From an uncultured cyanobacterium (GTDB lineage Bacteria; Cyanobacteriota; Cyanobacteriia; PCC-6307; Cyanobiaceae), in contig CAIQIA010000016.1 in NCBI GenBank assembly GCA_903871775.1, positions 186,001 through 250,000 of the forward strand: 64,000 nt of DNA, written 5' to 3'. A program made the translations under genes and the position numbers. The stretch's first letter is position 1, and each line of letters opens with the position of its first letter. The notes under the pieces were generated by a model. It ran no database searches. It was not told the origin of the DNA and worked only from the letters and a program-made list of their open reading frames with translations. Of the stretch, positions 1-64,000 are shown in pieces.

Positions 1-2
1 CC

Positions 3-80
3 GCCGCCTTCGGCCTGCCCCAGCCCGACTGGCGCGACGATCTGCACCACTGCCTGCTCGCCTGGACATCCCAGCCATGA
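3..80 (+). CDS. rfbD: dTDP-4-dehydrorhamnose reductase, C-terminal end only
   Basis: The last 25 codons of a gene entering from the left edge. The visible tail reads FGLPQPDWRDDLHHCLLAW, which resembles the end of RfbD proteins, where an L-P-x-W segment precedes a short terminal helix. RfbD reduces dTDP-4-keto-L-rhamnose to dTDP-L-rhamnose in the last step of the pathway. Its TGA overlaps the ATG of rfbB (ATGA), so the two are translationally coupled. The call rests on the tail plus the rfbB-rfbC neighbours. Confidence 0.75.
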   Translation, partial: AAFGLPQPDWRDDLHHCLLAWTSQP

Positions 81-1153
81 CCCGTTCGCTTCTGATCACC
101 GGCGGCGCCGGCTTCATCGCCGGCAACCTGGTGCACCACTGGGCCGCCGCCCATCCGGCCGATCGCCTGGTGGTGCTCGATGCCCTCACCTACGCCGGCA
201 ACCGGGCCACCATCGCACCGCTCATCGACAGCGGCCGGGTGGCCTTCGTGCACGGCAGCATCACCGATGGGCCGCTGGTGACCGCGCTGCTGGCCGACCA
301 CGGCATCACCCATGTGGCCCACCTGGCCGCCGAATCCCACGTCGACCGTTCGATCAGCGGCCCCGGCGCCTTTCTCGACACCAACATCCACGGCACCTTC
401 GTGCTGCTCGAGGCCTTCCGCACCCACTGGACCGCCGCCGGCAGCCCCGACCACTGGCGCTTTCTGCACGTGAGCACCGACGAGGTGTTCGGCTCCCTCG
501 AACCCCACGACCCCGCCTTCCACGAAGGCACCCCCTACGCCCCCCGCTCGCCCTATGCCGCCAGCAAGGCCGCCAGCGACCACCTGGCCCGCGCCTGGCA
601 GCACACCTACGGCCTGCCGGTGCTGGTGAGCAACTGCTCCAACAACTACGGGCCCTACCACTTCCCCGAGAAGCTCATCCCCCTCACCCTCATCAACATC
701 CTGCTGGGGCGGCCCATCCCGGTCTACGGCGACGGCCAGAACGTGCGCGACTGGCTGTTCGTCGAAGACCACTGCCGCGCCCTCGACCGCATCCTCGAGG
801 CCGGCACCCCCGGCGGCACCTACTGCATCGGCGGCTGCAACGAGGTGGCCAACCTCGACCTGGTGCATCAGCTCTGCGACCTGATGGACGAACTGGCCCC
901 CGAGCTGCCCGTGCGCCCCAGCCGCGGCCTGATCCGCTTCGTGGCCGACCGGCCCGGCCACGACCGCCGCTATGCCATCGATGCCTCGCTGCTGCAGCGC
1001 GAGCTGGGCTGGCAGCCGCAGGTCACCGTCGCCGAAGGCCTGCGCCGCACGGTGGCCTGGTACCTGGCCCATCCCGACTGGTGGCGGCCCCTGCTCTCCG
1101 ACACCTACGCCGCCTACCTCGACAGCCAGTACGCCCAACGGCTCAACCCCTGA
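77..1153 (+). CDS. rfbB: dTDP-glucose 4,6-dehydratase
   Basis: 358 aa, the usual length for RmlB/RfbB, a cytosolic NAD-dependent short-chain dehydrogenase that converts dTDP-D-glucose to dTDP-4-keto-6-deoxyglucose. The N-terminal Rossmann motif is TGGAGFIAGN (family form GGxGFIGSN, so the usual GS is AG here). The catalytic STDEVFG segment and the YAASK tyrosine-lysine pair follow. The start ATG overlaps the upstream rfbD stop, and rfbC begins 5 nt after this gene's stop, so rfbD-rfbB-rfbC form one transcription unit making dTDP-rhamnose for surface polysaccharide. Confidence 0.96.
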   Translation: MTRSLLITGGAGFIAGNLVHHWAAAHPADRLVVLDALTYAGNRATIAPLIDSGRVAFVHGSITDGPLVTALLADHGITHVAHLAAESHVDRSISGPGAFLDTNIHGTFVLLEAFRTHWTAAGSPDHWRFLHVSTDEVFGSLEPHDPAFHEGTPYAPRSPYAASKAASDHLARAWQHTYGLPVLVSNCSNNYGPYHFPEKLIPLTLINILLGRPIPVYGDGQNVRDWLFVEDHCRALDRILEAGTPGGTYCIGGCNEVANLDLVHQLCDLMDELAPELPVRPSRGLIRFVADRPGHDRRYAIDASLLQRELGWQPQVTVAEGLRRTVAWYLAHPDWWRPLLSDTYAAYLDSQYAQRLNP

Positions 1154-1158
1154 CCGCC

Positions 1159-1734
1159 ATGGAGATCGAACCCCAGTCCATCCCCGAGGTGCTGCTGCTC
1201 AAGCCGAAGGTGTTCGGCGACGAACGCGGCTTCTTCGTCGAGACCGCTCGCGAGACGGTGCTGCGCGAGGCCGGCATCCCGCCCCTGGTGCAGCACAACC
1301 AGTCGCGCTCGGGTGCCGGCGTGCTGCGGGGCCTGCACTACCAGCTGGTGCAGCCCCAGGGCAAGCTGGTGCGCTGCGCCCGCGGCCGGGTCTTCGATGT
1401 GGCGGTCGACGTGCGCCGCGGCTCCCCCTGGTACGGCCAGTGGGTGGGCGCCGTGCTCGATGACGTGAACCACCATCAGCTGTGGGTGCCCCCCGGCTTC
1501 GCCCATGGCTTCGTGGTGCTCAGCCCCCTCGCCGACTTCTGCTACCTCTGCTCTGACTACTACCATCCGCCGTCAGAGCAGGGCATCCGCTGGGACGACC
1601 CCGCCATCGCCATCGCCTGGCCCCCCCTGCCCGAGGGGGTGACCGTGCAGCTGTCGGCCAAGGACCAGGCGGCCCCCACCCTCGCCGCCCAGGCTGCTGA
1701 ACGACTGCCAGTGTTCACGGCCGCGGCGCCGTGA
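1159..1734 (+). CDS. rfbC: dTDP-4-dehydrorhamnose 3,5-epimerase
   Basis: 191 aa from ATG 1159, chosen because MEIEPQSIPEVLLLKPKVF matches the family N-terminus. An in-frame extension back to 1081 would run into rfbB. RmlC cupin landmarks are visible: DERGFF near residue 20, the catalytic-His segment RGLHYQL, and the W-V-P-P-G-F-A-H-G-F strand. It epimerises C3 and C5 of the keto sugar made by RfbB. Its last 20 nt overlap the 3' end of a reverse-strand small gene. Confidence 0.95.
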   Translation: MEIEPQSIPEVLLLKPKVFGDERGFFVETARETVLREAGIPPLVQHNQSRSGAGVLRGLHYQLVQPQGKLVRCARGRVFDVAVDVRRGSPWYGQWVGAVLDDVNHHQLWVPPGFAHGFVVLSPLADFCYLCSDYYHPPSEQGIRWDDPAIAIAWPPLPEGVTVQLSAKDQAAPTLAAQAAERLPVFTAAAP

Positions 1735-1939
1735 GGCGGCCCCCCAGCCAGCCCAGCACCAGCCCCACCCCCAGCCCCTGCAGCTGCCAGAACTGGTGCC
1801 GGTAGCGGTAGGGCACCGACCCCAGCTGCAAACCCACCCACAGGGCCAGGGCCACCCCCAGCAGCACCCCGCCGCCGCGCACCAGGCCACCGCCCTCGGG
1901 CGGCCGTCGATCGAGGGGCCCGTCGGCCAAGGCAATCAA
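1715..1939 (-). CDS. Small predicted membrane protein, unknown function
   Basis: About 74 aa from a TTG (an internal TTG at 1930 is the alternative). Two hydrophobic segments, GGVLLGVALALWVGLQLG and LGVGLVLGWLGG, flank a basic aromatic turn (PYRYRHQFWQ), giving a two-helix hairpin. I do not recognise the family. The composition looks like a real membrane protein and not an antisense shadow. It overlaps rfbC tail-to-tail by 20 nt and is divergent from the glycosyltransferase gene. The start is uncertain because no clear ribosome binding site is visible. Confidence 0.5.
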   Translation of the reverse strand: MIALADGPLDRRPPEGGGLVRGGGVLLGVALALWVGLQLGSVPYRYRHQFWQLQGLGVGLVLGWLGGRLTAPRP

Positions 1940-1955
1940 TGCGCACGCCGTAATC

Positions 1956-4544
1956 TTGCCGCAGCCAGGCGCCCGCGTCGTCGACCCTTCGGTTCCCCTG
2001 CAGCAGGCGGTGTGGATCCGCCTCACGGTCCGGGCGGCCCTGCCCTGCCGCGGTGAACCCGTGCGGCTGCAGCTCACCCTGCGCAACGGCCGCAGCCAGG
2101 TGCTCGAGCTGCCCCTCTGCGATCTCACGGCCGTCGAGCGGCTGCTGCTGCCCCTCGACGACGCCCCTACGGCGGTGGCGGTGCTCAGCGCCCCCGAGGC
2201 CCTCGCCACCAGCTGGCAGACCCTCACGCCCGCCACTGCCGCCCTGGCCCTGGCCCGCGAGCTCTGCGCCGACGACCCCGGCACCCTCTACGGCGATCCG
2301 CTCGAGCTGGGCCGCGAGCTCGAACTGCTGGGCCTCGATCCCCTCGACCGCCTCTGGGGGCGCTACCGCCGCTGGCTGCACGAGCGCCCCCGGCCCCTGT
2401 TCCGCCGCACCGCCCTCGGCCGCCGCCAGCTGCCCACCGACTTCCGCCATCCCGACGACACCGTCGCCCTGGTGCGGGCCCTGGCCGTGGCCTGCGACCG
2501 GCGCAACGACCCCGCCCTGCCCCTGGTGTCGATCGTCATCCCCACCTACGGCAAGGACCCCTACACCCTGCGCTGCCTCGAATGCGTGCTGCAGGCCCAG
2601 CGGCGCCAGCCCGTGCCGCGCCAGCGGCTCGAGCTGATCGTCATCGACGACGCCGCCCCCGCCGAAGATCCGCCGCTGCTGCCGGCCCTCGAAGGCCTGC
2701 CAGGCCTCACCCTGCTGCGCAACCCCGACAACCTCGGCTTTCTGCGCAGCTGCAACCGCGCCGCCGGCCAGGCCACAGGCGACTGGATCTGCTTTCTCAA
2801 CAACGACACCGTCGTCGCCGACGGCTGGCTCGACGAGCTGCTCGACAGCTTCTGCTGGTTCCCCGACGCCGGCCTGGTGGGGCCGATGCTGCTCTACCCC
2901 AACGGCACCCTGCAGGAGGCCGGTGGCATCGTCTGGCAAGACGGCAGCGCCTGGAACTACGGCCGCAACGGCGATCCCGATGACCCCGCCCACGGCTTCG
3001 CCCGCGATGTCGACTACGTCTCGGGGGCGTGCATCCTGCTGCCCACGGCCCTGTTCCGCGAACTGGGGGGCTTCGACGGCCGCTATTCGCCCGCCTACTA
3101 CGAAGACACCGACCTGGCGCTGGCGGTCAAGGCCGCGGGCCGGCGGGTGATCTACCAGCCGCGGGCGCGGGTGATCCACTTCGAAGGCATCAGCAGCGGC
3201 CGCGACGAAGAATCGGGGGCCAAGCGCTTTCAGCTGCGCAACCAGCAGCTGTTCTTCCGCAAATGGCAAACCCACCTGGCCAGCCATGGCGCCAACGGCC
3301 AGGACGTGCTGACCCACCGCAACCGCGGCCGCCGGGCCCGCATCCTGGTGCTCGAGAGCTGCACCCCCACCCCCGACCAGGACGCCGGCTCGTATTTCAT
3401 CGTGGTGCTGCTCTGGAGCCTGCTGCTGCTGGGCTACGACGTCAGCTTCATCGCCGTCGACAACCTGCTCTACATGCCCGACTACAGCGGCTGGCTGCAG
3501 CGGCTGGGGGTCGAGGTGATCAGCCATCCCCACATCGACAGCCTCGAGCAGCACCTGGCCCAGGCGGGCAGCAGCCTCGATGCCGTGCTGCTGGCCCGGC
3601 CCGACGTGGCCGAACGGGCCCTCGAGCCCCTCAAGACCCACGCCCCCCATGCCCGCCTGCTGTACTACACCCACGACCTGCACCATCTGCGGCTCGAACG
3701 CCAGCGGCAGATCGAGCCGGCAGCGGTGAGCGACGAGGCGATCGAGGGCATGCGCCGCCTCGAGAAAGAAGTGGTCGATGTGGTCGACGGGGTGCTGTAC
3801 CTGAGCGACAGCGAGCGCGACGAAGCCCTGCGGCGGCTGCAGCCCCGCTCCCGCGCCCACGTGCTCCCCCCGCCCCTGGCCGGCCGCCGCGCCGCCGCCG
3901 GCCACGGCCAGCGGTCCGACCTGGTGTTTCTCGGCGGCTTCCGCCATCCCCCCAACGTCGACGCGGCCCTGTTCTTCGTGCACGAGGTGATGCCGCTGCT
4001 GCGCCAGGCCGGCAGCGGGCTGCGGCTGCACCTGGTGGGGGCCAGCCCCACCGCCGAGCTGCTCGCCCTCGCCGGGCCCGATGTGATCGTGCATGGCCAC
4101 GTCGACGACCTCGACGGGCTGCTGGCCACCCGCCGCATCGCCGTCGCCCCCCTGCGCTATGGCGCCGGCGTCAAGGGCAAGGTGCTCACCATGCTCGGCG
4201 CCGGCGTGCCGCTGGTGGGCACCGCCGTTGCCGCCGAAGGCATCGGCCTGCGCGACGGCATCACCTACCTGCGGGCCGAAGAACCGGCCGAGTTCGCCCG
4301 TTCGATCCTCGAGCTGCACCGTTCTGCCGATCTCTGGCAGTCGATCGCCGATGCCGCACACCGCCACGGCGAAGAGGGCTGGGGCCTGGCCGGCGGCCTC
4401 GAGCGGCTGCGGATGATCCTGGCCGACCAGCTGCTGCCGGTGCCCGAGGTCTGCCCCGCCTGGGTCGACCTGCCCCCCCTCACCGGCCTGCGCCTCGGCC
4501 CCGAAGGATTGCTCAGCTTCTACACCCTGCGCGGCCACGGCTGA
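1956..4544 (+). CDS. Two-domain glycosyltransferase (GT2 plus GT4-like)
   Basis: 862 aa if the TTG at 1956 is used; a GTG at 2010 would remove 18 residues. About 185 residues of unassigned N-terminal sequence precede a GT-A family 2 domain that begins at SIVIPTYGKD (about 191) and has the metal/nucleotide motif FLNNDT (about 281). A second glycosyltransferase region starts near 460 (RILVLESCTPTPDQDAGS) and ends in a GT-B C-terminal half (FLGGFRHPPN near 657, then YGAGVKGKV). Such fusions build O-antigen or capsule repeats. The position directly after the rhamnose genes suggests it may use dTDP-rhamnose, but donor and acceptor cannot be read from sequence. Confidence 0.88.
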   Translation: MPQPGARVVDPSVPLQQAVWIRLTVRAALPCRGEPVRLQLTLRNGRSQVLELPLCDLTAVERLLLPLDDAPTAVAVLSAPEALATSWQTLTPATAALALARELCADDPGTLYGDPLELGRELELLGLDPLDRLWGRYRRWLHERPRPLFRRTALGRRQLPTDFRHPDDTVALVRALAVACDRRNDPALPLVSIVIPTYGKDPYTLRCLECVLQAQRRQPVPRQRLELIVIDDAAPAEDPPLLPALEGLPGLTLLRNPDNLGFLRSCNRAAGQATGDWICFLNNDTVVADGWLDELLDSFCWFPDAGLVGPMLLYPNGTLQEAGGIVWQDGSAWNYGRNGDPDDPAHGFARDVDYVSGACILLPTALFRELGGFDGRYSPAYYEDTDLALAVKAAGRRVIYQPRARVIHFEGISSGRDEESGAKRFQLRNQQLFFRKWQTHLASHGANGQDVLTHRNRGRRARILVLESCTPTPDQDAGSYFIVVLLWSLLLLGYDVSFIAVDNLLYMPDYSGWLQRLGVEVISHPHIDSLEQHLAQAGSSLDAVLLARPDVAERALEPLKTHAPHARLLYYTHDLHHLRLERQRQIEPAAVSDEAIEGMRRLEKEVVDVVDGVLYLSDSERDEALRRLQPRSRAHVLPPPLAGRRAAAGHGQRSDLVFLGGFRHPPNVDAALFFVHEVMPLLRQAGSGLRLHLVGASPTAELLALAGPDVIVHGHVDDLDGLLATRRIAVAPLRYGAGVKGKVLTMLGAGVPLVGTAVAAEGIGLRDGITYLRAEEPAEFARSILELHRSADLWQSIADAAHRHGEEGWGLAGGLERLRMILADQLLPVPEVCPAWVDLPPLTGLRLGPEGLLSFYTLRGHG

Positions 4545-4604
4545 GGGGGGCCCACCCCCGCGGGCAGAATCAGCCCAGCCCCCGCCTCAGACCGCGGCTT
4601 CTGC

Positions 4605-6027
<1,423 letters not shown>

Positions 6028-6050
<23 letters not shown>

Positions 6051-6240
6051 CCCGGTCGCGCATCGTCTGCTCGATCCGGCGGATGCGGGCGGCGGTGCGG
6101 GTCCACACCTCACGCCGCAGCCCCGGCTCGCAGCCCTCCACCAGCTGCTCGATCGGCTCCCCCCGCTCGAAGGCATCCCACAGTTCCCGTTCGAGCCGGG
6201 CGATCTCGACGAAATTCCAGCGTTGCCACCAGGCCGTCAC
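6028..6240 (-). CDS. Small conserved-type hypothetical protein, 70 aa
   Basis: 70 aa from a GTG at 6240, preceded six bases upstream by GGAG. The sequence starts [18 protein letters not shown] and is rich in alternating acidic and basic residues ([17 protein letters not shown]), so a compact helical soluble protein is likely. Family unknown to me. It follows ugd by 26 nt on the same strand and could be the last gene of the galE-uxs-ugd run. The stop lies inside the cysS 3' end on the other strand. Confidence 0.65.
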
Positions 6241-6266
6241 CGCAGGCTCCGCAGACTGCGACGACC

Positions 6267-7664
6267 CTAGGCCGCCAGCACCAGCGACGGATCGCCCAGG
6301 CCCACCCGCCAGACCTTGAGGCCCGCCGCCCGGGCCGCCTCGAGATCGGCCAGGCCACGGGCATCGAACAGCCAGGCCGGATGGCGCATCACCATCGCCA
6401 GGGCGGCCCAGTCGAGGCTGGCGTAGGCATCCCATTCGGTGAGGATGATCAGGGCATCGGCACCGGCGGCGGCGGCGGCCACCTCGGGGCAGAACTGCCA
6501 GCCACCGTCGGCGTCGCTGCTGGCGCAACCCAGGTCGCTGGCGATGGTGTCGGGATCGACCTTGGGGTCGTGGATGGCCAGCCGCGCCCCCTCTTCGAGC
6601 AGCGCCTGGCAGATGCGGATCGCCGGTGTTTCGCGGGTGTCGTTGGTGTTGGCCTTGAAGGCAAAGCCCAGCACCGCCAGCCGTTTGCCGGTCACGGTGC
6701 CGAACAGGCGCGACACCACCAGCTGGGCGATGCGCTCCTGCTGCCAGGTGTTGATCTCAACGACGCTCTCCCAGTAGCGGGCAACGGTCTCGAGCCGGTA
6801 GTGGCGGCAGAGGTACACGAGGTTGAGAATGTCTTTCTGGAAGCAGCTGCCGCCGTAGCCGGGGCCGCTCTTGAGAAACTTCGAACCGATGCGGCTGTCG
6901 CTGCCGATCGCCCGGGCCACCTCGTTGACATCGGCACCGGTGGCTTCGCAGAGGGCGGCGATCGAATTGATCGACGAGATGCGCTGGGCCAGGTAGGCAT
7001 TGGCGGTGAGCTTGCTCAGCTCACTGCTCCAGAGGTTGGTGAACAGAATCCGCTCCCGCGGCACCCAGCGGCCATAGACCGACGCCAGGGCTTCGCGGGC
7101 CGCGGCGTCTTCGCCGCCGATCAGCACCCGGTCGGGTTGCTCGAGATCGGCGATGGCGGTGCCTTCGGCCAGAAATTCAGGGTTCGACAGCACCACGAAC
7201 GAGCGGCCCTGGGTGTTCGAGCCGAGAATCGCCTGCACGGTTTCGGCGGTGCGCACCGGCAGGGTGCTTTTTTCGACCACGATCGTGTGCCCCTGGGCGT
7301 GTTCGGCCACCTGGCGGGCGCAGAGCTCGATCCAGCGCAGGTCGCTGGCCTGGCCGGCGCCGATGCCGCGGGTCTTGGTGGGGGTGTTCACCGACAGAAA
7401 GACCATGTCGGCCATCGCGATGGCGGCATTGACATCGGTCGAGAAGTGCAGGTTGCGGCCCCGGGCCCGACCCACCACCTCGGCCAGCCCCGGCTCATAC
7501 ACCGGCAGTTTCACCAGATCGTCGTCGTTCCAGGCGGCGATGCGCCGCTCGTTGATGTCGACCACATGCACCTGAATGTCGGGGCAGCGGTCGGCGATCA
7601 CACTCATCGTCGGCCCGCCAACGTAACCGGCCCCGAGGCAGCAGATGGTGCGGATCGTCGTCAT
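6267..7664 (-). CDS. ugd: UDP-glucose 6-dehydrogenase
   Basis: 465 aa, close to the longer animal/plant-type UGDH. It oxidises UDP-glucose twice with NAD+ to UDP-glucuronate. The NAD motif GAGYVGGPT is at residues 11-19, and the catalytic cysteine is C274 in GGSCFQKDI. Other family blocks are SNPEFLAEGTA and GFAFKANTNDTRETP. It lies 45 nt downstream of the UDP-glucuronate decarboxylase gene, which would consume its product, and both follow galE, so a nucleotide-sugar operon is likely. Confidence 0.95.
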   Translation of the reverse strand: MTTIRTICCLGAGYVGGPTMSVIADRCPDIQVHVVDINERRIAAWNDDDLVKLPVYEPGLAEVVGRARGRNLHFSTDVNAAIAMADMVFLSVNTPTKTRGIGAGQASDLRWIELCARQVAEHAQGHTIVVEKSTLPVRTAETVQAILGSNTQGRSFVVLSNPEFLAEGTAIADLEQPDRVLIGGEDAAAREALASVYGRWVPRERILFTNLWSSELSKLTANAYLAQRISSINSIAALCEATGADVNEVARAIGSDSRIGSKFLKSGPGYGGSCFQKDILNLVYLCRHYRLETVARYWESVVEINTWQQERIAQLVVSRLFGTVTGKRLAVLGFAFKANTNDTRETPAIRICQALLEEGARLAIHDPKVDPDTIASDLGCASSDADGGWQFCPEVAAAAAGADALIILTEWDAYASLDWAALAMVMRHPAWLFDARGLADLEAARAAGLKVWRVGLGDPSLVLAA

Positions 7665-7709
7665 GGCAGCGGCAGAAGGTTGAAGGGAGAGCGATAGTCA
7701 GAGACGGCC

Positions 7710-8645
7710 TCAGGCGGCCAGCTCGTCGCGGAAATGGGCGATGGTCGGTTGCAGCCCCTGGGCCAGGGGAATCTGCGGCTCCCACCCCAGCACCGCCCGG
7801 GCCAGGTCGATCACCGGCTGGCGCTGCAGCGGATCGTCCTGGGGCAGGGGCCGCTGCACCAGCTCAAGGCCGGGGTTGATCTGCCCGCGGATCAGTTCGG
7901 CCAGTTCGCGGATCGTGAATTCGCCTGGATTACCGAGATTGATGGGCCCCGTCTGATCACAATTCATCAGCCGGATCAGCCCCTCCACCAGATCATCAAC
8001 GTAGCAGAAACTGCGGGTCTGGGAGCCATCGCCATAGAGCGTCAACGGCTCACCCCGCAGGGCCTGCACGATGAAGTTGCTGACCACGCGCCCATCATTG
8101 GGCAACATCCGCGGGCCGTAGGTGTTGAAAATGCGCGCCACCCGCACCTCGGTGCCGTGCATGCGGCGGTAGTCGAAGCAGAGGGTCTCGGCGATGCGTT
8201 TGCCCTCGTCGTAACACGAGCGGATGCCGATGGTGTTGACACAGCCGCGGTAGCTCTCGGGTTGCGGATGCACCTCGGGATCGCCATACACCTCGCTGGT
8301 GCTGGCCAGCAGCAGGCGGGCCCCCACCCGCCGGGCCAGCCCCAGCATGTTGTAGGTGCCCAGAAAGCTGGTCTTGGCGGTCTTGATCGGGTTGAACTGG
8401 TAATGCACCGGCGAGGCGGGGCAGGCCAGGTGCCAGATCCGGTCGACCTCGAGCCTGATCGGTTCGGTGACGTCGTGGCGGATCAGTTCGAAGCGGGGAT
8501 GGCCGATCCAGCGGGCGATGTTGGCCTTGCGGCCCGTGAAGTAGTTGTCGAGGCAGATCACCTCGTCGCCGGCGGCCATGAGCCGATCGACCAGGTGCGA
8601 GCCCACGAAGCCGGCCCCGCCGGTGACCAGATGACGCAGAGACAT
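7710..8645 (-). CDS. uxs: UDP-glucuronate decarboxylase (UDP-xylose synthase)
   Basis: 311 aa from ATG 8645 ([17 protein letters not shown]); a TTG 15 nt upstream is less likely. It is an NAD-dependent SDR enzyme that decarboxylates UDP-glucuronate to UDP-xylose. Family signatures are the dinucleotide motif [43 protein letters not shown], the catalytic pair in SCYDEGKR, and [11 protein letters not shown]. The ugd gene just downstream supplies its substrate. The product may be xylose for surface polysaccharide. Confidence 0.94.
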
Positions 8646-8699
8646 GGCAGGCGCAGGCAACGGGGAACAGGGAACGGTGTGAACCTGGGTGGGCAGAGG

Positions 8700-9761
8700 T
8701 CAGCGGCCGGGCAGGGCCTGGTGCCAGCGCCAGGCGTCGGCCAGGATCGTCGGCAGGTCAGACCGGCGCGGCTCCCAGCCCAGCTCGCCGCGGGCCCGGT
8801 CGGCGCAGGCCACCAGCCGCGGCGGGTCGCCCCCGCGGCGGGGGGCCACATGGGCCAGCAGACCGCGGCCGGTCACGGCCTTGGCCGCCTCGATCACCTC
8901 CTGCACCGACGCGCCCTGGCCCGTGCCGAGGTTGTACACCAGGGTGCGGAAGGGCACGGGCGCACCATCGGCCGCCGGCGCCGCCCGCCGCAGCAGCAGC
9001 CGGTTCACCGCCAGCAGGTGGGCCTCGGCCAGGTCGCAGACATGGGTGTAATCGCGGATGCCCGTGCCATCGGGGGTGTCGAAGTCATCGCCGAAGATCT
9101 GCAGAAAGGGCGAACGCCCCGTCATCGCATCCAGCACCCGCGGAATCAGGTGCGTCTCGGGATCGTGCACCTCGCCGATCTCGCCGTCGGGGTCGGCGCC
9201 GGCGGCATTGAAGTAGCGCAGGATGATGCTCGGCAGGCCATGGGCCAGGGCCAGATCGCGGATCAGCTCTTCAACCATCCGCTTCGAGCGCCCGTAGGGA
9301 TTGATCGGTTCGAGCGGATGGTCTTCGGTCAGCGTCAATGTGCGCGGCAGGCCGTACACCGCACAGCTCGACGAAAAGATGAACGGCGCCGGGCCCGAGG
9401 CGGCCGCCGCCCCCACCTCCACCACCGCCTGCAGCAGGCTGAGGGCCTCACTGACGTTGCTGCCGTAGTACTCGGCCGGCCGCTGCCACGACTCACCGAC
9501 GATGCTGCGGCCGGCGAAATGGATCACCGCCTCGACGCGCTGGCCAGCGCAGGCCGGATGGTCGCCCGTGAGAAGCGAGCGCACGAGGGCCCCGTCGCCG
9601 ACGCGGCCCTCCACGAACGGCACCCGCAGCGTGTCTTCGACCACGGCCCGGCGGCCGCTCGAGAAGTCATCGAGCACCAGGGGCGAGTGGCCGGCCTGGC
9701 GCAGGGCCTTGACGGTGTGGGACCCGATGTAACCGGCCCCGCCGGTCACCAGAATCAACAT
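8700..9761 (-). CDS. galE: UDP-glucose 4-epimerase
   Basis: 353 aa SDR enzyme interconverting UDP-glucose and UDP-galactose. Starts MLILVTGGAGYIGSHTV (NAD-binding GGAGYIGSH), with FSSSCAVYG and the catalytic Y-x3-K in NPYGRSKRMVEE. The length is slightly above the usual 330-340 because of inserted proline/alanine-rich loops. First gene of a reverse-strand set followed by uxs and ugd with gaps of about 50 nt. Its promoter should lie in the 145-nt divergent gap shared with the membrane protein gene at 9907. Confidence 0.95.
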   Translation of the reverse strand: MLILVTGGAGYIGSHTVKALRQAGHSPLVLDDFSSGRRAVVEDTLRVPFVEGRVGDGALVRSLLTGDHPACAGQRVEAVIHFAGRSIVGESWQRPAEYYGSNVSEALSLLQAVVEVGAAAASGPAPFIFSSSCAVYGLPRTLTLTEDHPLEPINPYGRSKRMVEELIRDLALAHGLPSIILRYFNAAGADPDGEIGEVHDPETHLIPRVLDAMTGRSPFLQIFGDDFDTPDGTGIRDYTHVCDLAEAHLLAVNRLLLRRAAPAADGAPVPFRTLVYNLGTGQGASVQEVIEAAKAVTGRGLLAHVAPRRGGDPPRLVACADRARGELGWEPRRSDLPTILADAWRWHQALPGR

Positions 9762-9906
9762 GGCAATGACCCCTGGTCGCCGACCGCTTCAGGCGGCGCG
9801 ACTCTCTCACATTGGCTCCCATTCCGAAATCGACCGGTGTCGACCTGTGGTCGAAACGGGTGGCCATGGCTACGGTCCGGCAAGCGTTTTACACCCCCGC
9901 CACCCC

Positions 9907-10665
9907 ATGGCTCTCTCCACGACCGAGCCCGCACCCCTCGCGGTGATCAGCATGCTGCAGAAAGGCTGGCAGGGCTTTCGCAGGGCCCCGTGGCTCTTCG
10001 TGGGGTTCACCCTCGTGTCGCTTCTGCTCAACTGGATCACCTCGGCGATGCAGGAGCGGGCCACCGATGCCATGGAGGCTGCCGACGGAGTGGCCATCGC
10101 GCCGCTGATTCTCTTCGTCATCGGCCTGGTGCTCAGCGTGCTGGTGAGCCTGTGGACCAACATCGGGCTCTTCCGTGGGGCCTGGAAGGCCATCGGCGGC
10201 GAGACGCCGGTGCTGGCCGACTTCATCCGCCTCGACTGGGCGGCGATGCGGCGGCTGTTGCTGATGGGTCTGCTGCTGCTGGCGATCTTCGGCGCCGTGA
10301 TCCTGATCGCCGTGCTCACCGGGGGCCTGCTGAGCATGATCAGGCTCGAGCTGAGCATCCTGCCGCTGGTGGCCGGGTCCCTGGTGGTGATCTGGCTCTC
10401 GGTCACCCAGATGTTCCATCTGCCCCTGGTGGTCGCCCGGGGCGATCAACCCTGGACCGCCTTCCAGCACGGCCGTGAGGTGGTGCAGCCCCAGTTCGTC
10501 CGCATGATCGGCTTTGGCCTGCTGATGTTCGCCATCACCCTGCTGGGCGTGCTGGTGTTCGGGGTGGGCATCCTCGTGGCGGCTCCGGTGGTGGTCTGCT
10601 CCCTGGTGGCCGCCTACCGCTCCCTGTTCGGCGACGAAGACCGCACCGGCTTCCTCGCCGGCTGA
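9907..10665 (+). CDS. Multi-pass membrane protein of unknown function
   Basis: 252 aa from ATG 9907. About six hydrophobic segments are visible, for example WLFVGFTLVSLLLNWI near 30, LILFVIGLVLSVLVSL near 65, LLLMGLLLLAIFGAVILIAV near 115, and two more in the last 60 residues. Family not identified; the layout is like other bacterial inner-membrane proteins with paired helices and no catalytic motif. Stands alone, divergent from galE and ending 1 nt before the stop of the convergent DUF1818 gene. Confidence 0.8.
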   Translation: MALSTTEPAPLAVISMLQKGWQGFRRAPWLFVGFTLVSLLLNWITSAMQERATDAMEAADGVAIAPLILFVIGLVLSVLVSLWTNIGLFRGAWKAIGGETPVLADFIRLDWAAMRRLLLMGLLLLAIFGAVILIAVLTGGLLSMIRLELSILPLVAGSLVVIWLSVTQMFHLPLVVARGDQPWTAFQHGREVVQPQFVRMIGFGLLMFAITLLGVLVFGVGILVAAPVVVCSLVAAYRSLFGDEDRTGFLAG

Positions 10666-10666
10666 G

Positions 10667-11041
10667 TCACCAGCCCCCGGCGCTGAGCAGGGCCTGGGCC
10701 ACCGCCCCGGCCGCCGGTGCCGGCCAGCCGGCCTCAACGCCGCGGCCGGCACCGCTGAGCACGAAACGCAGCGCCCAGGCCTGCCGGTCTCCCTCCAGTT
10801 CGATCCACCAGTCACCCTCTTCGGCGCTGATCGTGATCGCTTCTTCGGCCATCAGCTGATCGGCTAGGGCGGCATGCTGCTCGACGAGCCGGCGCAGCAG
10901 CCGGCTGAGGGTCGTGGCCTCAGCCGGCAGCAGTTCGGTGGCCCAGCCGGCACCGGCAATCAGAACGCTGTAGGGCTCCCGACCGGGATCATGGCCGTAG
11001 CGCCAGCCAGCCCCCTCACGCAGCAGCCGCTGCCGACTCAC
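10667..11041 (-). CDS. DUF1818 family protein
   Basis: 124 aa. The start [19 protein letters not shown], followed by [14 protein letters not shown] and a WWIELEGDR strand, matches the cyanobacteria-specific DUF1818 family, small alpha/beta proteins of unknown role. The GTG start overlaps the rpoZ stop (GTGA), so it is translated with rpoZ. That coupling hints at a link to transcription, but this is context only. Confidence 0.85.
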
Positions 11042-11268
11042 ACCGCCAGCAGATCGGGCTGGTCCTGCTCGTCGCTCAGTTCGATGATTGCCCGCTGCAC
11101 AGGCTTGATCATGCTGTCGTCGAGCAGCCCCTCGAAGTCATCAAACCGGCGCTGCTTCGCCCGAAAAGCGATGCGCACGGTGGTCAGGTAGCGGTTGCTG
11201 GCCTTGCGGATCAGGCTTTCCGACCGGCGGGCCAGCTCCTTCGCGTCGGGTTGCTGGGTGAACTGCAT
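11038..11268 (-). CDS. rpoZ: RNA polymerase omega subunit
   Basis: 76 aa. The core [20 protein letters not shown], followed by [15 protein letters not shown], is the cyanobacterial form of omega, which stabilises beta' assembly in RNA polymerase. Length is normal for this phylum. Coupled by a 4-nt overlap to the downstream DUF1818 gene. Upstream, 46 nt separate it from the end of the next reverse-strand gene, so the promoter is either there or shared. Confidence 0.9.
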
Positions 11269-11314
11269 GGCGGCACCGGCGCGGCGTCAGCCCTCCATCC
11301 TAGAGCGAACGGTC

Positions 11315-11617
11315 TCATTCGGCCGCCGACGCCTGCCCGTCGCGGTGCAGCGGCAGCCGCACCGGATAGACCCGCTCGGGCATGCCCGGCGCCGTCAGGC
11401 GGATCTGCCGCACCAGCTGCAGGGCATCGAGGGGGTCGCGCAACAGATGGATCAGGCCGTTCACCACCTCCAGGTGCTGCCGGTCGCAGCAGTCGATGCG
11501 CAGGGCCGACCAGCCACGGCTGAGGCGGCAGTCGAGCAGGGGCTCGAGCCGGGCCAGCTCCGCCGGATCCTCCCGGTAGAACGACAGCACCATGCGCAGC
11601 AGACGATCACCCGCCAT
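11315..11617 (-). CDS. Hypothetical protein, 100 aa
   Basis: 100 aa from ATG 11617 (MAGDRLLRMVLSFYRED), with a weak AAGAAG directly upstream. No signal peptide or membrane segment; leucine-rich helices (LEVVNGLIHLLRDPLDALQL) with a CCD motif near residue 46. Family not recognised. It is divergent from the Hsp70-like gene with 97 nt between them and may share control with it. Confidence 0.6.
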   Translation of the reverse strand: MAGDRLLRMVLSFYREDPAELARLEPLLDCRLSRGWSALRIDCCDRQHLEVVNGLIHLLRDPLDALQLVRQIRLTAPGMPERVYPVRLPLHRDGQASAAE

Positions 11618-11714
11618 CTTCTTGAATGTGGACCCATTGCTCTCAATCTGAGCCTGGGTTCGCGATCCTGCGGGCCTCTCTGCAAAGGTTTCAGAATTCG
11701 CCCCGCCCCTGCCC

Positions 11715-13253
11715 GTGCCGCCGCCATCCCAGGGGACCCTCGCCATTGATCTGGGCACCAGCACCACCCTGGTGGGCTGGCAGGGGAGCCCCGGCGCCCC
11801 CCTCGAGCTGCTGCGCCTGCCCCCCCTCAGTGCAACGGGCAGCGATGCAGCGGCGGCCGCAGCGCCCCTGATCCCCTCCCTGGTGCTGCCCACCACCCTG
11901 CAGCCCCTCGTCGGCCAGCAGGTGCTTGACGCCGGTCGCCCCCCCGAGACCCGGGCGGGCTTCAAGACCCGCCTGGCGGGCGACAGCGCCGACGCCAGCG
12001 CCCGCTGGGCCGCCGAACGGCTGCTCGATGCCATCTGGCGCGCCCTGCCCGCCGCCCTGCAGCCCCACCGGCTGGTGCTCACGGCCCCCGTCGAGGGTTA
12101 CGGGGCCTATCGCCACTGGCTCGCCGCCTGGGCCGAGGCCCTGCCCGTCGCGGAGGTGGCCCTGGTCGACGAATCCACCGCCGCCGCCCTCGGCGCCGGC
12201 CTGGCCCCCGGCAGCGTCGTGCTGGTGCTCGACATGGGGGCCGGCACCACCGACCTGTCGCTGGTGCGGCTCGAGGGGGGCCAGGGCCGGGCGGCCCCCA
12301 TGGCCGAACTGCTGCGCTTCGGCGGTCGGCCCCTGCTGCGCCCAGACCGCAGCCCCCGCTGTGCCCGGGTGCTGGGCAAGGCCGGCCTCGGCCTCGGCGG
12401 CCAGGACATCGACCGCTGGTGGGCCGAAGCCCTCGGCGCCCCCCAGCCGCCACCGCCCGACTGGCTGCAGGCCGCCGAACAGCTCAAATGCGCCCTCAGC
12501 AGCGCCGACGAGGCCGCCGTGACCGTGCTGGGGGCCGCCGGGCGGCGATTGCGGGGCCGCCGCCGCGACCTCGAACAGCTGCTCGAACAGCGCGGCCTGC
12601 CCGAACGGCTCGAAGCACTGATGGCCAGCGTCGAAGCCGCCGCCCGCCGGGCCGGCCTCGGCGACGGGGGCATCGACGCGGTGCTGGCGGTGGGGGGCGG
12701 CAGCCAGCTGCCCTGGCTGCGCCGCTGGCTCGACCAGCGCCTGCCCGGCCGGCTGCTGCCCGGTGATCGCCCCATCGAGGCGGTGGTGCGCGGCGCCCTG
12801 GCGATGACCCCCGCCCTGCAGGTGAAGGACGTGCTCAGCCGTGGCGTCAGCCTGCGCATCTGGGACCGGCGCCAGGGCCGGCGACGCTGGCATCCCCTCT
12901 ATCTGGCGGGTCAGGCCTGGCCGACCCCCGACCCCCTCGAGCTGGTGCTGCGGGCGGGGGAGGCCGAAACGGCCCTCGAGCTGCAGCTGGGCACCATCGC
13001 CGCCGGCGCCCGGGGGGAGGTGGTGCTGATCGACGATCGGCCGGTGCTGCGGGCCGCGGATGACGGCGGCGGGCCCGTCAACCCCTGGCCCGGAGCGCCG
13101 CTGCAGCTGCCCCTGGCCGCCCCCGGCCGGGACGGTGACGACCGCCTGCGGCTGCGCTTCCGCATCGACGACCGGCGCCAGTTATGGGTCGAGGGCGAAG
13201 AGCTGCCCGATGGGCGGAGCATCGGGGTCCACCGGCTCGGCATTCTGGATTGA
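11715..13253 (+). CDS. Hsp70-family protein, short form without lid
   Basis: 512 aa from GTG 11715, against about 610-640 for DnaK. The actin-like ATPase motifs are present: phosphate-1 IDLGTSTT (11-18), phosphate-2 LDMGAGTTDLSL (about 172) and the adenosine motif VLAVGGGSQLPWLRRWL (about 325). About 140 residues of beta-rich sequence follow (RGVSLRIW onward), which could be a substrate-binding sandwich. The alpha-helical lid and the EEVD-like tail are absent. The next gene starts 2 nt after the stop and encodes a membrane-anchored partner. Likely an accessory Hsp70, not the housekeeping DnaK. Confidence 0.85.
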   Translation: MPPPSQGTLAIDLGTSTTLVGWQGSPGAPLELLRLPPLSATGSDAAAAAAPLIPSLVLPTTLQPLVGQQVLDAGRPPETRAGFKTRLAGDSADASARWAAERLLDAIWRALPAALQPHRLVLTAPVEGYGAYRHWLAAWAEALPVAEVALVDESTAAALGAGLAPGSVVLVLDMGAGTTDLSLVRLEGGQGRAAPMAELLRFGGRPLLRPDRSPRCARVLGKAGLGLGGQDIDRWWAEALGAPQPPPPDWLQAAEQLKCALSSADEAAVTVLGAAGRRLRGRRRDLEQLLEQRGLPERLEALMASVEAAARRAGLGDGGIDAVLAVGGGSQLPWLRRWLDQRLPGRLLPGDRPIEAVVRGALAMTPALQVKDVLSRGVSLRIWDRRQGRRRWHPLYLAGQAWPTPDPLELVLRAGEAETALELQLGTIAAGARGEVVLIDDRPVLRAADDGGGPVNPWPGAPLQLPLAAPGRDGDDRLRLRFRIDDRRQLWVEGEELPDGRSIGVHRLGILD

Positions 13254-13255
13254 CG

Positions 13256-14110
13256 ATGCCCCGACAGCCCAAGCGACCCAGCACCTTTGCCCGCCTCTGG
13301 CTGCTCGCCAGCCTGGGGGGGTTTCTGCTGCTCGCGGGTCTGCTGGGCTGGTGGCAGCGGCAGCTGCCGGCCCGCCTGCAGAAGGCCGCCGCGGCCGGAC
13401 GACTCGAAGACTGCGTGCGCCTCGGGCGCCAGCTGGGGGCCCTCCAGACCCTGCAGCCCGCCCAGCAGTCGCTGGTCGAAGGCTGCCTGCGGCGGCAGGC
13501 CCGCCAGCGCTGGGACCAGGGCCAGTGGTGGGCCGCCCTCGACCTGCAGCGGCGGCTCATCGCCCGCAGTGCCGACCCGGTGGCCGAAGGCCAGCAGCTG
13601 CAGCGCTGGCGCCAGGCGCTGCGCCAACAGGTGCTGGAGCGTTACCAGAAGCAGGGTCTCGAGGCCGCCCAGGGTCTGCTGCAGGCCAGCGGCGAAAGCC
13701 GCTTCCCCGATGGCCAGGAGCTGCGCGACAGCCTGCGGGAGCACTGGGCCGCCAACCGCTACGCCCTGGCGGCAGCCCGCAGCGCCGCCGACGGGGGCCA
13801 CTGGTGGGATGCCCTCAACCAGCTCAACCACATCGACCACCCCTGGTGGCAGCTGCAGGCGGCCCCCCTGCGCCATCGCATCCACGACGCCATCGGCGAC
13901 CTGCGCCGCCAGCGGCAGGACGAGGACAGCCATCGGGGAGGGCACACCGGCGGCATGGCCGTTGATCCGCAACAGCTCGACGGCCGCATCCAAACCCTCA
14001 TGGGTCAGGGGCTGTCGGACTGGGCCGCCTTCCAGAAGGCCTGCAACGACCTGGGCGGCCGCATCGTCGAAGACGGGCCCGAAAGCGCCTGCCAGCGGCT
14101 GTCGCGCTGA
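13256..14110 (+). CDS. Membrane-anchored helical protein paired with Hsp70
   Basis: 284 aa from ATG 13256. The N-terminus is basic (MPRQPKRP), followed by one transmembrane helix at about 12-34 (LWLLASLGGFLLLAGLLGWW); the rest is soluble and helical. Two internal copies of a motif stand out: WDQGQWWAALDLQRRL and DGGHWWDALNQLNHID, which suggests helical-hairpin (TPR-like) repeats. Family unknown to me. Only 2 nt separate it from the Hsp70 gene, so it may tether the chaperone to a membrane or present clients to it. Confidence 0.75.
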   Translation: MPRQPKRPSTFARLWLLASLGGFLLLAGLLGWWQRQLPARLQKAAAAGRLEDCVRLGRQLGALQTLQPAQQSLVEGCLRRQARQRWDQGQWWAALDLQRRLIARSADPVAEGQQLQRWRQALRQQVLERYQKQGLEAAQGLLQASGESRFPDGQELRDSLREHWAANRYALAAARSAADGGHWWDALNQLNHIDHPWWQLQAAPLRHRIHDAIGDLRRQRQDEDSHRGGHTGGMAVDPQQLDGRIQTLMGQGLSDWAAFQKACNDLGGRIVEDGPESACQRLSR

Positions 14111-14160
14111 CCCCGTGGCCGATGGCCCCATGACAGGATGACGGCGAGATCGGAAAGCGC

Positions 14161-14382
14161 ATGACGCCTGGGGAACGGGTTCGCGTCAGCCAGTCGGTGG
14201 TGGTCTTCACCCACCCCGAACACCGTGGCAGGCCCTTCGACCTGCAGGGTCAGGAAGGCGAGGTGGTGTCGGTGCTGAACGAATGGAAGGGACGGCCGAT
14301 CAGCCCGACCCTGCCGGTGATCGTGGCCTTCGGCCGCTTCAAGGCCCATTTCCGCAACGACGAGCTCGAATCACTGGGCTGA
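14161..14382 (+). CDS. ftrV: Ferredoxin-thioredoxin reductase, variable subunit
   Basis: 73 aa. The sequence GERVRVSQSVVVFTHPEH, then FDLQGQEGEVV and FKAHFRNDELE, is the SH3-like beta-barrel of the FTR alpha (variable) chain. It clamps the catalytic Fe-S subunit FtrC, which passes photosynthetic electrons from ferredoxin to thioredoxin. FtrC is not in the window. The 3' end overlaps convergent pyrR by 12 nt. Confidence 0.93.
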   Translation: MTPGERVRVSQSVVVFTHPEHRGRPFDLQGQEGEVVSVLNEWKGRPISPTLPVIVAFGRFKAHFRNDELESLG

Positions 14383-14952
14383 GGGCGCCAGGGGTCGCAG
14401 CAGCTCCACGCCGTCGACCCCATCCACGTCCTGCAGCATCAGGTGGATGAACTCCTGACGGCTGGTGGGCACCACCCGCCCCACCCAGTCGGGCTGGATC
14501 GGCAGTTCGCGATGGCCGCGGTCGACCATCGCCAGCAGCCGCACGCACGCCGGACGGCCCCAGGTGTGCAGCGCATCGAGGGCGGCCCGCACCGTGCGAC
14601 CGGTGAACACCACGTCATCCACGAGCACCACGGTGCGGCCGTCGATGGGCAGCGGCAGATCGGTGGCCGCCACCGGCACCCGGGTGCCGACCCGGCCCAG
14701 ATCGTCGCGATGGAAGGTGGGATCGAGCACCCCCGCCGCCACCGGATGGCCGGTCTGACGCTCCAGCTCGGCCACCAGCACCCGGGTGAGGGCCACCCCG
14801 CGGGTGGGGATGCCAAGCAGCAGCAGCTCGCGGGGTTCGGCCACCGCCTCCAGCAGCTGCGAACACAGCCGCAGCACGGTGCGGTGCAGCTCGGGACCGT
14901 CGAGGATCACCACCCGTTCGCAGGGCTGATCCGGCAGCGAGGCGCGTCCCAT
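14371..14952 (-). CDS. pyrR: PyrR bifunctional regulator / uracil phosphoribosyltransferase
   Basis: 193 aa from ATG 14952. The PRPP-binding loop is VVLVDDVVFTGRT near residue 105; LLLLGIPTRGVALT and the C-terminal SRQEF block are typical of PyrR. PyrR converts uracil to UMP and, in some bacteria, binds pyr mRNA to cause attenuation. No pyr leader or target gene is seen here, so the regulatory role cannot be judged. Divergent from gpmI with 132 nt between. Confidence 0.92.
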   Translation of the reverse strand: MGRASLPDQPCERVVILDGPELHRTVLRLCSQLLEAVAEPRELLLLGIPTRGVALTRVLVAELERQTGHPVAAGVLDPTFHRDDLGRVGTRVPVAATDLPLPIDGRTVVLVDDVVFTGRTVRAALDALHTWGRPACVRLLAMVDRGHRELPIQPDWVGRVVPTSRQEFIHLMLQDVDGVDGVELLRPLAPSAQ

Positions 14953-15084
14953 GGGTCGCGGAATGGGTGGCCGATCGTAGCCGCGGTGCCCGTCACCCGT
15001 CGGCAAAAGCTGACCCCCGCGCCCGCAGACCTGAGCTTCCCCTGGCATGGATGTAATTTCGGGTGAGTCCCAGAGATCCAGCGG

Positions 15085-16725
15085 GTGACAGCTGCCACAC
15101 CACCCAGTGCTGATCCGGGCCTGCGCGGTCGTAGCCTGCCCCCGGTGGCCCCGGTGGTGCTCGCCATCCTCGATGGCTGGGGCCACCGACCCGAAACCGC
15201 CCACAACGCCATCCTCCAGGCGGGCACTCCGGTGATGGATGCCCTCTGGACGGCCTATCCCCACACCCTGATCGAAGCCAGCGGCGCCCATGTGGGCCTG
15301 CCCCGCGGCCAGATGGGCAATTCGGAGGTGGGGCACCTCACCATCGGCTCCGGCCGCGTCATCCGCCAAGAACTGGTGCGCATCAGCCAGGCGGTGGAAG
15401 ACGGCAGCCTGGCCGCCAACACCGCCCTCAACGACCTGGCTGACCGCCTGCAGGCCCGCGGCGGTCGCCTGCACCTGCTCGGCCTGCTCTCCGACGGCGG
15501 CGTCCACAGCCACATCGACCACCTGGGCGGCCTGCTGCAGTGGGCCCGGGGCCGCGGCATCGACGACGTCGCCATCCATGGCATCACCGACGGCCGCGAC
15601 ACCCCCCCCAGCAGCGCCCTGCAGTACCTCGAGCGGCTGCGCGACCTGATCGCCGCCGCCGGCACCGGCCACCTCAGCAGCCTCTGCGGCCGCTACTGGG
15701 CCATGGACCGCGACAACCGCTGGGAACGGGTCGAGAAAGCCTACCGGCTGCTCACCGAGGTCGGCACCCCCTCACCGCTGACCCCTGAAGCGGCGGTGCT
15801 GGCCCAGCTACAGGGGGGCACCAGCGACGAATTCCTCGAGCCGGTGCGCTTCGACGAGGCGGTGCTGCGTCCAGGCGATGGCCTGGTGATCTTCAACTTC
15901 CGCCCCGACCGGATGCGGCAGCTCACTGCCGCCCTGGTGACCCCCAGCTTCGAGGGCTTTGCCCGGGAACCCGTCACCCCCCTCGACGTGGTCACCTTCA
16001 CCCAGTTCGAACGCAGCCTGCCGGTCGCCGTCGCCTTCCCCCCCGAATCCCTCGACGACCTGCTGGGCGAGGTGGTGTCCCGGGCGGGCCTGCGGCAGTT
16101 CCGCACCGCCGAGACCGAGAAGTACCCCCACGTCACCTACTTTCTCAACGGCGGCATGGAGAAGCCGTTCCCTGGGGAAGACCGGCATCTGGTGCCGTCC
16201 CCCAAGGTGGCCACCTACGACCAGGCGCCGGCCATGTCGGCCGAGACCCTCACCGACGGCTGCGTGGCGGCCATCCGCAAGGGCATCTACGCCCTGGTGG
16301 TGATCAACTACGCCAACCCCGACATGGTGGGCCACACCGGCAACATGGAGGCCACCCGCGAGGCGATCACCACGGTCGACCGCTGCGTCGGCCGCCTGCT
16401 CGATGCCACCGGCCGCATGGGCGGCACGCTGCTGATCACCGCCGACCACGGCAATGCCGAGGTGATGGAGGGAGACGACGGCAACCCCTGGACGGCCCAC
16501 ACCACCAATCCCGTGCCGTTCATCCTCATCGAGGGTGAACAGCGCAAGCTGGCCGGCCATGGCGGCGTGGCTGACCTGCGCGAGGGCGGTGGCCTGGCCG
16601 ACGTCGCCCCCACCATCCTCGACATCCTCGGGCTGCCGGTGCCCGAGGCGATGACCGGCAAGAGCCTGGTGAGCCCCGTCGGCACCCCCGAGGCCCCGTC
16701 ACCGTCCAGACCTACAGTCGTCTGA
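15085..16725 (+). CDS. gpmI: 2,3-bisphosphoglycerate-independent phosphoglycerate mutase
   Basis: 546 aa from GTG 15085. An alkaline-phosphatase-superfamily enzyme interconverting 3- and 2-phosphoglycerate with two Mn ions. Visible landmarks are [15 protein letters not shown] at the start, the nucleophile S80 in [26 protein letters not shown] and the late metal site ADHGNAEVM. Followed after 13 nt by secG on the same strand. Confidence 0.96.
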
Positions 16726-16738
16726 TCGCGTTGTTCTC

Positions 16739-16969
16739 ATGATCTCCACTGCCCTGAGCTGGGTCTGGTCCATCTCAGGAGTCCTGCTGATCATCTCGGT
16801 GCTGCTCCACAGCCCCAAGGGCGACGGCATGGGGGGGCTTGCCTCCAGCGGCAGCTCGATGTTCACCAGTGCCCGCAGCGCCGAGAACACCCTCAACCGC
16901 ATCACTTGGACACTGCTGGCCCTGTTCCTCGGGCTGGCCGTGGTGCTCAGTGCCCGCTGGCTGGGCTGA
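16739..16969 (+). CDS. secG: Preprotein translocase subunit SecG
   Basis: 76 aa with two transmembrane helices (WVWSISGVLLIISVLLH and WTLLALFLGLAVVL) linked by a glycine/serine-rich loop (SPKGDGMGGLASSGSSMFTS), the standard SecG topology. It assists SecYE and SecA in membrane translocation. Immediately downstream of gpmI, a conserved cyanobacterial pairing. Confidence 0.92.
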   Translation: MISTALSWVWSISGVLLIISVLLHSPKGDGMGGLASSGSSMFTSARSAENTLNRITWTLLALFLGLAVVLSARWLG

Positions 16970-16984
16970 CGCCCCCTCACCCCC

Positions 16985-18898
16985 ATGCCCACCAGCCGCC
17001 TCAACCGCCTGCTGATCGGCCTCAAGCGCGGCCTGTTCGGCGCCCCGCTGCCCAGCAGCGCCCACGACGAAGAACGGCTCAGCAACCCAGAGGCCCTGGC
17101 GATCCTCAGCTCCGACGCCCTGTCGTCGGTGGCCTACGCCACCCAGGAGATCGTGCTGGTGCTGGGCATGGCGGGGGCCGCCGCCCTCGGCTACACCCTG
17201 CCGATCACCGCCCTGATCGTGCTGCTGATGGTGGTGGTGGGGCTCAGCTACCGCCAGACCATCAAGGCCTATCCCCTCGGCGGTGGCTCGTACCGCGTCT
17301 CCCACGACAACCTCTCGCCCCTGGCCGGTCTGGTGGCCGGCGCCTCCCTCTCCCTTGACTACGTGCTCACGGTGGCGGTGAGCGTGGCCGCCGGCATCGC
17401 GGCCCTCACCTCCACCTTTCCCGTTCTCGACGGCGTGCGGGTGCCCCTGTGCCTGCTGGCGGTGCTGCTGCTGATGGGGGCGAACCTGCGCGGCGTGCGC
17501 TCCAGCGCCCAGGTGATGAGCCTGCCCACGTATCTCTTCATCGGCTCCATCGGGCTGCTGCTGGTGACCGGGGTCGTGCAGCTGCTGCAGGGCAACATGG
17601 CCCCCATGCCCCTGGCCGACCAGCAGAGCCAGCTGCTCGAGGCGCTGTCGGTCAACGGCCATGGCCATCAGCACGGGTTCGCAGCCATCGGTCCGGTGCT
17701 GCTGATGCGGGCCTTCAGCTCGGGCTGCGCCGCCATGACCGGCATCGAGGCCATCAGCGACAGCGTCATGGCCTTCCGTCCCGTCGAATGGCGCAATGCC
17801 CGACGGGTGCTGGCGACGATGGTGACGCTGCTGGCGGCGATGTTCCTGGGCATCAGCCTGCTGGCCCACCATCTGGGCCTGGTCTATCGCGAAGACGGGC
17901 CGACCCTCCTGTACCAGATCGGCGAGCGGGTCTATGGGCAGGGTCCGCTGCTGCTGCTGCTGCAGCTGGGCACCCTGCTGATCCTGCTGCTGGCCGCCAA
18001 CACCGCCTATGCCGACTTCCCCCGGCTGGCGGCCTTCCTCGCCCAGGACGGCTACATGCCCAGGCAGCTGGCCTCCCTCGGCGATCGGCTGGTGTTCAGC
18101 AACGGCATCCTCTCCCTGTCCCTGGCCGCCGCCTCCCTGCTGGTGATCTTCGGCGGCAGCGTCAGCCGGCTGATTCCGCTCTACGCCGTCGGTGTCTTCA
18201 CCAGCTTCACCCTCTCCCAGGCCGGCATGGTCGTGCACTGGTGGCGCGAACGCAGCGGCGGCTGGCTGGGCAAGGCCCTGATGAACGGGGTGGGGGCCGT
18301 CGCCACCTTTGTGGTGACGGGCATTCTGCTGTTCAGCAAGTTCCGCGAAGGCGCCTGGCTGATCGTGCTGGCCATCCCCCTGCTGGTGGCCCTGTTTCTC
18401 ACCATCCACAACCACTACCGGCTGGTGTCGAAACGGCTGCGGCTGGCCCCCGACGTGCAGCTGAGCCTGCCGCCGGCACCGGCCGCCGGCACCGGTTCGC
18501 CCGCCATTGTGCTGGTGGGGCAGCTGCATCGCGGCAGCTACGAGGCGGTGCGCTACGCCCACAGCATCGCCAGTGAGCTGGTGGCCGTTCATGTCGAACT
18601 GGGCCTGCAGGCCAGTGACCGTTTCGAGCAGCAATGGCAACGGCAGCTGCCCGATGTGCCCCTGGTGGTGCTGCACTCGCCCTACCGGTCGCTGGTGGCC
18701 CCGGTGCTCGATTTCGTCGCCGAATTCGAACGCACCCACCGCAAGGGAGCCAACCGCTTCTGCACCGTGGTGCTGCCGGTCTTCGTGACGCGGCACCGCT
18801 GGGAGAACCTGCTGCACAACCAGTCCACCTACTTTCTGCGCAGCGCCCTGCGGGAGCAGGGCACCCGCGTCATCACCTCGGTGGGGTTCTACCTCTGA
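16985..18898 (+). CDS. APC-superfamily amino-acid/polyamine-type permease
   Basis: 637 aa. After a basic N-terminus, SSDALSSVAYATQEIVLVLG marks the first helix of a 12-helix APC transporter; SYRQTIKAYPLGGGSYRVS is the conserved TM2-3 loop. About 150 cytosolic C-terminal residues follow (ASELVAVHVELGLQ, then an HSPYRSLVAPVL stretch) and look like a universal-stress-type regulatory domain, as in KUP/APC relatives. Substrate not predictable; amino acid, polyamine or cation are all possible. Confidence 0.88.
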   Translation: MPTSRLNRLLIGLKRGLFGAPLPSSAHDEERLSNPEALAILSSDALSSVAYATQEIVLVLGMAGAAALGYTLPITALIVLLMVVVGLSYRQTIKAYPLGGGSYRVSHDNLSPLAGLVAGASLSLDYVLTVAVSVAAGIAALTSTFPVLDGVRVPLCLLAVLLLMGANLRGVRSSAQVMSLPTYLFIGSIGLLLVTGVVQLLQGNMAPMPLADQQSQLLEALSVNGHGHQHGFAAIGPVLLMRAFSSGCAAMTGIEAISDSVMAFRPVEWRNARRVLATMVTLLAAMFLGISLLAHHLGLVYREDGPTLLYQIGERVYGQGPLLLLLQLGTLLILLLAANTAYADFPRLAAFLAQDGYMPRQLASLGDRLVFSNGILSLSLAAASLLVIFGGSVSRLIPLYAVGVFTSFTLSQAGMVVHWWRERSGGWLGKALMNGVGAVATFVVTGILLFSKFREGAWLIVLAIPLLVALFLTIHNHYRLVSKRLRLAPDVQLSLPPAPAAGTGSPAIVLVGQLHRGSYEAVRYAHSIASELVAVHVELGLQASDRFEQQWQRQLPDVPLVVLHSPYRSLVAPVLDFVAEFERTHRKGANRFCTVVLPVFVTRHRWENLLHNQSTYFLRSALREQGTRVITSVGFYL

Positions 18899-18984
18899 AC
18901 CCCAGCCACCCCCTGCCGCGCTGACGCCGGCAGCCCCCGTTCCTAGGGTCCGGGAACCCGATACGGCATGGGGACTGGGGGGCC

Positions 18985-19860
18985 ATGGGCAAGAAGCACG
19001 GGAAAGGCAAGGGCAGCGGCGAAGGCGAAGGCCCCTCACGGCTGATGGATGATCTGGCCGGCGAGAACGGAGAGTCCAGCAGCCGGCTTGACCGCCGCTT
19101 CTACGAGAAGGAGCTGGTGCGGCTGCAGGTGGAGCTGGTCAAGATGCAGTACTGGATCAAGGCCACGGGCTTTCGCCTGATCGTGCTGTTCGAGGGGCGC
19201 GATGCGGCCGGCAAGGGGGGCACGATCAAACGCATCACCGAACCCCTCAACCCCCGCGGCTGCCGCGTGGTGGCCCTGGGCACCCCCAGCGATCAACAGC
19301 GCAGCCAGTGGTACTTCCAGCGCTATGTCGAACACTTCCCGTCCGCCGGTGAAATGGTGTTGTTCGACCGCAGCTGGTACAACCGCGCCGGCGTGGAACG
19401 GGTGATGAACTTCTGCACCCCCGAGCAGCTGCGGGAGTTCGAGCAGTCGTGTCCCGAATTTGAACGGATGCTGGTGCGTTCAGGCATCCTGCTGCTGAAG
19501 TACTGGTTCTCGGTCAGCGACGACGAACAGGAGGCCCGCTTCAGGGCCCGCATTGATGACCCCACCCGACGCTGGAAACTGAGCCCGATGGACCTCGAAT
19601 CGCGGGATCGCTGGGTCGAATTCTCCCAGGCCAAGGACGAAATGTTCGCCCACACCAACATCCCCGAAGCCCCCTGGTTCACCGTCGAAGCCGATGACAA
19701 GCGCCGCGCCCGGCTGAACTGCATCCGCCACCTGCTCAGCAAGGTGCCCTACGAAGACATGACCCCACCGGCCCTGAAGCTGCCCCCACGCAAGAGCGGC
19801 AAACGCTACGTGCGGCCGCCGATCAACGAGCAGTTCTTTGTGCCCAACGGTTATCCCTGA
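18985..19860 (+). CDS. ppk2: Polyphosphate kinase 2
   Basis: 291 aa. A PPK2-type P-loop kinase that uses polyphosphate to phosphorylate nucleotides. Walker A is EGRDAAGKGG (K77), the lid/Walker B region is FDRSWYNRAGVERVM, and DDPTRRWKLSPMD and the W-V-E-F-S-Q-A-K helix are typical. The first 30 residues are Lys/Gly-rich and disordered. The stop codon lies inside the first copy of a 20-bp tandem repeat. Confidence 0.95.
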   Translation: MGKKHGKGKGSGEGEGPSRLMDDLAGENGESSSRLDRRFYEKELVRLQVELVKMQYWIKATGFRLIVLFEGRDAAGKGGTIKRITEPLNPRGCRVVALGTPSDQQRSQWYFQRYVEHFPSAGEMVLFDRSWYNRAGVERVMNFCTPEQLREFEQSCPEFERMLVRSGILLLKYWFSVSDDEQEARFRARIDDPTRRWKLSPMDLESRDRWVEFSQAKDEMFAHTNIPEAPWFTVEADDKRRARLNCIRHLLSKVPYEDMTPPALKLPPRKSGKRYVRPPINEQFFVPNGYP

Positions 19861-19911
19861 CGACGCTCTGATATCCCTGACGACCCTCTGATATCTCTGA
19901 CGACCCTCTGA
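19852..19911. repeat. Three tandem copies of a 20-bp repeat
   Basis: Period 20 with unit TATCCCTGACGACCCTCTGA. Copy 1 (19852-19871) differs at one base (GACGCTC) and supplies the last two codons and the TGA of ppk2; copy 2 is 19872-19891; copy 3 (19892-19911) has TATCTCTG. Every copy carries a TGA in the ppk2 phase or nearby. No spacers, so not CRISPR-like. It looks like slippage duplication of the gene end. Confidence 0.9.
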
Positions 19912-19927
19912 CCAGCCCCTGCCCATG

Positions 19928-19952
19928 AAAAAGGGAGGGCCGAAGCCCTCCC
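19928..19952 (-). terminator. Rho-independent terminator of groESL
   Basis: Read on the minus strand, GGGAGGGC and GCCCTCCC pair as an 8-bp stem around a TTCG tetraloop, followed by TTTTT. It sits 72 nt after the groEL stop. On the plus strand no T tract follows the stem, so it does not serve ppk2. Confidence 0.88.
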
Positions 19953-20024
19953 TGACCGGGTCCCTGCGGAGGGCCGCAGGGAGTGACGCAGAGGATTGAC
20001 CCAGACGTCTGACCTCGATTGAGA

Positions 20025-21674
<1,650 letters not shown>

Positions 21675-21730
21675 TCAGAAGAGCAGTCGGGGAAATCGGT
21701 CCACCGGCGTCAGGCCGGCAGGGGGGTGCG

Positions 21731-22042
21731 TCAGCTGACGACGGCGAGGATGTCCTTCTCGCTGAGAAGCACGAACTCGTCACCGCCGAGCTTGATGTCG
21801 GTGCCGGCGTACTTGGAATAGAGCACCTTGTCGCCGACGCTGACCTCGGGGGCCTGGCGGGTGCCGTCGTCGTTGCGCTTGCCGGGGCCCACCTGGACGA
21901 CTTCGCCGACCTGGGGCTTCTCCTGGGCGGTGTCGGGCAGGAGGATGCCGCCGGCGGTGCGCTCGTCAGAAGCGGACACCTTGATGAAAACGCGATCACC
22001 GAGGGGTTTAACGGTGGACACGCTGAGGGATACAGCAGCCAT
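21731..22042 (-). CDS. groES: Co-chaperonin GroES
   Basis: 103 aa 10-kDa lid of GroEL. Visible features are [11 protein letters not shown], the mobile-loop segment [11 protein letters not shown], and the roof/beta-strand region [13 protein letters not shown]. The start ATG 22042 gives [18 protein letters not shown]. First gene of groES-groEL, with a CIRCE operator 54 nt upstream. Confidence 0.97.
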
Positions 22043-22096
22043 GACGTCTGGTTCGATCTCAGAGCTTGGGTGTGCTGACGGGCATGAAGGGGCGCG

Positions 22097-22123
22097 TTGG
22101 CACTCTCGCCCGTCGAGTGCCAA
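22097..22123 (-). promoter_or_regulatory. CIRCE operator (HrcA-binding inverted repeat)
   Basis: TTGGCACTC, nine bases, then GAGTGCCAA: a perfect 9-bp inverted repeat matching CIRCE (TTAGCACTC-N9-GAGTGCTAA) with a symmetrical A-to-G / T-to-C change. It lies between the probable groESL promoter and the groES start, the usual place for HrcA repression released by heat. Confidence 0.93.
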
Positions 22124-22151
22124 CTTACAGCCGTGCCGGGTCGTGTCGCAA
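22124..22151 (-). promoter_or_regulatory. Candidate groESL promoter
   Basis: On the minus strand, TTGCGA (22151-22146) and TGTAAG (22129-22124) are separated by 16 bp, a plausible sigma-70-type pair. Transcription would start inside the adjacent CIRCE element, which fits repression by HrcA. Inferred from pattern only. Confidence 0.5.
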
Positions 22152-22219
22152 TCGGGACGCCTGGGCGGTTCCCCGTACCCCCGGGGGCGGTCGGCGAGGG
22201 GGCGCCGGTTGGGTGGTAA

Positions 22220-23734
<1,515 letters not shown>

Positions 23735-23766
23735 TCCCCCGCCCCTGTCCCTGAGCCCTCAACACC

Positions 23767-24177
23767 ATGCCTCTCACCCTGCGGGTGCTCTGCCCCGACC
23801 AGAGCGTCTTCGACGGCCCTGCCGACGAGGTGATCCTGCCCAGCACCACCGGCCAGCTCGGGGTGCTCCCCGGCCACGTCTCGCTGCTCACCGCCCTTGA
23901 CGTGGGTGTGCTGCGTTTGCGCGAAGGCAACCGCTGGACGGCCATCGCCCTCATGGGCGGTTTCGCCGAAGTTGAATCCGACGAGATCAGCGTGCTCGTC
24001 AACGGTGCCGTGGCCGGCAGTGCCATCGACCCCAGCGAAGCCCAGAGCCAGCTGGACGCCGCCCAGCAGAAGGCCTCCGGCTTCGAGGGTCAGCCCAACA
24101 GCCCCGAAAAGCTGCTGGCCCAGCAGGAGCTGCTCAAGGCCCGGGCCCGGCTGCAGGCCACCAGGGCCAACGGCTGA
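23767..24177 (+). CDS. atpC: ATP synthase F1 epsilon subunit
   Basis: 136 aa. N-terminal beta-sandwich (LTLRVLCPDQSVFDGPADEV, then GQLGVLPGHVSLLTAL) and C-terminal helical hairpin (LLAQQELLKARARLQATRA), the regulatory arm that limits ATP hydrolysis. Second gene of atpD-atpC, closed by a rho-independent terminator. Confidence 0.96.
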   Translation: MPLTLRVLCPDQSVFDGPADEVILPSTTGQLGVLPGHVSLLTALDVGVLRLREGNRWTAIALMGGFAEVESDEISVLVNGAVAGSAIDPSEAQSQLDAAQQKASGFEGQPNSPEKLLAQQELLKARARLQATRANG

Positions 24178-24218
24178 TCCCAGCGGCTCCCACGAGCCGC
24201 CAGCAATGCCAACAAGAA

Positions 24219-24246
24219 AGCGCCCCCTCGCGGAGGCGCTTTTTTT
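24219..24246 (+). terminator. Rho-independent terminator after atpC
   Basis: AGCGCC pairs with GGCGCT; after one mismatch two more G-C pairs follow around a TCGC loop, and seven T residues come next. It begins about 40 nt after the atpC stop and ends about 35 nt before the stop of the convergent gene. Confidence 0.85.
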
Positions 24247-24281
24247 ATGCACAGGCTGGGACGGACGATCCAGACCGGCCC

Positions 24282-24803
24282 TCAGGCGGTCCCGCAGAAG
24301 GTGACTTCGGGGAACTTGAGCTTGGCATCGTCGAGGCTCTTGCCCTTGCCTTCCTCCTGCCAGAAATTGATCACCTCGGTGGCCTTGTTGAGGATCTCGA
24401 CCCGCTCGTTCTCGGTGATCCAGCTCTTGGCCTCGAGCACCCCCTTGAGGGTTTCCCAGGCGTCTTCCCGCGGCCAGAAGAAGTAGGCCGTGAGCGGGCT
24501 CGGGCCGCCACCGACGATCTGATCGACCGCCAGGGCGACGTTGTCGGGCAGCCACAGAATCTTCAGCAGGAAACGGCCCTCGTCGGCCTTGGGGGTATAT
24601 CCCGAGGGGACCCCGTCGGCATCGATGGTGGCAGTGGCCAGCACGGCACTGGCACTCTTCATGCCCGTGGGCCGGGGGGCCGGGATGGCTGCGCCGGTTT
24701 CGTCGGCAGCGGTGTCAGCGGCGGTGTCAAGGGTGTCGGAATCGACGGCAGCGGCGGCGGCGGTCTCGGTCACGGGGCTCGTCTCGGCGGGACTCTGGGG
24801 CAA
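24282..24803 (-). CDS. PSRP-3/Ycf65-type ribosomal protein
   Basis: 173 aa from a TTG at 24803, or 126 aa from an ATG at 24662. The C-terminal ~100 residues ([50 protein letters not shown]) match plastid-specific 30S protein 3 (Ycf65), found in cyanobacteria and plastids. The first ~47 residues are an Ala/Asp/Thr-rich disordered extension that exists only with the TTG start, for which no ribosome binding site is seen. Role in the small subunit is known for the plastid family. Confidence 0.88.
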
Positions 24804-24861
24804 GGGGTTCAGCCTGGCACGGCAGGCAAACGACTAACCTACCAGCCTCCTTTTCTGCCCC

Positions 24862-25539
24862 ATGGCCCTGCGGCTGCTGCTCGATTCCGCTGCAGCCCAC
24901 GACTGGCAGGCCTGGCTGCCCGGCGGCCTCTTCCGCGGGGTGACCACCAATCCCACCCTGCTGCGCCGCGCCGGCGTGCCCTGCCGCACCGAGGCCCTCG
25001 CCGACCTCTGCCGCCGGGCCCGCGACCTGGGCTGTCTGGAACTGCATCTGCAGGCCTGGGGGGCCGATGCCGGCACCCTGCACACCTGCGGCCGACGGCT
25101 GGCCGACCTCGACCCCGGCCTGGTGCGCGTCAAGCTGCCGATCGACCGGGCCGGGGCCGAGGCCGGCCGGCAGCTCGTCGCCGCCGGCGTGCCGGTGACC
25201 TTCACCGCGTGCTACGAGGCCCCGCAGGTGTTGATCGCCGCGGCCCTGGGGGCCAGCGACATCGCCCCCTATCTGGGGCGGATCCAGGACCAGGGCCGCG
25301 ACGGCCTGGCCGAACTGACCGCCATGCAGCGCTGTCTCGACGGCCTGGGTTCCTCCCTGCGGCTGCTCGTGGCCAGCCTGCGGCAACCCGATGACCTGGT
25401 GGCCCTCGCCGCCGTGGGGGTCGACAGCTTCACCCTGGGGCCAGCCCTGGTGGAACGTCTGTACCGCTGCGCCGCCACCGAGGCCGCCGCCGAAACCTTC
25501 CTGGCCGATGCCACCGCCGATGCAAAGGCTGCCCCATGA
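24862..25539 (+). CDS. Transaldolase-family protein
   Basis: 225 aa, the length of the small TalC/fructose-6-phosphate aldolase branch of transaldolases. Features: LLLDSA at the first strand, GVTTNPTLLRRAG, the Schiff-base lysine in VRVKLPI (about residue 93), TFTACY and IAPYLGRIQDQGRDG. It could act on fructose 6-phosphate, sedoheptulose phosphate or another sugar phosphate. Overlaps the next gene by 4 nt (ATGA), so the two proteins are likely co-expressed. Confidence 0.85.
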   Translation: MALRLLLDSAAAHDWQAWLPGGLFRGVTTNPTLLRRAGVPCRTEALADLCRRARDLGCLELHLQAWGADAGTLHTCGRRLADLDPGLVRVKLPIDRAGAEAGRQLVAAGVPVTFTACYEAPQVLIAAALGASDIAPYLGRIQDQGRDGLAELTAMQRCLDGLGSSLRLLVASLRQPDDLVALAAVGVDSFTLGPALVERLYRCAATEAAAETFLADATADAKAAP

Positions 25540-26330
25540 CCATCGTTCCCCGGGCCCTACTGCTGTTCGACATCGACGGTGTCATCCGGGATGTGGGGGG
25601 CAGCTACCGGCGAGCCATCGCCGCGACGGTGCAGCAGTTCGGCGGCCCCGCCCCCAGCCTGGCCGCCATCGACAGCCTCAAGGCCGAAGGCTGCTGGAAC
25701 AACGACTGGGAGGCCTCCCGCGAACTGCTGCGCCGCAGCGGCGTCGTCCCCCTGCCCCCCTTCGCGGCGGTGGTGGAGGTGTTCAACGGCTTCTATTTCG
25801 GCGGCGATCCCGACGGTGACCCCGGCCAGTGGCAGGGGTTCATCCGCGAGGAACCGCTGCTCGTGGAGCCCGGCTTCTTCGCCGGCATCAGTGCAGCCGG
25901 CCTGGCCTGGGGCTTCGTGAGCGGCGCCGAACCGCCCTCGGCCCGCTTCGTGCTCGAAGACCGCCTCGGCCTGACGGCACCACCGCTGATCGCCATGGGC
26001 GATGCCCCCGACAAGCCCGACCCCACGGGCCTGCTGGCCCTGGCCGCACGGCTGGAGGGCACGGCGGGCCCCCTGCCGCTGGCCTATGTGGGCGACACCG
26101 TCGCTGATGTGCTCACGGTCGTGCGGGCCCGCAGCGCCGACCCCCGGCGGCCCCTGCGGGCCATCGGTGTGCTGCCCCCCCACCGGGGGGCCGAGGGCCC
26201 CGCGGGCCCCTACGGCGACCAGCTGCGGGCCGCAGGGGCCGACCTTGTGCTGGCCAGCCTCGCCGCCCTCGAACCCTTCACCCTGGCGGCCGCCCTCAGG
26301 GGCGACGTTCCATGGCCTCCGGCTGCTTGA
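25536..26330 (+). CDS. HAD-superfamily IA hydrolase (TIGR01548 type)
   Basis: 264 aa. The nucleophile motif is LLFDIDGVIRD (residues about 8-18), and the late acidic motif lies in YVGDTVADVL. The segment ECG-like WNNDWEASRELL after the first helix is characteristic of the TIGR01548 group, whose substrate is unknown. Translationally coupled to the transaldolase-like gene, which suggests a sugar-phosphate phosphatase. The 3' end overlaps convergent pepP by 35 nt. Confidence 0.85.
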   Translation: MTIVPRALLLFDIDGVIRDVGGSYRRAIAATVQQFGGPAPSLAAIDSLKAEGCWNNDWEASRELLRRSGVVPLPPFAAVVEVFNGFYFGGDPDGDPGQWQGFIREEPLLVEPGFFAGISAAGLAWGFVSGAEPPSARFVLEDRLGLTAPPLIAMGDAPDKPDPTGLLALAARLEGTAGPLPLAYVGDTVADVLTVVRARSADPRRPLRAIGVLPPHRGAEGPAGPYGDQLRAAGADLVLASLAALEPFTLAAALRGDVPWPPAA

Positions 26331-27630
26331 GTGCCGCGGCCGTGAGCACCTCGGCCCCGTCGGCGGTCACGGCCACGTCGTCTTCGATGCGGATGCCGAT
26401 GCCCTTCCAGCGCTCGTCGATGGCCGGCTGACCCTCGGGCACCGGCAGCCGGTCGCTCACGTACAGCCCCGGCTCGACGGTGAGCACCATGCCCGGCTGC
26501 AGGGCCACGGGGTGCTCGCCGAGCCTGTAGGCGCCCACATCGTGCACATCGAGCCCCAGCCAGTGGCCGGTGCGGTGCATGTACAGATGCCGGTAGGCCC
26601 CCTGCTCGATGATGCCGTCGACGCTGCCCGTGAGCAGTCCCAGGTCGAGCAGCCCCTCCACCAGCACCCGCACGGCGGTGCCGTGCACGTCTTCGGCGGT
26701 GCCCCCAGGCCGCACGGCGGCGAGGGCCGCCTCCTGCGACGCCAGCACCAGGTCGTAGAGGGCCCGCTGTTCGCCGCTGAAACGTCCGTTGATCGGGAAG
26801 GTGCGGGTGATGTCTCCGTTGTAGTGGTCATCAAGGCTGCAGCCGGCATCGATCAGCAGCAGATCCCCGTCCCGCAGCGGGGCGTTGTTGGCGGTGTAGT
26901 GGAGGATGCAGGCGTTGTCGCCACCGGCGACGATCGAGGGGTAGGCGAAGCCGCGGGTGCCGCTGGCGAGAAAGTGGTGCTCGAGCTCGGCCCGCACGTC
27001 GGCCTCGTTGAGGCCCGGCCGCACCAGGGCCCGGGCCCGTTCGTGGGCGGCGGCGCTGATGGCCGCCGCCAGCCGCATCCGCTCCAGTTCGCCCGGGTCC
27101 TTGACCAGCCGCATGGCATGCAGCAGCGGGCAGGGGGCCACCAGCCGGTCGGCCCCACCCCCCCGGCGGGGGGCCCGGTCCAGCTGCTCGGCCCAGGTGC
27201 GCAGCACCAGCGGTTCGAGGTGGGGATGGCGACCGACCCGGAAGCAGAGCCCCTCGGCCCCCTCGAGGTAGTCGGGCAGCAGGCTGTCGAGGTCGGCGAG
27301 GGGATGGGCCAGGTCGGCGCCGAACTGGCGCACGGCCCCTTCGGTGCCCCAGCGGAAGCCGTCCCACACCTCGGCCAGCGGATCCTTCGCCGGCACGAAG
27401 AGCACGAACGGGGTCTCCGGGCGATGGGGCAGCAGCAGGGCCACGGCACCGGGTTCATCGCAGCCGGTCAGGTACCAGAAGTCGCTGTCCTGACGGAAGG
27501 GGAAATCAACGTCGGCGTGGTGCCGCTGCAGCACCGCCGCAGGGATGATCGCCGCCAGGCCCCCCAGGGCCTCAAGGAAACGGCGGCGGCGGTGGTCGAA
27601 CGAGATCGGCACGGGCTCTGTCGGTTCCAC
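26296..27630 (-). CDS. pepP: Xaa-Pro aminopeptidase (M24B, aminopeptidase P)
   Basis: 444 aa with the GTG at 27630; a second in-frame GTG at 27612 is possible. A two-domain pita-bread peptidase that removes an N-terminal residue before proline. Metal ligands are visible in LLIDAGCSLDDHYNGDITRT (two Asp), HRTGHWLGLDVHD (His), VLTVEPGLYV (Glu) and GIRIEDDVAV (Glu). Only 15 nt separate its start from the divergent CNNM gene, so both promoters must lie within coding sequence, or the later GTG is used. Confidence 0.93.
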   Translation of the reverse strand: MEPTEPVPISFDHRRRRFLEALGGLAAIIPAAVLQRHHADVDFPFRQDSDFWYLTGCDEPGAVALLLPHRPETPFVLFVPAKDPLAEVWDGFRWGTEGAVRQFGADLAHPLADLDSLLPDYLEGAEGLCFRVGRHPHLEPLVLRTWAEQLDRAPRRGGGADRLVAPCPLLHAMRLVKDPGELERMRLAAAISAAAHERARALVRPGLNEADVRAELEHHFLASGTRGFAYPSIVAGGDNACILHYTANNAPLRDGDLLLIDAGCSLDDHYNGDITRTFPINGRFSGEQRALYDLVLASQEAALAAVRPGGTAEDVHGTAVRVLVEGLLDLGLLTGSVDGIIEQGAYRHLYMHRTGHWLGLDVHDVGAYRLGEHPVALQPGMVLTVEPGLYVSDRLPVPEGQPAIDERWKGIGIRIEDDVAVTADGAEVLTAAALKQPEAMERRP

Positions 27631-27645
27631 CCGGAGGCGGTTTAA

Positions 27646-28671
27646 TTGAGTGTGTCAGTTTCGGCTCCCGTCCGGGACTCTGTGAGCGATTTCCTCGTCC
27701 TGGCCGGACTCGTGCTGGTGGTTCTGGCCGGTTCGGCACTCCCTGCCGCCGTCGAGGCCGCCCTGCTGAGCGTCAATCCGCTGCGGGTGCACGACATGGT
27801 GGCCCGGTCGGTGCCCGGCGCCCTCAAGCTGCAGTCGCTCAAGAACCGCCTGGGCCGCTCCCTGGCGGTGCTCGTGATCTCGAGCAACGTCTTTCAGATC
27901 TTCGGCAGCCTGATGCTGGGCGGCGTGGCAGCGGCGGTGTTCCAGCGCCATGCCCTCGGCAAATCGACGCTCACCGCCTTCAATTTCGGCCTCACCCTGG
28001 TGGTGATTCTGGTGGGCGAGATCATGCCCAAGGCCCTGGGCACCCGCATGGCAGCCTCCCTGTCGCTGATGTCGGCCCCGGCGATCATCCTGCTCACCCG
28101 CCTCTGCACGCCGCTGATCCTTCCGCTCGAACAGGTGATGCCGGCCATCACCGAAGAAAGCGAGCTCACCACCGATGAGGAGGAGATCCGCCTGCTGGCC
28201 CGGCTGGGGTCCCAGAAGGGGCAGATCGAAGCCGACGAGGCGGCGATGATCGCCAAGGTCTTTCAGCTCAATGACCTCACCGCCCGCGACCTGATGCTGC
28301 CGCGGGTCTCGGCCCCCAGCCTCAGCGGCGCCGCCCGACTCGATGACCTGCGCGACACGTTGCTCAGCAGCGATTCCCCCTGGTGGGTGGTGCTGGGCCA
28401 GGAGGTGGACGAGGTGCTGGGGGTCGCCAGCCGCGACAACCTGCTCACCGCCCTGGTGCAGGGGCGGGGCCAGGCGACGGTGGCCAGCCTGTCGGAACCG
28501 GTCGATTACGTGCCCGAGATGATCCGTGCCGACCGGCTGCTCACCGGCTTCCGCCGTCGCAACGATTCGGTGCGGGTGGTCGTCGATGAATTCGGCGCCT
28601 TCGTGGGCATCGTGGGCGCCGATGCGGTGCTGGCGGTGCTGGCGGGCTGGTGGCGACCGCGGCGGCCATGA
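27646..28671 (+). CDS. CNNM/DUF21 membrane protein with CBS pair
   Basis: 341 aa from TTG 27646, supported by GGAGG eight bases upstream (27632-27636). Three to four N-terminal membrane helices form the DUF21/CNNM domain (LVLVVLAGSALPAAVEAALLS, then VILVGEIMPKALG), followed by CBS modules (ARDLMLPRVS, RVVVDEFGAFVGIVG). The C-terminal CorC_HlyC transporter-associated domain is missing, so this is a short form. Family members act in Mg/Co efflux. Coupled to the next gene by ATGA. Confidence 0.88.
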   Translation: MSVSVSAPVRDSVSDFLVLAGLVLVVLAGSALPAAVEAALLSVNPLRVHDMVARSVPGALKLQSLKNRLGRSLAVLVISSNVFQIFGSLMLGGVAAAVFQRHALGKSTLTAFNFGLTLVVILVGEIMPKALGTRMAASLSLMSAPAIILLTRLCTPLILPLEQVMPAITEESELTTDEEEIRLLARLGSQKGQIEADEAAMIAKVFQLNDLTARDLMLPRVSAPSLSGAARLDDLRDTLLSSDSPWWVVLGQEVDEVLGVASRDNLLTALVQGRGQATVASLSEPVDYVPEMIRADRLLTGFRRRNDSVRVVVDEFGAFVGIVGADAVLAVLAGWWRPRRP

Positions 28672-29966
28672 CCGGCGGCCCTCGCCAGACGGTGGCCGCA
28701 GCCCTGGGCCGCTGGCGCCGGACCCTGCGGCCCAGCCCGCGGGAGCAGGCGGCCCTGGGCGAGGCGCTGCCTGGGCTGGACCGCCAGCTGCAGCGCCTCG
28801 AGGCCGGGATTCTGCGGCTGGTGGTGCTGGGGCGGGTGGGGGTGGGCAAGAGCAGCTTGCTCAATGCCCTGCTGGGGGTCGATCGCTTCGCCACCGACGT
28901 GGTGCATGGGTCCACCCGCGACGGTGAGGAGGCCCCCTGGCCCCTGCCGTTGCCGCAGCTGACGGCGGTGCGGCTGGTTGACACCCCCGGCCTCGACGAG
29001 GTCGACGGCTCTGGCCGCGCCGCCCTTGCCCAGCGGCTGGCCGACGGGGCCGATCTGGTGCTGCTGGTGCTCGACGGCGATCTCACCACCCCTGAGCTGG
29101 CGGCAGTGGAACGCCTGCGACGCCAGGGGAAGCCGCTGCTGCTGGTGGTCAACGGGGCCGATCGCCGCACCGCCGCCGAGCGGCGCGATCTTGAACGGTC
29201 GCTCACGCAGCGGCTGACGCCGCTGCTGCCGGAGCCCACCCTGATCTGGACCGCCGCCGCCCCCCACCGGCCGCAGCAGCTGGCCGACGGGCGGGTGCGC
29301 AGCGTGGCCGGGCCGGCCCGGCTGGGGGACCTGCGCCAGCGGCTGCAGCAGCTGCTCAGCGACCAGGGGGACCTGCTGCTCTGCCTCAACACCCTGGGCC
29401 AGGCCGAAGCGGTGGCCACGCGGCTGCTCGACCTGCGGCTGACCCTGCGCCAGGGTGCCGCCCGACGCCTGATCGGCCAGTGGGCCGCCCTCAAGGCCGC
29501 GGGTCTGGCCGCCAGCCCCCTGGGCTGGCTCGATCTGGCGGGCAGTGCCGCCGCCGATGCGGCCCTGGTCAGTCAGCTCTGCCGGCTCTATGGCATTGCC
29601 CTCGGCCCCCGGGAACGCCAGCGGCTGCTGCGCCGCATCGGCACGAACGGGGCCTGGATCGGCGGCAGCCAGCTGGGTCTGCAGGCCCTGCTGGGGGGGC
29701 TCAAGCAGGTGCTGCTGCTGCTGGCGCCGGCCAGCGCCGGCCTGAGCCTGGTGCCCGCCGCCCCCGTCGCCCTGGCCCAGGCCGCCCTGGCGGTGCAGGG
29801 GAGCCGGCTCACCGGCCGTGAGACCGCCCGGCAGCTGCTGCTCGGCGCCCGCCAGGGGCCCAGCCGGCCGGCGACCCTGCGGCGGCGGCTGCTGCGCGAC
29901 GAACCTTCAGCCCGGCACTGGCTCGCCGGCTGCCGATCGACGGCCGTCGACGCGGGGCTGCCATGA
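28668..29966 (+). CDS. Era-like GTPase with hydrophobic C-terminus
   Basis: 432 aa from ATG 28668, which overlaps the upstream stop. G1 is VLGRVGVGKSSLLNAL (about 59-74), G3 is LVDTPGLDE, and G4 reads VVNGADRR, so the usual NKxD is NGAD (N162). The C-terminal third carries amphipathic and hydrophobic stretches (VLLLLAPASAGLSLVPAAPVA), like the YcjF/DUF697 class of membrane-associated GTPases. Sits between the CNNM protein and nadD in a run of overlapping genes. Confidence 0.82.
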   Translation: MTGGPRQTVAAALGRWRRTLRPSPREQAALGEALPGLDRQLQRLEAGILRLVVLGRVGVGKSSLLNALLGVDRFATDVVHGSTRDGEEAPWPLPLPQLTAVRLVDTPGLDEVDGSGRAALAQRLADGADLVLLVLDGDLTTPELAAVERLRRQGKPLLLVVNGADRRTAAERRDLERSLTQRLTPLLPEPTLIWTAAAPHRPQQLADGRVRSVAGPARLGDLRQRLQQLLSDQGDLLLCLNTLGQAEAVATRLLDLRLTLRQGAARRLIGQWAALKAAGLAASPLGWLDLAGSAAADAALVSQLCRLYGIALGPRERQRLLRRIGTNGAWIGGSQLGLQALLGGLKQVLLLLAPASAGLSLVPAAPVALAQAALAVQGSRLTGRETARQLLLGARQGPSRPATLRRRLLRDEPSARHWLAGCRSTAVDAGLP

Positions 29967-30574
29967 CCCCCACCGTCGCCCTGTTCGGCACCAGCGCCGA
30001 CCCGCCCACCGTGGGCCACCGGGCGGTGCTCGAGGGCCTCACGGGGCTCGTGCCGCTGGTGGCCACCTGGGCCAGTGACAACCCCTTCAAGCAGCACGGC
30101 GCCCCCCTGGAGCTGCGGGCAGCCCTGCTGGAGGCCGTGGTGCGCGATCTGCAGCAGCAGGTGGGGCCCGGGCGGCTGGAGCTCTGCCAGGACCTCAGCA
30201 GCCGACGGGTGCGCGACAGCCTCGAACGGGCTGCCCAGCGCTTCCCCGACCACGACCGGCTGCTGGTGGTGGGCAGTGACCTGCTCGAGCAGATCCCCCG
30301 CTGGGCAGCCCTCGAGGCCTGGCTGCCGGGCTGCCGCCTGGGGGTCATTGCCCGCCAGGGCTGGCCGGTGCAACCGGCCGCCCTCGAACGGCTGCGGCAG
30401 CTGGGGGGCCGGCCCGAGCTGCTGCCGCTGCACATCCCCGCCGCCGCCAGCTCGAGCATCCGCCGCCATCCCGACCCCCAGCTGGTGCCCCCCGAACTGC
30501 TGCCCCGGCTGATGGCGCAGAATCTCTATGGCTTCTCCGCTGACGGTTGTCCTCCCCCCTGCGGATCGCGCTGA
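29963..30574 (+). CDS. nadD: Nicotinate-nucleotide adenylyltransferase
   Basis: 203 aa. Adenylates nicotinate mononucleotide in NAD synthesis. The nucleotidyltransferase motif is ALFGTSADPPTVGH at the N-terminus, and the second signature is AASSSIRRH near 167 (family SSTxIR). ATGA overlap with the GTPase gene upstream and a 28-nt overlap with nadE downstream put two steps of NAD synthesis next to each other. Confidence 0.92.
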   Translation: MTPTVALFGTSADPPTVGHRAVLEGLTGLVPLVATWASDNPFKQHGAPLELRAALLEAVVRDLQQQVGPGRLELCQDLSSRRVRDSLERAAQRFPDHDRLLVVGSDLLEQIPRWAALEAWLPGCRLGVIARQGWPVQPAALERLRQLGGRPELLPLHIPAAASSSIRRHPDPQLVPPELLPRLMAQNLYGFSADGCPPPCGSR

Positions 30575-32247
30575 TTCAGATCAATCCTCTGGTGGGGGAT
30601 CTCGACGGCAACCGCAGGGCCATCGCCGACCGCTGCCGCCAGGCCGCCGCCGCCGGTTGCGGCCTGGCCCTGGCACCGGAGCTGGCCCTCTGGGGCTACC
30701 CGCCGCGGGATCTGCTGCTGCGACCGGCCCTGCAGCAGGAGCACGACCGGCAGCTGCAACGGCTGGCCGACGACCTGCCCGGCGGGCTGCAGCTGCTGCT
30801 GGGGGTGAGCGAAGCCGGTGCGGCCGGTTGCCACAACGCCATCGCCCTGGTGGACGGCCGCGGCTGGCGCATCGTCGCCCGCAAACGGCTGCTCCCCTGC
30901 CACGACGTCTTTGACGAGCGGCGTTACTTCCAGCCCGGCGCGGCGGCCTGCTGGCTTGACCTGCCGCTGGACGCGGCGACGGAACGGGGCTCCCTGCGGC
31001 TGGGGCTGACCATCTGCGAAGACCTCTGGGTGGTGCCCGGCGCCGCCGGGGGCCGCGGCGGCGCCGTCGATCCGATCGCCGACCTGCTGCCGTTCGGGGT
31101 CGATCTGCTGATCAACCTCTCGGCGTCGCCCTATGGCCGCGGCAAACCCCGGCAGCGGCAGCTGCAGGCCGCCGCCGCCGCCCGGCGGCTGAGCACGCCG
31201 GTGCTCTACGTGAACCAGGTGGGGGGCAACGACGAACTGATCTTCGACGGCGGCAGCTTCGTGCTCAACGCCGACGGCAGCCCCGCCCTGCAGCTGCCCC
31301 GGGCGGCCGAGGCCCTCGGCATCTGGACCGTCGGCGAGGCCGCCTGGGCGGCGTCCCCGACCGTGGACGACCCCCAGCAGGAGCTCTGGCAGGTGCTGGT
31401 GCTGGGCCTGCGCGACTATGCCCGCAAGTGCGGCTTCCGTTCAGCGCTGCTGGGGCTCAGCGGCGGCATCGACTCGGCCCTGGTGGCCTGCCTGGCCGTG
31501 GCGGCCCTGGGGCCCGGTCGGGTGAGGGCGCTGCTGCTGCCCTCCCCCCACAGTTCCCGCGGCTCGGTGGTCGATGCCGAAGCCCTGGCCCACCGCCTCG
31601 GCATCCGCGCCGACACCGTGCCGATCGCCGGGCTGATGGAGGGCTGTGACACCAGCCTGACCCCGGTGCTGGGGGGCGCCCCGCGGGATGTGACCGCCGA
31701 AAACCTGCAGTCACGCCTGCGGGGAACCCTGCTGATGGCCGTGGCGAACCAGGAGGAGCATCTGCTGCTGGCCACCGGCAACAAGTCGGAACTGGCGGTG
31801 GGCTACTGCACCCTCTACGGCGACATGAACGGCGGGCTGGCGGTGATCGGTGACCTGTTCAAGACCGAGGTGTACGCCCTGGCCCGCTGGCTCGACAGTG
31901 ACGCCGCCAAGGGGGACCGGGCCCGTTGCGGGCTGGCGGCGACCGGAGCGCTGATCGGCCGCGAGATCCTCGACAAACCGCCCAGTGCCGAGCTGCGACC
32001 CAACCAGAAGGACAGCGATTCGCTGCCTGACTACGCCACCCTCGATGCCCTGCTGCGGCGCTACATCGAAGACCACGCCACCCCCGAGGAACTGCTGGCC
32101 GAGGGGGGTGATCCGGCTCTGGTGGAGCGGGTGTGGCTGCTGCTGCGCCGGGCCGAGTTCAAACGCCGCCAGGCCCCGCCGGTGCTCAAGTCAACCGGGC
32201 AGGCGTTCGGCAGCGGCTGGCGGATGCCCATCGCGGCCGGCGGCTAG
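30547..32247 (+). CDS. nadE: Glutamine-dependent NAD+ synthetase
   Basis: 566 aa from TTG 30547; an in-frame TGA just upstream excludes earlier starts. N-terminal nitrilase-type glutaminase domain with Glu in LAPELALWGYP, the Lys of KRLLPCHDVF and the Cys of LTICEDLWV. C-terminal ATP-pyrophosphatase synthetase domain with SGGIDS at 305-310. It amidates deamido-NAD using glutamine. The 3' end overlaps the convergent M23 peptidase gene by 57 nt. Confidence 0.95.
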   Translation: MSSPLRIALIQINPLVGDLDGNRRAIADRCRQAAAAGCGLALAPELALWGYPPRDLLLRPALQQEHDRQLQRLADDLPGGLQLLLGVSEAGAAGCHNAIALVDGRGWRIVARKRLLPCHDVFDERRYFQPGAAACWLDLPLDAATERGSLRLGLTICEDLWVVPGAAGGRGGAVDPIADLLPFGVDLLINLSASPYGRGKPRQRQLQAAAAARRLSTPVLYVNQVGGNDELIFDGGSFVLNADGSPALQLPRAAEALGIWTVGEAAWAASPTVDDPQQELWQVLVLGLRDYARKCGFRSALLGLSGGIDSALVACLAVAALGPGRVRALLLPSPHSSRGSVVDAEALAHRLGIRADTVPIAGLMEGCDTSLTPVLGGAPRDVTAENLQSRLRGTLLMAVANQEEHLLLATGNKSELAVGYCTLYGDMNGGLAVIGDLFKTEVYALARWLDSDAAKGDRARCGLAATGALIGREILDKPPSAELRPNQKDSDSLPDYATLDALLRRYIEDHATPEELLAEGGDPALVERVWLLLRRAEFKRRQAPPVLKSTGQAFGSGWRMPIAAGG

Positions 32248-33027
32248 GGGGGTGCCGCGCAGGAAGGGGGTGGGATCGAGGGGTTCCTCGAGCAGCCGCA
32301 CCTCGTAGTGGAGGTGCGGCCCGGTGCTGCGACCGCTGTTGCCGACGGTGGCGATCCGCTGGCCGCGACGCACGGCCTGGCCATCGATCACCCGGCAGCT
32401 GTCGAGGTGGCCGTAGCGGGTGCGCAGCCGGGGCCCGTGGGCGATCTCGAGCAGCAGGCCGTAACCGTCCTGGACCGAGCAGCTGATGACCCGGCCATCA
32501 CCGGCGGCGACGATCGGGGTGCCGATCGGCGCCGTCAGGTCGATGCCGTCGTGGCGGGCGCCGACGCCCCAGAAGGGATCGGCGCGGTAGCCGTAACCCG
32601 AGCTAATGCTGTACGGCTCGACGATGGGCGGACCGAGGGGAATCGACCGCAGGTTCCCCTGGCCCTGGCGGTTCCAGTGGGCCAGCTCTTCCGTGAGGCG
32701 CCCGAAGGCCAGGGGACCACCGCGACCGGGCGGTGGCGGCGGGGTTCCGAGCCGCTGCAGGGTGCCCCGGAACTGCAGGTATTCGCTGCGGAAGGCCTGC
32801 AGAGTGCGGAGCTGCTCATCCAGCTGACGCCGCTGCTGACGGAGGGACGCCTCCCGCTGCCGGAAGCTGGCCGCCATCGCCCGATCGCGGAGCTGCCAGC
32901 CCACCCCCAGTCCGACGGCGGCCAGGCCAGCGACGAGGGCCGCGAGCCCCAGGGGTCGCAGCCGCAGCCGGCGGGGCAGACCGCCAGTGTCCTGGTCGGT
33001 CTTCTGGATCCAGTGAATCTGGAGCAA
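32191..33027 (-). CDS. M23-family murein endopeptidase, membrane-anchored
   Basis: About 278 aa from TTG 33027. The start is uncertain: no strong ribosome binding site, and longer frames would run into ald. A basic N-terminus and one membrane helix (LGLAALVAGLAAVGLGVGW) are followed by a short coiled coil (about 60-100, rich in RQ and LR). The LytM/M23 domain has Zn ligands in RHDGIDLTAP and GPHLHYEVR. It probably cuts peptidoglycan cross-links, or regulates other murein hydrolases, in the periplasm. Confidence 0.85.
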   Translation of the reverse strand: MLQIHWIQKTDQDTGGLPRRLRLRPLGLAALVAGLAAVGLGVGWQLRDRAMAASFRQREASLRQQRRQLDEQLRTLQAFRSEYLQFRGTLQRLGTPPPPPGRGGPLAFGRLTEELAHWNRQGQGNLRSIPLGPPIVEPYSISSGYGYRADPFWGVGARHDGIDLTAPIGTPIVAAGDGRVISCSVQDGYGLLLEIAHGPRLRTRYGHLDSCRVIDGQAVRRGQRIATVGNSGRSTGPHLHYEVRLLEEPLDPTPFLRGTPLAAGRDGHPPAAAERLPG

Positions 33028-33149
33028 ACCGTTCAGATGTTTTAAGAGTTCGTGAAACAGTATCAGAAAAGATGCTGGAGAGTCTGTGCCGGTGATGGTG
33101 GCGGCCGGGCCATCCGCCAGCCAGGCTTGAGAGAGCGCCCCCGGCTGCC

Positions 33150-34286
33150 ATGGCCCCTGCCACCCCCACCTCCATCGCCAGCATCGGGATCCCACGCGAG
33201 ATCAAGCGCGATGAACAGCGCGTGGCCCTCACCCCCGACGGGGTGCGCGAGCTGACCCTGATGGGCCTGGAGGTGTGGGTCGAGACGGGGGCCGGCAGCG
33301 GCGCCGGCATCAGCGACGACGACTTCGCCGACGCCGGCGCCCGCATCGGCAGCCCCGAGCAGGCCTGGGGGAGCGATCTGGTGGTCAAGGTCAAGGAACC
33401 GCAGGACTCCGAATTCCGCTTTCTGCGCCGCGACCTGGTGCTGTTCACGTACCTGCACCTGGCGGCCTACCCCGAGGTGGGTCGGGCCCTGCTCGAGAGC
33501 GGCTGCACCGCGATCGCCTACGAGACGGTGCAGCTCGAGAACGGCGCCCTGCCGCTGCTGGCACCGATGAGCGAGATCGCCGGACGCATCGCCACCCAGG
33601 TGGGGGCGATGCTGCTCGAGCGGCCCCATGGCGGCCGGGGGGTGCTGCTGGGGGGCTGCACGGGGGTGCGTCCGGCGCGGGTGGTCGTGCTCGGCGCCGG
33701 CACGGTGGGCTGGAACGCCGCCCGCATCGCGGCGGCCATGGATGCCGAGGTGATGCTGCTCGACCGCTCCCCCCAGCGCCTGCGCCAGCTGGAGAGTGAT
33801 CGCCGCGGCCGGCTCGTGAGCCTGGTGAGCAGCCGTGGCCTGATCGAGCGGCTGGTGCCGACGGCCGACCTGCTCATCGGGGCGGTGCTGACCCCGGGGG
33901 GACGGGCCCCCACCCTGGTGGACGAGGCCCTCGTGCAACGGATGAAACCCCGGTCGGTGATCGTCGATGTGGCCATCGACCAGGGGGGCTGCATTGCCAC
34001 CAGCCAGGAGACGACCCACACCGAGCCCGTCGTCGAGAAGCACGGGGTGCTGCACTACGCCGTCGGCAACATGCCCGGAGCCGTGCCCTTCACCTCCACC
34101 GAGGCCCTGGTGAGCGTGACCCTCCCCTACATCGTCACCATCGCCGGCCGGGGCCTGGCGGAGGCCGTGATCGAGCGGCCCGAGCTGCTGTCCGGGCTCA
34201 ACACCAGCGACGGTTCGGTCTGCCACCCCGGCGTGGCCCGGGCCCTGGGGGTCACCCCCCGCCATCCGATGGCCTGCCTGCGCTGA
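33150..34286 (+). CDS. ald: Alanine dehydrogenase
   Basis: 378 aa NAD-dependent enzyme interconverting L-alanine and pyruvate plus ammonia. The start IGIPREIKRDEQRVALTP, the NAD motif VVVLGAGTVGWNAARIAAAM and the catalytic/lid region SVIVDVAIDQGGC are typical. The PAS-domain gene begins 1 nt after its stop, and a histidine kinase follows, so the three are probably co-transcribed. Confidence 0.95.
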   Translation: MAPATPTSIASIGIPREIKRDEQRVALTPDGVRELTLMGLEVWVETGAGSGAGISDDDFADAGARIGSPEQAWGSDLVVKVKEPQDSEFRFLRRDLVLFTYLHLAAYPEVGRALLESGCTAIAYETVQLENGALPLLAPMSEIAGRIATQVGAMLLERPHGGRGVLLGGCTGVRPARVVVLGAGTVGWNAARIAAAMDAEVMLLDRSPQRLRQLESDRRGRLVSLVSSRGLIERLVPTADLLIGAVLTPGGRAPTLVDEALVQRMKPRSVIVDVAIDQGGCIATSQETTHTEPVVEKHGVLHYAVGNMPGAVPFTSTEALVSVTLPYIVTIAGRGLAEAVIERPELLSGLNTSDGSVCHPGVARALGVTPRHPMACLR

Positions 34287-34287
34287 C

Positions 34288-34680
34288 ATGGCCCTGATTC
34301 CCCGCGACGACGCCCGCCCCTGGCTGCTGGTCAACCACCAGGGCGAGGTGCTGGCGATCAATGACCGGTTCACCCTGGTCTACGGCTGGACCGAAGCCGA
34401 CCTCCTCGACCAGCACATGGAGCGGATCCTGCCCGACTCCTTCCGCGACAGCCACCACGCAGGCTTCGCCCTCTTCCGCCTCGACGGCATTTCCCGGGTG
34501 CTCGATCATCCGCTGGTGCTGCAGACCATCTGCCGCGACGGCACCGCCATCCGGTCGGAGCATTTCATCACCGCCGAGCGGCGTGACGACGACTGGGTGT
34601 TCGCGGCGACCCTCACCCCCCTGGAGGGGGCCCATGCGACCAGCGGCGCCGGCAAAGGCACCGACGACCTGCCACCGTGA
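34288..34680 (+). CDS. Single PAS-domain protein
   Basis: 130 aa, essentially one PAS domain: PWLLVNHQGEVLAINDRF, then YGWTEADLLDQHMERILP and the C-terminal strand DDWVFAATLTPLEG. No output domain. Its TGA overlaps the GTG start of the histidine kinase (GTGA), so the two are made together and may act as a split sensor. The ligand is unknown. Confidence 0.82.
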   Translation: MALIPRDDARPWLLVNHQGEVLAINDRFTLVYGWTEADLLDQHMERILPDSFRDSHHAGFALFRLDGISRVLDHPLVLQTICRDGTAIRSEHFITAERRDDDWVFAATLTPLEGAHATSGAGKGTDDLPP

Positions 34681-35774
34681 GCGCGCAGGATCAACCCCTC
34701 AGGGGCCTGGTCGCGAGCCTGCAGCGGTCGCTGGCCTGGCTGGACATGGCGATGGACGGCCTGGCCGACGGCCTGGTGATCGCCCATGACGACGGACGGC
34801 TGCGTTGGGCGAACCGCAGCTTCAGCCGCTCCTGCGGGGTGGAGAGCTGCGTCACCCTGGTCGATCGGCCCCTGGGGGACCTGCTGCGCGACTGGCGTCC
34901 CGCCGATGCGGCCGCCGGCTGGTCGCTGCTGCCCCTGCCCCGTGACACCGGCGACAACGAGGGGGTGATCCAGCTGCAGCGGGGGGAAGCGGACGATCGC
35001 CTCTGGCTCGAGCTGCACTGGCGACATCTGCGCTTCCAGGACAGCGCCCAGCTGATCGTGACCCTGCGTGACATCACCCTGGCGGTGCGGGCCGAGACGG
35101 CGCGCCAGAGGGAAGAAGAGCGGCTGCGGCTTCAGCTCGAGCAGGAGCAGGCCTTCGCCCAGGCCATGGCCCACGAGCTGCGCACCCCCCTGGCGATCGC
35201 CAGCCTTGAACTGCAGTGCCTCGCCCGCGAGCTCCAGGCGCCGGAGGCACGGATCGCCGCCGTCCACCACGAGCTCGATCGCATGGCCCGGCTGCTCGAA
35301 CGCATCAGCTGGCTCAACAGCCTGCAGCTGCAACCAGCCGAGCCCGCCGCGCCGATGGCGATCGCCCCCCTGCTGGAGCAACGGTTCGGGGTGGTCGATC
35401 CACCGCCCGACCGGTCGCTGCAGGTGCTGGGCAACCCTGGGGAGCTGGACCAGCTGCTGCAGGAGCTGCATCACAACGCCGTGCGCTTCGGCGGCAGCGA
35501 ACCGAGGGTGTCGCTGGCGACCGACGGCCCGAGGCTTCAGCTGACCGTGCACACGGCGTCCCCGGGCCTGGGGGAGCAGGACCTCACGCGGATCTTCGAG
35601 CGCTTCGTCAAGCTCGACCACCATCGCCACGACAGCCGCCCGGAGGGGAGCGGCCTGGGCCTGCCCATCGCCCGCGCCCTGGCCCGGCGGATGGGGGGCG
35701 ACCTGATCGCCAGCAATGACGCCGGGATGCATCTGTGTTTTCGCCTCTCCCTGCCGATCGCTCAGAGCATCTGA
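34677..35774 (+). CDS. Sensor histidine kinase with atypical G1 box
   Basis: 365 aa from GTG 34677. A PAS-like domain (about 20-130; DGLADGLVIAHDDGRLRWAN) precedes a coiled linker (RQREEERLRLQLEQEQ), HisKA with H166 in AMAHELRTPLA, and HATPase_c with the N box in ELHHNAVRF and G2 in GSGLGLPIARALA. No membrane segment, so it is soluble. The G1 box reads VHTASPGLG where DxGxG is expected, so the adenine-binding Asp is absent. Convergent with a lone receiver gene, overlapping it by 13 nt. Confidence 0.88.
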   Translation: MSAQDQPLRGLVASLQRSLAWLDMAMDGLADGLVIAHDDGRLRWANRSFSRSCGVESCVTLVDRPLGDLLRDWRPADAAAGWSLLPLPRDTGDNEGVIQLQRGEADDRLWLELHWRHLRFQDSAQLIVTLRDITLAVRAETARQREEERLRLQLEQEQAFAQAMAHELRTPLAIASLELQCLARELQAPEARIAAVHHELDRMARLLERISWLNSLQLQPAEPAAPMAIAPLLEQRFGVVDPPPDRSLQVLGNPGELDQLLQELHHNAVRFGGSEPRVSLATDGPRLQLTVHTASPGLGEQDLTRIFERFVKLDHHRHDSRPEGSGLGLPIARALARRMGGDLIASNDAGMHLCFRLSLPIAQSI

Positions 35775-36169
35775 GGCAGCCGCTGCGACACCCAGGCCAG
35801 CAGACGGTCCACCTCGAACGGTTTGCCGAGAACCGCATCGGCACCGGCCTCCACGGCACACCGGTCGAAGGATGGATCCTGCAGCGCGGTGATCATCAGC
35901 ACCGGACAAGCCAGGCCATGGGCACGCAAGCGGGACAGCAACTCAAGGCCCGTCATTCCCGGCAGCATCTGATCGAGCAACAGCACGGCAGGGGGCTCGT
36001 GAAGGCAGGCTGCAAGGGCTGTTTCAGCGTCCACAAAGGAAGAGACAGCAAAACCCTCAGACGTCAGCACAAGTGCCAGCAGCGATCTCAGGCGAGGATC
36101 ATCTTCAACAATGGCAACCGTGCAGGCGATGGCTTCAGGAGGCGTTGCTGGCCCTGAGCATATAACCAA
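35762..36169 (-). CDS. Single-domain response regulator
   Basis: About 135 aa if the TTG at 36169 is used, which overlaps the end of the upstream regulator gene by 35 nt; no better in-frame ATG/GTG exists before the receiver fold. Receiver landmarks: acidic pair in VAIVEDD, phospho-Asp in VLLLDQMLPGMTG, Thr in LMITA, and Lys in LGKPFEVD. No output domain. It faces the histidine kinase gene and is a candidate partner for it. Confidence 0.82.
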   Translation of the reverse strand: MVICSGPATPPEAIACTVAIVEDDPRLRSLLALVLTSEGFAVSSFVDAETALAACLHEPPAVLLLDQMLPGMTGLELLSRLRAHGLACPVLMITALQDPSFDRCAVEAGADAVLGKPFEVDRLLAWVSQRLPQML

Positions 36170-36836
36170 CCCCCCTGTAAGTGTGAATCAACTGCGGACG
36201 GTCTGGCTGCTCAATCTTCTGACGCAGGTATCGGATGTAGACATCCAGAACATTGCCATCGCCGAAAAAGTTCGGCCCCCAGACATTCTCAAGGATCTCA
36301 CCCCTGGCCACGACCCGGCCCGCCTGCCGCGCCAGGAACAGCAGCAGGTCGTATTCACGGGCCGCCAGGGAGACGGTCACCCCGCCCCGGCTCACATCAC
36401 GGCTGCGGGGGTCGATGACCAGATCGCCGATGGTGAGCAGCCCCTCGCTCACCGGCGCCTCGACCGCCGTGCGACGCAGCAGTGCCCGGCAGCGGGCGAG
36501 CAGTTCCTCAAGGGCGAAGGGTTTGATCAGGTAGTCGTCGGCGCCGGCATCGAGGGCCTGAACCCGGTCGGTGACCTCGTCACGGCCGGTGAGCATGATC
36601 ACGGGCACCCGCACGCCGGTCTCGCGCAGACGTCTGCACACCGCCAGACCATCCATGTCCGGCAGGCCCCAGTCCATCAGCACCAGGCTCGGGCACTCCT
36701 CACGAATCATGGTGAGGGCCTGGATCCCGTCCTGGGCCTGCCGCACCGTGTACCCCTCACATTCGAGTTCCAGGGTGAGAAAACGGGCCAGGGCGGGGTC
36801 GTCGTCCACCACCAGCAGCGTGAGGTCCTGGTCCAT
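36135..36836 (-). CDS. OmpR/PhoB-family response regulator
   Basis: 233 aa from ATG 36836 (MDQDLTLLVVDDDPAL). Receiver with phospho-Asp in VLMDWGLPDMDG and Lys in YLIKPFALEEL, then a winged-helix DNA-binding domain (AAREYDLLLFLARQAG, GEILENVWG, VDVYIRYLRQKI-like DVYIRYLRQKIEQ, HTYRGVGYML). First of two reverse-strand regulator genes; the second overlaps its 3' end. Confidence 0.92.
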   Translation of the reverse strand: MDQDLTLLVVDDDPALARFLTLELECEGYTVRQAQDGIQALTMIREECPSLVLMDWGLPDMDGLAVCRRLRETGVRVPVIMLTGRDEVTDRVQALDAGADDYLIKPFALEELLARCRALLRRTAVEAPVSEGLLTIGDLVIDPRSRDVSRGGVTVSLAAREYDLLLFLARQAGRVVARGEILENVWGPNFFGDGNVLDVYIRYLRQKIEQPDRPQLIHTYRGVGYMLRASNAS

Positions 36837-36963
36837 GGTCACGGAGTCCGGCTCCGAACCGTTCTTCCTGCACCTTACCGGACCCTGACGGTGAGGCGAA
36901 GCTTTTCGGTGCAGCACGGGGGCCCTGCAGCAACGGCGGTCTCAATGGGAAGACACAGGGGAC

Positions 36964-37428
36964 ATGACGATGGCATTCACCCAGGCACTGCTGCCCGCCC
37001 CCCGGGAGGAGGAGGCCCTCCTGCAGTGGTGCGACAGCCGGCTGCTGCCGGCCCTGGCGGAGCTGGGTCTGGTGGTCGAGCAGTTCGACGACATGCCGGG
37101 GCTGATCTTCGCCAGCGATCCCCCCGGCCAGGGCCTGGCCCCGAAGGCCCACGTGAAGCTGCTCTGCGACTGGTCATCGGCCACGGTCAGCGGTGATGTG
37201 CTCGTGGAGATGCGCAGCGGCGAACTGATGGCCGTGCGCGACACCCGCTGCCAGCAGTTGATGGGCCGGTTTCTGGAGCTGATGCAGGCCGGCGACGCTC
37301 CGCTGGAGCCGGTGAGCCTCAGGGTGCGGCGACCGGGGCGGCCAGCGGTCTGGCCAGGGCTGCTGGGGCCAACCCCTCACGCAGGGCCAGCACCAGCCCT
37401 GCAGCCTCCGCATAACTATCCGCGCTGA
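36964..37428 (+). CDS. Hypothetical protein
   Basis: 154 aa from ATG 36964, with AGGGG four bases upstream; a second ATG lies at 36970. The first ~115 residues (LLQWCDSRLLPALAELGL, GLAPKAHVKLLCDWSS) look like a compact globular protein. The last ~35, from RVRRPGRPAVWPG, are Pro/Arg-rich and lie in the 110-nt overlap with the convergent DUF3326 gene. That tail may be readthrough after loss of an older stop. Family not identified. Confidence 0.6.
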   Translation: MTMAFTQALLPAPREEEALLQWCDSRLLPALAELGLVVEQFDDMPGLIFASDPPGQGLAPKAHVKLLCDWSSATVSGDVLVEMRSGELMAVRDTRCQQLMGRFLELMQAGDAPLEPVSLRVRRPGRPAVWPGLLGPTPHAGPAPALQPPHNYPR

Positions 37429-38368
37429 GCACCCCAAAGCCGAGGGCAGCCCCGTCGACCTGCAGAAGACAGCGGTTGCTGCGCACCGCGATGACGGGGA
37501 TGCCCCGGGCCAGGCAGCGCAGGCTGGCCTCGCCGCCGAGGGCCCCCGCCGGCAGCACCGCCACACCGATGTCATCAATGGCGAGGTCGCCGGCCCGGGC
37601 GGCCGCGGGGGGCACCAGGTGGGGCGCCCGGCTCAGCCCCACCAGCACGCACGGCAGAAAGGTGTGACCCAGTTCTTCGGCGGCGGCCCTGGGGTCGAGG
37701 GAGGGCAGGGGCGGCAGGGGCGCCAGGGCCGGTGCATGGGCGCAGGGCAACGACAGATGGCGCACCAGCAGATGGCTGATCAAGGCCTCGGCGCCCGCCA
37801 GGGCATCGACACCGCTGCCCTGGCGGTAGGCCGAGAGGGTCTCGCTGCCGGGGTCATCGGGGAAGCGGGCCACCACCGCGATCGCCGTGGCGCCGGCCTC
37901 CCGCAACCGTTCGCCCGCCCGCAGCAGCACCCCCGGATCCCGCAGGCGCCCCCAGCTGCTGCCGCTGGCCGACGGAGCCAGCTCGACCCCCACCGGCCCG
38001 TCGCTGACCAGCACCGGCCCCGTGTCGAGGCCGAGGGTGGCACCGGCGGCGTCGAACACCTGCCGATGGCGCAGGGCCAGGTCGGGCTCGATGGCGGCGT
38101 CCAGCAGCAACCCCAGGCGCTGGCGGCGACAGGGGCGCAGCAGCAGCTCGCCGCGGGCGAAGGCATCGAGGCTCCAGCCCTCCACGTACTGCAGCCGCGG
38201 ATCACTCCAGTACAGGGAGGCCCCGTTCACGACGTTGGGGTGGGTGATCAGACAACCGCTGGCGGCCGCCAGCAGGCGGGCCACCGGCAACGCATCGCCG
38301 GCGTAGCCCCCCTGGTCGCAACCGATGCCGGTGGGCACCACCAGCAGGCAGGGCAGCGGTGGGGTCAC
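37319..38368 (-). CDS. DUF3326 domain protein
   Basis: 349 aa from GTG 38368, chosen because it overlaps the upstream stop (GTGA). PTGIGCDQGGYAGDALPVAR, followed by LITHPNVVNGASLYW and YVEGWSLDAFARGE, matches DUF3326, a cyanobacterial/plastid-lineage family of unknown function. No signal peptide or membrane helix. Last gene in a tight run ferredoxin / 60-aa protein / DUF3326, so an oxidoreductive role is possible by association. Confidence 0.85.
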   Translation of the reverse strand: MTPPLPCLLVVPTGIGCDQGGYAGDALPVARLLAAASGCLITHPNVVNGASLYWSDPRLQYVEGWSLDAFARGELLLRPCRRQRLGLLLDAAIEPDLALRHRQVFDAAGATLGLDTGPVLVSDGPVGVELAPSASGSSWGRLRDPGVLLRAGERLREAGATAIAVVARFPDDPGSETLSAYRQGSGVDALAGAEALISHLLVRHLSLPCAHAPALAPLPPLPSLDPRAAAEELGHTFLPCVLVGLSRAPHLVPPAAARAGDLAIDDIGVAVLPAGALGGEASLRCLARGIPVIAVRSNRCLLQVDGAALGFGVLSADSYAEAAGLVLALREGLAPAALARPLAAPVAAP

Positions 38369-38547
38369 GGGGTGAGCAGCACGGCTTCGAGGCGCAGCCA
38401 CTGCTGACCATCGGCACGGGGTTCGGCGGCGGTGACGGCCCAGCGCAACGGTTCGCCGTGGGCCGCCAGGGCCTGGTGGCAGGCGCCAGCCGGATCATGG
38501 CGCCACACCGCCCTGGGGAGCAGCAGATCCAGCTCCAGAAACCGCAT
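38365..38547 (-). CDS. 60-aa hypothetical protein
   Basis: 60 aa, MRFLELDLLLPRAVWRHD at the start and LEAVLLTP at the end. The ATG overlaps the ferredoxin stop and its own TGA overlaps the DUF3326 start, so translation is coupled on both sides; this is the main evidence that it is real. A beta-alpha-beta pattern is likely (two hydrophobic strands around a central helix). Family unknown. Confidence 0.7.
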   Translation of the reverse strand: MRFLELDLLLPRAVWRHDPAGACHQALAAHGEPLRWAVTAAEPRADGQQWLRLEAVLLTP

Positions 38548-38876
38548 CACTTCTGGTACTGGCCGAACTGGGCCTCGTAGAGCGCATCCTCCTGGCCGGC
38601 CACCAGCTCCAGGTCGGTGAGGGGATAGGCCACACACAGCAACGCGAAGCCGGCCCGGCGCAGCTCGTCCTTGACCCCCATGGCGTCGGGCTGGTTCACC
38701 TGGCCGGCGGTGAGGCGGGCGGCGCAGGTGGTGCAGACGCCGGAACAGCACGAGCTGGGCAGGGGCACACCAGCGGCTTCGGCAGCCTGCAGCACGGTCT
38801 GGTCGGCGCGGCAGGCGAAGCTGTGGCGGACGCCGTCCAGGTCGGCGTGGATGGTGAAGCTGGGAGACTCGGACAC
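38547..38876 (-). CDS. [2Fe-2S] plant-type ferredoxin
   Basis: 109 aa. Cluster ligands C43, C48, C51 and C81 fit C-x4-C-x2-C-x29-C (SSCCSGVCTTCAARL and LLCVAYP). It is longer at the C-terminus than the ~97-aa photosynthetic PetF and carries an extra Cys44, so it is probably a minor ferredoxin dedicated to a partner. It follows the 2OG-Fe(II) oxygenase gene by 27 nt and is coupled to the 60-aa gene. Confidence 0.92.
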   Translation of the reverse strand: MSESPSFTIHADLDGVRHSFACRADQTVLQAAEAAGVPLPSSCCSGVCTTCAARLTAGQVNQPDAMGVKDELRRAGFALLCVAYPLTDLELVAGQEDALYEAQFGQYQK

Positions 38877-38903
38877 GGCCAGGCGTTGGCTGCTGCCATC
38901 GTC

Positions 38904-39602
38904 TCAGGCCAGGGGGAACCACTCCTGGGGGTGGGGCGCCAGATACTCGGCCGCCGTCACGCCGGCGGGGGCCGTGAGCGCGAAGTCCAGGCTGATCGAG
39001 AAGCGACCCTCCTCGTCGTCGTTGGGCATCACCGCGTGGTCGGTGCTGCTGGGAAAGAGCACGAACAGGCCGGCGCGGGGTGCCAGGTCAACCCAGGGCT
39101 GCAGCCAGCCGGCCGGAGGTCCCCCGTTCGAACGGAATGGACCGTCGTGGCCCACCGCCAGGCCCGGCACCAGTTCATTCACCTGTCTGGACGGCCAGAG
39201 ACGCAGACAACCGCTGCGACCGCTGCCGTCGCCGTTCAGGTAGTAGACACCGCTGAGATGGGCGTTGGGGTGGTGGTGGCGCCCCACCACTTGCCTGGGC
39301 TCACTGACCACGGGCCAGCAGCGCTGCAGATGCAGGGCCAGCCGGCTCCGGTCGAAGCCCAGGGCATCGAGGTATGCAGCGGCATGATGGCTGAGCTCGT
39401 CGACCAGCCCGCTGAAGGCCGGATGACGATGGAGCTGCCCGATGCCGTTGAGGTCACCGGTCCAGGCGCAGGCCGGATCAGGATTGCCATCAGCAGCACC
39501 ACGCAGCTCCAGGATGACCTGAAGCTGCCGGGCGATGACGAGGGGGTCGGGTCTCAGCTGCACCTGCCCGAGGGCAAGCGGGAAGAGACCCTCGATCTGC
39601 AC
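38904..39602 (-). CDS. Putative 2OG-Fe(II) oxygenase (TIGR02466 type)
   Basis: 232 aa. The sequence RHHHPNAHLSGVYYLNGDG, then a GLFVLFPSSTDHAVMPND block and RFSISLDF, follows the pattern of the TIGR02466 oxygenase group: the first His in the SGVYYL strand, the distal His in STDHAV and a conserved Arg. A 2-oxoglutarate-dependent hydroxylase is likely; the target is unknown. It starts 17 nt after the atpG stop and precedes the ferredoxin, so it may ride on the atp transcript. Confidence 0.82.
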   Translation of the reverse strand: MQIEGLFPLALGQVQLRPDPLVIARQLQVILELRGAADGNPDPACAWTGDLNGIGQLHRHPAFSGLVDELSHHAAAYLDALGFDRSRLALHLQRCWPVVSEPRQVVGRHHHPNAHLSGVYYLNGDGSGRSGCLRLWPSRQVNELVPGLAVGHDGPFRSNGGPPAGWLQPWVDLAPRAGLFVLFPSSTDHAVMPNDDEEGRFSISLDFALTAPAGVTAAEYLAPHPQEWFPLA

Positions 39603-39619
39603 GGTCGGCTCCGCCAGCG

Positions 39620-40567
39620 TCAGGCCATGGCTGCCGCGCCACCCACCACTTCCAGAATCTCCTGGGTGATGGCTGCCTGACGGGCCTTGTTGTAATCAAG
39701 GGTCAGGGAACGGGCGAGGGCCTTGGCGTTGTCGCTGGCGTTGTTCATGGCCGTCATGCGGCTGGCCAGTTCGCTGGCAGCCGCTTCCTGCAGGCAGCGG
39801 AGGAGCTGATTCTGCAGATACAGCGGCAGCAGGGCGTCGAGCAGCTGGCTGGGGCTCTGCTCAAAGACGGTGTCCGAGCGCAGCGGCGGCTGCTGGTTCG
39901 GAGCACTGCCACGCTCAACGGTGAACTCGCCACCCCGGGTGGTGAGGCGGAAGATCTCGTCGTCCGGACGGGCGATGCCCTGGGGATCCAGGGGCAGCAG
40001 GGTCTGGAAGACGGGGTTGCCGCTCACCAGGTTGATGAACTTGGTGAAGACGAGTTCAACGCGATCGGTGCTGCCCGAGAGAAACTCGGCCAGGAGGGTC
40101 TCGGCGATGCTGGCGGCCTCGGCGGCCGTCGGCACCTGGTTGAGGCCCGTGAAGGAGGCATCGATGCGGTACTTCCGATTGCGGAAGTAGGTGTCGACCT
40201 TGCGGCCGATGGTCACCAGAGACACCTCGAGACCGGCCGCCTTCAGTTCAGCGACCCGTTGTTCGGTGCGCTTGATGATGTTGGCGTTGTAGCCGCCGCA
40301 GAGGCCGCGGTCGCCGGTGACGGCGACGAGGGTGACGTGGCGGGGCTGGCGGGTGCGGAGGAGGGCAGAGTCAGCCGCCTCCAGACCCATGCGGGAGTCG
40401 AGGTTCTCGAGCACCCGGGCCAGGCGGTCGGCGAAGGGACGGGTGCGCAGCACCTGGTCCTGGGCACGACGCACCTTGGCGGCGGCGACGAGCCGCATGG
40501 CCTCGGTGATCTTGCGGGTGTTCTTGACGGACGCGATGCGATCGCGGATTTCCTTGAGGTTTGCCAT
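39620..40567 (-). CDS. atpG: ATP synthase F1 gamma subunit
   Basis: 315 aa from ATG 40567 ([20 protein letters not shown]). The rotor shaft is formed by N- and C-terminal helices (tail [17 protein letters not shown]). The segment around [16 protein letters not shown] and the extra central region are typical of cyanobacterial gamma. Last subunit gene of the large atp operon (cyanobacterial name atpC), 10 nt after atpA. Confidence 0.97.
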
Positions 40568-40577
40568 GGCTGCGGCC

Positions 40578-42143
<1,566 letters not shown>

Positions 42144-42692
42144 TCAGCTGGCGCGGGCCAGGCTGAGGCCGAGGCGACGAACCTGACCGAGCAGGCTGGA
42201 ATCGATCACCTGGGAGCCGATGCGCACGACGAAGCCGCCGATCAGCGACGGGTCGACGCTCTGGCGCAGCTCGACGCGGGAGCTGCCGGCCACGGTCTTC
42301 ACCTTGTCGGTGAGGCGTGACAGCTGGTCGTCACTGAGGGGAGAGGCCGAAACGACCTCCGCCAGGGCGATGCCCCGCAGCTGGCGGTAAAGCTCGAGGA
42401 AGCGCTCGAGCACCGCATCCAGCACACCGATGCGCTGGCGGTCGGCCAGCAGCTTCAGCAGGTTGGCCATGGCCGGACTGATGTCCTTCTGGAAGAGCGC
42501 CGCCAGGGCGTTCTTCTTGGAGTCGACCGACAGCACCGGTGAACGCATGGCGTCGCGGAGGCTCTCGGAGGCATGCCAGACCTGGAGGAGCTGCTGGGCT
42601 TCCTCGGCCAGACGGTCGGTCTCCTGGCGAGACTCGCCGACCTGCAACAAGGCGTCGGCGTAGGGAGTGGCGAGGGTGTTCAGGAGGGGCAT
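42144..42692 (-). CDS. atpH: ATP synthase delta subunit
   Basis: 182 aa from ATG 42692 (PLLNTLATPYADALLQVGES). OSCP-like stator subunit that links the F1 alpha N-termini to the b/b' stalk; the C-terminal strand VDPSLIGGFVVRIGSQVIDS is the family signature. Starts 4 nt after the atpF stop, preceded by a GGAG-like purine stretch within atpF. Confidence 0.95.
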   Translation of the reverse strand: MPLLNTLATPYADALLQVGESRQETDRLAEEAQQLLQVWHASESLRDAMRSPVLSVDSKKNALAALFQKDISPAMANLLKLLADRQRIGVLDAVLERFLELYRQLRGIALAEVVSASPLSDDQLSRLTDKVKTVAGSSRVELRQSVDPSLIGGFVVRIGSQVIDSSLLGQVRRLGLSLARAS

Positions 42693-42696
42693 GGCC

Positions 42697-43212
42697 TTAT
42701 CCGAGGGCGTCGAGGGAACGGTCGATGATCCGCGCCTGGGCCGCATCATCCAGTCGGCCGGGCATGGCCTCCAGGGCCTTGGCCACCGCAGCGCGGGCGG
42801 TCTCCAGCCGCAGGGCCTCGGACACCCGGGCGGCCTCGGCCGCCAGGTTGGCCTGGGCATCCTGCTGAACACGGGCCATCTCGGCGATCGTGCGTTGCTC
42901 GCCCTGCTCGCGGATCGACTGGGCCCGGGTGCGGCCATCGCTCAGGATCGTCTGGGCGGTGGCCTGGGCCTGGGTCAGTTCCTTCTGGGCCGCAGCCAGG
43001 GCCGTGGTGGCCTCGGCGAGACGCTGTTCGGCGTCGCGGAGGTCAGCCAGGACAGCCTCGCGACGACGCTGAAGGATGCCCCCGAGGAACCCTCGCAGGA
43101 ACCACACCAGCACCCCCACCACGATGGCGAGGTTGATGATGTTGGTGTCGAGGATGTTGGTGTTGATGCTGAAGCCGTGGTTGGCCAGCACCAGAGAGTG
43201 CAGAGAGAACAT
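42697..43212 (-). CDS. atpF: ATP synthase Fo b subunit
   Basis: 171 aa. An N-terminal membrane helix (LAIVVGVLVWFLRGFLGG) is followed by a long charged helix with heptad-like Ala/Glu/Arg pattern, the peripheral stalk. Shares its first base with the end of the b' gene. b and b' form a heterodimer in cyanobacteria. Confidence 0.95.
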   Translation of the reverse strand: MFSLHSLVLANHGFSINTNILDTNIINLAIVVGVLVWFLRGFLGGILQRRREAVLADLRDAEQRLAEATTALAAAQKELTQAQATAQTILSDGRTRAQSIREQGEQRTIAEMARVQQDAQANLAAEAARVSEALRLETARAAVAKALEAMPGRLDDAAQARIIDRSLDALG

Positions 43213-43679
43213 CAGACGGCCAGCAGACGATCAACGATGAGGGCACTGAGGCGCTCGGCCTGGGCATCCAGACCGGCGAAAGCCTGTTGCTTCTGGGCTT
43301 CCACCTGCTGACGGGATGATTCCCGCTGGCTGTTGGCTTCGGCCTGGGCCATGGCGAGGGCTTCGCGGTAGAGGCGATCAACCTCCTGCTCGGCTTCGAC
43401 GATCACCGACTGGGACTGGCGGCGGGCCTCCAGGAGCTGCGCCTTGAGATCAGCCTCCAGGCGCTCGGCCTGGGCAAGCTTTTCCTTGGCCTGGGCACGG
43501 CTGGTGCTGATGAAACCCTCGCGCTCCTCCACGGCCTGACCGACCGGGCGGAAGAAGAGGGCATTGAGGATGAAGGTGAGGAGCACCACCTGCACCGCCA
43601 TCAGCGGCAGGGTGGCGTCGAGGTCGAAGAGACCTCCCTTGGGAGTGGCGGCTTCGGCCAGCAGGAGCCAGCTGTGCAT
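43212..43679 (-). CDS. atpF': ATP synthase Fo b' subunit
   Basis: 155 aa. The start [20 protein letters not shown], then [19 protein letters not shown], is the membrane anchor and neck typical of b', followed by a long amphipathic helix. A diverged paralogue of b found in photosynthetic bacteria (cyanobacterial name atpG). Its stop overlaps the atpF start. Confidence 0.95.
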
Positions 43680-43752
43680 GGGACCGGGGGCGCTGGGACG
43701 GGACGGGGCGAGGATCGGGAGGCGTCAGACGACGCCCCCCGTCATCGAGGGC

Positions 43753-44154
<402 letters not shown>

Positions 44155-44162
44155 TCAGCCGA

Positions 44163-44882
44163 TCAGTGGTGCGATTCGTGGACAGCCTCGCCGATGTAAT
44201 AGGCGGCAAGGGTGGCGAAGATCAGGGCCTGGATGGCACTGGTGAACAGCCCCAGGAACATGGCCGGCAAGGGCACGACCAGGGGCACCAGGAAGGCGAG
44301 AACCGCCACCACAAGTTCATCGGCCAGGATGTTTCCGAAAAGACGGAAGGACAAGGAGAGGGGCTTGGTGAAATCTTCGACGATCTTGAACGGGAGCATG
44401 ATCGGTGTCGGCTCCACGTAGTACTCGAAGTACCGAAGTCCCTTGCGGCTCAGGCCGGCATAGAAATAAGCCAGCGACACCAGCAGTGCCAGGGCGATGG
44501 TGGTGTTGATGTCGGCTGTGGGGGCACCGAGTTCACCGCTGGGCAGATGAATCAGTTTCCATGGGATCAGAGCGCCGCCCCAGTTGCTCACGAAGATGAA
44601 GAGGAACAGGGTGCCGATGAACGGCAGCCAGTCGCGGTAGGCCTTCTCGCCGATCTGATCGCGGGCGAGGTCACGGATGTAATCCCACAGGAACTCCAGA
44701 AGGTTCTGGAGACCCTTGGGATCCCGTTCCATGCGGCGGGTGCCGAGAACCACGACGGCGAGCAGCGCACCGATCACGATCCAGGAGCTGATGAAGACCT
44801 GGCCGTGAAGATTCAGGTTGCCGATGCGCCAGTAGAGGTGCTGACCGACTTCGAGTTCAGCAAGGGGCAGGTGGAGAATCAC
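44163..44882 (-). CDS. atpB: ATP synthase Fo a subunit
   Basis: 239 aa with five to six membrane helices. The essential Arg lies in the [20 protein letters not shown] helix and further polar helix residues are at the C-terminus ([19 protein letters not shown]). Forms the proton half-channels against the c-ring. Overlaps the upstream atp1-like gene by 4 nt. Confidence 0.96.
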
Positions 44883-45247
44883 CGATTCCTAAGCGTTTGG
44901 GACGGGGGGCTGCGCAGGTCGAGCACGGTGGCGATGATCACCGCCGGCTTGTAGACCAGGAAACCGATCAGGGAGGGCACCAGTTGCAACAGAGGCCAGC
45001 GGGTGGACAACAGCACCAGGGCTGCCGGAATCACCAGCTGAACCTTGCCCACCTGACGCTGGTCCGGTCCGAGCCGCTCAACCCCTCGGCTGAGCAGCCG
45101 GAGGTAGAACAATCCGGCTCCGGAGCCGATGGCCACGCTGAGGGCCGTGTCGGTGGAGAAGCGAAGGGCCGCCACCGACACCACCAGCAGAGACAGCACC
45201 GCCGTGATCACGAAGATCAGACGCTGCAGCTGCCGGTAGGCCGCCAT
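44879..45247 (-). CDS. ATP synthase subunit I-like (Atp1) membrane protein
   Basis: 122 aa from ATG 45247 ([17 protein letters not shown]). Four hydrophobic segments and the conserved [18 protein letters not shown] loop match cyanobacterial Atp1, an assembly factor encoded first in the atp operon. The frame is open back to a GTG at 45442, but that stretch is low-complexity Gly/Ala/Pro and unlike the family, so the shorter start is preferred. Overlaps atpB by 4 nt. Confidence 0.85.
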
Positions 45248-45448
45248 GGGATCCGTGGGGGGCACCACAACGGCCTCAGGACCGTGGGTGGCCAACGGAG
45301 CCGCCGTGGCTAGCGTGGTGCCACGGCCCGCAAGCCCCCGCAAGACGGCCGAACGCAGATCTCCGTCTTCAGCCGGGGCAGAAGTGCCGGAGGCCTGGCT
45401 GGACACAGGGTTGCAGCGGCCAAGGCCCGGGGAATCTATCACGCAGCT

Positions 45449-46630
45449 TCAGCCCTCCTGCAGGAGCAGCACGGCCTTCGCCTGCAGATCCCGCACCCGG
45501 GGCAGATCGGCCCGATCGACCACCGCCCCCAGGGCGGCATCCGGCGACGCCTCGACGGCCTGCAGTAGGGCCAGATCCTCGGCGCTGAGATCCAGGGGTT
45601 TCAGGTCCTGGTCCAGCAGCTGCCGGCCGGGCCACCCCCACAGGCACGGGTTGCGGGTGCCGCGGGCAGCCAGCAGCACCTCATCGTCATGCCAGGTCTG
45701 CCGTGGCAGGGGACGGTCGGAGAGGAAGAACTCGAAATGGCTGATCTCCGGGTCGAGGGCCTCGATGAGCTGCCAGCGCTCCCGGTCGGGCAGGGCCAGG
45801 GCCCGCTCGAGCAGCTCGCCGGTCAGCAGCCGCGACGGGTCCCAGCGCTCGGGATCACTGAACCCAAGAAAGGACAGGCCCGCCCCCTCGATCAGCGCCC
45901 AGAGCCGCGGCAGGTCGTAGCTGGTCTCCTGGGGATGCAGGTACATGTCGGCGAAGTTGGCGTCGGACTGGGTGTCCAGCGCCCAGCGCTCCTCATGGCG
46001 GCGCCGCAGGCGGTTGTCGGCCGGCAGTTCGGCCAGCAGCCGGCGGCCGAGGGCCAGCCCCTGCTCCCCGGTGCCGACCTCCAGCAGCCGCAGGGACCGC
46101 TGCAGGCGGTGGATTTCCCAGCGGCCCCCGTCGGCATAGAGAAACAGATGCAGCAGCCCCCCGGGGGCCAGCAGCCCGGCCAGGGCCCGCAGGCCCCCGG
46201 AGGGATCGGCCAGGTGGTGCAGCACGCCGACACTGTTGATGTGCTCGAACGGTCCTTCGCCCGCCAGGTCGAGCAGGCTGCGGCAGGCGAAGCGGACGGC
46301 CCCCAGGCCGCCGGAACGCCGCAGCCGTTCGTCGGCCACCTCCAGGGCGCCCGGGCTGATGTCGACGGCGGTGACGGTCGCCCCGGGATTCAGATGCACC
46401 AGATAGTCGGTGCTCACGCCGGTCCCGCAGCCGGCATCAAGGATGCGGGGCGACCGGGCTCCGTCGGGCAGGCGACCGGTGCAGTGGGCGTGGGCGGCCG
46501 CATGGCACCAGCGCCAGTTGTACCCGGGGGGCGGACCGTCCTGGAGCGGATCCCCGGGGTAGGGGAAGCGGTCGTAGAAGGCGCTCACCTGGGGGGTGGC
46601 CCCGTCGGTGGGGGCGGAACCGCTCGGCAT
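45449..46630 (-). CDS. Class I SAM-dependent methyltransferase
   Basis: 393 aa from ATG 46630. SAM-binding motif I is ILDAGCGTGVSTDYL near residue 65, motif II region TAVDISPGALEVA, and motif IV SVGVLHHLADP. About 200 extra C-terminal residues (from the WALDTQSDANFADMYLHP region on) give a second domain, as in cyanobacterial fused methyltransferases of unknown target. It lies upstream of the atp operon on the same strand, with about 200 nt to the chosen atp1 start. Confidence 0.85.
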   Translation of the reverse strand: MPSGSAPTDGATPQVSAFYDRFPYPGDPLQDGPPPGYNWRWCHAAAHAHCTGRLPDGARSPRILDAGCGTGVSTDYLVHLNPGATVTAVDISPGALEVADERLRRSGGLGAVRFACRSLLDLAGEGPFEHINSVGVLHHLADPSGGLRALAGLLAPGGLLHLFLYADGGRWEIHRLQRSLRLLEVGTGEQGLALGRRLLAELPADNRLRRRHEERWALDTQSDANFADMYLHPQETSYDLPRLWALIEGAGLSFLGFSDPERWDPSRLLTGELLERALALPDRERWQLIEALDPEISHFEFFLSDRPLPRQTWHDDEVLLAARGTRNPCLWGWPGRQLLDQDLKPLDLSAEDLALLQAVEASPDAALGAVVDRADLPRVRDLQAKAVLLLQEG

Positions 46631-46789
46631 GGCTGGCCGTCGTGATCGATGGAGCCCCGAGCCTCTCACCGAGGGGCCCCGGGGGGCGACGGCGCTGCAA
46701 ACATTTGTTCATGCCATCCCTGGGGGCCAGGACGCCAGCCGTAACGTGCACGAGCCCCGGTTCCGACCGGTTGCCAGAGGAGCTCTTCC

Positions 46790-49700
46790 ATGTCCGTGAC
46801 CGCCAGCAGCGGCAGCCCCAGGGTCAGCCCCCAGCTCTATGACACCCTGCCTCTCTCCAGCGTTCGCCAGGCGGAGCAACAGGACCGGTTCCCCGATGGC
46901 GGCGAACTGGAGGCCCTGATCACGTTCTTCCGCAGCGGTCCCAGCCGGGTGGCGGCGGCGACCCGGCTGACGGCCAATGCCGATGCCATCGTGGCCAAGG
47001 CCGCCAACCGCATCTTCGTGGGCGGCACGCCGCTGGCCTACCTCGATCGACCGGCGGCCCCCGCCGTCGGCGAGGTGCTGGCCAGCGACCAGCAGGCCTT
47101 TGCCACCTCGGTGCAGACCTTCGTTCAGGGAAGCGGCGGCACCGGCCTGTTCGGGCGCATCCGCGAAGGCTTCCAGGCGGCGGCCGACGTGCGGGTGGTG
47201 CTGCCCACGGGCTTCACGCCGATCAATGTGTCCCGCTACGGCCCGGCCTCGATGCGCAAGTCGCTGCGGGATCTGGGCTGGTTCCTGCGCTACGTGGGCT
47301 ACGCCGTGGTCGCCGGCGACCCCAGCATCCTGGCGGTCAACACCCGTGGCCTGCGCGATGTGCTCGAGAAGGCCTGCTCCCTCCCCGCCACCAACGTGGC
47401 CCTGCAGGAGATGCGGGCCGCGGCCGCGGCGCTGTTCACCGATGAACCCGAGGCCCGGGCCCTGGTGATCGCCTGCTTCAACGTGCTGCTGCAGGAGCTG
47501 GCCCTGCCCACCCCCTCCACCCGGGCCCGCCTCGGCAGCCCCGAGCAGCAGGGTCTGCAGCTGCCGGCGATCTACGCCCTGTCGGCCGAAGGAGCCCAGC
47601 GGTTCGTGATGCGGCCGGCCCTGTCGGGCGGCCAGAAGGCCGAAGTGATCCGTGCCGCCTACCGCCAGGTGTTCGAGCGCGACATCCAGAAGGCCTACTC
47701 CCAGGCGCCCTGCCCCGTGGAAGCCACCCAGGTGCGCCAGGGCCAGATCTCGATGCGTGAGTTCATCCGTGCCCTGGGCCACTCGAAGGAGTACCGCCAG
47801 CAGTTCTATGGCCGGTTCTCGAACAGCCGCGTCGTCGAGCTGGCCTTCCGGCACTTCCTGGGTCGGGGACCCAGTTCGCTGGAAGAATTCCGTCGCTACT
47901 TCGCCATCGTCAGCGCCCAGGGCCTCAACGGTCTCGTGGACGCCCTGATCAACACCCTTGAGTACGGCCGCGTCTTCGGCGAAGAGACGGTGCCCTACCT
48001 GCGGGACCTGGGGGAGGAAGCCCAGGAGAGCGCCGGCTGGGGTTCGAACCGCCGCCTGTTCCGCTACAGCGCTCCCTTCGAGACGGTTCCCCAGCACCTC
48101 ACCGTCTACGCCGCCTACCGCCAGCCTCTGGGGGACCAGCACGCCTACGGCGGTGGCAACGATCCCCTCGGCCTGACGTACGGAGCGATCTTCCCCTCGG
48201 CGACGGCCTCCGTGCGCACCCGCCCCGCCCCCGTCGGGTACGCGAACCGGCGGATCCTGGTGGGCAACGGCATCACTGCCCCCGGCCAGATGGCGAGCCC
48301 CGGCTTCCGCCAGGCCCAGCCGCGACGGGTGGGCCCGCGGGTGGTGCGGCTCCAGCAGATCGCCACCGGCGGCAGTTCGGTGCCCCGGCGCAGCGGCCAG
48401 CCGAGCGTCCGCAACACCGAAGCCAGCACCCAGGCCGTGATCCGCGCCGTCTACGCCCAGGTGCTCGGTTCGGCGGGCTATGCCGGCGAACGGCTCACCG
48501 TCGAAGAGATCAAGCTCGAGAACGGTGACCTCAGCCTGCGGGAGTTCGTGCGTCAGGTCGCCCGCTCCCGGGCGTTCCGCCGTCGCTACTGGGATGGGCT
48601 CTACATCACCAAGGCCATCGAGGTGATGCACCGACGCATCCTCGGCCGGCCGACCTTCGGCCGTTGGGAGATCAACGCCTACTTCGACACCGCCTCCCGC
48701 AGCGGCTTCTACGGGGTGGTCGATCAGATGCTGAACAGCAGCGATTACCTCGACGCGTTCGGCGAAGACACGGTTCCCTTCGAGCGCTTCCTCACCCCCA
48801 CCGACCTCGTGGCCCGTCGCGTGCCCGGCTTCCGCCAGCCCCTGGCGGCAACGGCGATCGTCGAACCCGCCGGTCGCCGTCCCGAGGCCAGAACCGCCGA
48901 CACCCTGCGGACCCCGGGCACCCTCACCCCCCGCAACCTGTCTCCCCGCCCCTTCGTGGGCCCGGGCATCTGGTCATCGCGGGTGAGCGGCGAACCCGAG
49001 GGCGCGGCCCGACCCGCAGCGGCCCAGGGCGAGGGATCGCCTCTGGGCCTGCGCCAGCCCCCCGAACCCAGCCGCAGCTGGAGTGCCCCGCGCTGGCGCC
49101 CCGGCCAGAACCAACCGGTGGTCTGGAATCCGGCCGTGAGCTCCGTCGCCGTCGCGCCGGTCGCTCCTGCGTCCATCCCCACGGCGGTCAGCCCTGGACA
49201 GGCACCGCGCTGGAGCGTCAGTGCGGCGGCCGTGGGGGGTTTCGGCCAGGCCGAGACCGCCACAACCGCCATGGGCCGGGCCCTGCGCTCGAGCGATCCC
49301 CGTGGCCTGCGCCGACGCTCCTCCCTCGGTCGGGCGATCACCCTGGTGCCGGGCGCCGATGCCACAGCGATCGACGAGGTCATCGAGGCCACCTATCGGC
49401 AGCTGCTCAACCGGGTGCCCTTCGCCGCCGAGCGGCTGGGGGATGCCGAATCCCAGCTGCGCAACGGTCGCCTGACCGTGGCCGAGTTCGTCGCCCAGCT
49501 GGCCGGCAGTGATCTGTTCCAGAAACGCCTGCTGGCGATGGCCCCCCTGCGGGGTGCCGCCGCAGCCCACATGGCGTTGCTGGGGCGGGCACCGACCCCT
49601 GCCGAAAGCAGCGCCTTCCTGGCCACCCGCAGCAACCGCGGCCAGCTGGCCGCCCTGGATGCCCTGCTGTCATCGGCGGATTACGCCGGGGCCTTCGGTC

Positions 49701-49825
49701 GGGACACGGTTCCCTACCTCCGCCTCGCCAGCCTGGACGGCATCCCCCTGCCGACCCTGAACCGCTCGGCGATGCTCTACGGGGGCAACGCCGCCCTGAA
49801 TCCACCGCCCCGCGGCGCCATCTGA
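46790..49825 (+). CDS. apcE: Phycobilisome core-membrane linker ApcE (LCM)
   Basis: 1011 aa. An N-terminal phycobilin-like domain (about 1-245, interrupted by a loop) carries the chromophore Cys C196 in KACSLPATNVALQEM. Three linker (REP) domains start near 280 (AEVIRAAYRQVFERD), 543 (TQAVIRAVYAQVLG) and 855 (DEVIEATYRQLLNRVP), with low-complexity Pro/Ala/Arg arms between; the second arm (about 690-850) is long. Three REPs are typical of tricylindrical cores. ApcE anchors the phycobilisome and is a terminal emitter to photosystem II. Confidence 0.97.
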   Translation: MSVTASSGSPRVSPQLYDTLPLSSVRQAEQQDRFPDGGELEALITFFRSGPSRVAAATRLTANADAIVAKAANRIFVGGTPLAYLDRPAAPAVGEVLASDQQAFATSVQTFVQGSGGTGLFGRIREGFQAAADVRVVLPTGFTPINVSRYGPASMRKSLRDLGWFLRYVGYAVVAGDPSILAVNTRGLRDVLEKACSLPATNVALQEMRAAAAALFTDEPEARALVIACFNVLLQELALPTPSTRARLGSPEQQGLQLPAIYALSAEGAQRFVMRPALSGGQKAEVIRAAYRQVFERDIQKAYSQAPCPVEATQVRQGQISMREFIRALGHSKEYRQQFYGRFSNSRVVELAFRHFLGRGPSSLEEFRRYFAIVSAQGLNGLVDALINTLEYGRVFGEETVPYLRDLGEEAQESAGWGSNRRLFRYSAPFETVPQHLTVYAAYRQPLGDQHAYGGGNDPLGLTYGAIFPSATASVRTRPAPVGYANRRILVGNGITAPGQMASPGFRQAQPRRVGPRVVRLQQIATGGSSVPRRSGQPSVRNTEASTQAVIRAVYAQVLGSAGYAGERLTVEEIKLENGDLSLREFVRQVARSRAFRRRYWDGLYITKAIEVMHRRILGRPTFGRWEINAYFDTASRSGFYGVVDQMLNSSDYLDAFGEDTVPFERFLTPTDLVARRVPGFRQPLAATAIVEPAGRRPEARTADTLRTPGTLTPRNLSPRPFVGPGIWSSRVSGEPEGAARPAAAQGEGSPLGLRQPPEPSRSWSAPRWRPGQNQPVVWNPAVSSVAVAPVAPASIPTAVSPGQAPRWSVSAAAVGGFGQAETATTAMGRALRSSDPRGLRRRSSLGRAITLVPGADATAIDEVIEATYRQLLNRVPFAAERLGDAESQLRNGRLTVAEFVAQLAGSDLFQKRLLAMAPLRGAAAAHMALLGRAPTPAESSAFLATRSNRGQLAALDALLSSADYAGAFGRDTVPYLRLASLDGIPLPTLNRSAMLYGGNAALNPPPRGAI

Positions 49826-49846
49826 CACCGGCCAAGGCTGGGACGC

Positions 49847-49878
49847 ACCCCCGGGGAGGACGCCTCTCCGGGGGTTTT
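49847..49878 (+). terminator. Strong hairpin terminator after apcE
   Basis: ACCCCCGGGGAGG pairs with CCTCTCCGGGGGT over 13 bp (one G-T pair) around a 3-nt ACG loop, directly followed by TTTT counting the last stem base. It lies 22 nt after the apcE stop. It may be only partly effective, allowing readthrough to apcA. Confidence 0.85.
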
Positions 49879-50167
49879 GCCATGGGCATGACCCGAATTT
49901 CTGTTCACGATCGGACCCTTGATTCTTGTCAACAGACACCCGGTCATGATGTTAAGAACTCCCCTGAAACCCGTTGCCAGGACAGGGTTCTCGTGATCGA
50001 TAGCGCCGTGAAGAACTGTTACCGGCCCTTCGGCCCAGCGGGGCCCTTGCCACAGAATGCTCAGGCGGTCAGGCACACTGACCCAGCGGCTGGCCCCCGG
50101 CCAGTCAACCCACCCACAGGATCCCCGGTCACCGTTAAGGCGGCCGCTTGCTTCGAGGCAGAACTGC
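49879..50167 (+). promoter_or_regulatory. apcE-apcA intergenic region / apcABC leader
   Basis: 289 nt without a gene. It is more AT-rich than its surroundings in the first 100 bases. TTGTCA at 49926-49931 could be a -35 box, with a weak -10 near 49949 (ATGTTA); neither is convincing. Long leaders are common for apcABC. I see no confident small RNA or riboswitch in it. Confidence 0.4.
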
Positions 50168-50656
50168 ATGAGCATCGTCTCCAACTCGATCATCAACGCG
50201 GACGCCGAAGCCCGCTATCTCAGCCCTGGCGAACTCGACCAGATCAAAGCCTTCGTGAGCGGCGGCCAGCGCCGTCTCCGAGTGGCCCAGATCCTGAGCG
50301 AAGGTCGTGAGCGCATCGTGAAGCAGGCCGGCGGCGCGTTGTTCCAACGTCGTCCCGACGTCATCTCCCCCGGCGGCAACGCCTACGGCGAGGAGATGAC
50401 CGCCACCTGTCTTCGTGACCTGGACTACTACCTGCGCCTGGTGACCTACGGCGTCGTCGCCGGCGACGTCACCCCGATCGAAGAGATCGGCATCATCGGT
50501 GCCAAGGAGATGTACAAGGCTCTGGGCACGCCCCTCGAGGCGATGGCCCAGGGAGTCCGCGAACTGAAGACCGCTTCCATGGGGCTCCTCACCGGAGCCG
50601 ATGCCGAGGAAGCTGGCTTCTATTTCGACTACGTGGTCGGCGCCCTCGCCTCCTGA
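50168..50656 (+). CDS. apcA: Allophycocyanin alpha subunit
   Basis: 162 aa from ATG 50168 ([17 protein letters not shown]). Globin-like phycobiliprotein; the phycocyanobilin attaches at C81 in [12 protein letters not shown]. With ApcB it forms the trimers of the phycobilisome core. Leads apcA-apcB-apcC, 41 nt before apcB. Confidence 0.98.
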
Positions 50657-50697
50657 GGCCCGCGCACGCCCCATCCCCTTCATCTCCTCAGGATTCC

Positions 50698-51186
50698 ATG
50701 CAAGACGCCATCACCAACGTCATCAACCAGTCGGATGTCCAGGGTCTCTACCTGGACACCTCCTCCATCGGTCGGCTGGAGAAGTACTTCGCCAGTGGCG
50801 AACTGCGCGTGCGTGCAGCGGCCACCATCAGCGCCAACGCGGCCAGCATCATCCGTGATTCCGTCGCCAAGGCTCTGCTGTACTCGGACATCACCCGTCC
50901 GGGCGGCAATATGTACACCACCCGTCGCTATGCCGCCTGCATCCGCGACCTCGATTACTACCTGCGTTACGCCACCTACGCCATGCTGGCCGGTGACACG
51001 TCGATCCTCGACGAGCGGGTTCTGAACGGCCTCAAGGAGACCTACAACTCCCTGGGCGTGCCCATCGGCGCCACCGTGCAGACCATCCAGGCCATGAAGG
51101 AAGTGACCGCCGCCCTGGTGGGTCCCGACGCCGGCCGTGAGATGGGGGTCTACTTCGACTACCTGAGCTCCGGCCTCGGCAACTGA
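50698..51186 (+). CDS. apcB: Allophycocyanin beta subunit
   Basis: 162 aa. Chromophore Cys C81 in [18 protein letters not shown]. The usual Asn methylation site of beta subunits is probably the N in [10 protein letters not shown], about residue 72. Pairs with ApcA; AGGA ribosome binding site 7 nt upstream. Confidence 0.98.
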
Positions 51187-51210
51187 GCTCTCCTTCCGCT
51201 CAGGAGCCCC

Positions 51211-51411
51211 ATGCGACTCTTCAAGATCACAGCCTGCATTCCCTGTCCGGAAAAGATCCGGACCCAGCGGGAACTGCAGAACACCTACTTCACCAAGTGG
51301 GTGCCCTACGAAAGCTGGTTCGCTGAACAGCAGCGGATCATGAAACAAGGCGGCAAGATCATCAAGGTCGAGCTCGTCACCGGTCGTCGCCAGACCAACG
51401 TCGGCAACTGA
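51211..51411 (+). CDS. apcC: Allophycocyanin core linker LC7.8
   Basis: 66 aa. MRLFKITACIPCPEKIRTQR, followed by a TKWVPYESWFAEQQRI block, is the CpcD/ApcC linker fold that caps and stabilises core trimers. Last gene of apcABC, 24 nt after apcB and followed at once by a terminator. Confidence 0.97.
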   Translation: MRLFKITACIPCPEKIRTQRELQNTYFTKWVPYESWFAEQQRIMKQGGKIIKVELVTGRRQTNVGN

Positions 51412-51419
51412 ACCCTTCA

Positions 51420-51446
51420 AGCCCGGCTCCGGCCGGGCTTTTTTTT
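51420..51446 (+). terminator. Rho-independent terminator of apcABC
   Basis: AGCCCGGC and GCCGGGCT form an 8-bp stem around TCCG, followed by eight T residues (last stem base included). It starts 8 nt after the apcC stop. Confidence 0.93.
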
Positions 51447-51485
51447 GTCCCCGGCCAGAGGCGTTCGCCACCCCGGGGCGCGGTA

Positions 51486-52673
51486 ATGACCACAGTCCCG
51501 AGTGCAGGAATGGCCCGAGCGGCTTCACCAACCCCCGGGGGGCTGCTGCCCCTGCCCCTGTCCGTCTGGCCGACGGAAACGCGCCTGCTGCTGGGGCTTG
51601 TGGTGACCTGGTGTCTCTTCGGCCTGCTGGTGCTGCTCTCGGCCAGCTGGTGGCCCTCGCTGCAGGAGACCGGCAATGGCTTTTACACCATTCAGCGCCA
51701 GCTGATCTGGCTGGCCATCAGTTGGGGGCTGCTGCTGCTGGTGATCCGCACCTCCATCCGGCGCCTGTTGCACCTGGCAGGGCCAGCGGTGCTGCTGGGC
51801 TGCGTGCTGATCGCCCTGACGCTCGTGGTGGGCACCGAGGTCAACGGGGCCAGCCGCTGGCTGGTGCTGGGCCCGATCCAGCTGCAGCCCACCGAACTCG
51901 TCAAACCGTTCGTGGTGCTGCAGGGTGCCGCCCTCTTTGCCCACTGGCGACGGATCAGCCCTGACCAGCGGATGCTGTGGCTGGGCGTCTTCGGTGCCCT
52001 GATCCTGCTGATCCTGAAACAGCCCAACCTCAGCACCGCCGCCCTCACCGGTCTGCTGCTCTGGTTCATCGCCCTGGCCTCGGGCATGCCCCTCACCATC
52101 ATGGGAGGCGTCGCCGGCCTCGGTGCCGCGGCCGGCACCCTCAGCATCCTCGTGAATGACTACCAGCGCGAGCGGGTCACCTCCTTCCTGAACCCCTGGA
52201 AAGACGCCCGCGACAGCGGCTACCAGCTGGTGCAGAGCCTGTTGGCCATCGGCTCCGGCGGCACCACCGGCAGCGGCTTCGGCCTCAGCACCCAGAAACT
52301 CTCGTACCTGCCGATCCAAACCACCGACTTCATCTTCTCGGTCTACGCCGAAGAGTTCGGCCTGGTGGGATCACTGGTGCTGCTGCTGTTCCTGGCGGTG
52401 TTCGGCCTGGTGGGTCTGCAGGTGGCCCTCCGGGCCCGGGGCAATCAGCTGCGCCTCGTGGCCATCGGCGCCACGACCCTGCTCGTCGGACAATCGATCA
52501 TGAACATCGCCGTCGCCAGCGGAGCCATGCCGACCACCGGTCTGCCCCTCCCCCTGGTGAGCTACGGCGGCAACTCCCTCCTGGCCAGCCTGTTCACGGC
52601 CGGTCTGCTGATCCGATGCTCCCTGGAATCCGCCGAACATTCATCGCCGGTCTCGGGGCGGTCACCCTCCTGA
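51486..52673 (+). CDS. ftsW: FtsW/SEDS-family peptidoglycan polymerase
   Basis: 395 aa with about ten membrane helices. SEDS landmarks: NGASRWLVLGPIQLQPTE, the catalytic-Asp region SFLNPWKDARDSGYQ, FIFSVYAEEFGLVG and LPLVSYGGNSLLAS. SEDS proteins polymerise lipid II with a partner PBP; FtsW acts at the septum, RodA in the side wall, and sequence alone does not fully separate them. The last 58 nt overlap the lytic transglycosylase gene. Confidence 0.9.
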   Translation: MTTVPSAGMARAASPTPGGLLPLPLSVWPTETRLLLGLVVTWCLFGLLVLLSASWWPSLQETGNGFYTIQRQLIWLAISWGLLLLVIRTSIRRLLHLAGPAVLLGCVLIALTLVVGTEVNGASRWLVLGPIQLQPTELVKPFVVLQGAALFAHWRRISPDQRMLWLGVFGALILLILKQPNLSTAALTGLLLWFIALASGMPLTIMGGVAGLGAAAGTLSILVNDYQRERVTSFLNPWKDARDSGYQLVQSLLAIGSGGTTGSGFGLSTQKLSYLPIQTTDFIFSVYAEEFGLVGSLVLLLFLAVFGLVGLQVALRARGNQLRLVAIGATTLLVGQSIMNIAVASGAMPTTGLPLPLVSYGGNSLLASLFTAGLLIRCSLESAEHSSPVSGRSPS

Positions 52674-53584
52674 CCGCCTGCGGGGCCAGTGGCGGACCAC
52701 CCGCCGCCCAGGCCCCCCAGCAGCCACCGGCCCCCCTGGCGGCCCTCGAGGACCAGGCCGGTCCGCCGGCCCCCAACGGTCGCCGCTACCCGCAGGTTCC
52801 CGACGAGCCGGGGCCCCTCGGTCAGCAACTGGGTGAGGTCGAGCAGGCCCTCGCCAGCGCCGATCTCGATGCCGACGCCCTGGCGTCCCTCGCCCATCGC
52901 CAGCAGGTGCTCTACCGCCGCTGGTCCCTCAGACCCGCATGGGACAGCGCCGTGCTGGCGGCCCTGCCAGCCCAGCTGCGGCCGCGGGCCCAACGCCAGG
53001 TGGACGCCCGGCGCGAATTCCTGGCCATGCACCGCCGGGCCCCCGTGGCCGACCAGCTGCCGGCGTGGCGGATCCTCACCCCCCTGCCGGCCGAACGCCT
53101 GCAGGCCGCCTACCGCAAGGCCGAACGGGAGACGGGCATCGACTGGGCCACCCTGGCCGCCATCAACCTCGTGGAAACGGGCATGGGACGCCTGCAGGGG
53201 CTGTCGGTGGCCGGTGCCCGCGGCCCGATGCAGTTTCTGCCGAGCACCTGGGCCGAGCCGGGCATCGGCCGCGGCTCGATCGACAACCCCGAAGACGCCA
53301 TCGCCGCAGCCGGCCGCTACCTGGTGCGCCGGGGCGGCAAGCAGAACCTGGCGCAGGCCATCTGGGGCTACAACAACAGCTGGCATTACGTGCGGGCGGT
53401 GCAGACCTACGCCGACCTGATGCGGCACGACCCCAGGGCGTTCCGCGCCTTCCACGGCTGGCAGATCCACTACGCCTCCCCCTCCGGTGATCTGTGGCTG
53501 CCCGAAGGCAGCGAGCACCTGCAGCCGGTGCCGGTGGCCGACCACCTGCGCCAGGCCCCGTGGAGCGCCCCTCCGGCTCGATAG
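52616..53584 (+). CDS. Lytic transglycosylase lipoprotein
   Basis: 322 aa. Signal peptide ending in lipobox LLTAC (Cys about 21), then a Pro/Ala-rich linker. The SLT domain starts near 160 with the catalytic E187 in AAINLVETGMGRL, followed by ARGPMQFLPSTW and WGYNNSWHYV. It cleaves murein glycan strands from the membrane side. Overlap with ftsW in another frame links strand synthesis with strand cutting. Confidence 0.9.
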   Translation: MLPGIRRTFIAGLGAVTLLTACGASGGPPAAQAPQQPPAPLAALEDQAGPPAPNGRRYPQVPDEPGPLGQQLGEVEQALASADLDADALASLAHRQQVLYRRWSLRPAWDSAVLAALPAQLRPRAQRQVDARREFLAMHRRAPVADQLPAWRILTPLPAERLQAAYRKAERETGIDWATLAAINLVETGMGRLQGLSVAGARGPMQFLPSTWAEPGIGRGSIDNPEDAIAAAGRYLVRRGGKQNLAQAIWGYNNSWHYVRAVQTYADLMRHDPRAFRAFHGWQIHYASPSGDLWLPEGSEHLQPVPVADHLRQAPWSAPPAR

Positions 53585-53593
53585 GCTGACGCC

Positions 53594-54349
53594 GTGACTG
53601 CCGCCTTCCCCGCCGCCCTGGCCTCCGTCGCCGACCTGGCTGCCCTGGCCCACTGGAGCGAGGGGCTGCTGCAGCGGGGGCTCGACCATCCCGGGCCATC
53701 CACCCTGCTGCTGGTGTTCACCGCCGGTCTGCTGACGAGCCTCGGGCCCTGCAACCTGTCGCTGCTGCCGGTGAGCGTGGCCTATCTGGCGGGCTTCGGC
53801 GATCGCGGCGGGCCGGTCTCCTCCGCCCCCTGGCAGCGCAGCCTGGGCTTCTGCAGCGGCGTCGTGGCGGCGCTGGTGCTGCTGGGCAGTGCCAGCGCCC
53901 TGCTGGGACGGCTCTACGGCCGCACCCCCGAAGGCCTGAACATCGCCGTGGCGGTGCTGGCCCTGCTGATGGGCCTCAACCTGCTGGGACTGCTGCCCCT
54001 GCGCCTGCCGGCAGGGCCCGACCCCGACCGTTGGCGCCAGCGGGTGCCGGCGGCCCTCGGACCCATGGCCGCCGGTCTGGCCTTCGGTCTGGCGGCGTCT
54101 CCCTGCACCACGCCGGTGCTCGCGGTGCTGCTCGCCTGGATCGGCCGCAGCGGTTCGGCGGCCCTGGGCATGGTGCTGCTGGCCTGTTTCGGGGCCGGCC
54201 AGGTGCTGCCGCTGCTGCTGGCCGGCAGCCTGGCGGCGGCCCTGCCGGTGCTGCTGGCCCTGCGGCCCCTGGGCCGCTGGATTCCATCCCTCAGCGGTGC
54301 CCTGCTGGTGGCCCTGGGGGGCCTGTCCCTGGTGGCCCAGCTGCCATGA
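53594..54349 (+). CDS. ccdA: Cytochrome c biogenesis protein CcdA
   Basis: 251 aa from GTG 53594, six membrane helices. The two redox Cys are C53 in [17 protein letters not shown] and C171 in [14 protein letters not shown]. CcdA moves reducing power across the thylakoid membrane for the System II haem-ligation pathway. ATGA overlap with ccs1 makes a functional pair. Confidence 0.93.
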
Positions 54350-55642
54350 GCGCGAGCCTGGCCCCGGCCCGGAGCGCCCTGCTGCGCGGCCTGGCGCTGC
54401 TGTCGGATCTGCGGTTGGCCATCGTGCTGCTGCTGGCCATCGCCCTGGCCAGCACCATCGGCACCGCCATCCCCCAGGGGGAGGAAGCCGGCTTCTATCT
54501 CGAGCGCTACGACGCCCACCCCTGGCTGGGGCTGCTCAAGGGGTCCGCCGTGCTGGGCCTCGGACTCGACCACCTGTACACCAGCTCCTGGTTCCTGGTG
54601 CTGCTGGCCTGGCTCAGCCTCGCGCTGCTGTTGTGCAGCCTGCGGCGCCAATGGCCGGCCCTGCAGGCCGGTCTGCGCTGGATCGACTACCGCCAGCCGC
54701 GACAGCTCAGCAAGCTGGCCATCGCCCTCAGCCGTGACAGTCACGACGGGCCGGCGGCCCTCGACCGGCTGGACGTGCTGCTGCGGCAGCGGGGCTGGGC
54801 GGTGCGTCGCCAGGACGGTCGGCTGGCGGCCCGCCGGGGCCTGCTCGGGCGGGTGGGGCCGCTGCTGGTGCATGCCGGCATGGTGGTGTTCATCGCCGGG
54901 GCCGTGGTCGGCGCCTTCGGTGGCCAGCGCCTCGAACGGTTTCTCGCCCCCGGGCACAGCCTTGAGCTGATCAGCCCCCGGGGCGGACCGGGCCTGGAGC
55001 TGGCTCTGGAGGCGTTCAGCATCGACCGGGACCCCCAGGGCCGCCCTGAGCAGTACACCTCCGAGCTGCTGCTGCGGGATCAGCCCGGCGACCCCGGCCA
55101 GCCGGCCCGGGTCAGCGTCAACCATCCCCTGCGCCACCGGGGCATCACGGTGTACCAGGCCGACTGGGGCCTGGCCCGGGTGGGGCTGCAGCTCGGCCGC
55201 AGCCCCGTGCTGCCCCTGCCGCTGCAGACCCTGCCCCAGCTGGGGGAGCAGGTGTGGGGCCTCGTGCTGCCCACCCGCCCCGATGGCTCAGTGCCGGTGC
55301 TGCTGACCCTGCGCAGCGAGCTGGGGCCCGCCGAGGTGTTCGGCGCCGACGGCCAGCGGCTGGGCCTGCTGGCGGTGGGGGGAGAACCGGTGGAGGTCGA
55401 AGGTCTGCCCCTGCGGCTCCGTGAGGTGCTGCCGGCCAGTGGACTGCTGATCAAGCGCGATCCCGGGGTGCCGCTGGTCTATGGCGGCTTTGCCGTGCTG
55501 CTGGCCGGCGGGGTGCTGAGCCTGATCGCCACCCGTCAGCTGTGGGCCATCGCCGATGGCGATCGCCTGCACGTGGGCGGGCTGTGCAACCGTGACCTCA
55601 CCGGCTTTGCCGACGGCCTGCCGGGGCTGGTGGACGAAGCCG

Positions 55643-56577
<935 letters not shown>

Positions 56578-56579
56578 GC

Positions 56580-57377
56580 TCACAGGGCCGCCAGGGCGGC
56601 CTCCCACTCCCGGTCGTCGAGGCCGGGGGCCGGCCCCAGCCAGAGCAGCAGCTCGCGGTTGCCGGCCGGACCATGCACCGGGGAGGCCACCAGCCCCCGG
56701 GGGTGCCACCCCAGGCCGGCCGCGGCCGTGGCCACCGCCACCACGGCATCGCGGCGCCCCCGGGGATCGCGCACGACGCCCCCCTTGCCGACCCGCTCGC
56801 GCCCCAGCTCGAACTGGGGCTTGACCAGCAGCACCGCCTCGGCGGCAGCGCCACCGGCCAGCAACCCCTGCAGGGCCGGCAGCACCAGGGTGAGGGAGAT
56901 GAACGAGAGGTCCGCGACGGCAAGGTCGGGCCAGTCCTCCCCCGGGGCGTAGAGATCATCCGGACGCAGATGGCGCACGTTGGTGCGTTCCCGCAGCACC
57001 AGGCGCGGATCCTGGCGCAGGCTCCAGGCCGTCTGGCCGTAGCCGACATCAATGCCATGGATGCGGCGGGCACCGTGCTGCAGCAGGCAGTCGCTGAAGC
57101 CACCGGTGGAGATGCCGGCATCGAGGCAGCAACGGTCGTGCACGCGGATCGGCAGCTGGTCCAGAGCGGCGGCCAGCTTCTCGCCGCCACGGGAGACAAA
57201 CCGGGGGGGCTGGCTGACCGTCGGCGTCGCCTCAAGGGCGATGAGCTGACCGGGCTTGTCGAGCACCTGCCCATCAAGGCGCACCCTGCCGGCCCGGATC
57301 AGCTGCTGCGCCTGCTGGCGACTGGCCACGAGCCCCAGCTCCTGCAGGCGCAGATCAAGGCGTTGGCGGCTGGCCAT
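56580..57377 (-). CDS. tlyA: TlyA-type rRNA 2'-O-methyltransferase
   Basis: 265 aa from ATG 57377. An N-terminal S4 RNA-binding domain (about 3-65; RLDLRLQELGLVASRQQAQQ) is followed by an FtsJ-like domain with SAM motif LDAGISTGGFSDCLLQ near 90. The family methylates 16S and 23S rRNA and was earlier called haemolysin A. Divergent from the next gene, with 144 nt between. Confidence 0.9.
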   Translation of the reverse strand: MASRQRLDLRLQELGLVASRQQAQQLIRAGRVRLDGQVLDKPGQLIALEATPTVSQPPRFVSRGGEKLAAALDQLPIRVHDRCCLDAGISTGGFSDCLLQHGARRIHGIDVGYGQTAWSLRQDPRLVLRERTNVRHLRPDDLYAPGEDWPDLAVADLSFISLTLVLPALQGLLAGGAAAEAVLLVKPQFELGRERVGKGGVVRDPRGRRDAVVAVATAAAGLGWHPRGLVASPVHGPAGNRELLLWLGPAPGLDDREWEAALAAL

Positions 57378-57521
57378 GGCAGTGCTGTCACAACGGCGAC
57401 CGGCCGCAGGGGCCTCCATCAGCCTGCCGTAACACAGACCGGCAACAAAACCGAGGAAAAGCGGTCGAGCCTCCGGTGACGCGGAAATCCGCCCGAGGAT
57501 TCATCCAACCCGAAGGGATGC

Positions 57522-57767
57522 ATGAACCCCTCCGAGACCAGCCCCGGCCAGATCCTGCCCTTTCCGCAGGTGCTGGAACCCGGCAGCTTCGTGCGGCTGC
57601 GCCAGCACCCCGACGATCTGCCGTCGTTCGAGCTGATCCGCTGCGAGGGTCGACGCTGCTGGGTGCGCCAGCAGGCCTGGGGGCCGCTGGTCGAATGGGA
57701 GGTGGCCCGCCGCAGCCTCACCCCCGACGATGGCCACTCGGAGAGGGGACGGCGCACCCCGGCCTAG
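57522..57767 (+). CDS. Small hypothetical protein, 81 aa
   Basis: 81 aa from ATG 57522, with GAAGGG just upstream. The core GSFVRLRQHPDDLPSFELIR, followed by RRCWVRQQAWGPLVEWEV, suggests a small SH3-like beta-barrel. Family not identified. It lies 26 nt before purB and may share its transcript. Confidence 0.72.
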   Translation: MNPSETSPGQILPFPQVLEPGSFVRLRQHPDDLPSFELIRCEGRRCWVRQQAWGPLVEWEVARRSLTPDDGHSERGRRTPA

Positions 57768-57793
57768 GGTGGTCGGTCGCGACCGACGGCAGC

Positions 57794-59089
57794 TTGATCG
57801 AGCGTTACACCCTCCCCGAGATGGGGGCGATCTGGACCGAAGAGGCCAAGTTCCAGAGCTGGCTGGACGTGGAGATCGCCTCCACCGAAGCCAACGCCGA
57901 ACTGGGCCGGGTGCCGGCCGAGGCGGTTGCCACCATCAAGGAGAAGGCCGGCTTCAGCGTTGCCCGCATCCTCGAGATCGAGGCTGAGGTGCGCCACGAC
58001 GTGATCGCGTTTCTCACCAACGTGAACGAGCACGTGGGTGATGCCGGCCGGTACATCCATGTGGGCATGACCAGCTCCGATGTGCTGGACACGGGGCTGG
58101 CGCTGCAGCTGAAGGCCTCGACGGCCCTGCTGCGCACCGAACTGGATGCCCTGGCCGAGGCGATCCGCCGCCAGGCCCGCGCCCACCGCGCCACGGTGAT
58201 GATCGGCCGCAGCCACGCGATCCATGGGGAGCCCATCACCTTCGGCTTCAAGCTGGCGGGCTGGCTGGCCGAGACCGAACGCAACCGGCAACGGCTGGAG
58301 CGCCTCGAGGCCGAGGTGGCCGTGGGGCAGATCAGCGGTGCGATGGGCACCTACGCCAACACCGACCCCCAGGTGGAAGCGCTGGCCTGCGCCCGGCTGG
58401 GTCTGACCCCTGACACGGCCAGCACCCAGGTGATCAGCCGCGACCGCCATGCCGCCTACGTGCAGACCCTGGCCCTGGTGGGGGCGTCGCTGGAGCGGTT
58501 CGCCACCGAGATCCGCAACCTGCAGCGCAGCGATGTGCTCGAAGTGGAAGAAGCCTTCGCCAAGGGCCAGAAGGGCAGTTCGGCCATGCCCCACAAGCGC
58601 AACCCCATCCGCAGCGAACGCATCAGCGGCCTGGCGCGGGTGCTGCGCAGCTATGTGGTGGCCGCCCTCGAGAACATGGCCCTCTGGCACGAACGCGACA
58701 TCAGCCACAGCTCGGTCGAACGGATGATGCTGCCCGACGTGAGCGTGACGCTGCATTTCATGCTGCGCGAGATGACCCGGGTGGTCGACGGCCTGGAGGT
58801 CTATCCGGCGAACATGGAGCGGAACATGAACGTCTACGGCGGCGTGGTGTTCAGCCAGGCGGTGCTGCTGGCCCTGGTGGCCAGCGGCCTCAACCGCGAG
58901 GAGGCCTACCGGATCGTGCAGGGCCATGCCCATGCCGCCTGGAATGTGGAGGGGGGCGACTTCCGCGCCCGCCTCGAAGCCGATCCCACGGTGACCGCCC
59001 GCCTGAGCCCGCAGCAGCTGGCCGACTGCTTCCGCGGCGACCGCCACCAGGAGAACCTGGAGGTGATCTATGGGCGGCTGGGGATCTGA
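57794..59089 (+). CDS. purB: Adenylosuccinate lyase
   Basis: 431 aa from TTG 57794, chosen because MIERYTLPEMGAIWTEEAKF is the family N-terminus. Cleaves SAICAR and adenylosuccinate in purine synthesis. The signature loop is SSAMPHKRNPIRSERISG, with TSSDVLDTGLALQ and GRSHAIHGEP earlier. Fumarase/aspartase superfamily, homotetramer. Confidence 0.96.
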   Translation: MIERYTLPEMGAIWTEEAKFQSWLDVEIASTEANAELGRVPAEAVATIKEKAGFSVARILEIEAEVRHDVIAFLTNVNEHVGDAGRYIHVGMTSSDVLDTGLALQLKASTALLRTELDALAEAIRRQARAHRATVMIGRSHAIHGEPITFGFKLAGWLAETERNRQRLERLEAEVAVGQISGAMGTYANTDPQVEALACARLGLTPDTASTQVISRDRHAAYVQTLALVGASLERFATEIRNLQRSDVLEVEEAFAKGQKGSSAMPHKRNPIRSERISGLARVLRSYVVAALENMALWHERDISHSSVERMMLPDVSVTLHFMLREMTRVVDGLEVYPANMERNMNVYGGVVFSQAVLLALVASGLNREEAYRIVQGHAHAAWNVEGGDFRARLEADPTVTARLSPQQLADCFRGDRHQENLEVIYGRLGI

Positions 59090-59144
59090 GCAGCCGTGGC
59101 GGGCAACGCGGGCCTGTGGCTACGCTGGCAGAAAGGGGAGGTCG

Positions 59145-59588
59145 ATGGCAGACCAGCAGCATTCAGCACCAGGCACCGGGCGGTCCCGGCCGTCACGACG
59201 GCGAATCCACTGCCCGTTGCATCCCGAGACGCGACTGCTGAGCGTGTCGGCGAAGCTGTCGTTGTTCACCACCGAACTGGGCGACCTCATCGTGCGTGGC
59301 CATGGGCGAGCCACGGCTGCCAACCTGATGCTGGCCTATCGGCAGGTCGTACCCCTGCATAACGAGTGGCTGGAGGGGTTCTGGTGTGACGACTGCCAGC
59401 AAACCCGCTGGTGGCATGTGCAACGCCACGACCGGGTGAGGCATACCCTCAGACCGGTGGCCCCGGGGCTGTGGCAACAGGCCGCCGGGGTGATTCACCC
59501 CCGGGGAAACCCCACCGTCAGCGACTTCAGCCGCCGCGCCGCGAGGGCCAACGGCATCCATGGTCTAAAACAATTTGGAACCATCTAG
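59145..59588 (+). CDS. Hypothetical protein with possible zinc site
   Basis: 147 aa from ATG 59145, preceded by GGGGAGG. Basic N-terminus (GRSRPSRRR). C23 and H26 in HCPLHPE and C81 and C84 in WCDDCQQTRWW could bind one zinc in a CxxH-CxxC arrangement. The Trp-rich QQTRWWHVQRHD segment follows. No membrane helix. I do not recognise the family; it comes after purB by 55 nt. Confidence 0.72.
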   Translation: MADQQHSAPGTGRSRPSRRRIHCPLHPETRLLSVSAKLSLFTTELGDLIVRGHGRATAANLMLAYRQVVPLHNEWLEGFWCDDCQQTRWWHVQRHDRVRHTLRPVAPGLWQQAAGVIHPRGNPTVSDFSRRAARANGIHGLKQFGTI

Positions 59589-59749
59589 GAACGCACCGGA
59601 TCAACAGCTATTGTAAAGAATGGAGTGCACAAACACCCCACCTTCTGAAGTGAATGGTGATTGAGCGTGACTCTCACCCACTTCTGAAGATCTGACGACT
59701 CACTGCGTGAACAATCCTGGTACCAAGCAGATCAAACGTTTCTAACGAT
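59589..59749. other. AT-richer intergenic region with repeated CTTCTGAAG
   Basis: 161 nt between the hypothetical gene and pseB. CTTCTGAAG, an interrupted palindrome, occurs at 59642-59650 and again at 59681-59689, 39 bp apart. The pseB promoter is probably here, but I see no convincing -35/-10 pair. This is where composition starts to fall. Confidence 0.6.
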
Positions 59750-60772
59750 ATGAAGGCGTCTTTCGCAGCAGGAAGCTCTCTACTCATCACTGGCGGCACC
59801 GGCAGTTTTGGCAAGGCGTTTGTGCGCACCGTGCTGGAGCGTTATCCAGAAGTAGAGCGGCTTGTGGTGTTCAGCCGTGATGAACTCAAGCAGTGGGAGA
59901 TGCAGCAGATGCTGCCGGCTGCTCGCTATCCCCAGCTGCGCTTCTTTCTGGGTGACGTGCGCGATCGCCGGCGGCTGGAGAGAGCCTTGCATGGGATCGA
60001 TACGGTGGTGCATGCGGCAGCTTTAAAGCAGGTGCCAGCAGCCGAATACAACCCAATGGAGTTCGTCAAAACGAATGTGATCGGTGCCCAGAACCTGATC
60101 GAGGCCTGCCTGGATACCCATGTGAAGCGCTTGGTGGCGCTCTCCACCGACAAGGCGGCTGCACCGGTGAATCTCTATGGCGCCACGAAGCTGTGCTCCG
60201 ATAAACTTTTCATCGCAGCTAACGAATATGCGGGATCGGCTGTAGGGTTTTCAGTTGTGCGCTATGGCAATGTCATGGGGTCCAGGGGTTCGGTGATCCC
60301 CTTTTTTTTGGAGCGAGCGTCAACGGGTGTGTTGCCGATTACGGACCCACGCATGACTCGATTTAACATTTCATTGCAGGAAGGAGTAGAGATGGTGCTT
60401 TGGGCCCTAGCCAATGCCCATGGCGCGGAGTTGTTCGTACCGCGGATCCCGAGCTATCGGATCACCGATGTGGCCGAAGCGATCGGACCAACCTGCGAGA
60501 AGCCAGTGACTGGGATTCGACCTGGCGAAAAGATCCACGAAGAGATGATCACTGCCGCCGACAGCTTCACCACAGTGGATCTGGGTAATTACTATGCAAT
60601 CTTGCCCACCTCTGGTCCATCAGCAGCAAATAGTTACTGCCAACGCACAGGTGCGCAACCGGTTCCGGAAGGGTTTGCCTATAGTTCCGGCAGCAACCCA
60701 GCATTCCTATCGGTATCACAGATCCGAGAGCTGATTGTGGAGCATCTAAATCCCGATTTTCAACCAGTCTGA
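59750..60772 (+). CDS. pseB: UDP-N-acetylglucosamine 4,6-dehydratase (inverting)
   Basis: 340 aa. First step of pseudaminic acid synthesis, giving the 4-keto L-arabino sugar from UDP-GlcNAc. NADP motif LLITGGTGSFGKAF, then VVHAAALKQVP and the catalytic region STDKAAAPVNLYGATK, with PRMTRFNISLQEGVEM further on. The closely related retaining enzymes are longer membrane proteins. GC content is already below the window mean. pseC starts 8 nt later. Confidence 0.93.
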   Translation: MKASFAAGSSLLITGGTGSFGKAFVRTVLERYPEVERLVVFSRDELKQWEMQQMLPAARYPQLRFFLGDVRDRRRLERALHGIDTVVHAAALKQVPAAEYNPMEFVKTNVIGAQNLIEACLDTHVKRLVALSTDKAAAPVNLYGATKLCSDKLFIAANEYAGSAVGFSVVRYGNVMGSRGSVIPFFLERASTGVLPITDPRMTRFNISLQEGVEMVLWALANAHGAELFVPRIPSYRITDVAEAIGPTCEKPVTGIRPGEKIHEEMITAADSFTTVDLGNYYAILPTSGPSAANSYCQRTGAQPVPEGFAYSSGSNPAFLSVSQIRELIVEHLNPDFQPV

Positions 60773-60780
60773 GCAAGCCA

Positions 60781-61989
60781 GTGATCATCCAGGCTGCACC
60801 CTCCAGTCAAGCGGCAACGGCTGACTTCCTCCCCTACGGCCGTCAGACGATCACCGAAGCCGACATCGCCGCGGTGGAAGCGGTGCTGCGCAGCCCCTTT
60901 CTCACCCAAGGCCCAGCAGTTCCAGCCTTTGAGAAGGCGGTGGCCGCAAAAGTGGGAGCCGCTTATGGCGTGGCGACAAATAGCGCCACAAGCGCGCTGC
61001 ACATCGCCTGCCTTGCCTTGGGGCTTGGACCAGGTGATCGGCTCTGGACATCGCCGATCACCTTCGTGGCCTCAGCCAACTGCGGCCGCTACTGCGGCGC
61101 TGCTGTGGATTTTGTGGATATTGAGCCCACCACGGGGCTGATGAGCGTGACGTCGCTCGAGCAGAAGCTACAGCAGGCTGAACGCAGCGGCACCCTGCCG
61201 AAGGTGGTGGTACCAGTACATCTGGCCGGCAGCAGCTGCAACATGGCTGCGATCGGGGCGCTGGCTGAGCGTTATGACTTTGCAGTGCTGGAGGATGCCA
61301 GCCATGCAATCGGCGGCCGCTACCGCGGCGAACCGGTGGGCAACTGCCGCCACAGCGCCATCACGGTGTTCAGCTTTCACCCGGTGAAGATCATCACCAC
61401 TGGAGAGGGAGGGCTGGCCACCACCAACGACCCGCAACTGGCACAGTCGATGGCGGAGCTGCGCAGTCATGGCATTGTGCGCGATCCGGAGCGCTTTGAG
61501 CGGCCAGCAGCGGGACCCTGGGTGTATGAGCAGCAGCAGCTGGGCTTCAATTACCGAATGACTGACCTGCAGGCTGCGTTGGGGCTTAGCCAGCTAGAGC
61601 GGTTGGAGGCAACAGTGGAAGAACGCAACCGGCTGCTGCAGACCTACCGAGAGCTGCTTGCGGAATTGCCAGTGCAATTGCTCGACGTGCCCAAGGACGT
61701 TCTTAGCTCGGTACACTTGGCGGTGATCCGGATGGATCGGGCCAGCCCTACGCAGCACCGGCAGATCTTTGAAAGCTTACGGAATTCAAACATTGGCGTA
61801 CAACTTCACTATAGTCCGGTTCATCTTCATCCCTACTATCGCACGCTAGGATTTATGGAAAAGACTTATCCCGAGGCCGAAATGTACGCAACAAGCGCGC
61901 TCAGCCTGCCACTATTTCCTGGCTTAAAAAAGTCAGAGAGCACCAATGTGGCAGAAACATTACACTTTTTAATCAAAGATTATGCCTAA
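60781..61989 (+). CDS. pseC: PseC-type UDP-4-keto-6-deoxy sugar aminotransferase
   Basis: 402 aa from GTG 60781. A DegT/DnrJ/EryC1/StrS PLP enzyme; the internal aldimine Lys is K203 in SFHPVKIITTGEGG, and LEDASHAIGGRY carries the PLP-binding Asp. The start PYGRQTITEADIAAVEAVL is typical of PseC. It makes UDP-4-amino-4,6-dideoxy-AltNAc from the PseB product. The 3' end overlaps the next gene by 8 nt. Confidence 0.92.
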   Translation: MIIQAAPSSQAATADFLPYGRQTITEADIAAVEAVLRSPFLTQGPAVPAFEKAVAAKVGAAYGVATNSATSALHIACLALGLGPGDRLWTSPITFVASANCGRYCGAAVDFVDIEPTTGLMSVTSLEQKLQQAERSGTLPKVVVPVHLAGSSCNMAAIGALAERYDFAVLEDASHAIGGRYRGEPVGNCRHSAITVFSFHPVKIITTGEGGLATTNDPQLAQSMAELRSHGIVRDPERFERPAAGPWVYEQQQLGFNYRMTDLQAALGLSQLERLEATVEERNRLLQTYRELLAELPVQLLDVPKDVLSSVHLAVIRMDRASPTQHRQIFESLRNSNIGVQLHYSPVHLHPYYRTLGFMEKTYPEAEMYATSALSLPLFPGLKKSESTNVAETLHFLIKDYA

Positions 61990-63091
61990 GGTGTGCCCAA
62001 TGAAGCATCAAGAAGTGCGAAGCATTAGGGTCGGAGATTTCCTGATTGGCGATGGTCATCCTTGTTTCATTACCTATGAAGCAGGTCCTACTCACAACGG
62101 AATAGAATCGGCAATTCGTTTAGTACAGGAAGCTGCCAAGTCGGGAGCTAACGCTATTAAGTTTCAGATTTTTGATGCCGATCGCCTTGTAGCCGACCGA
62201 AAACAACAGTTTCAGTATTCAATCTTGATAGACCGGTCCACTGGGGAAACACAAGAAGTCGCTGAACCCCTTTACAACATTCTACAGCGCCGCTGTCTGA
62301 ATGTAGATCAGTGGAGACGTGTTAAGGCTGAATCAGACTCATACAACCTTGCTTTTTTTGCGACCGTCGGATTTGAGGATGATCTTCGACTTTTGATAGA
62401 TCTAAATTGTCATTCTGTGAAAATAGCGTCAGCTGATGTAGATCATGCCCCTCTCTTGCGTCTAGCGGCAAGATCAGGGCTAAATGTACAACTCGATACT
62501 GGCAACGCTGAGATCGAGGAAATAGCTAGCGCTGTCAAGATTCTCGAGGCGGAAAGATGTCATTCTATCATTATTCATCAATGCCCTAGCGGCTATCCTG
62601 CTCGCCTTCCTAGCATATGCCTGCGAATGATTCAAAGTTTAAGAGATAAGTTCCCGTTCTATCCAATTGCCTACTCTGATCATACTCCTGAAGCCGACAT
62701 GGATATTGCGGCTGTGGCCCTTGGAGCAAATCTAATAGAGAAGACAATCACTCTCGATCGATGCACTCCAAGCGTGGAACACATCTTTTCACTTGAACCA
62801 CCTGAGATGAAGTCCTTTATCCGCCGTTTGCGTGACGTGGAAACGGCCCTAGGGATACCTGACCGCCGCTTGACAGAAGAGCAAAAGGATTCTAGAAGAA
62901 TGATTCGGCGTAGCCCTTATGCAATCAACCCTGCTGGTAAAGGCACTGCATTACACGATTTGGAAGTGGAATACCGGAGACCTGGTACCGGACTTTCACC
63001 CTTGGAGTGGGAAGAGGCTTGTAAATCAGGGATGCGACTTACCAGTGACATCAAAGCAAGAGAGCAACTCAATAAAGAACTTATAGGGTAG
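61982..63091 (+). CDS. NeuB-family nonulosonic acid synthase (PseI-like)
   Basis: 369 aa. TIM barrel (about 25-280) followed by a SAF antifreeze-like domain (about 305-360; RRSPYAINPAGKGTALHDLE). Condenses phosphoenolpyruvate with a 6-deoxy amino hexose. Conserved blocks: YEAGPTHNG, AIKFQIFDADRL, KIASADVDHAPLLRL and PIAYSDHTPEAD. The usual IEKHFTLD is IEKTITLD here, with Thr (T255) at a normal metal-ligand His. Context favours pseudaminic acid, but legionaminic or sialic acid synthase cannot be excluded. GC is far below the left half of the window. Confidence 0.87.
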   Translation: MPKVCPMKHQEVRSIRVGDFLIGDGHPCFITYEAGPTHNGIESAIRLVQEAAKSGANAIKFQIFDADRLVADRKQQFQYSILIDRSTGETQEVAEPLYNILQRRCLNVDQWRRVKAESDSYNLAFFATVGFEDDLRLLIDLNCHSVKIASADVDHAPLLRLAARSGLNVQLDTGNAEIEEIASAVKILEAERCHSIIIHQCPSGYPARLPSICLRMIQSLRDKFPFYPIAYSDHTPEADMDIAAVALGANLIEKTITLDRCTPSVEHIFSLEPPEMKSFIRRLRDVETALGIPDRRLTEEQKDSRRMIRRSPYAINPAGKGTALHDLEVEYRRPGTGLSPLEWEEACKSGMRLTSDIKAREQLNKELIG

Positions 63092-63093
63092 AT

Positions 63094-63822
63094 ATGCCTA
63101 TAAATTATCACAAATCCCAAATCACTAGCCGGTTAGCCTTAATTCCAGCAAGAGGAGGCTCAAAGCGTCTCCCGCGCAAAAACATACTTCCTCTCGGGGG
63201 ACAACCTATGCTCTGCTGGAGCATTAATGCGGCAATAAAAAGTCAACTTTTTGAGCGTATTTGTGTCAGCACGGATGATGCAGAAATCGCACTCATAGCT
63301 AACAACGCTGGAGCCGAGGTTCTTCGTAGACCTACATACCTAGGGACTGACGAATCAACAGTTGCAGATGTCTGCAAATATCACATCCAAGATTTCAAAG
63401 ACAACGGAATAACATTCGACCACTTATATTGCTTGTACCCAACAGCGCCTTTGCGCAATGCCGATGACCTCATTGCAATGGCATCAATTTTCGAGAAAAG
63501 ACATGATGCGATAGCTGTTGTTGCAGTCACCAAGTTTTTGCATTATCCCCACCAAGCACTCCACATTGAAAAGAATGGATCGCTAAAAGCATTCTGGCCT
63601 CAACTAACCAAGCTTAGAGGAAGTGAGTTGCCAACGTTAGTTGCGGGGAATGGGAGCACTTACGCAGTATCAATTGCTCATTTTTTAAAAACACTAGACT
63701 TTACACCTGAGACTGGTCTTTACGCTCATGTGATGAGCCTAATGCGATCGATTGACGTTGATACACCAGATGAATATGAGCTCCTAAAGGCGGCTTTCGC
63801 TGTAATTTCACAAAGTAATTAA
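63094..63822 (+). CDS. CMP-nonulosonic acid cytidylyltransferase (PseF/NeuA family)
   Basis: 242 aa. CTP-binding motif ALIPARGGSKRLPRKNI at the N-terminus, then SINAAIKSQLFERICVSTDD and LYPTAPLRNADD, typical of acylneuraminate cytidylyltransferases. Activates the PseI-like product with CTP. Last clear gene of the island, 2 nt after the synthase. Matching acetyltransferase (PseH) and UDP-sugar hydrolase (PseG) genes are not in the window. Confidence 0.9.
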   Translation: MPINYHKSQITSRLALIPARGGSKRLPRKNILPLGGQPMLCWSINAAIKSQLFERICVSTDDAEIALIANNAGAEVLRRPTYLGTDESTVADVCKYHIQDFKDNGITFDHLYCLYPTAPLRNADDLIAMASIFEKRHDAIAVVAVTKFLHYPHQALHIEKNGSLKAFWPQLTKLRGSELPTLVAGNGSTYAVSIAHFLKTLDFTPETGLYAHVMSLMRSIDVDTPDEYELLKAAFAVISQSN

Positions 63823-63842
63823 CCATAATGATCCGTGCGTTT

Positions 63843-63869
63843 AGGGGTCATAATGACTCATTGACCCCT
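63843..63869. repeat. 8-bp inverted repeat after the CMP-transferase gene
   Basis: AGGGGTCA and TGACCCCT are perfect inverse complements 11 nt apart. A second one, CACCTC to GAGGTG, follows at about 63923-63949. No T tract follows the first, so it is a weak terminator at best; it could also mark the end of a mobile element that continues beyond the window. Confidence 0.5.
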
Positions 63870-63949
63870 TAACTACGACATGATTGCCGGTTTACAAGAT
63901 GAAAGGACCAGCCGTGATGACACACCTCCAGCTGTGATAAACTGAGGTG

Positions 63950-64000
63950 GTGACTAGTAACGCCAGCTATCATCCGAACTTTCTATTTCGCCCAACAGCG
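63950..64000 (+). CDS. Possible start of a further gene, cut by the window edge
   Basis: An open frame from GTG 63950 to the last base encodes 17 residues, VTSNASYHPNFLFRPTA. A purine-rich GAGGTG lies immediately upstream, too close to be ideal. Product unknown; included only so that the edge is not overlooked. Confidence 0.25.
   Translation, partial: MTSNASYHPNFLFRPTA

Follow-up and report, generated by a model that had tools for sequence, protein, structure and literature searches.

A NeuB-family synthase with threonine at a metal-ligand histidine position, conserved as a subfamily in several bacterial groups

The window (the whole stretch of DNA analysed, 64,000 nucleotides) ends in a group of closely packed genes for the synthesis of a nonulosonic acid:

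59750..60772, + strand: pseB, UDP-GlcNAc 4,6-dehydratase (inverting); TIGR03589 503 bits, cut-off 408
60781..61989, + strand: pseC, UDP-4-amino-4,6-dideoxy-AltNAc transaminase; TIGR03588 535 bits, cut-off 424; overlaps the following gene by 8 bases
61982-63091, + strand: Thr-type NeuB-family synthase, the subject of this report; ATG start, intact ORF of 369 aa, reading ...LGANLIEKTITLDRCTPSVEHIFSLEP...
63094..63822, + strand: PseF-like CMP-nonulosonate synthetase; TIGR03584 163 bits, under the cut-off of 206; begins 3 bases past the end of the Thr-type gene

PseB and PseC score above their curated cut-offs, which bears out the pseudaminic-type locus proposed in the earlier note. A gene on the same contig past the window end (L032:8935-10077) is presumably PseG-like, as judged from gene order, and has homologues in 18 of the 28 loci carrying the Thr type, the window genome included; with it, a PseB-PseC-PseG pathway cluster surrounds the Thr-type gene. 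A GNAT-like gene is also found past the window end. A second, canonical NeuB homologue (motif IEKHFTL) was detected 6.4 kb downstream, outside the window (L032:11459-12487); it is 30% identical to the Thr-type protein and lies under both curated cut-offs (NeuB 340 of 400 bits, PseI 263 of 340).

The surface-sugar cluster (window 59750-64000 and L032:5800-15504) is probably an acquired island, because the GC content drops from 69.9% in window 1-59000 to 52.0% in 59750-64000; it reaches 41% in places downstream. ORFs that we take to be phycobiliprotein-like lie at about 50-51 kb of the window and make a picocyanobacterium the probable source of the DNA. The closest Thr-type relative of the window protein belongs to a Rhodobacteraceae MAG (60% identity), and the cluster of another carrier, G1462, has gene content in common with the window cluster, including a 67% identical canonical NeuB.

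We take the metal ligands of N. meningitidis NeuB to be H215 and H236, numbers consistent with the alignment and used below as Nm positions. ORF translation gives the barrel motif of the window protein, usually IEKHFTLD, as IEKTITLD, with Thr at residue 255 (codon 62744-62746). In HMMER alignments Thr255 falls on the His of lERHFT in N. meningitidis NeuB (1xuu), of IEKHF in SpsE (1vli) and PseI (8h2c) and of IEKHY in 6ncs (5 of the 8 matched structure chains were compared), so the earlier claim that a metal-ligand His is replaced was confirmed. In the part of PMC7591256 that treats the metal, the Mn2+ of NeuB is coordinated by two His. The His of VEHIFSLEP, which the earlier note regarded as the retained ligand, did not withstand the alignment: this residue, H267, corresponds to Nm I248, a variable column in canonical enzymes, and was ruled out as a metal ligand on that ground. 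The retained ligand is H234.

The window protein matches the Pfam NeuB domain (PF03102) at 202.7 bits against a gathering score of 22.1, and sequence and structure model agree on a NeuB fold over its whole length. It scores 230.5 bits with the NeuB equivalog TIGR03569 (cut-off 399.65) and 186 bits with the PseI equivalog TIGR03586 (cut-off 340.25); the maximum for TIGR03586 among the Thr-type genes of all carriers is 245 bits (G220). Judged by domain and fold, the Thr type is a member of the NeuB family; judged by its predicted metal site, it is not a standard NeuB enzyme.

Relatives were found by pattern and profile. Used by itself as the query, the window protein found no relative in genome_contigs. 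A DNA pattern for IEKTIT(L/F)D, run over the same collection, gave 76 loci, 13 of which encode NeuB relatives with 38-62% identity to the window protein, from alpha-, gamma- and deltaproteobacteria, Magnetococcales, Saprospiraceae, Kapaibacteria, Verrucomicrobia and Trueperaceae. The profile A1, built from 14 aligned Thr-type members including the window protein (549 bits), was searched in samples from larger groups: 386 genomes of the phylum of the window and 289, 297, 295 and 369 genomes of the classes of G100, G105, G107 and G101. Full-length matches of 484-566 bits were detected in 2, 4, 8, 1 and 2 genomes, respectively, counts that include the seeds (the window genome G000, G100, G105, G107 and G101). 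One partial sequence (G687, 334 bits) and one broken gene (G1706, 349 bits) were added, and all other matches, among those listed, score at most 320 bits, leaving a gap below the full-length members. We define the Thr type by D154, P183, T236 and E247 (Nm numbers) together with more than 480 bits with A1 at full length; the window protein has these residues and this score. Carriers studied are 28 genomes, namely the window genome and 27 more, from several bacterial groups. A phage origin found no support: the pattern DH...GA..EKT matched nothing in viral_contigs, and the 3 phage records found by tblastn have 23-29% identity. Plasmids gave 98 records, with 35% the top identity among the best 20 of the 98.

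The residues that define the Thr type were compared in the 27 readable members (one partial), in 31 canonical homologues (30 from carrier genomes and one from G162) and in 90 further loci, which were read on both strands and in some cases are the same gene (e.g., L014 and L175):

62495..62497, + strand: codon of D172 (Nm S154), at the end of strand 168-172 in the AlphaFold model; D in 27/27 Thr-type members, S in 29/31 canonical homologues and 87/90 further loci
62681..62683, + strand: codon of H234 (Nm H215), the kept metal-ligand His, in YSDHTP; H in 27/27, 31/31 and 90/90
62744..62746, + strand: codon of T255 (Nm H236), where the second metal-ligand His is lost; T in 27/27, H in 31/31 and 89/90
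62777..62779, + strand: codon of E266 (Nm D247); E in 27/27, D in 31/31 and 89/90

The two-His metal site (Nm H215 and H236) is thus incomplete in the Thr type. D154, P183, T236 and E247 are found together in 27 of 27 members; position 183 is variable among canonical rows (T, V, N, I, S, L). Within the subfamily the loss of H236 never occurs without D247E, which puts a longer acid into the neighbouring loop, and S154D, which introduces a new one. We looked for Thr at 236 in ordinary NeuB or PseI proteins, a finding that would speak against the earlier claim, and it occurs in 0 of the 121 other rows, which were picked as NeuB-profile matches in the groups searched and are no census of the family. 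Thr at 236 was selected by the pattern in 13 of the first 14 rows and unselected by it in the 13 later profile rows; S154D, P183 and D247E were never under selection by the search. The sole exception among the 90 further loci, L233, has D154, P236 and E247, which suggests that the acidic changes track the loss of His rather than Thr as such.

Most other active-site positions are retained. Of the 27 Thr-type members, 26 retain E25, K53 and Q55 (the other is the partial sequence, gapped in this region); K129, Y186, S213, H215, E234 and R314 are present in 27/27 and S132 in 25/27, while two members (G110, G111) have S132K and have lost the T of the DTG motif. The window protein keeps E33, K60, Q62, K147, Y205, S232, H234 and E253, and also the C-terminal domain with its Arg (R333, Nm R314). 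A single mutation, a sequencing error and a pseudogene were ruled out, since the change and those that accompany it are common to 27 sequences from 27 genomes and the window gene has an intact frame in close contact with pseC on one side and the pseF-like gene on the other.

The distinct subfamily suspected in the earlier note was recovered by phylogeny: the Thr rows (n = 26) form one clade, apart from PseI, with an SH-aLRT support of 93 when the four trait columns are left out. This clade joins the Pro-carrying relative L233 with support 98 in a tree made by a quick method without bootstrap. The 89 rows of the tree comprise 26 of the 27 Thr rows (the partial G687 was left out), 30 of the 31 canonical rows, two reference sequences, every third extra locus longer than 280 residues, L233 and L161. 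The canonical homologue of the window contig groups with G1462 and L240 (support 99, same quick method) and lies near the Thr clade at weaker support. The listings of open-licence literature that were searched gave no description of this subfamily, and the Thr-type subfamily is real, conserved and, in the literature searched, undescribed.

The AlphaFold model of the window protein has a mean pLDDT of 94.3 and a pTM of 0.83. Its best structural matches are NmNeuB (2wqp), 6ncs, SpsE (1vli) and PseI (8h2c), followed by DAH7P and KDO8P synthases at Z 25-29. In the model D172 ends strand 168-172, H234 lies just after strand 229-233, T255 is within strand 251-256 and E266 is in the loop following that strand, which would place these residues at the barrel strand ends, where the active site is taken to be.

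The Thr gene is often clustered with pseB, pseC, pseG and a canonical pseI. Of the 28 carriers, 20 have a PseI over the curated cut-off, and in 16 of these it is within 10 kb of the Thr gene; among 14 named control genomes, which are well-known species and not a matched sample, it is present in 1. With such a PseI in 20 of 28 carriers, the Thr protein usually adds a second synthase instead of simply taking the place of PseI. The carriers with no PseI over the cut-off are G000, G220, G568, G1462, G101, G102, G103 and G105, several of which are fragmentary; in G105 a PseI match of 279 bits is cut by the contig end. In 20 of 28 carriers the same strand carries a canonical homologue of PseI or NeuB no more than 10 kb away, a count that contig ends limit in several cases. 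In G220, where the cluster is on a 3.78 Mb contig, no PseI above the cut-off was detected, and the surrounding 20 kb encode no NeuB homologue other than the Thr protein, which speaks for an activity of the Thr protein itself; elsewhere this genome encodes a fused-length NeuB homologue (760 aa frame), and a separate PseF-like gene is close to it. G1706 has a broken Thr-type gene (L253:9074-9793) next to an intact PseI. Genes that by eye look flagellin-like are found beside the cluster in L143, L151 and L253.

A PseF-like CMP-sugar synthetase gene lies within 200 bp of the Thr gene in 20 of 28 carriers. The best PseF match per carrier (E 1e-25) exceeds the cut-off only in G830 (211 vs 206 bits), is below it in 26 of 28 (140-193 bits) and is absent in G103; in G104, G106, G220, G568 and G687 the best match is not the Thr-adjacent gene. 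Ten genomes taken as PseI-only gave 4 matches over the cut-off (240-310 bits), 2 weak and 4 none. Absence of the Thr type was a criterion in picking these 10 control genomes and 12 control loci and hence carries no information; they were taken as PseI genomes by tblastn identity of 50-55% to the G100 PseI (10 of 12 loci), not by the curated cut-off. Because of the scores in carriers, the synthetase paired with the Thr gene is off the PseF standard by sequence score, a score that phylogenetic distance could also depress, and the PseF-like genes of carriers may be a matching CMP-synthetase subfamily.

Two further genes, named from their sequences, were observed more often near the Thr gene: presumably a class III aminotransferase-like gene in 8 of 28 Thr loci vs 1 of 12 control loci, and a gene that we take to be Gfo/Idh-like in 5 of 28 vs 0 of 12. 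Regions with such genes include L139:8157-10498, L145:4702-7677 and L246:13675-16034.

Our best explanation, to which we give a probability of about 0.5, is that the Thr type is an active PEP-dependent nonulosonic acid synthase paralogue with a metal site rebuilt from carboxylates, or with a relaxed need for metal, that works in a pseudaminic-type pathway with its own CMP synthetase. A working PEP-dependent condensation is predicted, and the kept PEP and sugar residues and the C-terminal Arg speak for it. PEP would be condensed with a 6-deoxy-altrose-type amino sugar made by PseB, PseC and PseG, the product would be a pseudaminic-type acid, either pseudaminic acid or a variant of it, and the adjacent PseF-like enzyme would activate it. 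H234 and the new carboxylates (E266, perhaps D172) might hold the metal instead of two His; alternatively, the metal requirement may be relaxed, as in the related KDO8P synthases with metal and non-metal forms. The section of PMC3052366 on these enzymes describes a Cys-His-Glu-Asp metal form and an Asn non-metal form, which also differ in the loop bearing the metal-binding Asp.

The earlier note offered two consequences of the substitution. Changed metal handling becomes more plausible, given that S154D and D247E co-vary with the loss of His in the sequences compared, and a different sugar substrate is plausible. In the survey of PMC7371886, as far as its account of the active site goes, the area around PEP and the sugar C1 is conserved in Neu, Leg and Pse enzymes, and the positions around PEP are given as 110, 129, 131, 132, 182 and 184, with 154 not among them. 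The passage of PMC6795526 on NmNeuB residues near the bound inhibitor names H215 and E234, and H236, D247 and S154 are absent from it. Because these residue lists omit position 154, a metal role of D172 is a guess. According to the mutant results given in PMC7591256, the H245A form of Caulobacter NeuB (a PseI) works far below the wild type and has partial function when induced, even at a higher protein level. By residue offsets we placed H245 at Nm H236, and because the mutant worked far less well, losing H236 should be costly unless compensated.

A wider reading is proposed tentatively: the Thr type could represent a widespread undescribed class of nonulosonic acid synthases, with a His and carboxylate site or independent of metal, that makes a new nonulosonic acid together with a matching CMP synthetase in clusters already equipped with the pseudaminic pathway.

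With a PseI over the cut-off no more than 10 kb away in 16 of 28 carriers, a further condensing enzyme seems superfluous. The Thr protein might instead use the nonulosonic acid already made by PseI, for example by epimerizing it or remodelling it through retro-aldol and aldol steps, and pass a modified sugar to the PseF-like synthetase. The pairing with a CMP synthetase in 20 of 28, PseF over its cut-off in only 1 of 28 and the S154D change at the end of a barrel strand would fit such a role, but the retention of the PEP and sugar residues K60, K147, S232, E33 and R333 fits a condensation with PEP, G220 lacks a PseI above the cut-off, and we know of no epimerase or aldol-remodelling chemistry on the NeuB fold; we regard this role as unlikely. 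More doubtful still is that the Thr protein partners PseI without catalysis of its own or as a regulator. Given the domain-swapped dimers of NeuB enzymes, a heterodimer in which the Thr protein covers the active site of the canonical paralogue is conceivable, and the same-strand canonical neighbour in 20 of 28 carriers, the kept C-terminal domain and Arg, and the broken gene of G1706 (perhaps dispensable, with an assembly error possible) agree with it, yet strict conservation of catalytic residues is unusual for a pseudoenzyme and the G220 cluster offers no PseI partner. That the Thr type is an ordinary pseudaminic acid synthase tolerating Thr, with substrate and metal use unchanged, is the least probable: the same pathway genes surround it and Caulobacter H245A kept some function when induced (mutant results of PMC7591256), but it scores 186 of 340 bits, its clade is separate from PseI, all 27 members share changes at further positions, and in 20 of 28 carriers it coexists with a PseI above the cut-off.

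The use of metal in PEP-dependent sugar-acid synthases is a classic evolutionary question, and the active synthase proposed here, a NeuB branch with a rewritten metal site, would, if true, be another test case for it, with 27 natural sequences. Where pseB and pseC lead a cluster to be labelled 'pseudaminic acid', two NeuB-type enzymes and an off-standard CMP synthetase can be present, so that sugars predicted from such clusters, some of them beside flagellin genes, may be wrong or incomplete.

Among known systems, NeuB (TIGR03569; N. meningitidis 1xuu/2wqp) shares with the Thr type the fold (Z 36.6 for 2wqp with model residues 10-369, rmsd 4.8, 344 residues, 25% identity), the first metal His (H215) and the PEP and sugar residues. 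Unlike NeuB, the Thr type has no second metal His and further changed positions, 230 of the 400 bits and a PseB/PseC context. PseI (TIGR03586; C. jejuni 8h2c), which forms pseudaminic acid from 2,4-diacetamido-2,4,6-trideoxy-L-altrose and PEP, is similar in fold (Z 32.8, rmsd 3.4, 334 residues, 28% identity), in the PseB and PseC context, in most catalytic residues and in the C-terminal domain, whereas H236T, D247E, S154D, the score of 186 vs a cut-off of 340, the separate clade and the frequent position beside a PseI set the Thr type apart.

The Pro-type relative L233 (genome G773; L254:9625-10671) resembles the Thr type in D154 and E247, the absent His and its place in the tree, but has Pro at 236 (EKPIT), Cys in place of D214 and 35% identity to the window protein; its cluster holds a DegT-type gene and a gene that, by eye, we take to be SpsF-like. 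The KDO8P and DAH7P synthases of the PEP-using TIM-barrel superfamily share the barrel fold (Z 25-29), whereas their identity is 8-19%, only the barrel part is aligned (to about residue 299) and their substrates are different. In this superfamily, as the relevant part of PMC3052366 describes it, the metal site has been lost or rebuilt through few substitutions, and the parallel that may be drawn with the Thr type is one of analogy, not of membership.
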